The notes below the pieces were generated by a model. The model ran no database searches. It was given only the letters and a program-made list of their open reading frames with translations, and had not been told where the DNA came from. A program made the translations under genes and the position numbers. This document shows, piece by piece, positions 1-35,459 of a stretch of DNA of 35,459 nt. Source of the DNA: Pseudomonadota bacterium (lineage in GTDB: Bacteria; Bdellovibrionota; Bdellovibrionia; Bdellovibrionales; JACTMU01); the NCBI GenBank assembly GCA_014584465.1, contig JACTMU010000018.1, forward strand, positions 1-35,459. The letters are read 5' to 3'. The stretch's first letter is position 1. Each line of letters starts with the position of its first letter.

Positions 1-57
1 GAGTTAGCGCCTCTGGCTAGCCCTTCGTCGGCCCGCCTCGGTATAAGAAAAACTTAT
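1..57 (-). repeat. Partial copy C of the palindromic (MITE-like) repeat, inverted
   Basis: Read on the minus strand, these bases match almost perfectly the interior of the two complete-looking copies at 11762-11912 and 12131-12293 (the block from ATAAGTTTTTCTTAT through GGGCTAGCC to GGCGCTAACTC). The copy is cut by the window edge on one side. On the other side it loses similarity past position 57, where the terminal arm should be. The repeat is described under copy B. Confidence 0.85.
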
Positions 58-126
58 CAAAATCGATCAAAAAGCGAATTACCGGACAGCCCCTATGTAC
101 GAACAGTTCGTGATCCTGATGATGGC

Positions 127-357
127 ATGGTGGAACTTCAGACCTATTTTAATGGAGAACTTGTTGGCTCACTTGTGAAAGAAAAGGCGTCTATGCCATC
201 GGTGAAACGAATTCAATTTAGCTTTATGAGACACAATGATGGGAAAGATATGCACAGTTTTGGTGTGGTCCGTAAGGACATCTATTCCTATCTTAAAAAA
301 TCACCCATTGGCACGGAACAAGATCCAGATGCCCACACCAATAAAAAGGGCACCTGA
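127..357 (+). CDS. Orphan ORF of unknown function, possible C-terminal remnant
   Basis: A 76-residue reading frame beginning at ATG 127. The frame has no stop all the way back to base 1, running through the repeat at 1-57, so the real start may lie outside the window and the repeat may have been absorbed into the coding frame. No domain is recognised. The middle looks like ordinary soluble protein (GELVGSL, IQFSFMRHNDGKD) with a hydrophilic tail. Its last 57 bases overlap, in antisense, the 3' end of the UPF0016 gene, which is unusual for two intact genes. No ribosome binding site stands out before ATG 127. I read it as a gene remnant beside a repeat insertion rather than a confident gene. 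Confidence 0.3.
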   Translation: MVELQTYFNGELVGSLVKEKASMPSVKRIQFSFMRHNDGKDMHSFGVVRKDIYSYLKKSPIGTEQDPDAHTNKKGT

Positions 358-576
358 AAAATATCTTAGGATCTGAGGATCCACGAGTTGTCCCAGGAAC
401 TTTCCCGCCAGAACGCCGATGACTCCCGCAAACGAAAGGGCCAAGACCACAGCAAGAAGAACACTCCACGTCGACTTCGATGAAGCTGAAGCCGCCAGAG
501 CTGCAAACTGAGTCTTGTCACCCATCTCCGCCACAAAAATTGTCACAAATGTGGTCCAAAAGATCTTCATGTCCAT
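301..576 (-). CDS. UPF0016/GDT1-family membrane protein, half-length (putative Mn2+ or Ca2+ exporter)
   Basis: About 91 residues with three hydrophobic segments. The family signature E-x-G-D-K-T is in the first segment (about residues 17-22, EMGDKTQ). Members of this family (GDT1/TMEM165 in eukaryotes, MneA-type exporters in bacteria) move Mn2+ or Ca2+ across membranes and are built from two such halves. Bacterial half-size members act as pairs or dimers; that is family knowledge, and no second half is seen here. Four starts are close together (TTG 582, ATG 579, ATG 576, ATG 570). ATG 576 has the best spacing, six bases, to the AGGAG motif. It lies 46 bp downstream of oppF on the same strand and may be the last gene of that transcript. 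Confidence 0.8.
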   Translation of the reverse strand: MDMKIFWTTFVTIFVAEMGDKTQFAALAASASSKSTWSVLLAVVLALSFAGVIGVLAGKFLGQLVDPQILRYFSGALFIGVGIWILFRANG

Positions 577-622
577 CATCAACTCCTAAAATGTAATCCA
601 GGTTTAAATAGGGGTTAAAACA

Positions 623-1573
623 CTAGCTGGAGTAGAGGTGGCAAGCCACAAAGTGATCTTGACCCACTCTGAGCCACTGGGGATCGTTGTTTCGACACTT
701 CTCCATGGCTTTCGGACATCTCCCAAAAAAGCGACATCCTGGCTGCACATTGATCGGTGAAGGAATCTCACCATGAATGGGAACATGTTTCCGCTCACGC
801 TCATACTTGGGATCAGGCTCTGGATTGGATGCCACAAGAAGCTGTGTGTAGGGATGTTTGGAATGAAAATAGACCTGGTCGGCAGGTCCAAGTTCAATCA
901 TTGAACCCAAATACATGACCGCCATTCGATCTGAAACATATCGGACCATCGACAGATCATGTGCGATGAAGAGAAGAGTCAGACCCATCTGTTTCTTAAG
1001 ATCATCCATCAAGTTGATCACTTGGGCTTGTACTGAAACATCAAGCGCTGAAATCGGTTCATCACAAACCACAAATTTCGGCTCTACGATCATGGCGCGC
1101 GCAATGCCGATGCGCTGACGTTGCCCCCCGGAAAACTCGTGTGGGTAGCGCGACATGTGATCGGGTGCAAGCCCCACCTTTCTCAACCACTCCGCCACTC
1201 GCTCGGTGAGGTCGCTTCCCGAGGCCATCCCATGAAGTTTCAATCCTTCACCAATGATGTCCTTCACCGTCATTCGAGGGTTGAGCGAAGAGTAGGGATC
1301 TTGAAAGATCATCTGCATCTTTTTAGAGTAGGTTCGAAAGTCCTCAGGGCTGTACTTCTGAGGAAGCTTCTCCCCTTCAAACCAAACCTCTCCATCGGTC
1401 TTATCCCAAAGACCTATAAGGGCTTTGCCAAAGGTCGACTTACCTGAACCACTTTCTCCCACAAATCCAACAATCTCATTCTCATGGATCGTCAGAGAGA
1501 TCCCATCCACCGCATGCACAACTCGATCTCGATCCACGTAAAAATATTTCTTTAAATTTCGGGTCTCAATCAT
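623..1573 (-). CDS. oppF: Oligopeptide ABC transporter ATP-binding protein OppF
   Basis: A 316-residue ABC ATPase. Visible motifs are Walker A (GESGSGKST, about residues 39-47), the Q-loop (MIFQDPYSSLNP), the ABC signature (FSGGQRQRIGIARA), Walker B (FVVCDEPISALD) and the H-loop (FIAHDLSMV). The C-terminal oligopeptide/dipeptide transporter extension has the Cys motif GCRFFGRCP, typical of OppD/OppF. With OppD it forms the nucleotide-binding heterodimer that powers peptide import on the cytoplasmic face. Its start overlaps the end of oppD by four bases (ATGA), so translation is probably coupled. Length is normal for the family. OppF rather than DppF is chosen by gene order and sequence feel; substrate range cannot be read from the sequence. 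Confidence 0.93.
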   Translation of the reverse strand: MIETRNLKKYFYVDRDRVVHAVDGISLTIHENEIVGFVGESGSGKSTFGKALIGLWDKTDGEVWFEGEKLPQKYSPEDFRTYSKKMQMIFQDPYSSLNPRMTVKDIIGEGLKLHGMASGSDLTERVAEWLRKVGLAPDHMSRYPHEFSGGQRQRIGIARAMIVEPKFVVCDEPISALDVSVQAQVINLMDDLKKQMGLTLLFIAHDLSMVRYVSDRMAVMYLGSMIELGPADQVYFHSKHPYTQLLVASNPEPDPKYERERKHVPIHGEIPSPINVQPGCRFFGRCPKAMEKCRNNDPQWLRVGQDHFVACHLYSS

Positions 1574-2592
1574 AAACGATCCAAATAGTGAAACTCTTCG
1601 CCATCCACTTTGTTAGCCCCTGCTTCATGAAGCCAACAAAGACTTTCATGTCCATTGCTCTTATAATTCCTTGGAGGATGATCTCGACAAACATTCATCG
1701 CGTAAGGACAACGAGCAAAATATCCGCACCCTTTGGGCGGATGAAATAGATCTGGTGGAGAGCCCTCAATAGGTTCAAGACGCCGTTTGTATCCCTCTCG
1801 ATTGGAGGGCATCGCAGCTCGCAACCCCATTGTGTAGGGATGAGAGGGTCGATAGTAGATGTCATCAACGCTTCCTGATTCCACAATGAGCCCCGCATAC
1901 ATGACAGAGACATCATCGGCCATTCGAGCCACCACCCCCAGATCATGGGTGATCAAGATCAAGGACATAGTCTCCTGTTTTTCAAGCTCTTTGAGAAGTT
2001 CTAATATCTGTTCTTGAATGGTCACATCCAGTGCTGTAGTCGGTTCATCGGCCACCAGAATTTGAGGTCTGCATGCCAGGGCCATCGAAATCATCGCCCT
2101 TTGGAGCATCCCCCCCGAAAACTCAAATGGATATTGATTGGACCTCTTCTTTGCTTCGGGAATCTTCGTTTGGTCCAAAAGATCTACGGCGCGCTTCATC
2201 CCTTCACTGTGACTGACGCCATAGTGAACCTTCAATGTCTCGCAAATTTGCTTTCCAATGGTCATTGTAGGATTGAGTGAGGTCATAGGATCTTGAAAAA
2301 TCATTCCAATTCGTCGACCTCGTATGGAGTTGAGCTTTGCTCTGGAAACACCCAAGATCTCCTCGCCCTCCAAAATGGCAGATCCTCGAGTCACTCGCCC
2401 CGGTGGCATTGGAATCAATCCCAAAATGGACTGCACGGTCACCGACTTGCCACACCCCGATTCTCCCACAATGGCCATGGTCTTTCCCTTAGTGACATCA
2501 AAATTCACACCACGAACGGCATGAACAACCCCACCGTAGGTATCAAATTCCACATCCAGATCTCGAACCTTAAGAATAACCTCTCTGCTCAT
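1570..2592 (-). CDS. oppD: Oligopeptide ABC transporter ATP-binding protein OppD
   Basis: A 340-residue ABC ATPase. It has Walker A (GESGCGKS), Q-loop (MIFQDPMTSLNP), signature (FSGGMLQRAMISMALA), Walker B (ILVADEPTTALD) and H-loop (LITHDLGVVA). A C-terminal oligo_HPY region carries a Cys cluster (GCGYFARCPYAMNVC) that in some family members binds an iron-sulfur cluster. It overlaps oppC upstream and oppF downstream by four bases each, giving a tightly coupled CDF block. Length and motif order are those of canonical OppD. Confidence 0.93.
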   Translation of the reverse strand: MSREVILKVRDLDVEFDTYGGVVHAVRGVNFDVTKGKTMAIVGESGCGKSVTVQSILGLIPMPPGRVTRGSAILEGEEILGVSRAKLNSIRGRRIGMIFQDPMTSLNPTMTIGKQICETLKVHYGVSHSEGMKRAVDLLDQTKIPEAKKRSNQYPFEFSGGMLQRAMISMALACRPQILVADEPTTALDVTIQEQILELLKELEKQETMSLILITHDLGVVARMADDVSVMYAGLIVESGSVDDIYYRPSHPYTMGLRAAMPSNREGYKRRLEPIEGSPPDLFHPPKGCGYFARCPYAMNVCRDHPPRNYKSNGHESLCWLHEAGANKVDGEEFHYLDRL

Positions 2593-3971
2593 TCTCGAGA
2601 CCTCATTCGCGCATCCATCGCATCCCGTAAACCATCCCCTAAGAGGTTGAATGCGAGAACTGTAAAACTGATGATCAGGGCTGGAAAGAGAAGCTCATGA
2701 GGCGTGTTGAGCATCGTCTTGATTCCCTCGTTGCACATAGTCCCCCATGAAGCTGTTGGAGGCGTTACGCCCATCCCAATGAACGACAAAAAAGCTTCTG
2801 TAAAAATGGCCGTAGGCACAGCAAAAGTGAGCGTCACTATAAGTATCCCCATCATATTGGGAACCATGTGACGTCCTAAGAGATAGATGGGTCGCGCACC
2901 CAAAAGTTTTGCAGCTTGAATGAAACCCTCTTCACGAAGCTTTAATATCTCACCACGAACCAAACGGGCCGGTGCGGGCCACGACAACGCCACAAAAGCC
3001 ACAATCATCGGAAGAATCCCACTCTCCCCAGGGCCAATTCCAAAAGCCACCTTGAAAATGATCATGAAGAGGAGAAAGGGAAGAGCCACAACAAAATCGG
3101 CAGCTCTCATCATCCAATGATCCACACGGCCCCCAAGATACCCAGAAAGCCCTCCATAGAGAGTTCCAATCAAGATATAGAGAAACGGTGTCACCAACCC
3201 AATGAAGAGCGAGACTCTTGCGCCTTCCATCAAACGCGCAAGGATATCTCTTCCCAGATAATCGGTCCCTAATGGATGAGCCGCTCGACGGATTTGATCT
3301 CCAACCTTCACGTCACCACGGATCTTCTGAGCATCCTCAAGGGCAATCGCCTGAGCAACTTCAACTTTCAATGTGGCAAAATGTTCGGACTCCCCACCAA
3401 AACCCTTTGCAACCACGCTGTAGTAGTAGGATCGCGCTTCAAGCTTCAATCGATCTTCATACCCTACGCGATTTCCCCCTTCCACGTCTCCTAAGGGGAC
3501 GCCCAACGAGAATATATCTTCGGGTTGGGCCTCATTTCGAAAAATGGCATATCCGGTCGCACCCACAACGGGTTCCCACTCAATGCGCGTTGAAAAAATA
3601 TGGGGCGCTCCAACAATCTTAATGGAACTGGGTGCTGCAAGCTCCTCAACCTCCTCCTGTGGCTCCTCTGGAAAATCCTCGCGCACCAACCCTTCCCACT
3701 CGCGACCCTCTTCCACAACCACAGCCTGATCTCCAAATGAGGGAGATTGAGAAATATGAGCCAAGTCCTGATAGGCAGGATCCACATTCCAAATGAAGGG
3801 ACCCACAACTGTAAAAAAGATAAGTGCCAAAACGATGTAGAGAGAAGCAACAGCTCGACCATTTTTGCGCAAACGAATCATGGCGTCCTGCCAATAGGAG
3901 AGCGAAGGTCGTGTTAAGACCTCAACAGATCTCTCTCTTTCAGCCCTGCCAAAATCCAAACCCTGCCCCAT
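2589..3971 (-). CDS. oppC: Oligopeptide ABC transporter permease OppC with an inserted FN3-like periplasmic domain
   Basis: A 460-residue inner-membrane permease, about 150 residues longer than usual OppC. Residues 1-62 hold the cytoplasmic start and first membrane segment. The conserved HPLGTDYLGRD motif comes only at about residue 232, where in ordinary OppC it follows the first segment by a few dozen residues. From there the five remaining segments and the EAA loop (GFIQAAKLLGA) are normal. The extra stretch has an acidic linker (about residues 85-112, rich in E) and then a fibronectin type III-like module (about 113-208): a Trp strand WEPVVGATGYAIFR and the late strand SYYYSVVAKGFGGES. 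Topology puts it in the periplasm, near where OppA docks. It may help bind peptide or the binding protein; that is inference. Confidence 0.92.
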   Translation of the reverse strand: MGQGLDFGRAERERSVEVLTRPSLSYWQDAMIRLRKNGRAVASLYIVLALIFFTVVGPFIWNVDPAYQDLAHISQSPSFGDQAVVVEEGREWEGLVREDFPEEPQEEVEELAAPSSIKIVGAPHIFSTRIEWEPVVGATGYAIFRNEAQPEDIFSLGVPLGDVEGGNRVGYEDRLKLEARSYYYSVVAKGFGGESEHFATLKVEVAQAIALEDAQKIRGDVKVGDQIRRAAHPLGTDYLGRDILARLMEGARVSLFIGLVTPFLYILIGTLYGGLSGYLGGRVDHWMMRAADFVVALPFLLFMIIFKVAFGIGPGESGILPMIVAFVALSWPAPARLVRGEILKLREEGFIQAAKLLGARPIYLLGRHMVPNMMGILIVTLTFAVPTAIFTEAFLSFIGMGVTPPTASWGTMCNEGIKTMLNTPHELLFPALIISFTVLAFNLLGDGLRDAMDARMRSRE

Positions 3972-3983
3972 CTTCCAAGCTCC

Positions 3984-4919
3984 CTAAACATTGACTCGAA
4001 TGCGTGGATCAATGAATCCATAGATCACATCAACCAAAATGACCATAAAGATCAAAAAGCCCCCGTAAAAAACGGTGAGCCCCATGATGACCGTGTAGTC
4101 CATCTGCTGAACCGCTTGAACAAAATAGCGCCCCAACCCTGGAATGGTAAAGATCGACTCGACGACGAATCCCCCCGTGGTGATCGCCGCAATCGCTGGC
4201 CCCAAGATTGTAATGACCGGCATCACAGCATTTCTAAGTTGATGAAAAAAGAAGATGCGAAACCCGGAGAGCCCCTTCGCCTTAGCGGTCCGTATGTAGT
4301 CTGTATTGACGACTTCCAACATGGACGAACGCATGAGTCGGGTCAAATAGGCCAAAGTTCCAAGTCCCAATACAAGTGCTGGCACAACCATGTGTTGAAT
4401 CTCTCCCCAACCGGCCACAGGCAAGAGCGTGAATCCCAAAAAGGCATTGATCTTAATCAAAAGAAGCTGCCCCCAAGAGGCAAACACAAAATTAGGGACA
4501 GAGATCCCAAGAATCACAAGAAACATGATCACGGCATCAGGCCATCTATTGCGAAACACCGAGGTGAGAGCTCCAAATAGGATTCCCCCTACCGCAGCGT
4601 AGAAGATCGACAAAACCCCGAGTATAGCCGAAACCGGAAAATGCTCTACGATGATGTCATTGACCGCACGGTTCTCCTGCGCAAAAGAGATCCCAAAATC
4701 CCCTTTGGTCATGTTCTTTAGAAAAACCAAATACTGGGTGAGTATGGGCTGATCCAGCCCATACTTCCGCTCCAAATTCTTACGAACCTCAGTCGAAACG
4801 GCCTTGGCCTTTAAGAGCGGGTCGCCGGGAGCACTGTGCATGGCCACAAAGGTCGCAGTTGCCAGTACAAAGACTGTCAAAATTCCACCGATGATCCGCT
4901 TGATGACGTAACTTAACAT
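3984..4919 (-). CDS. oppB: Oligopeptide ABC transporter permease OppB
   Basis: A 311-residue permease with six hydrophobic segments. The N-terminus is typical of the family (LSYVIKRIIGGILTVFVLA), the first periplasmic loop has APGDPL, and the cytoplasmic EAA-type loop is DYIRTAKAKGLSG. It pairs with OppC to form the translocation channel. It lies 64 bp downstream of oppA and 12 bp upstream of oppC. No insertion comparable to that in OppC is seen, and length is normal. The ribosome binding site is weak (AGAGAAGAG before ATG), consistent with being internal to an operon. Confidence 0.93.
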   Translation of the reverse strand: MLSYVIKRIIGGILTVFVLATATFVAMHSAPGDPLLKAKAVSTEVRKNLERKYGLDQPILTQYLVFLKNMTKGDFGISFAQENRAVNDIIVEHFPVSAILGVLSIFYAAVGGILFGALTSVFRNRWPDAVIMFLVILGISVPNFVFASWGQLLLIKINAFLGFTLLPVAGWGEIQHMVVPALVLGLGTLAYLTRLMRSSMLEVVNTDYIRTAKAKGLSGFRIFFFHQLRNAVMPVITILGPAIAAITTGGFVVESIFTIPGLGRYFVQAVQQMDYTVIMGLTVFYGGFLIFMVILVDVIYGFIDPRIRVNV

Positions 4920-4983
4920 CTCTTCTCTAATTACAACGTTAACTGTTCAAGGTACATTCCACTTCGGTCCGCACCCAATCAAA

Positions 4984-6582
4984 TCACTTCTTAACCTTCG
5001 CATAAACATAGAGGGGGTCTGCCCCAATCACAGCTCGTACAACCCCATCAAGGCGATTGGATTGAACATAGATCTCTGAGGACTCATAAGTGGGAAGCAC
5101 AACGACATCCTCATTGACCAGATCTTGCACCTTGGCCATGGCATCCATTCGAACTTTAGGATCTGCCGAGGCCTGGGCCACGCGGACCCACTTATCCAAT
5201 TCGTCACTCTTGTAGCGACCTCGATTGTTCTCATTCCATGAAGCAAAAAGATCTGCAAAGGTCATTGGGTCATTAAAATCGGGGCCCCATCCCGCTGAAA
5301 CAATGTCAAAGTCTCCAGAGGTCATCTTGGCCAATCGCTGTTTGAAGGTCTGCTTGTCGATCTTAAGATTCAAACCCAATTTTTTCTTAAAAAGACTCTG
5401 AAAGTACTCCACCTGCTTCGAAGCTGTTGGACTGTCCCCGGAGAGAAGAACGAGATCAGGAATGGTTCCACCAAGCTCCTTCTTTGCCTTCTCAAGGTAC
5501 TCCTTGGCGGCCACATCATTCATCTTAACTGGTTTTGCAGGATACTCCTGACGAAACTTGCCCTTGACACCAGGTAGCCACTCAGGAAAGAGCGACACTC
5601 CTGGTAAATTCCCAGGAGTCGCAAGCACCTTGTCCACCAACTCATTGGCATCAAAGGCAAGTTGAATCGCCTTACGCAAATTGCGATTGGCAGTGGCTCG
5701 ACCCGGTCGATGGTTGAATTCCAAATAGAAGATGGTTCCTGCTGCAAACTTACGAATTCGTAACTTCTCTTTAATCGCATTCTGCATGGTTTGATCATCC
5801 AAACTCACAAAATCGATCTTGCCATCTTTAAAGAGATTAAAGCGCGCGTTGGTGTCCGAAGTGATGTAGGGAATGTCAATCACATCGATTTGAATCTCAC
5901 CCTTGTTCCAATAGGTCTCACTCTTTTCAAGTCGTAGAGAGGCCCCGTGAACCCATTTGGTCAATTTAAATGGGCCATTGTAGAGCAAGTTGGCAGCTTC
6001 GGCCCCATAAGCCCCTTTGGTTGATTTGTGAAAGTCCTCTCGAATGGGCATGAATGTGCCAAAGGAGGTCAAACCCACAAAGTAGCCACACGGCTTTTCA
6101 AATTCAACCTTCAAGGTCCAATCATCCACGGCGGTCACACCGAGAGTTTCTGGCTTTGCCTTTCCTTGATTGATGGCCTCCGCATTCTTGATGGAATACA
6201 TGATGAAGGCGTACTGAGATGCCGTCGCCGGATCCACAACGGTTCGCCACGCAAAAACAAAATCCTTAGCGGTTACAGGTTTTCCATCACTCCACTTGGC
6301 ATCTTTGCGAAGCCAAAAAGTTGCCCCCTTCTCACTGATCTCCCACTTGGTTGCAACTCCTGGTAGAGTCTCACCACGCTTTCCAAGCCGCGTAAGTCCC
6401 TCCATCACGTGGCCAACCACCATAAAGCTCACGGTGTCTGTGGATTTTGTGCTGTCAAGATTTGGTGGCTCCTCTGCAAAAGCCAAGGTGATCTGATTGT
6501 TTGCAGCCTGCGTGGATTCCACGCCCAATACGGAAAGCAATGCAATCACAAAGCCTACCAAAATATTCGAAAAGCGACTCAT
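4984..6582 (-). CDS. oppA: Periplasmic oligopeptide-binding protein OppA (SBP_bac_5 family)
   Basis: 532 residues from ATG 6582, which follows an AAAGGGGG ribosome-binding sequence. An in-frame start farther upstream (6678) would add 32 residues with no signal-peptide character and is rejected. A Sec signal peptide covers about residues 1-26 (SRFSNILVGFVIALLSVLG, then AQAAN-like cleavage). The mature part shows the family-5 landmarks EPPNLDS near the start, an LRKDAKWSDGKPVTAKDFVF block, and a late EDVVVLPTYES region. It delivers peptides to OppBCDF. It is the promoter-proximal gene of the oppABCDF operon; the 64-bp gap to oppB would allow differential expression. Specificity cannot be read. 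Confidence 0.93.
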   Translation of the reverse strand: MSRFSNILVGFVIALLSVLGVESTQAANNQITLAFAEEPPNLDSTKSTDTVSFMVVGHVMEGLTRLGKRGETLPGVATKWEISEKGATFWLRKDAKWSDGKPVTAKDFVFAWRTVVDPATASQYAFIMYSIKNAEAINQGKAKPETLGVTAVDDWTLKVEFEKPCGYFVGLTSFGTFMPIREDFHKSTKGAYGAEAANLLYNGPFKLTKWVHGASLRLEKSETYWNKGEIQIDVIDIPYITSDTNARFNLFKDGKIDFVSLDDQTMQNAIKEKLRIRKFAAGTIFYLEFNHRPGRATANRNLRKAIQLAFDANELVDKVLATPGNLPGVSLFPEWLPGVKGKFRQEYPAKPVKMNDVAAKEYLEKAKKELGGTIPDLVLLSGDSPTASKQVEYFQSLFKKKLGLNLKIDKQTFKQRLAKMTSGDFDIVSAGWGPDFNDPMTFADLFASWNENNRGRYKSDELDKWVRVAQASADPKVRMDAMAKVQDLVNEDVVVLPTYESSEIYVQSNRLDGVVRAVIGADPLYVYAKVKK

Positions 6583-6907
6583 ACTACCCCCTTTAAGTCC
6601 GCGCTGGTTACGATTGGCAACCAGTTTCGCCGTTTTTGCCAACTCACAGCAAAGGCCATACCAACTTCGTGGAGACATTCTGGCTCTTTATCAAATTCCA
6701 CATCGGTCACCACCAATAACTCATGTCGTTCGCCATATCAATCAAATCAGTTGGATTCCAACGACCTCTCAATCCATTTTTGCTCAATTCGGGCTTTCAG
6801 TTTCAACAATGACGCGCAATATTATGTCGAGTTTCCACAGCCAGTGAGGGAAAAATGAGATTCCAACAACCTCCCCTGTGTGGTATGGAAATGCGCATCA
6901 ATCTTGG
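6583..6907. other. Divergent intergenic region between oppA and the metal-transport operon
   Basis: About 325 bases without a supported gene. It must contain the oppA promoter on the minus strand, but I see only a CATAAT box around 6820-6830 (minus) with no convincing -35 partner. Reading frames here lack ribosome binding sites and domain character. Confidence 0.5.
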
Positions 6908-6940
6908 TTGATATCAAGTTGATATCAAGTTGATATCAAG
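6908..6940. promoter_or_regulatory. Three exact tandem copies of the 11-bp palindromic unit TTGATATCAAG
   Basis: Units at 6908-6918, 6919-6929 and 6930-6940 are identical. Each contains the perfect 10-bp palindrome TTGATATCAA, and the 11-bp period places the three palindromes on one face of the helix. The array is 76 bp upstream of the start of a metal-uptake operon. A cooperative binding site for a metal-sensing repressor (Zur-, Mur/Fur- or MntR-like) is a reasonable inference; the sequence does not match an operator consensus I can name. Confidence 0.6.
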
Positions 6941-7016
6941 TGGTGAGGCAAATTTGTGCTTTGCCACCCGCACTGGATTTGAGATTGAGAACCCGGATGG
7001 GAGTTTCGTGTCATTG

Positions 7017-7913
7017 ATGAGATCTATCTCTTTTATCGTAGGGTGGTCGCTAGGGACCTTTTTGGTTCCTGGTAGGTTGACTCCCTCCACTTGGGCTTCC
7101 ATCGAAGTTCCTCGGCAAAACTCCTTTCACGTCGTCGTGACACTGCCACCCATATGCCAACTGATCGAAGAGCTTGGGGTCTCAGAGGTCCACTGTTTGA
7201 TCCCTCCCAATGCATCTCCTCATGACTACGAACCTCGACCCTCAGATGCTGCAGCCCTAAACCGTGCGAACCTTCTCATCTATGTGGCAAAGAACCTCGA
7301 CGGTTGGGCCGCGAAGCTCTCTGCAGATCGAAGCATGGAACTCATTTCACTCTTACCACCGTCGTCACTTCTTCGTCTGAGCGGGGGAGCTGTGGACCCC
7401 CACATTTGGACCGATCCGATGACCCTTAAGAGTCTGATCCCGTCGGTCACAAAGATTCTCTGCTCCGGTAATCCACCAGGCTGCAAAACCTACAGCGCAA
7501 GGGCCACAACTCTCATGGATAAGTTGAGCAAGGTGGATGAGCAGGTCCGAAGACTCTTTGCAGAGACCACCCATAAAGACTTTATGGTTGCTCACCCCTT
7601 CTTGCACTATTTTATGAAGCGCTATCTCCAGAGCCAATCCTTTACGATCCAAGAAAATGAGCACCACCCCATATCACCTCAACATCTTCGCAACTCCCTG
7701 AATTGGGCAAAAGGGCGAAAGATTGGAGGAATTTTTGTAACTCCCCAGGTGAACAATCGATATGCCCAATCGATTGCGACCTCAATCGATGCCAAAGTCA
7801 TTGTCCTTGACCCTCTTCTGGCATCATCGAAACCGCATGGAGGACCCAATCGCGAGGGACTCTCCGAAGCCCTTCTTTCACAGGCAAAAAAAATTCATGA
7901 GGCACTTCAGTGA
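7017..7913 (+). CDS. Metal ABC transporter substrate-binding protein (ZnuA/TroA family)
   Basis: About 298 residues from ATG 7017, preceded by GGGAG at 6999-7003; GTG 7008 is an alternative. The N-terminus has a hydrophobic export signal (RSISFIVGWSLGTFLVPG). The mature protein shows family 9 (PF01297) metal-site landmarks: NASPHDYEPRPSD (first His), AVDPHIWTDP (second His), the helix AHPFLHYFMKRY (third His), and a late Asp in VIVLDPLL. These bind Zn2+ or Mn2+ in the periplasm. There is no long His/Asp-rich loop such as many zinc-specific ZnuA proteins have, so Zn versus Mn is undecided. Its stop overlaps the start of the ATPase gene (GTGA), and the iterated palindrome upstream suggests metal-dependent repression. 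Confidence 0.85.
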   Translation: MRSISFIVGWSLGTFLVPGRLTPSTWASIEVPRQNSFHVVVTLPPICQLIEELGVSEVHCLIPPNASPHDYEPRPSDAAALNRANLLIYVAKNLDGWAAKLSADRSMELISLLPPSSLLRLSGGAVDPHIWTDPMTLKSLIPSVTKILCSGNPPGCKTYSARATTLMDKLSKVDEQVRRLFAETTHKDFMVAHPFLHYFMKRYLQSQSFTIQENEHHPISPQHLRNSLNWAKGRKIGGIFVTPQVNNRYAQSIATSIDAKVIVLDPLLASSKPHGGPNREGLSEALLSQAKKIHEALQ

Positions 7914-8671
7914 ACTCTTCTGTGAACTCTTCAGTGCAACTTCGACTTGTCATTCAAAATCTTGGACTGACCATTCAGGGTCGCAAGATCTTCGAAGAGA
8001 TTGAGTTTCAGGTTTCCCAAGGCTCATTTTTAGCGATCATGGGCCCTAACGGTGCGGGTAAAACCATGCTCCTTAAGACCCTTATGGGCCTTTACACCCC
8101 GACGGCCGGAAGGGTTCGGTTTGAGCACATTGCGAGATCTTCGATCAGTTACGTCCCTCAGGTGAAAGGAATGGATCCTCACTTCCCACTTTTAGGAATT
8201 GAGCTCGTCGTCAGTGGGTTGAGAAGAAGTTGGCCCTTTCGCATAACCCAAAGTGAACAGTCTCAAGCGCTCAGCACACTTGCTGAGATCGGCGCTGATC
8301 ACCTCGCGTTGGAATCGGTTTCAACTCTTTCAGGCGGAGAGAGACAGCGGCTCTATTTGGCGCGCAGCTTTATCAGCAAGCCCCAAGTTTTGCTTCTTGA
8401 TGAACCTGTCACTGGCATTGATCGAAGTGGTGAGGAGGATCTCTACGGAATCTTGGATCGATATAGAAGTAGGTTTGGTGGGACCATTCTTATGGTCACA
8501 CATGATTTCAATATGGCCCTTCACCATGCCAGTGATGTTCTGGTGATTCACCAGAAGCAGCTTGCCTTCGGTCGCCCTTCCGAGGCACTCACTGAGGAGG
8601 TGATTCGCAGGGCCTTTGGCCACACCGCCCACACCCACCCCATCACTCCCCATTCGAGATCCCATGTTTGA
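7910..8671 (+). CDS. Metal ABC transporter ATP-binding protein (ZnuC/MntB type)
   Basis: A 253-residue ABC ATPase with Walker A (GPNGAGKT, about residues 45-52), Q-loop (SYVPQVKGMD), signature (LSGGERQRLYLARS), Walker B (VLLLDEPVTGID) and H-loop (LMVTHDFNMA). The start overlaps the binding-protein gene by four bases. Three GTG codons lie in an 11-12-bp repeat (GTGAACTCTTC) at 7910, 7922 and 7934, so the exact start is uncertain; the first is the simplest for coupling. The last 17 residues contain five histidines (HTAHTHPITPHSRSH), an unusual tail for an ATPase of this family, which could sense or buffer metal in the cytoplasm (inference). Its end overlaps the permease start by eight bases. 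Confidence 0.88.
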   Translation: MNSSVNSSVQLRLVIQNLGLTIQGRKIFEEIEFQVSQGSFLAIMGPNGAGKTMLLKTLMGLYTPTAGRVRFEHIARSSISYVPQVKGMDPHFPLLGIELVVSGLRRSWPFRITQSEQSQALSTLAEIGADHLALESVSTLSGGERQRLYLARSFISKPQVLLLDEPVTGIDRSGEEDLYGILDRYRSRFGGTILMVTHDFNMALHHASDVLVIHQKQLAFGRPSEALTEEVIRRAFGHTAHTHPITPHSRSHV

Positions 8672-9482
8672 GCTCTTCACCCTCCCATTCATGCAAAAGG
8701 CAATGATTGGCGGCATCCTGGTCGCGCTCCTCTCCAGCTATTATGGAGTTTTCCTCGTACAACGGAAAATGAGTTTTCTTGGCAGTGGGCTTGCCCACGC
8801 TGCATTTGGTGGGGTTGCCCTTGGACTCCTTCTCAAAGCCGAACCCCTTTGGGTGGCCCTTCCCTTTACAATCGTCGTCTCCCTTATGATCACTTGGGTC
8901 CACCATAAGAGCCGCGTTGAAGCAGACAGCGCCGTTGGAATCTTCTTCTCCACTTCGATGGCACTTGGAATTGTTTTCATGACGTTCAATAATGATAAAA
9001 GTTCCAACGCCTTAACTTACCTATTCGGTACAATTCTCGCGATTGAAGGGTCTGATCTGTTCCTGATTGGAGCCCTTCTGCTGATCACTCTCTCTACGCT
9101 TCATCTTTGGGGGCGCTGGGCCTACGCGAGCTTTGATCATGAGCTTGCTCGCAGCGAAGAGCTTCCCGTCTACAGAGACGACTACATCCTCTCAACCCTC
9201 TTGGCTGTGAACATCGTCGTCTCGATCAAGATCATGGGACTCCTGCTTGTTTCGGCCTTCCTCGTCATTCCGCCCGCAACTGCGAGGCTTGTGGCTCGAT
9301 CCTTTTCCACAATGACCATCTATTCCATAGTTATTGGTGTTTCTACGACCCTGATAGGACTGATGGCATCTTACTCTCTCGATGCACCTTCTGGGGCAAC
9401 CATCATTCTCGTTCAGGCCCTCCTCTTCTTTTTCTTTGCTCTTGGAGCAAAGAGCCTTTTTCAAACCCGAATCCGAAAATAG
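8664..9482 (+). CDS. Metal ABC transporter permease (ZnuB/MntC type, ABC-3 family)
   Basis: About 272 residues from ATG 8664, which fits the family N-terminus FELFTLPFMQKAMIGG. Starting earlier (8616) would only add residues read through the ATPase tail. There are seven to eight hydrophobic segments; the family stretch SFLGSGLAHAAFGGVALG follows the second, and a late segment LLLVSAFLVIPPATARL is a hallmark of ABC-3 permeases. It forms the channel for the Zn2+/Mn2+ importer with the two upstream proteins. The gene ends 119 bp before the next start, with no clear terminator. Confidence 0.9.
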   Translation: MFELFTLPFMQKAMIGGILVALLSSYYGVFLVQRKMSFLGSGLAHAAFGGVALGLLLKAEPLWVALPFTIVVSLMITWVHHKSRVEADSAVGIFFSTSMALGIVFMTFNNDKSSNALTYLFGTILAIEGSDLFLIGALLLITLSTLHLWGRWAYASFDHELARSEELPVYRDDYILSTLLAVNIVVSIKIMGLLLVSAFLVIPPATARLVARSFSTMTIYSIVIGVSTTLIGLMASYSLDAPSGATIILVQALLFFFFALGAKSLFQTRIRK

Positions 9483-9511
9483 GATACGATATTCGCAATC
9501 TGAGACAGTCA

Positions 9512-9539
9512 TTTACAGAAATTTGGGAGAAACTATAAA
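9512..9539 (+). promoter_or_regulatory. Sigma70-like promoter for the FN3 secreted protein
   Basis: TTTACA at 9512-9517 and TATAAA at 9534-9539 are separated by 16 bp. Each box is five of six to consensus. The likely transcription start is near 9546, leaving a leader of roughly 55 nt before the GTG at 9602. Confidence 0.55.
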
Positions 9540-9601
9540 AATTTTTCACACTTTCTCAATTTGGCTCTAAACTTTCGACCAGCATCAACCGACCAAATGT
9601 T

Positions 9602-11578
9602 GTGACCCCAAAACGCTTTGAATCCTTTTTTCTCTGGTGGCCTGCAATCTCCTTTGCGCTTCATCTTGGATGCACGAACGCAGTCCCCAACATTGAGTTC
9701 AGTGAGGGAACTCTTCTCGCTTCCCCGTCAGTTGATGCCACTGAGAATCGATACACGGTGTATGATGACACAAGTCTCCTTGTGATTGCAGGTCACTGTG
9801 ACTCCCGTTCTACCAACATGGAGTGGCGCATCGGCAGTGGTGGAACTTGGTCCGCCATCAACGGAGCGCTCCCCACAGCCCCCCTCGATGACACTGCAAC
9901 TGAACTTGATTGTTCCGACGGGAAATTCTCGATAGGCATCCCAAATCCTGCTGTCTATCTTGATCTCACTCCTGAATTCCAATCGATTCAGATTCATCTT
10001 CGCACGATGACCTCCGTCGGAGTGAGCGATGCACTGGCCATCACCGTCACCTACACACAGGGTAGCCAATCTGGAGACTCTTCGGGAGGCGACCCATCTC
10101 CCGGTGGCAATCCCGATCCTGGTGGCAATCCCGATCCTGGTGGCAATCCCGATCCTGGTGGCGACAATTCATCACCTCCACCAGCCCCCACAAATGTTTC
10201 CGCCTCTGCGGTTTCCACAAGTGAGATTCAGGTGACTTGGCAATCGGGCGGCGATCCAACAGACAGTTTTCGAATTGCCTATGTGATGGCCACCGAAGTT
10301 TCAATCGACATTTGCGACCTCACCGATCCAAGTTCGGGCGTTACGACCATCTCAAATATTTCCAACTCCGTAAGAAGCTATAGCGTTACGGGTCTTGAGC
10401 CAGCCACATCCTACACCTTCGCGGTGTGCGCCGAAAGGCAAACGGGAGGCACTCAACTATTTTCCAGTAGCGAAAAGAAGACAGCTGAGACCCATGCAAT
10501 TCCTAAGATAACGGGTATTTATCTTCATAATGGTGATCCAAATCTAAGAGGCGCATACAAGAGTGGCAGTTCTGTTGAGATCCGGGTGGAGTTCGACGTC
10601 GCGGTCTTTATAGCAAGACCGCCCACAACTCGCCCAAAACTCAAACTTTCCAACTTGGGGCATGCTTTTTTTGACCACCAAGATGACCTGGATTATCGAA
10701 AGTTGATCTTTAGGTATGATGTAATGAGCACAAGTATGGAAGATACTGATCTGAATGTCGACCTCGTCTACGATTTAGCTCAGGAAATCCTCAACACCCA
10801 AAAGACCTCAGCCGCCACTCTTTCCATACCTGAAGGTCAGAACCTCAAAGACACGAGCAATGTAACCATTGATCTTACAAGACCACCCACACCCACCATC
10901 TCAAAGAATGTCCAGACCTCCAACACTGAAATGAAGATCACGGTGAGTTTTGGTGAGCACGTGACCATCGCCGATGGTTCGAAGTTGACGGTCGTCACGG
11001 CAAGCAATGAGACCCTCATCTACACCCATCAACCAACTTCAGAGTCCGACAGTTCGGGAGAGATCGTCTACACCATAGCCTCTTTACCAACTTGCGCGAC
11101 AGAAAGTGTCTGCGAGTTCACGGCCTCGTTGGCTGCTGGGTATGTCGAAGATGATGCTGGGAATCTTTCTTCGGCAACTACGACCCCTTATACTTTCCAA
11201 TACGTGAATGGTCCTCAGACCCCGTCGGACTTGATAGCTTCGGCTCTTTCGGAACCATCTGGGGCCGGGTCCACCACCAAAATTCAGCTCAGTTGGACCA
11301 ACCCCAATCCTCTGGGACCTACGGACCGTTATGACGTCGTCTACTCCACCGCACATATGATTAGCAGCTGCGACGACCCCAGCCTAAGCAAGGAGGCGGT
11401 CACCATCGAAGACCCCATGAATCCACCTAGCAGTTACGTCATGAGCTCCATCGACCTCACGGCGGATCCAAGCGGCACAATCTACTACTTCGGACTGTGC
11501 GGGGTGAGCAAGGACAGTACCTATTCTTCCGCGGGGGCGGTCACGACCTCCTACACACATGACCCTCCACTCCTGTAG
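9602..11578 (+). CDS. Large secreted protein with fibronectin type III-like domains, possible lipoprotein
   Basis: A 658-residue exported protein. An N-terminal hydrophobic segment ends in HLGC (about residue 24), a suboptimal lipobox that may still give a lipoprotein. After an Ig-like first region (about 25-152) comes a Gly/Pro/Asp linker (about 153-190) with three exact PGGNPD repeats. An FN3-like domain follows (about 191-295; landmarks VTWQSGG, SYTFAVCAERQ), then two Ig-like/cadherin-like segments with a TIDLTRPPTPTI junction (about 300-540), then a final FN3-like domain (about 545-655; IQLSWTNPNP, IYYFGLCGVSKD). Several paired cysteines may form disulfides. Such proteins usually act at the cell surface in adhesion or binding; the partner is unknown. 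Start GTG 9602 has no good ribosome binding site. A promoter is seen at 9512-9539. Confidence 0.75.
   Translation: MTPKRFESFFLWWPAISFALHLGCTNAVPNIEFSEGTLLASPSVDATENRYTVYDDTSLLVIAGHCDSRSTNMEWRIGSGGTWSAINGALPTAPLDDTATELDCSDGKFSIGIPNPAVYLDLTPEFQSIQIHLRTMTSVGVSDALAITVTYTQGSQSGDSSGGDPSPGGNPDPGGNPDPGGNPDPGGDNSSPPPAPTNVSASAVSTSEIQVTWQSGGDPTDSFRIAYVMATEVSIDICDLTDPSSGVTTISNISNSVRSYSVTGLEPATSYTFAVCAERQTGGTQLFSSSEKKTAETHAIPKITGIYLHNGDPNLRGAYKSGSSVEIRVEFDVAVFIARPPTTRPKLKLSNLGHAFFDHQDDLDYRKLIFRYDVMSTSMEDTDLNVDLVYDLAQEILNTQKTSAATLSIPEGQNLKDTSNVTIDLTRPPTPTISKNVQTSNTEMKITVSFGEHVTIADGSKLTVVTASNETLIYTHQPTSESDSSGEIVYTIASLPTCATESVCEFTASLAAGYVEDDAGNLSSATTTPYTFQYVNGPQTPSDLIASALSEPSGAGSTTKIQLSWTNPNPLGPTDRYDVVYSTAHMISSCDDPSLSKEAVTIEDPMNPPSSYVMSSIDLTADPSGTIYYFGLCGVSKDSTYSSAGAVTTSYTHDPPLL
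10103..10156 (+). repeat. Three exact 18-bp tandem repeats encoding PGGNPD linker
   Basis: The unit GGTGGCAATCCCGATCCT occurs three times in a row and begins a fourth time. It encodes a flexible Gly/Pro hinge in the secreted FN3 protein. Exact nucleotide identity implies recent expansion or slippage, so the copy number may vary between strains. Confidence 0.95.
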
Positions 11579-11612
11579 TCCGGATCAGGGCGGCAGAGTC
11601 TCAAACGGGCAA

Positions 11613-11700
11613 GTAACTGATTGGTTAAAAAAAGTAACTGTTCGGTTATTTTCCTGTTGACTCTACGCGTTGGATGCGCTATAAGTAACTCGTCGGTTAC
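11613..11700 (+). promoter_or_regulatory. Sigma70-like promoter framed by three palindromic operator-like sites
   Basis: TTGACT (11657-11662) and TATAAG (11680-11685) lie exactly 17 bp apart, a near-consensus promoter pointing right. Three 16-bp sites of the form GTAAC-N6-GTTAC surround it: 11613-11628 (one mismatch), 11634-11649 (one mismatch, just upstream of the -35) and 11685-11700 (perfect, over the start point). Their centres are 21 and 51 bp apart, close to whole helical turns. This layout is typical of a TetR-family repressed promoter; no such regulator gene is found nearby. A possible start codon (ATG 11742 after AAAAGG) is cut off five codons later by the repeat at 11762. Confidence 0.6.
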
Positions 11701-11761
11701 AAAGGCGCAAGCCAGGTAGCCGGGGGTTAAGAAAAGGCCAAATGCCACGAGGGGTTATATG

Positions 11762-11912
11762 GTGCTTGGCGCGAAACCTGCTTTCGAGTGAATTTGCATA
11801 AGTTTTTCTTATGCCGAGGCGGGCCGACGAAGGGCTAGCCAGAGGCGCTAACTCGAGGAGGCTCAACGAAGGTATAAGGAAAACTTATGACAAATTCACC
11901 GAAATGAGGTTT
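11762..11912 (+). mobile_element. Copy A of the palindromic MITE-like element, right end lost
   Basis: Nearly identical to copy B (12131-12293) from GTGCTTGGCGCGAAACC through to GAGGTTT. The last about 12 bases of the right arm (CGCGCCAGGCAC in copy B) are replaced by unrelated sequence. It carries no reading frame of its own. It sits directly after the first codons of a possible gene driven by the promoter at 11657-11685 and may have inactivated it. Confidence 0.85.
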
Positions 11913-11928
11913 GCCAAGCGGGGGCAAA

Positions 11929-11959
11929 AGAAGAGGGCGATCGAGGGGAGCCCTCTTCT
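11929..11959. other. Perfect 10-bp inverted repeat (hairpin)
   Basis: AGAAGAGGGC (11929-11938) pairs with GCCCTCTTCT (11950-11959) around an 11-base loop. On the plus strand it has no run of T after it. Read on the minus strand it is followed by TTTTG, so it could be a weak terminator for minus-strand transcription. Confidence 0.5.
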
Positions 11960-11978
11960 CCTAAATCCAATCTGTAGT

Positions 11979-12002
11979 GGCCGCTTCTGAAAAGAGGCGG
12001 CC
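11979..12002 (+). other. Strong GC-rich hairpin with GAAA tetraloop
   Basis: GGCCGCTTCT (11979-11988) and AGAGGCGGCC (11993-12002) form a 10-bp stem with one G-U wobble, closed by GAAA, a stable GNRA loop. It has no T-tract, so it is not a classical terminator. It lies on the transcript that would start at the 11680 promoter, in the stretch between repeat copies A and B (11913-12130), which holds no gene. Confidence 0.5.
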
Positions 12003-12130
12003 CCATCCTTAAACCAGTCTTAAAAATGTATTTTATATGCACTTGTTATAGATCTTGTCATCGCAAAAGGGCGATTGTACGAATTTGATCTAAGTAGAGT
12101 TTGTATAGCGTTTCAACCAGTAATTACATA

Positions 12131-12293
12131 GTGCTTGGCGCGAAACCTGCTTTCGAGTGAATTTGCATAAGTTTTTCTTATACCGAGGCGAGACGACGAA
12201 GGGCTAGCCAGAGGCGCTAACTCGAGGAGGCTCAACGAAGGTATAAGGAAAACTTATGACTAATTCACCGAAATGAGGTTTCGCGCCAGGCAC
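12131..12293 (+). mobile_element. Copy B of the palindromic MITE-like element, complete with target duplication
   Basis: 163 bp with imperfect terminal inverted repeats of about 50 bp: the left arm GTGCTTGGCGCGAAACCT and onward pairs with the reverse complement of the right arm ending AGGTTTCGCGCCAGGCAC. ATAAGTTTTTCTTAT and ATAAGGAAAACTTAT mark the inner ends of the arms. The core holds GGGCTAGCC and GGCGCTAACTCGAGG. TACATA flanks it directly on both sides (12125-12130 and 12294-12299), as expected of a 6-bp target site duplication. It encodes no transposase, so movement would need one in trans. It lies 34 bp upstream of the cytochrome c4 gene and probably shapes that gene's leader or promoter. 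Confidence 0.8.
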
Positions 12294-12327
12294 TACATAT
12301 ATGGCTTAAGCAACAAAGGATCATTTG

Positions 12328-12975
12328 ATGGCTTCGCTCTCCCTTATTGCAAATTCGGTGGCTTTGGCACTTCTATTTCTGCTTGGATCTCCCGTCACTC
12401 AGGCCAGTGCGCCCTCTCAGAGAGGTCAGGAGATCTTTAAGCTCTGTGCGACTTGCCACGGGAACCAGGGTGAGGGCAATCAAAGCCTCGCGGCCCCTGC
12501 AATTGCGGGACTCCCCCAATGGTACCTTCTAACGCAGCTTAAGAACTTTCGATCGGGTGCCAGGGGGAAACACCCTCAAGATGCTCCAGGTCTTCGCATG
12601 GGCCCCATGGCGAGAACCCTCAAGGAGGGGGATTTGGAGACCATTGCAGCTTTTGTCTCCCAGCTTGCCCCCCACAAATTGGCCCCAATCTCAACAGGGA
12701 CTCCCCAAAGAGGCGAAGAGCATTTTCAGGTCTGCATTGGGTGCCACGGCCATGATGCCCGAGGAGAGGCCCAGCTCAACGCACCACCCTTGCGCTTTTC
12801 CAATGATTGGTACCTTATTTCACAACTTAAAAACTTTAGATCGGGACTTAGAGGGGCAAACGGAGCTCTCGATCCGCAAGGTGCCTCCATGTCCGCAATG
12901 GCCCAAATGCTCCCCGATGAAGAGGCCATTCGTGATGTTGTAACCTACATTTCAAACTTAAAAGATGAACGCTAA
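12328..12975 (+). CDS. Diheme cytochrome c4-type protein
   Basis: 215 residues from ATG 12328, seven bases after AAAGGA; a TTG one codon earlier is not needed. A Sec signal peptide covers about residues 1-27 (LALLFLLGSPVTQASA). Two homologous cytochrome c halves follow, each with CxxCH: CATCH (40-44) and CIGCH (136-140). Each half repeats the block WYL-x3-LKNFRSG-x-RG and carries a candidate axial Met (GPMAR, SAMAQM). The family passes electrons in the periplasm to terminal oxidases. It is the first gene of the aa3 oxidase cluster, so it is probably the electron donor to CoxB. A palindromic element sits immediately upstream of its leader. Confidence 0.88.
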   Translation: MASLSLIANSVALALLFLLGSPVTQASAPSQRGQEIFKLCATCHGNQGEGNQSLAAPAIAGLPQWYLLTQLKNFRSGARGKHPQDAPGLRMGPMARTLKEGDLETIAAFVSQLAPHKLAPISTGTPQRGEEHFQVCIGCHGHDARGEAQLNAPPLRFSNDWYLISQLKNFRSGLRGANGALDPQGASMSAMAQMLPDEEAIRDVVTYISNLKDER

Positions 12976-12990
12976 GGAAAGGTTGGATCT

Positions 12991-13089
12991 GTGTCACTTG
13001 ATGGCGAAAAATTCCTAAAAAAACTCTTCTATGTTGTTGCTGCCAGTACATTTGCCTACGTTTTTATAGTGGTCTTCTTTGTTTTATAA
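12991..13089 (+). CDS. 32-residue single-span membrane peptide in the oxidase operon
   Basis: A small frame, GTG 12991 to TAA 13087-13089, with a good ribosome binding sequence (GGAAAGG about 8-10 bases upstream). It encodes a short polar N-terminus (SLDGEKFLKKLFY) followed by one hydrophobic helix rich in V, A, F and I. It sits 15 bp after cytochrome c4 and 71 bp before coxB. Small single-span subunits are common accessory parts of terminal oxidases; a role as such a subunit or assembly factor is inference. No family is recognised. Confidence 0.6.
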   Translation: MSLDGEKFLKKLFYVVAASTFAYVFIVVFFVL

Positions 13090-13108
13090 AAAAGGATTGT
13101 AACGAGCT

Positions 13109-13136
13109 GCTCTTTCAAAATGATTTTCGTAAGAGC
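13109..13136. promoter_or_regulatory. Near-palindrome upstream of coxB
   Basis: GCTCTT (13109-13114) and AAGAGC (13131-13136) enclose AAAATGATTTT, itself palindromic. This 28-bp imperfect inverted repeat in the coxB leader could be an operator or an mRNA hairpin between the small peptide gene and coxB. Confidence 0.4.
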
Positions 13137-13160
13137 GACTAACAGAAGGACGTTGACATT

Positions 13161-13850
13161 ATGGAGCACATCATTGCACAAGCTTCCACCTTTGCAGAAA
13201 GCATCGATACCGTCATTTGGGTTATTGCACTCTTAGGTGGTTTCTGGCTCATCGTAGCTGAGGCGATTCTCTTCTATTTGATCTTTAAGTACCGCCGAAA
13301 GAGTCATCCGAAGGCCGCCTACATCACAGGTGAAACCGATGCCGAAAAGAGGTGGATCCATTGGCCCCACTATCTCGTCATCGTGTGCGACCTTGTGATC
13401 ATCGGCTTTTCAATCAAGGTTTGGTATGACGTGAAACAGACTCTTCCAACCCCAGACCAAACCATTCGAATCATCGGCCAACAGTGGGCATGGACCTTTG
13501 TTCATCCAGGACCGGACAACCAACTTGACACCCCCGACGACATCATCACAGTTGATGAACTCCATGTGCAAAACAGTGCAACCTACCATTTCAAGCTGGA
13601 ATCAAAAGATGTCATTCATAGTTTTTCAGTCCCGGTCTTTCGACTCAAGCAAGACGCTGTTCCGGGAAGAACGATCACTGGGTGGTTTCGTCCTACCAAG
13701 ACTGGAACTTATGACATTCAATGTGCAGAGATGTGTGGCCTTGGGCATGGGATCATGGGAGCTCGCATTTTCATCGAGTCCCCTGATGAGCATGCACTTT
13801 GGATTCAAAACAGCAGCCCTGTAAGCCACGTCACTCAGCAGATGGAGTAA
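13161..13850 (+). CDS. coxB: Cytochrome c oxidase subunit II (CuA)
   Basis: 229 residues. Two membrane helices (about 17-43 and 68-90) are followed by a periplasmic cupredoxin domain. All CuA ligands are visible: His153 (DVIHSF), Cys188, Glu190, Cys192, His196 and Met199 in CAEMCGLGHGIM. The aromatic patch QQWAW (107-111) that accepts electrons from cytochrome c is present. No cytochrome c domain is fused at the C-terminus, matching the separate c4 gene upstream. There is no clear cleavable signal peptide. The ribosome binding site is AGAAGGA. The coxA start follows two bases after the stop. Confidence 0.95.
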   Translation: MEHIIAQASTFAESIDTVIWVIALLGGFWLIVAEAILFYLIFKYRRKSHPKAAYITGETDAEKRWIHWPHYLVIVCDLVIIGFSIKVWYDVKQTLPTPDQTIRIIGQQWAWTFVHPGPDNQLDTPDDIITVDELHVQNSATYHFKLESKDVIHSFSVPVFRLKQDAVPGRTITGWFRPTKTGTYDIQCAEMCGLGHGIMGARIFIESPDEHALWIQNSSPVSHVTQQME

Positions 13851-13852
13851 CT

Positions 13853-15529
13853 ATGTCAGTAGCAGCATCACACACTCACGAACAGAGCTTTTTTCAAAAG
13901 TACCTCTTCTCAACAGACCACAAGATCATTGCCATGCAATATCTCTTTACGGGAATGTTCATGGCCCTCATCGGTGGTTTTTTTGTCTACGTATTTCGAA
14001 TGCAGCTGGCCTTTCCAGGAGCCGAAGTCTTCGGTTACGGAGTGGTTACACCCGGTGAGTACAACTCTCTTGTCACAAACCATGGTACGGTGATGATCTT
14101 TTGGGTTGCGATGCCGGTCCTCGTCGCAGCATTCGGGAATTATCTCATTCCACTTATGATTGGCTGCGACGATATGGTCTTTCCGAGACTCAATCGTCTC
14201 TCCTATCAGATTTTCCTATTGAGTGCGATCGTACTGATCACCTCTTTCTTGGTTCCCGGTGGTGGCTTTGGTGGAGCGTGGACAGCCTACCCGCCACTCT
14301 CATCAAATCCTCAATACAGCCTCACCCCTCTGGGATCATCGTTGTGGCTGGTTGCCGTAGCGCTCGAGTTTGTAGCTTTTCTCTTAGGTGGTATCAACTT
14401 CATCACCACCGTTATGAACGCGCGAGCTCCAGGCATGAAGGCCTTTGACATCCCCATTGTGATTTGGATGATCGTGGTGGCAAGCATTGTCTTTATGGCA
14501 TCTGTGGGCCCCTTGGTCGCCGGCGCCGTCATGCTTCTTTTGGATCAAAACTTTCAAGTTGGTTTCTTTGATCCCGCCCGCGGCGGAGATCCCATTCTTT
14601 GGCAACACCTCTTTTGGTTCTTTGGCCATCCTGAGGTTTATGTCGTTCTCTTGCCTGCTATGGGAATCGTGGCCGAAGTGATCTCGGTCTTTTCACGAAA
14701 AAAACTCTTCGGATACAAGACGATCATCTTCACGACGGTCGGTGTGGCCGTTTTGAGTTTCTTTGTTTGGGCCCACCATCAATTTGTGGCGGGCATCGAT
14801 CCCCGCATGGCCAATGTCTTTACGATCACCACGCTTCTCATTTCTATACCTATTGCTGAAATGATCTTTGTCTACATCGCCACTCTCTACAAAGGGTCAA
14901 TCGAATTCAATACGGCAATGCTCTTTGCCCTAGGTTTTTTGGCCGAGTTTCTCATTGGTGGGGTGACAGGGATCTTTTTAGGTTCCAGTGGCTCAGACAT
15001 CTATTTTCACGACACCTATTTTGTCATTGCCCACTTTCACTACACCTTCGTTCCCATTGCCATCATTGCGGTCTTTGCGGGAGTTTACTACTGGTTTCCA
15101 AAGATGTTTGGCCGCCATATGTCTGAAACCTTAGGACAAATTCACTTTTGGGGGACCGTCATCCCGATGAATGTCATCTTCATTCCGCTTTTTTATCTTG
15201 GTATGGCGGGACAACATCGAAGAATCTTTAGCTATGAGAATTTTCCAGAACTTGCCCACCCCTATATGCAAAATCTACGCGTGGTCGCCACAGTCGCATT
15301 GATTGTGATGATCCTTTTTCAAATTCCCTTTTTCATCAATTTCTTTCGAAGCATTTTTGCTGGGAAGAAGGCCGAAAAAAATCCATGGAAAGCCAACACC
15401 CTGGAGTGGACTGCAGAGTCACCACCTCCCCATGGAAATTTTCGCGAATTGCCGCAAGTCTATCGACCACCCTATGAGTACAGTGTGGCGGGACGATCTT
15501 CAGACTTTTGGCCACAAAACGAGAGGTAA
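13853..15529 (+). CDS. coxA: Cytochrome c oxidase subunit I (aa3 type, heme-copper)
   Basis: 558 residues from ATG 13853; an upstream in-frame ATG at 13799 lies inside coxB and is rejected. Twelve membrane helices. Heme a ligands are His77 (NHGTVM) and His396, the heme a3 ligand is His394 (VIAHFHY), and CuB ligands are His259, His308 and His309. The cross-linked Tyr263 is in GHPEVY, and Glu261 of the same motif marks a type A1 oxidase with D-channel glutamate. It catalyses O2 reduction to water with proton pumping in the inner membrane. Length is normal. Confidence 0.96.
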   Translation: MSVAASHTHEQSFFQKYLFSTDHKIIAMQYLFTGMFMALIGGFFVYVFRMQLAFPGAEVFGYGVVTPGEYNSLVTNHGTVMIFWVAMPVLVAAFGNYLIPLMIGCDDMVFPRLNRLSYQIFLLSAIVLITSFLVPGGGFGGAWTAYPPLSSNPQYSLTPLGSSLWLVAVALEFVAFLLGGINFITTVMNARAPGMKAFDIPIVIWMIVVASIVFMASVGPLVAGAVMLLLDQNFQVGFFDPARGGDPILWQHLFWFFGHPEVYVVLLPAMGIVAEVISVFSRKKLFGYKTIIFTTVGVAVLSFFVWAHHQFVAGIDPRMANVFTITTLLISIPIAEMIFVYIATLYKGSIEFNTAMLFALGFLAEFLIGGVTGIFLGSSGSDIYFHDTYFVIAHFHYTFVPIAIIAVFAGVYYWFPKMFGRHMSETLGQIHFWGTVIPMNVIFIPLFYLGMAGQHRRIFSYENFPELAHPYMQNLRVVATVALIVMILFQIPFFINFFRSIFAGKKAEKNPWKANTLEWTAESPPPHGNFRELPQVYRPPYEYSVAGRSSDFWPQNER

Positions 15530-15537
15530 TTAGAATC

Positions 15538-16049
15538 ATGTCCGCAACACAACCAATTGCAACCACACGAAGCGCCACGGGGATCGCAACAGGTAAACTT
15601 GCCGTCTGGTGGGTCTTAGGATCCGAGATCGTCATCTTCGGAGGGCTCTTAGCAAGTTACATCATGCTTCGACTCTTCCATGGCAGTTGGGGTGCCGAAG
15701 CTGCTCACACCAACACGGTGGCCGGAGCCATCAACACCTTTGTTCTTCTCACCTCAAGCCTCTTCATGGTCTTAGCCCATCATGCGGCAGAGCATAAGGA
15801 GCGCGACAAAGCCTTTCGATACATTTGGATGACCATTGGTGGAGGTCTCATCTTTTTGATCGTGAAGGGAATTGAGTGGAGCGGAGAGATCGCTCACGGC
15901 TTTACCTTAACTAAGAGCCTCTTTTGGTCCTTCTACTACACTGCTGCCGAAATGAAAATCTTCATCGCGTGGAGCTGATTGGAATCTATTGGCACTTTGT
16001 TGACATTGTCTGGATCTTTCTCTTTCCACTTCTTTACATTGCAAAATAG
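15538..16049 (+). pseudogene. coxC: Cytochrome c oxidase subunit III, broken by an internal deletion and frameshift
   Basis: ATG 15538 opens a subunit III frame with normal early helices (WWVLGSEIVIFGG, AINTFVLLTSSLFMVLAHHA, GIEWSGEIAHGFTL, SFYYTA) but it stops at TGA 15976-15978 after 146 residues. The family's end is intact in another frame (about 15951-16049): N-x-N-x2[16 protein letters not shown] then FPLLYIAK. Missing between them is the stretch that should start TGxHxxHV, roughly 30-40 residues including one helix. So about 100 bases are gone near 15941-15955 and the phase is shifted. A second subunit III gene lies downstream (16396). Subunit III is not catalytic, so the enzyme could still work. 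An assembly error is the main alternative. Confidence 0.8.
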
Positions 16050-16060
16050 GAGCATGACCC

Positions 16061-16399
16061 ATGGGAGCATCGTCCACCACTTCACCGAAACGCTACATTA
16101 AGATTTGGGTCCTATTGCTGGGATTGCTTGTCATCAGTCTGATAGGACCAACTCTTGAGATTCGAGTTGTAACCCTCATCACGGCATTTGGAATTGCCAT
16201 TGTGAAGGCCGCGATCGTGGCCTCTGAGTTCATGCATCTCAATGTTGAAAAGAGGTACATTGCCTACATGCTCGGAACCATGGTTCTTCTCTGCATTCTT
16301 TTCTACTTTGGAACCGCCCCTGACATTATGAAGGCCGATGGTCAGAACTGGTCTCGCTCCATCAACGTTGAGAATGTCAAGGGAGATGCTCATCCATGA
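16061..16399 (+). CDS. coxD: Cytochrome c oxidase subunit IV, prokaryotic type
   Basis: 112 residues with three hydrophobic segments (about 14-34, 36-52, 66-84) separated by the conserved patch KAAIVASEFMHL, as in the COX4_pro family (PF03626; CtaF/CoxD). It is an accessory helical subunit of the aa3 oxidase and supports assembly or stability. An AGGAG site ends eight bases before ATG 16061. It overlaps the following gene by four bases (ATGA). Confidence 0.85.
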   Translation: MGASSTTSPKRYIKIWVLLLGLLVISLIGPTLEIRVVTLITAFGIAIVKAAIVASEFMHLNVEKRYIAYMLGTMVLLCILFYFGTAPDIMKADGQNWSRSINVENVKGDAHP

Positions 16400-17013
16400 G
16401 AAGTGCAGTTTTAGAAAAACCGACGCTAGGCATTTCAAATGGTTCACTCAACTCCCCACGGAGTCCTGTGATTTCAAGCGCCGTCTTGGGGATGACCCTC
16501 TTTGTACTGACGGAGTTGATGTTTTTCGTAGCCCTCTTGAGCTCCTACACGGTCATTAAAGCAAGTAAGTCGATTTGGGTCCCTCCGGTGCAGGTTCGAC
16601 TTCCCTTTGAAGTAACCTTTTTAAGTGGCGCCTTCTTGTTGTTGAGTGCGGCTCTGCTCATGAGAGCGGGCCGAAAGCTTTCGCTCTCTCAGCTCACAGG
16701 TTCACGCCCACTGTTGGGATGGACCATCCTTTTTGGGGCCCTCTTTTTGGTTCTTCAGTCCTTTGAGTGGATCAACCTGATGAAATATGGAATGACCCTC
16801 TCCTCAGGCATCTTCAGTGCATGCTTTTTTCTCATTGTTGGGGCTCATGCATTTCATGTCCTAGGTGGTCTTCTTGCTCTTGCCCATTTCTTTTGGCACT
16901 GGAACTCGGAGACTGGGGCCCCGCGATCCTACTTTAGAGCCCTTCAGCTTTTTTGGTACTTTGTTGTGGCCATCTGGCCTGTCCTCTACTCGATCGTCCA
17001 CTTTCAAGTGTAA
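16396..17013 (+). CDS. Second heme-copper oxidase subunit III-like protein
   Basis: 205 residues with five helices typical of CoxC/CyoC-type subunit III. It has ELMFFVALLSSY in the first helix, SFEWINLMKYGMTLSSGIF in the middle and GAHAFHVLGGLLAL, the His-containing helix that the first subunit III gene has lost. The C-terminal motif is LFWYFVVAIWPVLYS in place of the usual YWHFVDxVW. It is intact and translationally coupled to coxD. Tandem subunit III genes occur in several deltaproteobacterial oxidase operons; here this copy may be the only functional one. Confidence 0.85.
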   Translation: MRSAVLEKPTLGISNGSLNSPRSPVISSAVLGMTLFVLTELMFFVALLSSYTVIKASKSIWVPPVQVRLPFEVTFLSGAFLLLSAALLMRAGRKLSLSQLTGSRPLLGWTILFGALFLVLQSFEWINLMKYGMTLSSGIFSACFFLIVGAHAFHVLGGLLALAHFFWHWNSETGAPRSYFRALQLFWYFVVAIWPVLYSIVHFQV

Positions 17014-17015
17014 GG

Positions 17016-17261
17016 GTGGGCGACGTGGTTCAAAGAGTGCTCCTCACCCCTACTGCTCTGGTCTGTGCGATCTCATTGCCATGGCAGGCCTTGGCTTGCC
17101 CTGTGTGCGGATTTGGACAGGATGGAACTCGAAATGCCTTCTTAGGTACTGCAATTCTTATGACCCTGGTCCCCCTTGTTTTTGTGGGGACGGTCCTCTT
17201 TCTCATACGTCGTCATTTGAAAAAGGGGAGTGCCATCAACAAACCGGTAACCGATGAGTAG
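17016..17261 (+). CDS. Small membrane protein with CPVCGFG motif, oxidase-linked
   Basis: 81 residues from GTG 17016, two bases after the subunit III stop. A signal-like hydrophobic start (LLTPTALVCAISLPWQALA) leads to CPVCGFGQDGTRNAF at about residues 28-42, then one membrane helix and a basic tail (IRRHLKKG). The paired cysteines sit just outside the membrane and could bind copper, heme or an electron partner; that is inference. Similar short CxxC-membrane proteins accompany terminal oxidases, but I cannot name the family. The last 49 bases overlap the convergent DUF420 gene. Confidence 0.7.
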   Translation: MGDVVQRVLLTPTALVCAISLPWQALACPVCGFGQDGTRNAFLGTAILMTLVPLVFVGTVLFLIRRHLKKGSAINKPVTDE

Positions 17262-17599
17262 ACCCAGATGGGTATCAACACCCGCGCCCATCTCCTATGA
17301 TATCGAGGTCGCAACTTTTCAGAAAGGGCCAATCCAACCACGATCAAAGACAACAGCAACGTCACGACGGCTGCCAAAACGTGAGATCCTAGAAATAGCT
17401 TGAACCCTAGACTCACCCCCTCCAAACTTCGTTGGGGTTGTGAGACCCGTTGCTCAACAAAAACCAAAACAAGAAGAAATGAGGTGGCCATTGCAATGGA
17501 GACCCAAATCTTGTGGGCAAGAATTTTTCTTTGACGCGCAAAGAAGAATGCCATCAGGATGGACACCAAACTAAGACCGTTGAGCCATGCGATCACCAT
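17213..17599 (-). CDS. DUF420 membrane protein (YozB/CtaM-like)
   Basis: 128 residues with four hydrophobic segments. It opens with the LNGLSLVSILMAFFFARQRK block, has LFLGSHVLAAVV in the third helix, and ends with RRWARVLIPIWVYSSVTG, the DUF420 (PF04238) signature. In Firmicutes, members of this family (YozB/CtaM) are needed for a functional aa3 oxidase. The placement directly beside the oxidase operon on the opposite strand supports the same role here. It converges on and overlaps the CPVC-motif gene by 49 bp. Confidence 0.8.
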   Translation of the reverse strand: MVIAWLNGLSLVSILMAFFFARQRKILAHKIWVSIAMATSFLLVLVFVEQRVSQPQRSLEGVSLGFKLFLGSHVLAAVVTLLLSLIVVGLALSEKLRPRYHRRWARVLIPIWVYSSVTGLLMALPFFK

Positions 17600-17693
17600 A
17601 TAGAATCTCCTTCGGGTCCAACAGGACCCTGCCTTTGTAAGGATGTACCCGTGGGCATTGACATTGCTCTCTCAAGATCCTATTCATCTTCTC

Positions 17694-18500
17694 ATGTCAA
17701 CAAAAACCCCATATGTACTTTCTGATGAACTGCGAGAAGCAATCTTGATTGCGGAGATCACCGGGCGCCCCCTGCTTGTTAAAGGAGAACCCGGTACGGG
17801 AAAGACTCTTTTGGCCCAGCACATCGCCGACGAAAAAGGGCTCTCCCTCTTTCAGTGGACGGTCAAATCGACCACAACGGCCAAAGATGGCCTCTACTTT
17901 TACGATGCCGTAAGTCGCCTCAATGATGCACGTTTCGGTGATCGCGGTGATCAGGTGGCCAACATTGAAAATTACATACGACTTGAGGCCATGGGCCAAG
18001 CTCTGGACTCGTCCGATCCGTCGGTCCTTTTGATTGATGAGATTGATAAGGCCGACATTGAGTTCCCTAATGATCTGCTTCTGGAACTTGATCGAATGGA
18101 GTTCACCATCTCAGAGACCGGACGAACCGTTAGGGCCATACGCAGGCCTCTGGTCATCATCACCTCCAACAATGAGAAGGAGTTGCCTGATGCCTTCTTA
18201 AGACGTTGTGTTTTTCACTACATTGAGTTTCCCGACCACGACATGATGTCTCAAATTGTCTTTGCTCATTACCCGTCCATCGATCAGACACTCATGGAAA
18301 AGAGTCTCAAGCTCTTTTATACCCTTCGAGACCAAAACAGCCTCAAGAAACGACCCTCGACAAGTGAATTGATCGACTGGATTGCCATTTTACTTCACCA
18401 TGGTGGAAAACTTGAAAGTGGCACCGGGCTTCCCTTTGCAGGAGCTCTTGTGAAAAACGAAGAGGATCTCATTCTCTTACAGCGCAAGCGATGTTTTTAG
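17694..18500 (+). CDS. MoxR-family AAA+ ATPase
   Basis: 268 residues from ATG 17694 (TKTPYVLSDELREAI). No strong ribosome binding site is seen, so the start could be elsewhere; an in-frame ATG at 17643 would add 17 residues. Walker A is GEPGTGKT (31-38), Walker B is VLLIDEIDKAD (111-121), sensor 1 lies in IITSNNEKELPDAFLRRC. MoxR ATPases remodel or load metals and cofactors onto partner complexes, usually with a VWA-domain protein. The next gene is exactly that and overlaps by ten bases. The pair resembles CoxD/CoxE-type or similar maturation modules; the client is unknown, with the neighbouring oxidase a candidate. Confidence 0.87.
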   Translation: MSTKTPYVLSDELREAILIAEITGRPLLVKGEPGTGKTLLAQHIADEKGLSLFQWTVKSTTTAKDGLYFYDAVSRLNDARFGDRGDQVANIENYIRLEAMGQALDSSDPSVLLIDEIDKADIEFPNDLLLELDRMEFTISETGRTVRAIRRPLVIITSNNEKELPDAFLRRCVFHYIEFPDHDMMSQIVFAHYPSIDQTLMEKSLKLFYTLRDQNSLKKRPSTSELIDWIAILLHHGGKLESGTGLPFAGALVKNEEDLILLQRKRCF

Positions 18501-19738
18501 ACTTCTTCTTTCACCTTCGCTCCCGAAAGATCCCCATCTCCACCAGTGAGTACTTAGATCTTTTGGAAGTCCTTCGAAAAATCGATTTTGAATCCCCTGT
18601 CTTCAACCTTGAGCGCTTTTACCACATTGCCCGAAACTGTCTCATCAAGGATCTTAAATATTATGATGCCTTTGATTTGGCCTTTGCGGAGACTTTCCAA
18701 GGTTTTGCCTCTCACTCCTCTCTGAAATCCAAGTTGGAGGAGTGGCTCGCGCAAGCTCTGCAAAAACAACTCAGCGCCGAACAGATGGCCAACGCCCTCA
18801 AGATACCTCCGGAAGACCTTATGAAGGAGCTTCAAAAGCGACTGGAAGAGCAAAAGGAACGTCACGATGGTGGAAACAAATGGATAGGAACTGGAGGAAC
18901 GTCTCCCTTTGGTCACAGTGGTTTTAACCCAGAAGGCATTCGCGTCGGAGGCACTTCTCGAAATCGTTCGGCCCTTGCAGTTGCAGGCGAACGCCACTTC
19001 AAAGAGTACCGTTCAGATCAATCTCTTCACATTCGTCAAATTAAGGTGGCACTGAAAGGTCTTCGTGAATTGAAATCCTCGGGGCGCCCAGAACTCTGTC
19101 TCAAGAGTACCATTCGAAAGAGCTGTGACAACGGTGGAGAGATTGATCTTGTCTTTCGAAGATCGCGCAAGAACCACCTGCGCCTGCTCCTTCTTATGGA
19201 TGTGGGCGGGAGCATGACTCCCTTTGCCCGCCAGGTGGAGCAAATTTTCTCTGCTGCCCACCAGGTCAACCACTTTAAGGAGTTTCACCACTTTTACTTT
19301 CACAACATCTTTTATGGATTCATGTACAAGAATGCCTCCCTTCGAAGGTCGGAGTCCATTCCTATGAGCGATTTCTATCGCAAGTGGCCCCAAGACACCA
19401 AAGTCATCTTTGTGGGCGATGCTCTCATGGCTCCCTACGAACTCTTTCAGATGAACCAAAATATGAGTGATGCCTACCGTACTCTTGATCTTCATGGATT
19501 GCGCCGCCCTCATTCACACGACCTCACAGGACTTCAACGCCTCATTGAGTTTCGAAAGAGATTTCCAAATTCTGTGTGGCTCAACCCAGAAGATCCCTCC
19601 TTTTGGGGGGAGACCACCATTGCTGCAATCCAGGAGCAGATCCCTATGTTTTATCTTAGTTTGGATGGCCTTAAAAAGGCCATCGACGATTTGATGAGCC
19701 GATCGTTGAGACGGGCCTCAAGACAGGATCAAAGCTGA
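18491..19738 (+). CDS. VWA domain protein, CoxE-like
   Basis: 415 residues. The N-terminal part (about 1-125) is the helical CoxE-like region with a coiled, charged stretch (KELQKRLEEQKERH). A Gly/Ser-rich linker (128-158) follows, then a VWA domain from about 228. The metal site reads MDVGGSM (236-242), so the usual DxSxS is DxGxS; this variant is common in this subfamily. The later conserved element is KVIFVGDALMAPYE. It works with the MoxR ATPase encoded upstream, whose last codons it overlaps. It has no signal peptide and acts in the cytoplasm. The gene overlaps the convergent gene at 19729 by ten bases. Confidence 0.85.
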   Translation: MFLDFFFHLRSRKIPISTSEYLDLLEVLRKIDFESPVFNLERFYHIARNCLIKDLKYYDAFDLAFAETFQGFASHSSLKSKLEEWLAQALQKQLSAEQMANALKIPPEDLMKELQKRLEEQKERHDGGNKWIGTGGTSPFGHSGFNPEGIRVGGTSRNRSALAVAGERHFKEYRSDQSLHIRQIKVALKGLRELKSSGRPELCLKSTIRKSCDNGGEIDLVFRRSRKNHLRLLLLMDVGGSMTPFARQVEQIFSAAHQVNHFKEFHHFYFHNIFYGFMYKNASLRRSESIPMSDFYRKWPQDTKVIFVGDALMAPYELFQMNQNMSDAYRTLDLHGLRRPHSHDLTGLQRLIEFRKRFPNSVWLNPEDPSFWGETTIAAIQEQIPMFYLSLDGLKKAIDDLMSRSLRRASRQDQS

Positions 19739-20751
19739 ATCCCAAGACCCAGACTGAAACTGCCACCAAGGTTTCGCTGCTCTCCACGAGCATCCTTTAC
19801 AACGTCGAGAAGACCCGCATGAATGTCTCCAGCAAAGATGATGGCGACCGAGCGTGAAACAAAGAGATCCCATCCTAAGCCGGCGGAGGCAAAGAGATCA
19901 AACCCTTGGATTTGGTCTTTTGCGTCCCAAGTTCCCGAAGAGTCATCCACATCCTTTCGCTCCAATTCCGCATCAAGGAGAAAAGCAGGCATCAGTCCGA
20001 TCTTCATATAGAAGCCACCATCTCGGACTCCCATAACTGAAAACTTCGCCAAGATTGGTACACCTAAATAGGTAAGTGAAAGCTTATCTTTACGATCATG
20101 CTCAACGTAAGGATCTACATAGTAGCCCCACACACCCCATCCCAAGCCTCGATCCTTTGCTTCCGAGCCGCTTTGGAAAAAGCTGACACCCGTATCAATC
20201 GAGACATACTGGGCAAGGCCCACTTCAACACCAAGTCCTCCTGAGGGAGTGACAATGTTGTCATAATCTGGATCTCCACCTCCAAAAGAGTCTTCACCCG
20301 TCAAACCATTCTGGCCATTGGCATCATCAGCGCCAGTCATGGTAAAAGTATTGATCCCCACAAGTGGTCTGAGCCGCACGATCGTCTTACCACCACGACC
20401 ACTCATTTGGTAGGAACTCACCTTCCACTCTGGATCGGTATCTTCGGGAATGAACTGACGATCCAAATCAAAGTCATCTTCCCAGCTTGACTCATATTTT
20501 GATTTTCGATTGGAGGATTCATTGGTCCGAGTGCTGCGGCTTCGGCTTCGACTTTTCTTGTTCTTCTTGATCTTCTTACTTTTCTTCTTCGTCTTCTTTT
20601 TGGTTTCCTTGGCTGCAGGATCTCGGAACGAACCATTCCACGAATCAAAATCCGACAGATCAAAGCCACCAAAAGCCTTGTCGTCGCTTTCTGCATGCAA
20701 AGCGATTCCAAGCAAAAGCGAAATTAGAATTACGATCATCTGCCTAGTCAT
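19729..20751 (-). CDS. Outer-membrane beta-barrel protein with a polybasic linker
   Basis: About 340 residues from ATG 20751 (six bases after GGAGG; ATG 20754 is one codon earlier). A signal peptide (QMIVILISLLLGIALHAES) is followed by an acidic patch, then a striking Lys/Arg/Ser run (about residues 47-75; many KKK and SRSRS) and finally alternating hydrophobic strands ending in GGSFSLGLGIQL, as in porin-like OMP_b-brl_2 barrels. The basic stretch would sit in the periplasm and could touch peptidoglycan or lipid A (inference). The function is unknown. It is transcribed alone and converges on the VWA gene. Confidence 0.7.
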   Translation of the reverse strand: MTRQMIVILISLLLGIALHAESDDKAFGGFDLSDFDSWNGSFRDPAAKETKKKTKKKSKKIKKNKKSRSRSRSTRTNESSNRKSKYESSWEDDFDLDRQFIPEDTDPEWKVSSYQMSGRGGKTIVRLRPLVGINTFTMTGADDANGQNGLTGEDSFGGGDPDYDNIVTPSGGLGVEVGLAQYVSIDTGVSFFQSGSEAKDRGLGWGVWGYYVDPYVEHDRKDKLSLTYLGVPILAKFSVMGVRDGGFYMKIGLMPAFLLDAELERKDVDDSSGTWDAKDQIQGFDLFASAGLGWDLFVSRSVAIIFAGDIHAGLLDVVKDARGEQRNLGGSFSLGLGIQL

Positions 20752-21143
20752 CATCGACCTCCAAAACTCAGCACAAAGCACACCCTAATGTTTTGCTCCA
20801 TTGTAAGATCCATTCTCAATTGGTCGATATGCAACTTCAATGCCAGATAAGACAGATATTTTTTGCGACCCATCATGGAATTCAGACCCCTTGGCCGCAA
20901 ATTGGATACCTGATGTCAAATAGATTGCCACAAGCATCTTCTATAGTTTGAGCTTTAAGTACGTTGAGTCGAAAAGATTTTCGAGCAAAAGTTATAATCT
21001 CATTAAAGCCATTGACCATCATTTTATCTGGGCCTACCCTTTCTATAGTGATTGCTATGAAACTTGATTTTGGCATGGGTCCTAAGTTCACCGAAGTGAG
21101 GTTTCGCGACTTTCAATGCAAGATTTTTTTGAGGAGGTTGGGT
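20752..21143. other. Divergent intergenic region with a perfect -10 box and a fragment of the palindromic repeat
   Basis: About 390 bases between two envelope genes. TATAAT occurs at 20993-20998 on the plus strand, without a clear -35. The stretch TTCACCGAAGTGAGGTTTCGCG (about 21089-21110) matches the right arm of the palindromic element with one difference, so a solo repeat end lies about 35 bp before the downstream gene. Nothing else is recognisable. Confidence 0.5.
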
Positions 21144-23363
21144 TTGGCATTTTTTCTAAGCCGATTTTGGATTTCGAGGATAAGAACCAGGGACCTATTG
21201 CTCGTCTTTTTTACGATGACATCCTTTGCCACTTTGTCTGGCTGTGACCTGTTTCATGAAGAGCGTCCCCATCCACCAGCTATTGCTCTTGATCAAAATT
21301 TCCCAGATTGCTTTGAGAGGGTAGCCCCTACCTGGTCGTCGTTTTTTGAGGGAGAGGCTAAGACTGAGGCAATTGATGATTCATGGAACTGCGTCCGAAA
21401 AGTTATGGATACCTTTATCAATCAAACTCGTGGTTCCGATCCGAAAATGTATCAAAGAGAGGAGCTTCGAACATTCATTAACTCATCAGTTATGAAGGAA
21501 CAACCGATTTCGAAATCTCTGTTTGCAGAGGTCATGCATCTTAAACAGATATTTCTTGGAGGAAATCCTGAATCGATGACTCGTAAGGAGATTCTTGACT
21601 TTCAAGAGATAAGCTTTTTTTTGCAATCTGAAATGATACTCTTAAGTGAATCGTTAAAAATCTTTCGACTCAAAATGAAAGCAAGCGAAATCACCAGGAC
21701 TGAATTAAACCAAGCAAGGCAGAATCTTGTGGTCAGCAGTGAACGGCTGGGAGAATTTCTTTTGGCTCGAAGAGTGAACTACTCATTTGCTGATTTGGTC
21801 CGCCTCATTAATGCAGTCGATTTTCAAGCAAAAGAGGATTTCCTTTTGGAAATCCCATTGTTGATGGAACTTCGAGGGATTCTAAGTGCTCAGAGGGCAG
21901 ATACTATTCTTCCTGAGGAGTGGCCAACTCTTATTGAAAACAGTGCAGAGTTTTTTCTATTCTTTCTTAGCTGGCACTATGAGCTTAAGGACCAAAACCT
22001 CTTTGTTGAACCGGCATTTTCAAAAATGTGTGAGCTAGTTGAAAAACTTTTTGTTGTGATAGGTCGTGTTGCTGCTAATCACGATGATCAGACAATTCCA
22101 TTTACGGACATTTTCACGCTCCTTGACCTTTTGAAAGAAAAATTTGATTTTGGAATTGCTCCAGAAAAAATTGCAGTCTTCTTACCAAGGGTCATTCAGC
22201 GATTTTTGAACTCTTCCAGCAAGGATCAAAAATCACCCTCAATTACTGGAATCGATCCTCACTTACTGGCTCAAGTGGAAGGTGTTTTTGCCCGATGGAC
22301 AAAGGTACAGAAAGGAATTCTAGGCCTTGAATCAAATGAAGAGGGCGAAAAATTTCTTCGACTTTCGCGCGGTTTTCGTCCGTTGATTTACGACGACTCC
22401 CATATGGCGGTTCTTCGTTACGATTTTGGAGATCACAATCCATCATCTTTAACGACCCTCAACTGGATTTCACTTGCGACCTCACTCTTCTTTGACGCCT
22501 ACGCGACGGGTCCTAATGGGTCATTAAGAGGGCCAACGATTACGGGTCAACCTGAAAAAAATCCATGCGGGAAAGAAACTCGTGATGACATCTCTTGTTT
22601 TTTTACGGAGTTCAAGGATCTACTCGTTGAACTGGAGTTGTTCTATCCGTCGAACGATCATCAGCCTTTGCGCACTGCTGTTGAGAGTGCCTATCTTAAT
22701 TTTCAATCAGATGGGGATGATCTGTTCGAGTACAATGAGATGGTGGAATATTTGACCTATACTATCTCAGGAATTGTTGGAGCCAGAAGATCCTTTAAGG
22801 AAGCAGTCCAGCTTTGCCAGAGCCCTCCATTGGATTATTTTCAAAGGCATTCCCTTGATCTTAAATGTTTAAAGGATCTGTTGCAGGCCAGACAGGAGAT
22901 TTTTATGGCTAATCTCCCCGAACTTTCTAATCTATTTCAATCAACAAACAGGCCTGAATGGAATGATTTTTTTGACACATGGCTCCGTATCGTAGGGGTG
23001 ACAGAAAAGGATCGCCTATCTCCTTTGATCCCCTATGAAAAATGGGAGTACATGGTTTTTCTGCTGAACTATGTTGAAACTCTTTTGATTCGCTATGATC
23101 AGGATCGCTCAAGTTTCATTACCAAGAGCGAAGCAGACCAAGCCTATCTGGTATTTAAACCCCTTCTGCAGAAGATGTACCCAGAGCTTAATGATTTTTT
23201 TCTTCATGCAGGCTTTGATTTTCTCGTGGCCAAAGGAAGACAGCCAGAGAATCCTTGGGAACTCATGTCGTGGATTTCGAGCAATGAAGCAAAAAGCTAT
23301 CGATCTGATCGCCTAAAGATTTTTCAGATCTTTGAAAATCTCTTAAAAGAAATCGGAATTTAA
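21144..23363 (+). CDS. Large lipoprotein with an EF-hand-like loop, function unknown
   Basis: 739 residues from TTG 21144, chosen because GAGGAGG ends seven bases before it; earlier in-frame ATGs lack this. A signal sequence (RIRTRDLLLVFFTMTSFAT) ends in the lipobox LSGC with Cys34, then DLF, so it is probably an outer-membrane lipoprotein. The mature part is mostly helical and hydrophilic, with no family I recognise. Near the C-terminus, DQDRSSFITKSE (652-663) fits an EF-hand calcium loop (D-x-D-x-S-x2-I-x3-E), and QSDGDDLFEYNE (521-532) is a weaker one. It is followed after two bases by an outer-membrane barrel gene, so the two probably form one complex. By eye the pair is more AT-rich than its neighbours. 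Confidence 0.72.
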   Translation: MAFFLSRFWISRIRTRDLLLVFFTMTSFATLSGCDLFHEERPHPPAIALDQNFPDCFERVAPTWSSFFEGEAKTEAIDDSWNCVRKVMDTFINQTRGSDPKMYQREELRTFINSSVMKEQPISKSLFAEVMHLKQIFLGGNPESMTRKEILDFQEISFFLQSEMILLSESLKIFRLKMKASEITRTELNQARQNLVVSSERLGEFLLARRVNYSFADLVRLINAVDFQAKEDFLLEIPLLMELRGILSAQRADTILPEEWPTLIENSAEFFLFFLSWHYELKDQNLFVEPAFSKMCELVEKLFVVIGRVAANHDDQTIPFTDIFTLLDLLKEKFDFGIAPEKIAVFLPRVIQRFLNSSSKDQKSPSITGIDPHLLAQVEGVFARWTKVQKGILGLESNEEGEKFLRLSRGFRPLIYDDSHMAVLRYDFGDHNPSSLTTLNWISLATSLFFDAYATGPNGSLRGPTITGQPEKNPCGKETRDDISCFFTEFKDLLVELELFYPSNDHQPLRTAVESAYLNFQSDGDDLFEYNEMVEYLTYTISGIVGARRSFKEAVQLCQSPPLDYFQRHSLDLKCLKDLLQARQEIFMANLPELSNLFQSTNRPEWNDFFDTWLRIVGVTEKDRLSPLIPYEKWEYMVFLLNYVETLLIRYDQDRSSFITKSEADQAYLVFKPLLQKMYPELNDFFLHAGFDFLVAKGRQPENPWELMSWISSNEAKSYRSDRLKIFQIFENLLKEIGI

Positions 23364-23365
23364 AG

Positions 23366-24748
23366 ATGTCTTATCGATTACCTCTCACTATTGTTTCCCT
23401 AGCTGCGGTTTTCCAAGTCTTCTTAGAGATTTGCTTTGCTGTTGAAGGGTCGACATCGTCCATCGGGGTTTCCTATGAGAGTTACCTCACAGAAATCGTG
23501 GATCAGAACGATTCAAAAAGTGCCCTTTTCTTGAATTCAAGTTTTGTAGATGAGTTGAAATGGAAGTCTGCCGAAATGGATACTCTTTTCAAAATCGATG
23601 TTACTGCATCTATGCGTCAGGATCAGAAACTCTCATTTATCAACGTCAAAGAACTTTTCGGAGAAATGGATGGAGGATCTTGGCAAACAACTTCAGGCCG
23701 ACGTCTTTTTGATTGGAACGCTTTAGATGAACGCTGGCATCTGGGTCTCTGGCAACCACAGTTTCTTTGGAATCCAGTGACTCCCCAAGCCCAGGGGCAA
23801 ACCGGATTGTTCTTTTCTTCTAAGGGCGCCAATTGGAATATGACTCTGTTTGTTTCCCCAATTTTTATTCCTCATCAGTATCCACCCTATTTTATTTCAG
23901 AAGGCAAAGTTTCCTCATACAGTCGCTGGACTCCATTGGTTCCTCTTCCAGAGAGCGCCCTTTTTTCTGACCAGATGCTACCTATTGAGTACGATGTAAT
24001 TGAGCCTTCTAAGGAAAGTGTCGTTTGGCAACCCAGTGCGGCTTTCAAGTATTCTTTTTTGTTTGCGGACCGTAGGCTATTTGTTTCAGTGAGTTTTGCC
24101 TCGCTTTTGGCAAATGATCCTCGATTTCATATCAGCGATCCCTATCTCAAACTTTCAGGAGGGGGCCAATCTGTAGCGGTAGTCATCCGACCTGAGTTCT
24201 ACCGCCACCATCTTCTCGGCCTTGAGGGTGGCTGGAGGGCCAACTCTTTTGAATTGATTCTGAGCGGGGTTTTTGAAGATCTGCCTGGGCCTCCATCTCA
24301 GGAAACCCTCTATTTTCACTACCAGCCTCTAAGAGCTTGGGGTGGTGAACTTCGGTGGAACGGCGATCTTTTGACAGCCAACTTTTCCTTGTACAAGAGA
24401 TCTTCCGGAGATCCCATAATAACTGGCCCCAATCAGTCCTTGTTCGTCTACCCACCGCTAATTAACTCTTCGACGTTATTTTCCAACGCGATCCAAGTGG
24501 ACCTGGGACTTCAACCGATTCGCGTGGTTTGGCTTGGCAGTCTTTTTCGGTCCTATGGCAAAGCAATCTACGATTTGGATGCTCAAGCGACGATTTTCTC
24601 TGCAAGAACAAGTCTAGAGTGGTCGACATTGCGCTGGAATGTGGGCCTTGAAGTCATTGGAACTGCCCCTTCGCAAGCGCCTGTAAGCTTCTTCACACAA
24701 GCTCAGAGCAATGATCGGGCCTTTACTGAGGTAGAGTACTTGTTTTGA
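23366..24748 (+). CDS. Outer-membrane beta-barrel protein, partner of the upstream lipoprotein
   Basis: 460 residues with a signal peptide (PLTIVSLAAVFQVFLEICFA) and a mature part of alternating strands rich in W, F and Y. It ends in VEYLF, the C-terminal aromatic signature recognised by the BAM machinery. No plug or TonB box is visible. The ATG is two bases after the lipoprotein stop, so the two are co-translated or coupled. No named family is recognised; it may form a channel or anchor for the EF-hand lipoprotein (inference). Confidence 0.72.
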   Translation: MSYRLPLTIVSLAAVFQVFLEICFAVEGSTSSIGVSYESYLTEIVDQNDSKSALFLNSSFVDELKWKSAEMDTLFKIDVTASMRQDQKLSFINVKELFGEMDGGSWQTTSGRRLFDWNALDERWHLGLWQPQFLWNPVTPQAQGQTGLFFSSKGANWNMTLFVSPIFIPHQYPPYFISEGKVSSYSRWTPLVPLPESALFSDQMLPIEYDVIEPSKESVVWQPSAAFKYSFLFADRRLFVSVSFASLLANDPRFHISDPYLKLSGGGQSVAVVIRPEFYRHHLLGLEGGWRANSFELILSGVFEDLPGPPSQETLYFHYQPLRAWGGELRWNGDLLTANFSLYKRSSGDPIITGPNQSLFVYPPLINSSTLFSNAIQVDLGLQPIRVVWLGSLFRSYGKAIYDLDAQATIFSARTSLEWSTLRWNVGLEVIGTAPSQAPVSFFTQAQSNDRAFTEVEYLF

Positions 24749-24759
24749 TTAGGTTTGAA

Positions 24760-25314
24760 CTAGAAAAATCGAGTGTACAGTGCTGCAACCAGGGCAAAAA
24801 GATAAAAACCAACCACCCGAGCGGCAATCCACCACCAGTTGCTCAGCTTCCACGCGGCAAATGCAACAAGGGCTCCATGGGCAAAGACCGCAACAGCAGT
24901 GTTGCGAGTCAATCGAGTCAAAATTTGAGCAAAGTAGGGATTGGATAGCTGTTCTTGCATCTGCTCAGGAAAGAACTGAGAGTACTTAGTTACGATCGTT
25001 AAAAAGATGGGCTCGTGGTTCAGATAGCTAAAAAGCAGGATCCCCCCCAAAATGATGCTCACTAGAACAGGTTGCATCTTAAAGTAGATGGGCTTTCGAA
25101 AGTAGAGAGAGACGACCGCAAGACCAATCACAGTTAAGAGCGAGTAGATCGTCAGAGAGTCCATCTCTCCAAAGAGAAAGTAGCTGACGACTCCTTCAGC
25201 CAATGCCAAAACAATGGCCGTCCCAAGCGCAAGCTTAGGACCTGAAAAGGCATCCACCACGACAAAGAAAAGGAGAGGCAAGATGCCAAATAGCAGAATG
25301 GACCAATTCATCAA
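24760..25314 (-). CDS. Inner-membrane protein resembling YciB/IspZ (intracellular septation A)
   Basis: 184 residues with five to six hydrophobic segments. The opening ILPLLFFVVVDAF, the IYFKMQPVLVSIILGGILLFS block and the late VFAHGALVAFAAW stretch follow the layout of the YciB/IspZ family (PF04279), which affects cell envelope synthesis and septation. Similarity is by eye and moderate. It lies six bases downstream of the methyltransferase gene on the same strand, so it is probably in that operon. Confidence 0.55.
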   Translation of the reverse strand: MMNWSILLFGILPLLFFVVVDAFSGPKLALGTAIVLALAEGVVSYFLFGEMDSLTIYSLLTVIGLAVVSLYFRKPIYFKMQPVLVSIILGGILLFSYLNHEPIFLTIVTKYSQFFPEQMQEQLSNPYFAQILTRLTRNTAVAVFAHGALVAFAAWKLSNWWWIAARVVGFYLFALVAALYTRFF

Positions 25315-25320
25315 ACCATT

Positions 25321-26202
25321 CTAGGATGAATGGTCCCAACGATCAACTGAGATCTGTGCAAAACTCTCTTTGGATTTCATCCATTGAGTCAGTTGAGCAT
25401 AGAGCTCCTTAAGGCCTCCTTGAAGATGGGCCCGGTCAACCCCCTGCTCTTTCTCGAGTCTTCGAAAATGAATCTCTCTTTCTAAGAGGATCTTCACAAA
25501 GAGAGCTCTCTTTTCTTGAGACCTTGCAATAGGGTAATTCTCACAACTCCTCTTGAATGGATCTTCAAGTTTATCGTCATCTGGAGTGGCCTTGTTATGG
25601 TCAAAACCCTCTTGGGTTAAAGGATGGGGTTGAAAGATCTTCCACCTAATCGACCTTGACAAGAGTAAGACACGACCACCTGGTGCCAAAATCGTTTGAA
25701 TGTGGTTTAGAGAACTGGAGAGATCGACCTGCTCACTTTGATCTTCATCTAAGTGAACCACTATGAGATCAAAAGCGGGTCGGTTTTGGCCAACTGAAGA
25801 TTCTTTAAGCTTCTCAGGGGAACCCATTCGATACTCGAGGTTTTCACGATAATCATACCTTGCGCGCGCAAGCTGGATCATCTCTCTTGACCCATCAACT
25901 CCCAGAAAGCGCTTTGAGGGAAATCGTTGACTGAGCGAAAAGAGAGTTTCTCCTGTACCGCACCCAATTTCAAGAATGGACTGGGCCTGCTCAAATTCCG
26001 CCAGCTCTGTGATCCAAGCACAAAGAGGTGCGTGACTCAGACGCACGTTGACTCTTCGAAGCACTTCGTAAAGATCGTGATCTTTTGCATTGTACAAGAT
26101 GGTCTTCCAGAGATAGGGCTCACAATCAATTTCAAAGAGAGGCGAGAGGCGATCATGACTTCGTGTGTCCGGTCCAACAGAGCGTCCCTTCACGCTTCTC
26201 AC
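25321..26202 (-). CDS. Class I SAM-dependent methyltransferase
   Basis: 293 residues. The SAM-binding motif I is ILEIGCGTGETLF (about residues 74-86), motif II is FLGVDGS with acidic Asp, and the post-motif block is APGGRVLLLSRS. The C-terminal third is charged and helical with no known domain. The start overlaps the upstream gene by four bases (ATGA). The substrate cannot be told. Its upstream partner may share the fold in degenerate form. Confidence 0.82.
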   Translation of the reverse strand: MRSVKGRSVGPDTRSHDRLSPLFEIDCEPYLWKTILYNAKDHDLYEVLRRVNVRLSHAPLCAWITELAEFEQAQSILEIGCGTGETLFSLSQRFPSKRFLGVDGSREMIQLARARYDYRENLEYRMGSPEKLKESSVGQNRPAFDLIVVHLDEDQSEQVDLSSSLNHIQTILAPGGRVLLLSRSIRWKIFQPHPLTQEGFDHNKATPDDDKLEDPFKRSCENYPIARSQEKRALFVKILLEREIHFRRLEKEQGVDRAHLQGGLKELYAQLTQWMKSKESFAQISVDRWDHSS

Positions 26203-27068
26203 GACTTCACCTCACAGGGGGTGCGCTTCCCTAGGATGGTGAACCGCAATTTGCACTGGTGAAATGAAAGGGGTGTCAATAGCCAATTGGAAAGCTCGGC
26301 CCGCAGTTGATCAAAATCAAATTCAACTCCATATCTTCTTCGATAAATCTCCGCCAAGATCAAGTAGTAGTGAAAGACAAATTCACACTCATCTTCACTA
26401 AGGAGAGTCGCTCGTTTCTCTTCAACTTGCAAAATTTCAAAGTGGCTCTCTGTATTGAGTCGATTCTCACGCTCTCGGCGTTGCGCTTGGCGAACCTGCC
26501 GAATGATCGACTTGGCGACGGGAAGTCGAAGCCCTTCAATCGAGATACTGTCGAGCTGTTCGATGATCAAGACCGGTCCTGATACAAAAGCTTTCTGATG
26601 AATGCGGTCCACCAACTGAGACCACGAAGACTCTTCCCCGGGCATTTGACGAAATAGAAGCATCTCAACACCCGAATTTGAAGAGTGATCCCCGTTCCTT
26701 TTTGGATCGAAACTCCATAGAAACTTTGCTTTAGAAGATTCCTTTTCGGATTTGAAATCCATCTGCAACGTGCCTAGATCATAGATTTTGTCTCGGAAAA
26801 AATTTCGCTTATGACCAATTGGGAAATGGGAACCATGGCCAACTTCCGCTACAGAGGCGGCCTGTCGCCATAACGGATGGTTAAAGAGAAAGGTGAGCTC
26901 AAACTTAGCGACACTTTCATGCCGATAAAACAGATAGGAATTCCATAAAGATTCCATTGAGGCCTCTTCAAGGAGTGCGCGCACGGAGTTTGGAATCTCT
27001 GGATCTGTGAGTCTGATGGGTCGAACCCTTTGAAGGGATGTGATTTGTATGACCTGCGCCTTGGGCAT
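26199..27068 (-). CDS. Unknown protein coupled to the methyltransferase, possible degenerate methyltransferase fold
   Basis: 289 residues; ATG 27068 follows a GGAGG site. I recognise no domain. A segment near residues 72-100 (VAEVGHGSHFPIG) sits where a SAM motif I would be (compare LEIGCGTG in the next gene) but lacks the usual G-x-G-x-G. The region before it, with LWNSYLFYRHES, also resembles in layout the partner's LWKTILYNAKDH. So it may be an inactive paralogue acting as a regulatory subunit; this is inference and weak. Its stop overlaps the methyltransferase start by four bases, which supports a shared complex. Confidence 0.6.
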   Translation of the reverse strand: MPKAQVIQITSLQRVRPIRLTDPEIPNSVRALLEEASMESLWNSYLFYRHESVAKFELTFLFNHPLWRQAASVAEVGHGSHFPIGHKRNFFRDKIYDLGTLQMDFKSEKESSKAKFLWSFDPKRNGDHSSNSGVEMLLFRQMPGEESSWSQLVDRIHQKAFVSGPVLIIEQLDSISIEGLRLPVAKSIIRQVRQAQRRERENRLNTESHFEILQVEEKRATLLSEDECEFVFHYYLILAEIYRRRYGVEFDFDQLRAELSNWLLTPLSFHQCKLRFTILGKRTPCEVKS

Positions 27069-27396
27069 GGATCCTCCTGCTAATTGAGAAGGTGGTGCCC
27101 AACACTGAATCTCTTAGTATTGAAGGGGCCTCCACCTCACTGCAAATCTAAATAGCAATGGGGGTGCCAAAGTGTTCCATTTCTAAGAGGCCGAAATGCC
27201 TTACAATTTTCATATTGGCCCGAATCGTTCCGGAGAATCACCCAGAATTGTCACCCCTTTGTGTCAAGACCTTGGTCAGTTGTCCCGCCAGTTTCAACGA
27301 AATGGCATCCCTAATAGGGCTTCCCTTGGCTTAGAATTTGCTTCTATAATGCAAACTGGCTCCCTTTAGAGGGCACTGAAAAGGAGGGAGCTTGAG
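27069..27396. promoter_or_regulatory. Intergenic region with a perfect TATAAT box for the secreted protein gene
   Basis: The 328 bases hold no supported gene. TATAAT at 27345-27350 is a perfect -10 for rightward transcription, about 45 bp before the next start, with only a weak -35 (TTCCCT, 18 bp upstream). Nothing else stands out. Confidence 0.4.
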
Positions 27397-28203
27397 TTGA
27401 ATGCATCCATAGCCTTGAAGGGAGTCGAAGTGAAGATCATTCTTGCCACATGTTGTGCCATTGTCACATTCACCTCTTTTGCCTTTGCAGCCGGTGCATC
27501 TAAGAGTGAAGTTCTCAACCATTTGGTAAAGACCCAAGCCCGCACCTCTGAAAAGATGACGATCATTGAACAGAAGATCACTCAAACGCTCAATTCCACG
27601 TTGAACATTGAACCTACATCCGTTCGAATTCATGCCTTTGAGCAGACTCTGGAGCAGCTCCTCTCTCAAAAGAGAGAGCTGGCTTTTGAACAGCGATTTT
27701 ATGACCAACTCATATTTCGAATTGAAAAGGACTACTCAGGAGCCAATTTAAGAGAGTTCCTCGTTCAAGCTCTGCTGGTGATGGCTCAAAATGAAACATC
27801 AAATGCAACCCAAGAGGTGAACCTCACATTTGTAAAGCATCTGACCTATTTGGCCATTGCACTTCGAACACTCCCGGAACCCAATGAAAATCTCCTCTCA
27901 TTTCTTGAAAGCTACACCGAATTTTCGACGATCCAACAGCCAAAGACTCCCATCGATTTTGTCAATCAGCGAAACTACACCAATGGAATCTTGACGGAGA
28001 TGGCCTCCCCAGTCCCTCGTGAAGAGGCCGGAAGTCCGACCGTCGGCTTGGCTCCAGAGAAGAACTCGACCGAGCCCTCACCCTTAGTGAGTGAAGCTTC
28101 GAAACCTACTTCGTCCAAAGATCTAGGAGTAAAGTTCAAAGACCAACCAGAAGGATTTGAACAAGATGTAAAAGAGGAGCAAAGAGAGAACTCCCCAGAC
28201 TAG
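27397..28203 (+). CDS. Exported protein of unknown function
   Basis: 268 residues from TTG 27397, six bases after AGGAGGGAG. A signal peptide (IILATCCAIVTFTSFAFA) is cleaved before AGASKS. The mature part is helical and soluble (about 32-190), with no recognised domain. The last 60-70 residues are disordered, rich in P, S, E and K (STEPSPLVSEASKPTSS). These tail codons overlap, in antisense, the 3' end of a small membrane-protein frame at 28123. It is probably periplasmic. Confidence 0.65.
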   Translation: MNASIALKGVEVKIILATCCAIVTFTSFAFAAGASKSEVLNHLVKTQARTSEKMTIIEQKITQTLNSTLNIEPTSVRIHAFEQTLEQLLSQKRELAFEQRFYDQLIFRIEKDYSGANLREFLVQALLVMAQNETSNATQEVNLTFVKHLTYLAIALRTLPEPNENLLSFLESYTEFSTIQQPKTPIDFVNQRNYTNGILTEMASPVPREEAGSPTVGLAPEKNSTEPSPLVSEASKPTSSKDLGVKFKDQPEGFEQDVKEEQRENSPD

Positions 28204-28359
28204 GAGCTTGTAGGCCCGACCAATCCGCGCAGCTCTCCTTGAATACTGCCGATTTGTCCCTAAAACGACTTGTTGCGTTATCTCCTTCATGAGCAAATGG
28301 AGCACCAAGGCAAATGTGAGGAGAATTGCAAGTGCAAAAATCAATAGATTCACAACCAT
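28123..28359 (-). CDS. Small two-helix membrane protein
   Basis: 78 residues with two strong hydrophobic helices (about 3-24 and 51-75) separated by a basic loop (GTNRQYSRRAARIGRAYK). That is a typical inside-positive hairpin topology. The 81-bp overlap with the tail of the convergent exported protein is larger than usual, and the ribosome binding site is weak, which lowers confidence. The hydrophobic pattern is too regular to dismiss as a shadow. Function unknown. Confidence 0.5.
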   Translation of the reverse strand: MVVNLLIFALAILLTFALVLHLLMKEITQQVVLGTNRQYSRRAARIGRAYKLLVWGVLSLLLFYILFKSFWLVFELYS

Positions 28360-28584
28360 TCATCGGAGACTTCTCAATTTCTATGAAGTCCAGAGGGCCT
28401 CGGTCTGGATCAAGTCAGAAGACGACCCAACTTGGCTTGGAGTGCCCACTGGACAAGATCCCTCAAACCTGCTAAGTGTGAAAGTTCGACCCGACATTTG
28501 CTGTACCTCTCAAGGAGGCGGTCACCTGTCGCTTACAAGTTTGTGCACAGGAATTTATTAAGTCGATTTTTTAAGGAGCAGAGC

Positions 28585-28764
28585 ATGACTGTGAATGAGG
28601 CCCTAGAGAAGATGAAATTTGAAACTCGCCTTATTGACTACTTCATGAAAGAGGGAAGGATCACCCCCCAGGACTACGAAGCCTATCTAAAATCCTTGGG
28701 TGACCTAAGTGACAAATCCACAACGATCGATCTTACCAATTTCAACGAGAGTTCTGACCTCTGA
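28585..28764 (+). CDS. 59-residue small protein, unknown
   Basis: ATG 28585 stands six bases after AAGGAG, a clear start. The protein is acidic and helical (NEALEKMKFETRLIDYFMK, then EGRITPQDYEAYLKSL) with a short polar tail. It has no signal peptide and no named domain. The frame is open upstream to 28432 but without a ribosome binding site. The 225 bp before it hold no other gene. It converges on the minus-strand operon at 28783. Confidence 0.6.
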   Translation: MTVNEALEKMKFETRLIDYFMKEGRITPQDYEAYLKSLGDLSDKSTTIDLTNFNESSDL

Positions 28765-28782
28765 TTGAACCTTTGCATGATC

Positions 28783-29184
28783 CTATCCTGAATCTTTGGA
28801 CGAAGTGGTGCGATCCTTTCTTACCACTTCAACCTCAGCCTTGATTTTGAAGGTGTGCTCTTCAGCAAATTTCGAAGCTTCCTGAACAAAATCGATCTTT
28901 TTGAGAATGTTGATCACCTCTTTGCCAACCCGATGAACAATTTCTTCTTTGGATTTTGCAGCCCCTTGAAGAACCGTGTTTAAGACCTCCTTGGGAAGTC
29001 GGACCTCACTGAGGTAACTTCGAATGTGCTCCTCGGTCATGAAGGCCGCACTGAGCCCGGCCATAAAGAGCTTTTTCATGACCTCTCCCACAAACCCTTG
29101 AGAACGACCCTCCCCGTTGAGACTCTCCTCCCCGGTATCGAGTTCCTCCTCTTCACCCTTTTGAGTCCGACGATCATTTGCCAT
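28783..29184 (-). CDS. Small charged helical protein, last gene of the glpX operon
   Basis: 133 residues. An acidic, disordered N-terminus (EEEELDTGEES) precedes a helical domain with RLPKEVLNTVLQGAAKSKEE and KIDFVQEASKFAEEHTF, ending in a basic-polar tail. The LPxEVLxxVLxGAAKSKEEI-type helix recalls phasin or polyhydroxyalkanoate-granule-associated proteins, but I cannot assign it firmly. It overlaps the SRPBCC gene by 11 bases, so translation is probably coupled. Confidence 0.6.
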   Translation of the reverse strand: MANDRRTQKGEEEELDTGEESLNGEGRSQGFVGEVMKKLFMAGLSAAFMTEEHIRSYLSEVRLPKEVLNTVLQGAAKSKEEIVHRVGKEVINILKKIDFVQEASKFAEEHTFKIKAEVEVVRKDRTTSSKDSG

Positions 29185-29605
29185 AGAGCTGACTCACACG
29201 TTTATGGTATGCACTCATCATGTTGGGAAGATTCACATTCATCAAGGCCTTGGCAATAGGACCTGGCACAAAGACCGTGAACTTGGCTTCAAGGGAGTAG
29301 GTTGCACGGGTCTTTCCAGCTTCATCTTTGAGTTTCCAAAAACCCGACGAGCTCTTAAAGATATCTCCTGAAGCAAACTCCCAACTGATTTCATCAGGTG
29401 CAGCTTTTTTCATCCACAGTCGATAGGTAAAGGTCTTAATGAGCGAGATCTGATACTCAACGAGATCACGACCCCCTTGAGTCTCCACAATCTTACAGCT
29501 CTTGACCTCTTCCAAAAATTCAGGATACCTCTCATAGTCCGAAATGATCTTAAAGAAGTCGTCCACCTTACAATCAAAGAGAGCGCTTGTCTCTGCATGA
29601 GCCAT
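29174..29605 (-). CDS. SRPBCC (START-like, COQ10/polyketide-cyclase type) lipid-binding protein
   Basis: 143 residues from ATG 29605, just after GGGGAGG; the frame extends upstream but without a start signal. The family pattern is clear: VDDFFKIISDYERYPEFLEEV at the start, ETQGGRDLVEYQISL in the middle, and a final helix LPNMMSAYHKRV. Members (RatA, Coq10) hold a hydrophobic ligand such as a quinone in a helix-grip cavity. Which ligand applies here is unknown. Confidence 0.8.
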   Translation of the reverse strand: MAHAETSALFDCKVDDFFKIISDYERYPEFLEEVKSCKIVETQGGRDLVEYQISLIKTFTYRLWMKKAAPDEISWEFASGDIFKSSSGFWKLKDEAGKTRATYSLEAKFTVFVPGPIAKALMNVNLPNMMSAYHKRVSQLYGK

Positions 29606-29681
29606 TCTTCCTCCCCAAACTTGAGTTTCCCATCTCGTGGGTGAAACACCCCACAGGTGAGTATTGTACCTAGGCTTGGTC

Positions 29682-29981
29682 TCAGCGCAAAGACTTTTTA
29701 AAAAGACTCTCGGCGGCCTTCTGAAGATCTTCCTTCGTTGGCCCTTTGGATCCAACTCCATCGGCTGAGGGAACAAAGTGGTCACAGTGGTTTCTCTTCT
29801 CTTTGTCAAGGACCACCTCGGCCGACGACTCTCGACACTCATTGTAGGACCCGCGGTCATAAAAGGAGCAATTAAGGCATACGTGAAGGTCCCAACCACA
29901 CTTGGCGCACTCTTCACGAAGTCCCAATCGATCGGAAAACTCAGCCAACGTTGAACAGTGAAAACATCGAACCTTCGCCAT
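29682..29981 (-). CDS. Small zinc-ribbon-like protein
   Basis: 99 residues with cysteine pairs CFHC, CAKCG and CLNC, then single Cys in YNECRES and NHCDHF. That spacing fits two treble-clef or ribbon zinc sites in the first 70 residues, followed by a helical tail (KEDLQKAAESLFKK). It has no signal peptide. It lies 15 bp after glpX in the same operon. The family is unnamed to me; DNA, RNA or protein binding is possible. Confidence 0.7.
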   Translation of the reverse strand: MAKVRCFHCSTLAEFSDRLGLREECAKCGWDLHVCLNCSFYDRGSYNECRESSAEVVLDKEKRNHCDHFVPSADGVGSKGPTKEDLQKAAESLFKKSLR

Positions 29982-29996
29982 CTCTTGACCCGACCT

Positions 29997-30956
29997 CTAA
30001 AAGTTCTTCAAAAGAAGATTGTGATGGGCTTCGATCATTCGGATGGTTCCGGTCTTAGACCGCATCACAATGGATTGCGTTGCAACTCGATGATCTGGAA
30101 GAGTGCGGACCCCTTTGAGAAGAGGACCGTGGGTAACCCCTGTCGCACAAAACATCACATCTCCACGGGCAAGCTCTTCCATCGTGTAAGATCGACTCAA
30201 ATCACTAATCCCCATCTTCAGCGCTCGTTCCTTCTCTTCATCGTTTCGAAAGGCCAGACGCCCTTGGAAATCACCACCAAGACACTTCATCGCCGCCGCC
30301 GAAATCACCCCTTCGGGCGCTCCACCGATTCCAAGTAAGATATCCACCGCAGAATCACCCCAACAGGTTGCAATGGCCGCCGACACATCCCCGTCCCGAA
30401 TCAGGTAGATGCGAGCCCCCGTTTCGCGAACCTCGTGGATCAGCTTCTCATGACGAGGGCGATCCAAAATCATCACGGTCACCTCAGAGACGTTCTTTCT
30501 TAAAGCTTGAGCCACAGCTTGAATGTTCTCGCGTGGAGAGGCGTCAATGCTCACCTTTCCTTTGGCACTAGGACCCACAGCAATCTTGTCCATATAGGTG
30601 TCAGGGGCATGAAGAAAGTGCCCCTTGTTTGCCAAAGCAATCACTGAGGTAGCACCGGCTCCGCCTCTTGCCGTAATGGTTGTTCCCTCCAACGGATCAA
30701 GTGCAATGTCCACCTCTGGAACTCCTGGATCCTTTCGACCCACCTTCTCTCCGATATAAAGCATAGGAGCTTCGTCTCTTTCACCCTCTCCAATCACGAT
30801 CGTCCCATCTATACGAACAGTATCAAAGGCCCTTCTCATCGCATCCACGGCCGCTTGATCAGCCTCCTTCTCCTTACCTCGTCCCATCCACCTTGCAGCG
30901 GCAAGAGCTGCGGCCTCCGTGATACGTACAAATTCTAGGGCCAAATTTCTGTCCAT
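29997..30956 (-). CDS. glpX: Class II fructose-1,6-bisphosphatase GlpX
   Basis: 319 residues. It starts DRNLALEFVRITEAAALAA, as GlpX does. The metal-binding and substrate motifs are GEGERDEAPMLYIGE and DIALDPLEGTT, with GGAPEG and GDVMFCATGVT near the end. It removes the 1-phosphate from fructose 1,6-bisphosphate in gluconeogenesis, needs divalent metal (Mn2+) and is cytoplasmic. AGGAGG precedes the ATG. It overlaps the upstream thioesterase by 22 bases. Length is normal. Confidence 0.94.
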   Translation of the reverse strand: MDRNLALEFVRITEAAALAAARWMGRGKEKEADQAAVDAMRRAFDTVRIDGTIVIGEGERDEAPMLYIGEKVGRKDPGVPEVDIALDPLEGTTITARGGAGATSVIALANKGHFLHAPDTYMDKIAVGPSAKGKVSIDASPRENIQAVAQALRKNVSEVTVMILDRPRHEKLIHEVRETGARIYLIRDGDVSAAIATCWGDSAVDILLGIGGAPEGVISAAAMKCLGGDFQGRLAFRNDEEKERALKMGISDLSRSYTMEELARGDVMFCATGVTHGPLLKGVRTLPDHRVATQSIVMRSKTGTIRMIEAHHNLLLKNF

Positions 30957-31357
30957 GGTTCCTCCTTTAATTGGTCGACAATGGGTTTTGGAATTCGCTT
31001 TACACTGAACTCTTTATCTACCGAAACATGAAGAGTCATCCCTTGACCGACAGCGCCGCCCCCCCGACTTGAAAAGATTGCATAGCGAAAGCGAATACGA
31101 ACTCCACCCTCCTGGCGAACCTGAAGTCTCACCTCAAACTCGTCATCAAAGTAGAGTGGGCGAAGGTGACTCACCTGCGACTCAAGAACTGCAAAGACCA
31201 CCCCGTCCCTCTGCGCATGAAACTGATTGATCCCTCTCTCTCTGAGCCATGCAACTCGCGCATCTTCAAAATAACGCAGGTAGTTTGAGTGGTGCACGAC
31301 ACCCATCTGATCCGTTTCGTAAAATGAGGCCCGAGTTCGGTAGACAAAATAGGACAT
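30935..31357 (-). CDS. Acyl-CoA thioesterase, 4HBT/YbgC-like
   Basis: About 140 residues from ATG 31357. The hot-dog fold catalytic block is YETDQMGVVHHSNYLRYFEDAR (cut here as its key part: Asp in ETDQMGVVHHSN), as in YbgC/FadM thioesterases. Later strands are FEVRLQVRQEGGVRIRF and TLHVSVDKEF. It hydrolyses short or medium acyl-CoA in the cytoplasm. An in-frame TTG at 31438 would add 27 residues lacking family similarity. It is the first gene of the glpX operon. Confidence 0.85.
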   Translation of the reverse strand: MSYFVYRTRASFYETDQMGVVHHSNYLRYFEDARVAWLRERGINQFHAQRDGVVFAVLESQVSHLRPLYFDDEFEVRLQVRQEGGVRIRFRYAIFSSRGGGAVGQGMTLHVSVDKEFSVKRIPKPIVDQLKEEPWTEIWP

Positions 31358-31553
31358 CGAGGGTGAATCATGCCCTGGCCCCTTGTATTGCGGCAACTCA
31401 AATCTTTCCGTAACAAGCCAAAATCTTGATCCTGCCAATCAACGACCCACGACATTAATTCCTATGCAATCCGTTGACTTTCCCGGCCACGTTGGTGGAT
31501 GAAAGGAGGATGTTTTTGCTTTGCGCAATCAGACTCTTTTTTAGGGAATTCAA

Positions 31554-32117
31554 ATGAGTTGGAAAAAGGAACTCCCCATGTGGATCACCTGGGGCCGCGT
31601 GGGGTTGACACCAATCACCATCATTCTTCTGGCCTTCAGAACCCCACAAATGGATCTCTATGCAGCCTTGTGCTTTATGATTGCATCTGCAAGCGATTAC
31701 TTCGACGGCTATCTTGCACGAAGGTTTCAGAGCGTCTCTGTTATGGGGAAATTTATGGACCCCATTGCGGATAAAATCCTTGTTTCGGCCATCTTGATTG
31801 CGCTGATTCCTGATGGCCGCATTGACCCCTACATGGTGATCATACTCCTCAGCCGAGACACCCTGATCAATGGAGTTCGCTCTCTGGCCGCCTCTCATCA
31901 GCTCGTCATCGATGCCAAGCCGACCGGCAAGTGGAAGACTGCGACCCAAATGGTATGCCTGCCCGCCGTGATGATCGGCCGACCCATTGGATCCATTCCG
32001 CTCTATGAGATTGGCTACTATGGACTCTGGCTCAGCGTCGTCCTCAGCGTCATCTCTGCGACCGAGTACATCTATGGATATGTTCGTGGTCGAAACGCCG
32101 CCACGCCAAAAACTTGA
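31554..32117 (+). CDS. pgsA: CDP-diacylglycerol--glycerol-3-phosphate 3-phosphatidyltransferase
   Basis: 187 residues with four to five membrane helices. The CDP-alcohol phosphotransferase signature D-x2-D-G-x2-A-R-x8-G-x3-D-x3-D is complete (SDYFDGYLARRF then MGKFMDPIADK). It makes phosphatidylglycerol-phosphate in the inner membrane, the committed step to PG and cardiolipin. Start ATG 31554 follows AGGGA by six bases. It ends 51 bp before a tRNA gene. Confidence 0.92.
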   Translation: MSWKKELPMWITWGRVGLTPITIILLAFRTPQMDLYAALCFMIASASDYFDGYLARRFQSVSVMGKFMDPIADKILVSAILIALIPDGRIDPYMVIILLSRDTLINGVRSLAASHQLVIDAKPTGKWKTATQMVCLPAVMIGRPIGSIPLYEIGYYGLWLSVVLSVISATEYIYGYVRGRNAATPKT

Positions 32118-32168
32118 TGCTTGCGATCCCAGGGACCTTGAGGTAGTTTGTCTTCACATTTTCAGTCT

Positions 32169-32245
32169 GCGGGTGTAGCTCAGTTGGCTAGAGCGCAACC
32201 TTGCCAAGGTTGAGGTCGTGAGTTCGAGCCTCATCACCCGCTCCA
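32169..32245 (+). tRNA. tRNA-Gly (anticodon GCC)
   Basis: 77 bases including an encoded CCA. The acceptor stem GCGGGTG/CACCCGC, D-arm with AGCTCAGTTGG, anticodon stem CAACC/GGTTG with loop TTGCCAA, and T-arm with GTTCGAGCC all pair. The gene borders an apparent genomic island, for which tRNA 3' ends are common integration targets. No second copy of the 3' end is visible in the window. Confidence 0.97.
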
Positions 32246-32360
32246 TTTTTCCCACCCTGCGTAAGTTGGAATTCGGTAAGTGTGAGTAACTCAAATCAAA
32301 ATTAAAGTGGCGCGGTCCACAGCGCTCTTCAGAAATTCAACGCTACATAACACCAAAAAA

Positions 32361-32409
32361 CACCAGTTGGCTTCACGAAGCCAGATTCTTGGCTTCGTGA
32401 TTTCTGGTG
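32361..32409 (+). ncRNA. Long hairpin downstream of tRNA-Gly, possible structured RNA
   Basis: CACCAG (32361-32366) pairs with CTGGTG (32404-32409) and TCACGAAGCCA (32373-32383) pairs with TGGCTTCGTGA (32390-32400), 17 pairs around a six-base loop with one internal loop. The left side TGGCTTCACGAAGCCA is palindromic by itself, so alternative folds exist. No T-tract follows, arguing against a simple terminator. Confidence 0.45.
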
Positions 32410-32451
32410 ATTGTCATCGAGCAGCCCAAAAAATCAGCAAAACAGCGATTT

Positions 32452-32489
32452 GCTCAGGTGGTTGAGCACCCAAGCTCGACTACCTGAGC
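32452..32489 (+). ncRNA. 16-bp hairpin with G-U wobbles in the leader of the XRE gene
   Basis: GCTCAGGTGGTTGAGC (32452-32467) and GCTCGACTACCTGAGC (32474-32489) form a continuous 16-pair stem with a six-base loop. The two non-Watson-Crick positions are both G-U in RNA, which suggests selection as RNA rather than DNA. It ends 31 bp before ATG 32521, so it lies in the regulator's leader or is a separate small RNA. Confidence 0.5.
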
Positions 32490-32520
32490 GTCGCCTTTCT
32501 GCCAGAAAAGGGGCTCGAAT

Positions 32521-32862
32521 ATGAAAAAGGATCGAACCGTACCCGTCACCGAAGAAGTACGGGTCTTGAAATACATGAGAATTCAAGCTGGTCTTTCACT
32601 CAAGAAAGCCGCCAAGCAATTCAACATGACTGACGGAGCTATCAGTCATATCGAGAACGGCAAGATGCGGTTGCCATCTGATCGCATCGAACAAATGGTC
32701 ACGGTCTACGGCTTTGCCATGAGCGATTTTTTCAAGCTCTCGCGGTCTAAGAAGTTGCCAAATGATCGCCGCCAAGAATGCGAACGACTTCTCAAGACGA
32801 CGCCAATCACTCGGTTGGATGACGTTTTCAATTTTCTCAAATCAATAAGCACTGGAGGTTAA
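32521..32862 (+). CDS. XRE-family helix-turn-helix regulator
   Basis: 113 residues. A lambda-repressor-like HTH covers about residues 15-70: LKYMRIQAGLSLKKAAKQF, then MTDGAISHIENGKM with the recognition helix, and a final helix with MVTVYGFAMSDFF. The rest is a short helical tail. It is probably the controller of the downstream island genes and the first gene after tRNA-Gly. GGGG lies about eight bases before ATG. A 61-residue peptide gene starts one base after its stop. Confidence 0.85.
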   Translation: MKKDRTVPVTEEVRVLKYMRIQAGLSLKKAAKQFNMTDGAISHIENGKMRLPSDRIEQMVTVYGFAMSDFFKLSRSKKLPNDRRQECERLLKTTPITRLDDVFNFLKSISTGG

Positions 32863-32863
32863 T

Positions 32864-33049
32864 ATGATAGGCCCAATTCGTTTCGTCTTCGTCGTGATCT
32901 GGTTTGCCATTGGCCTCAGTATGGCTGGCACCCTGAAGGATTGCACTGCCGTGATGGGTAAGAAGGCTGCCATCGCACACAAGCGTGGTGGCATTTCCTA
33001 TGGCTGGTGGAATCGGCAGCTTGTGGGGAGTGGCGAGAAGAAGAAGTAG
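32864..33049 (+). CDS. 61-residue membrane or exported peptide coupled to the XRE gene
   Basis: ATG 32864 is preceded by GGAGG inside the end of the XRE gene. An N-terminal hydrophobic helix (FVFVVIWFAIGLSMAG) is followed by a basic, glycine-rich tail (AAIAHKRGG and GSGEKKK). Such a small hydrophobic product translated with a repressor recalls toxin-antitoxin or phage superinfection modules, but no family is recognised. It ends eight bases before the convergent HerA fragment. Confidence 0.6.
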   Translation: MIGPIRFVFVVIWFAIGLSMAGTLKDCTAVMGKKAAIAHKRGGISYGWWNRQLVGSGEKKK

Positions 33050-33056
33050 CCAGCCA

Positions 33057-33392
33057 TTAGGCTCTCGCGTACCGATAGGTCCCTTTGATGTATTGAGAAA
33101 GATATTGCCCTTTGGATGATGCCCCTTTAAGCTGAACTTTAATCCACCGATTTCCATAAGGACGGGCTTCAACTTCTCGATCAGGTGCGGCTCCCACTCC
33201 AACCTGCGATACTACACCGTATAGATCAACATAACCGACCGGAATCCGTACAAAGCTACCAACTTGCCCTATACGATATCCTTCACCGCGTACAAAACTA
33301 AGTCCCGTAACGGTTTCATTTTTCAATTCAACGGTAATTGTCACTCCGTGAACATCCTGAACCGTTCCGATCAGTGTTGGATCGTGAGTCAC
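33057..33392 (-). pseudogene. HerA HAS-barrel domain only (truncated HerA helicase of a SIR2-HerA system)
   Basis: 111 residues that match the N-terminal HAS barrel of HerA-type helicases: IGTVQDVHGVTITVEL, then YRIGQVGSFVRIPVGY and LYGVVSQVG. Full HerA proteins continue with a RecA-like ATPase of about 400 more residues containing Walker A; here the frame stops after RYARA and no ATPase follows in any frame toward 32864. The start overlaps the SIR2-like gene by four bases (ATGA), exactly as in intact SIR2-HerA operons. It is either a decayed gene or a deliberately short HAS-barrel protein. I favour decay. Confidence 0.7.
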
Positions 33393-33808
33393 TTTGAGCT
33401 TTCCCCGCTATCATCACGAAGAGTGGTCTGATGTGCCAGGAAATTTCCAAGTGACATGAAACCTCCGAGTATGAACTTGCAGCGCTCGTCACGAGCTTTG
33501 GTTCTCCCATCAAGTTTTCCAGTCACGACTGCAAATGCATGGAGTGGGTTATCTGTTTTGGCGGTTTCGTGCCAATCTCCATCCATGGTTCCCAGAACAG
33601 CTCCATCGACAGCCAGTAAATTCAGATTTGCGCACTTTCGAGCTTCCAAAAGAGCTGCTGGATAGTCGGATTTATCGCCAAAGAGACATCCAAAGCAAAT
33701 AGCAGTTGGATTGGAATTGAGTCCGTGAATAATAACTTCATTCAAGTGCTGGTCTGAGAAAGAATATCCAATTTTCGCATTCGCTTTTTTCTCAAAATCC
33801 GCAACCAC
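33389..33808 (-). pseudogene. C-terminal part of a SIR2-like NADase domain protein
   Basis: 139 residues starting at GTG 33808, directly after an in-frame TGA. The SIR2_2-type signature IGYSFSDQHLNEVI is near the start, with the later family elements NLNLLAVDGAVLGTMDGDW and GGFMSLGNFLAHQ. In intact SIR2 proteins of defence systems the Rossmann NAD-binding half, with GAGxS and the catalytic Asn/His, precedes this; it is missing. With the HAS-barrel gene it makes a remnant of the SIR2-HerA anti-phage module, which depletes NAD+ on infection. Confidence 0.72.
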
Positions 33809-34177
33809 TCAGAATTTCAACAGTAATCAAATCACACGGTTACGCTCGCCGAATTCGGTGATGTCACATGATGCTTTCTGATTTTTCGTAGTTTTGGTCT
33901 GCAGAAGTCTGGATTTGGTCTGGATAAGTCTGGATGGCGACCCTCTCAGAAAGTGATCTAACATCTTAATTTCTGTGAACGAATCATTGAATCAGCGAGA
34001 ATCAAAAGTGTCGCTACGCCCAGGTCAAAAAATCTGGTTCACGTCTGACAGTCTGACTACGAGACCATAGTCGCCCTCTTTGCCATCATCCAAATAAACA
34101 AAATCTAATGAACCCCGTCATTTGCCCCGTAAGGTTTTAGCTCTCGAAAGCCGACAAGAATCAGGGATTTAGCAACT
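33809..34177. other. Intergenic region between the SIR2 remnant and qatB, with short direct repeats
   Basis: The 369 bases have no supported gene. The first 90 or so, read on the minus strand, are where the lost SIR2 half should be, but I find no recognisable SIR2 residues in any frame. GTCTGACA/GTCTGACT occurs in tandem at 34043-34058. The qatB promoter must lie here, but no box is convincing. Confidence 0.5.
33893..33934. repeat. Two tandem 21-bp direct repeats
   Basis: TTTGGTCTGCAGAAGTCTGG (33893-33912, plus A) and TTTGGTCTGGATAAGTCTGG (33914-33933, plus A) differ at two bases. The 21-bp period is two helical turns, suggesting a two-site operator or a slippage product, in the divergent control region of qatB and the SIR2 remnant. 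Confidence 0.6.
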
Positions 34178-34771
34178 ATGGGAACATCAGTATCACATCC
34201 ATCACCAGGTGGCTCATCAGCAGGCGGTTCTGAATGGAAGGCAGCCAAAGAGTCTATCAAAGACGGGGCACAGCCACGTCAAATTGTTCAGAATGTTCTC
34301 GCTGCGTTCGGTGCAGAATACGGTGCCGAAGCTCAAGCAGTTCTCATTGATTCAGGTGTAAAAAAAGTAGCGGAGATTCTGGACAACAAACTCCGAGAGG
34401 CCCCTACCAGAAATCAAATGCTGGTAGCCGGGTTCATTACCGATGCTCGCAAAGAACTTGCCCTAACACAAACCAACTCATTCTTCGCTGAACTTGCACT
34501 CGCCGCCGGATCAAAAGCAATTCTTCAAGGCGGTGACAGTCCCTCAAAAGCCTTTGCTGCGGACTTCGCTTCCAAAGTGGTTGATTACGTCGTCTCAAGA
34601 GACCTTCCCTCTACGATTGGATCAAAGGGTCTAGCTAATCTTGAATCGGTAAATAGACTTTTAGGATCAGTCTCTGCGGATTTTCAGGGGCGGGCCCAAG
34701 CATCTGATGAAACCAACTCCGTTAGTATTCTTGAAAACCTCTTAGCAATTCCACGGAGACGTGAACCATGA
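34178..34771 (+). CDS. qatB: QatB-like protein of a Qat-type anti-phage system
   Basis: 197 residues. The N-terminus MGTSVSHPSPGG matches the MGTS-x-S-x2-GP-type start of QatB, followed by a helical, alanine-rich body (IVQNVLAAFGAEYGAEA, FFAELALAAGSKAIL). It is shorter than typical QatB. QatB's biochemical role is not known; it is required for Qat defence. The assignment rests mostly on the coupled next gene: the stop overlaps the qatC start by four bases (ATGA). AGGGA lies ten bases before ATG 34178. No qatA ATPase precedes it. Confidence 0.65.
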   Translation: MGTSVSHPSPGGSSAGGSEWKAAKESIKDGAQPRQIVQNVLAAFGAEYGAEAQAVLIDSGVKKVAEILDNKLREAPTRNQMLVAGFITDARKELALTQTNSFFAELALAAGSKAILQGGDSPSKAFAADFASKVVDYVVSRDLPSTIGSKGLANLESVNRLLGSVSADFQGRAQASDETNSVSILENLLAIPRRREP

Positions 34772-35459
34772 ACGAGTTCACAGTCACCGTTGACAGAGCG
34801 CGGGATCAGCTCCGGGTTACTCCCGGTCGTGTGTACCTTCCGTATGCACGAGAGGGGCAACTTTGGAGTGATCTTGAAAAGCCCTCAAAGGCAACACCGA
34901 ATGGGCATCTCTCACCCGAAGCTCAAGACTTGGTCGATTTTGCTACCGCGATCTTTCATCTCGATAAGATTTGCCCGCGTGGTGAACGTGAACGATGGGT
35001 GCGAAAAATTCATCTTAAAATCGGACTTAGAAACCCAGCGCAGTTTAATTTAATTGCGGATGACCTGAAGTGGGCCTTATCGATTCTTGGTGGGGACAAT
35101 TTTACTTTCGAGGTGACTACTATCCGAACAACTCCCCCGACAGCAACAAAGGGAACGAAGAAGGTCAGGGGTTGGGGACAACTTACCGACATTGCCCTTC
35201 TCTCAGGTGGTCAAGATAGCTTTGCTGGTGCGGCGAAGATCCTTGAGATCCAAGCAAACAACCCACTCCTCGTAAGAGTACATACGCGAGACAAATCAAA
35301 TCCAAGTGAAGTTACAGCCAAACTGAGACAGAGGTTCAATCGTGAACCTGCATTTTACTCCCAATCATTGTCTCTCAGTAAAGTTGACCCACCTGTTCTC
35401 GCTAAAATTGACCCTTTTATTCACTGGCTTACCAATAATTCGTTAGCCCATGGATGTTG
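34768..35459 (+). CDS. qatC: QatC, QueC-like PP-loop protein (partial, runs off window)
   Basis: First 230 residues of a protein open to the last base. An N-terminal domain of about 140 residues precedes the PP-loop LLSGGQDSFAGA (144-155; SGGxDS motif), as in QatC, which carries a QueC-like domain after an extra N-terminal region. QueC makes the 7-cyano-7-deazaguanine base from CDG; Qat systems use this chemistry in phage defence in a way not established. The ATGA overlap with qatB implies coupled translation. qatD (TatD-like nuclease) and possibly qatA would be expected beyond 35459. Confidence 0.78.
   Translation, partial: MNEFTVTVDRARDQLRVTPGRVYLPYAREGQLWSDLEKPSKATPNGHLSPEAQDLVDFATAIFHLDKICPRGERERWVRKIHLKIGLRNPAQFNLIADDLKWALSILGGDNFTFEVTTIRTTPPTATKGTKKVRGWGQLTDIALLSGGQDSFAGAAKILEIQANNPLLVRVHTRDKSNPSEVTAKLRQRFNREPAFYSQSLSLSKVDPPVLAKIDPFIHWLTNNSLAHGC

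Follow-up and report, generated by a model that had tools for sequence, protein, structure and literature searches.

A qatB-like gene and the beginning of a qatC gene occupy the right end of the window (the whole stretch of 35,459 nucleotides that was analysed, which is the entire contig G000:C49 of a 3.75-Mb source genome in 120 contigs), and no qatA stands beside them. The question raised by this locus is whether the pair is an excerpt of a qatABCD operon, the leftover of one, or a Qat unit of another composition. Our reading is that the window probably holds the left half of a Qat variant, comprising a qatB-like gene, qatC, and a gene for a small membrane protein that would serve as a membrane effector, and that this copy has very probably been inactivated by an insertion sequence (IS).

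The qatB-like gene (34178..34771, forward strand) encodes 197 amino acids, with an MGTSVSHPSP...EW20 tail and a predicted all-helical body. An ATGA overlap joins its ORF to that of qatC, whose 5' part (34768..35365, forward strand) comprises 199 complete native codons and one base up to the IS. The SGGQDS PP-loop motif of QatC (35203..35220, forward strand; residues 146-151) follows an N-terminal domain and is the motif described in PMC13279940. The stretch before the pair (33809-34177) is intergenic and contains no ATPase gene upstream of qatB. Beyond it lie a C-terminal SIR2 remnant (33389..33808, reverse strand; profile positions 265-379 of 399, E 1e-21), an N-terminal HerA remnant (33057..33392, reverse strand; profile positions 7-98 of 576, E 2e-9), and an XRE/HTH regulator (32521..32862, forward strand), which may or may not belong to the qat unit. 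The truncated SIR2 and HerA genes (33057-33808) are the remains of a SIR2-HerA defence system adjoining the qat unit. An earlier note on this DNA had already described the MGTS start, the ATGA coupling with the SGGQDS motif, the absence of an ATPase from the approximately 370 bp before qatB, and these neighbours, and all were found again here; it overlooked the IS interruption of qatC and the conserved membrane-protein gene as the third gene of the unit.

The last 94 bases of the window (35366..35459, forward strand) are not qatC but one end of a multicopy IS, and the contig stops inside this element. The 94-base end is repeated with 97-100% identity at ten other contig ends, its terminal repeat occurs on eleven further contig ends, and IS ends are located on ~22 contig ends overall. 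The conserved left end reads CATTGTCTCTCAGTAAAGTTGACCC and the right end ...CTGAGAGACAACG; they are inverted repeats, agreeing at 47 of the first 49 positions. When the genome was searched with a QatC profile, a single further piece was found; it lies immediately next to the right IS end, with which contig C11 begins. We found that the 6-bp sequence CCCAAT lies both immediately before the left IS end on C49 (35360..35365, forward strand) and immediately after the right IS end on C11 (L014:99-104), as a target-site duplication, and that qatC resumes at L014 99 in a continuous frame. Duplications of 6-8 bp likewise pair up left and right contig ends of this IS in six further cases. In G055, a Pseudobdellovibrio sp. 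MAG (JAMPXC010000032.1), qatC runs without interruption through the insertion point, with 75% identity to the first half and 87% to the second. Because the IS ends are opposite, CCCAAT stands on both sides, the frame is continuous, the same rule holds in other pairs, and the G055 gene is uninterrupted, we conclude that the IS has split qatC after codon 199, with the PP-loop on one side and the remaining active site on the other. Since the IS parts the PP-loop from the substrate-site threonines and the zinc cysteines, the split enzyme would be inactive and the unit is very probably dead in the source genome.

We consider it highly improbable that the split is an effect of assembly, with the IS carried by some members of the sequenced population only, or with C49 and C11 not being neighbours. 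Every copy of the IS ends a contig, no contig spans it, and its interior was not found; a mixed population is a possible source of such a split. However, the only other QatC piece of the genome sits on C11, where the frame and the duplication fit exactly, as the same rule does in the other contig pairs. The target-site duplications also suggest further neighbouring contigs in the source genome (G000), namely C107-C45, C86-C24, C96-C15, C94-C82, C65-C92, and C54-C44. The GACCC repeats in the IS ends are reminiscent of IS21-like elements. An IS21-type istA-istB pair on contig C22 was considered as the transposase of the interrupting IS and rejected, as C22 failed to match the IS ends. A shorter element of ~750 bp on contig C46 (L018 about 3118-3863) has ends related to those of the IS in qatC and is possibly a non-autonomous relative. 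Disruption of qatC by an IS is not unique to the window, because an IS3 element lies inside qatC in Moraxella osloensis pNP7-2 (L070 3120-5678) and an IS5 element in Sinorhizobium meliloti ml59 pMl1 (L074 3300-6056).

The earlier note had proposed extending the contig past 35459 in search of an ATPase and a TatD nuclease. Direct extension failed, C49 ending in the IS, but the continuation of qatC was recovered on C11, with no qatA or qatD there. On C11, the gene for a 183-amino-acid protein begins 9 bp past the qatC stop, with hydrophobic segments at about residues 19-37, 51-69, and 89-107. Farther along the same contig, an ORF from the GTG at 1817 and an ORF ending at 2390 (L014 1817-2390) look like one frameshifted gene, and an HNH-like ORF follows at 2406-3320. 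With the G055 QatC as query, QatC was detected in three of the 369 phylum members searched, namely the source genome, G055, and G191, and in all three the gene after qatC encodes a protein of ~183 amino acids with three predicted transmembrane helices, which matched no family. The membrane gene is found in four of the 369 genomes, including all three with qatC, plus one doubtful match (G346). A fragment of it stands at the start of a contig in G031 (G031:C19, L050 130-505), apparently cut by another IS end; no QatC was found in G031.

G055 belongs to the same taxonomic order as the source genome, which suggests that the latter falls in or near Bdellovibrionales. Its qatB and qatC start 85 bp behind a large serine-recombinase-like gene, and its next contig opens with the QatC C-terminus, followed by the membrane gene, whose product is 77% identical to the C11 protein, and then by an Mrr-type nuclease. 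This Mrr-type restriction endonuclease gene (G055:C3, L049 752-1765), directly behind the membrane gene, was not found in the other two genomes. G191, from another family, carries the set on one contig: qatB (197 amino acids, MGTSVSQPSP), qatC (576 amino acids), and, 11 bp after qatC, the membrane gene, encoding a homologue of the C11 protein. The membrane protein shows identities of 34-36% where QatC shows 51%. Although seen in only three loci of one phylum, the three-gene arrangement has persisted over a QatC divergence down to 51% identity. Scans of IMG/VR with QatC, QatB, and membrane-protein queries gave no further members, PLSDB contained no match for the QatB-like or the membrane protein, and a GTDB scan returned only G055 and two distant QatC-like loci.

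No KAP NTPase (qatA) over the cut-off was found anywhere in the source genome, and no qatD (TatD nuclease) stands beside qatC, the only TatD gene of the genome being on C94. Downstream of qatC on C11, G055:C3, and G191 there is nothing resembling qatA or qatD. These results contradict the earlier suggestion that qatA lies downstream of the window; the other suggestion made with it, a reduced or rearranged variant, was right in kind, the relatives G191 and G055 carrying qatBC without qatA and qatD. Could the locus be a decayed qatABCD operon, in which qatA and qatD were deleted and qatB-qatC was left over among dead defence genes? The locus is indeed degrading, with SIR2 and HerA remnants adjoining it and an IS splitting qatC. 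We nevertheless regard such decay as very improbable: neither G191, where the gene set is complete, nor G055, where qatBC is uninterrupted, has qatA or qatD at the locus, the same third gene stands behind qatC in three of three genomes, and the QatC of the unit is a distinct long form (~576-580 versus ~421-466 amino acids). As the copies in both relatives are uninterrupted and lack qatA and qatD as well, the comparison supports a stable variant instead of the decay of a qatABCD operon.

The QatC part in the window matches the PADLOC QatC profile at residues 51-193 (E 1.6e-15) and the NCBIfam QatC profile at residues 48-195 (E 1.2e-18), both matches ending at residues 193-195. In the profile-profile comparison (hhalign) with 13 QatCs of qatABCD systems, QatC aligned over 369 columns with a probability of 100 and an E of 1.9e-47. 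The solved QatCs 9vlk and 9zee were matched by phmmer, with PDB QatC matches at E 7.5e-27. The equivalog cut-off of the NCBIfam QatC model (280 bits), which a canonical QatC passed with 303.5 bits as a control, was not reached by G191 (181.9 bits) or G055 (210.8 bits, from a contig without the C-terminal end). Judged by sequence, the enzyme is certainly a distant relative of known QatC. In the QatC tree, whose branches are long, the one result firm enough for this question is that the three QatCs of the unit group together.

Compared with the Qat system (P. aeruginosa QatBC, PMC13279940; PDB 9zee, 9vlk), the unit has in common qatB placed before qatC with an overlap, the QatB MGTS tail with W20, and, in QatC, the N-terminal extension, the SGGxDS motif, the RxRS segment, the S-T-R-T segment, and the zinc cysteines. 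The SGGQDS form of the motif and all four cysteines are kept, spread over two contigs in the source genome, and S-T-R-T corresponds to T278/T280 of the P. aeruginosa enzyme. The QatC of the unit differs in being ~110-160 residues longer overall and longer at the C-terminus, in an insertion between the first zinc cysteine and CGYC, and in a Tyr-Pro that replaces the conserved His-Pro. Furthermore, QatA and QatD are lacking, the third gene encodes a membrane protein, and the QatB-like protein is shorter, with an unrelated-looking body. In contrast to type IV CBASS, which pairs the QueC-like enzyme Cap9 with an MGGS-tailed CD-NTase (PMC13279940, PMC13329287), the substrate site has Thr/Thr, as in QatC, in the place of Tyr/Asp, the enzyme carries the QatC extensions, and the QatB-like protein, at the place where the CD-NTase partner would be expected, matches no Pfam or PADLOC family. 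Canonical QueC (PF06508, preQ0 synthesis) shares the PP-loop core and the zinc site, but the protein here greatly exceeds it in length and has a far stronger match to QatC.

The partner of QatC is less readily classified. The MGTS start and the Trp at position 20 are common to the QatB-like protein and canonical QatB, and in the profile comparison of the two only the first 14 residues align. The body matches neither NF041924, nor a canonical QatB profile, nor PDB QatB. In a leave-one-out control on the QatBs of qatABCD systems, 11 of the 12 were found; since the QatB that fails too, from Arthrobacter, belongs to a qatABCD-type operon, the mismatch argues only weakly for an unrelated body. The AlphaFold (AF2) model of the QatB-like protein, built from a two-sequence input, is all-helical with ten helices and has low confidence (pLDDT 47); a PDB fold search with this model, which is too poor to interpret, gave nothing below E 0.001. 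The earlier label of a Qat-like pair, and the profile comparison with QatB and QatC proposed along with it, hold for QatC at the E of the alignment given above; for QatB they hold for the MGTS tail within the first 14 residues and not for the body, which shows no detectable relation to canonical QatB.

What could such a unit do? QatB and QatC form a 1:1 complex, and QatBC alone protects against some phages; the N-terminal glycine of the QatB MGTS tail and the active/ATP site of QatC are essential, as are T278/T280 in P. aeruginosa (PMC13279940). By analogy with Cap9, the chemistry may be a modification of the N-terminal glycine; the way in which QatBC halts phages and the functions of QatA and QatD are named as open questions (PMC13279940). 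Because the same tail and the same active-site residues are kept here, we propose the same first step as in P. aeruginosa QatBC: QatC would bind the QatB-like protein and, using ATP, would modify or mark the exposed N-terminal glycine of its MGTS tail, a role that the Cap9 analogy makes plausible. The pair would then act as a sensor or switch. Since the membrane protein is the one conserved extra gene, we propose it as the effector, which would take over from QatA and QatD by damaging the membrane or arresting the infected cell; this role is suggested by its position and conservation, and a defence function of the variant as a whole appears likely.

Alternatively, QatBC may work as a complete system by itself, in which case the membrane protein would regulate it, serve as an immunity-type partner, or be carried along as a passenger. 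For the P. aeruginosa and E. coli systems, QatBC is enough to protect against phage lambda when QatA and QatD are missing (PMC13279940), and the identities given above show weaker conservation of the membrane gene than of qatC. We think this reading unlikely, given that the membrane gene has stayed in position even where QatC identity is down to 51% and that hardly any other genome of the phylum has it. A role outside defence, with the QueC-like enzyme modifying proteins as a housekeeping function, is in our view quite improbable. All three genomes contain homologues of QueC and QueD and a QueE-like match below the curated cut-off, a set that is compatible with deazaguanine use and has no power to discriminate substrates; the QueD homologue and the sub-cut-off QueE-like match suggest that the host makes the CDG precursor. 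However, the source genome has a separate canonical QueC (contig C66), QatC is present in only 3 of the 369 genomes, it lies near recombinases in G055 and near the SIR2/HerA remnants in the window, and it tolerates disruption by an IS.

The proposed membrane-effector unit can be set beside other QatC loci. We surveyed the neighbourhoods of 25 QatC-like loci from PLSDB and INPHARED, a small sample partly chosen for oddity, so that the counts are not frequencies. The A-B-C-D order was found in 18 of them, two more, the Moraxella and Sinorhizobium loci mentioned above, are A-B-C-D-like with an IS inside qatC (qatA not being listed in one), and qatA is lacking in the remaining five. This fits the report that qatA is a neighbour of only about 34% of QatC-cluster genes (PMC13329287). 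In Leptospira noguchii plasmid p1_LIP1709037 (L036 5830-7695), a 621-amino-acid QatC-like protein contains a C-terminal DpnII-MboI domain (PF18742; 38.3 bits versus a cut-off of 27), and the fusion stands behind a gene at the QatB position without an adjacent qatA or qatD. A Bradyrhizobium japonicum USDA 123 plasmid (L060 947-6700) carries in a row a CHAT protein (1041 amino acids), a glycine-rich MGSGS-start protein, a QatC-like protein, and an ASCH protein; the upstream CHAT match is just over the cut-off, the ASCH protein lies downstream, and the row is possibly another QatBC variant. On two plasmids of one strain, Natrinema sp. DC36 (L062 3873-6206 and L073 3873-6206), an MGSASASS-start 159-amino-acid protein and a 141-amino-acid protein precede the archaeal QatC-like gene, without qatA or qatD. 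In the unverified contig of Listeria phage LM 4-11-1 (L071 3109-6846), an MGTN-start 206-amino-acid protein is accompanied by a short QatC of 400 amino acids and a QatD-like gene, and an unrelated 358-amino-acid gene occupies the place of qatA.

From these loci we tentatively suggest, with rather less than even confidence, that QatBC is a modular recognition/modification core with interchangeable effectors, in which the MG[TS]-tailed partner has a freely varying body and the unit described here is the membrane-effector type. The loci hint at an effector list comprising the KAP ATPase and TatD (classical Qat), the three-helix membrane protein (Bdellovibrionales and relatives), a DpnII/MboI-type nuclease fusion (Leptospira), and CHAT (Bradyrhizobium). 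A comparison of tail and body asks whether the MG[TS] tail alone defines the substrate of QatC. A natural form without QatA and QatD and with one conserved membrane protein is a small testable system; should protection depend on the membrane gene, or should this gene prove toxic once QatBC is activated, the step at which Qat-like immunity takes effect would become visible.
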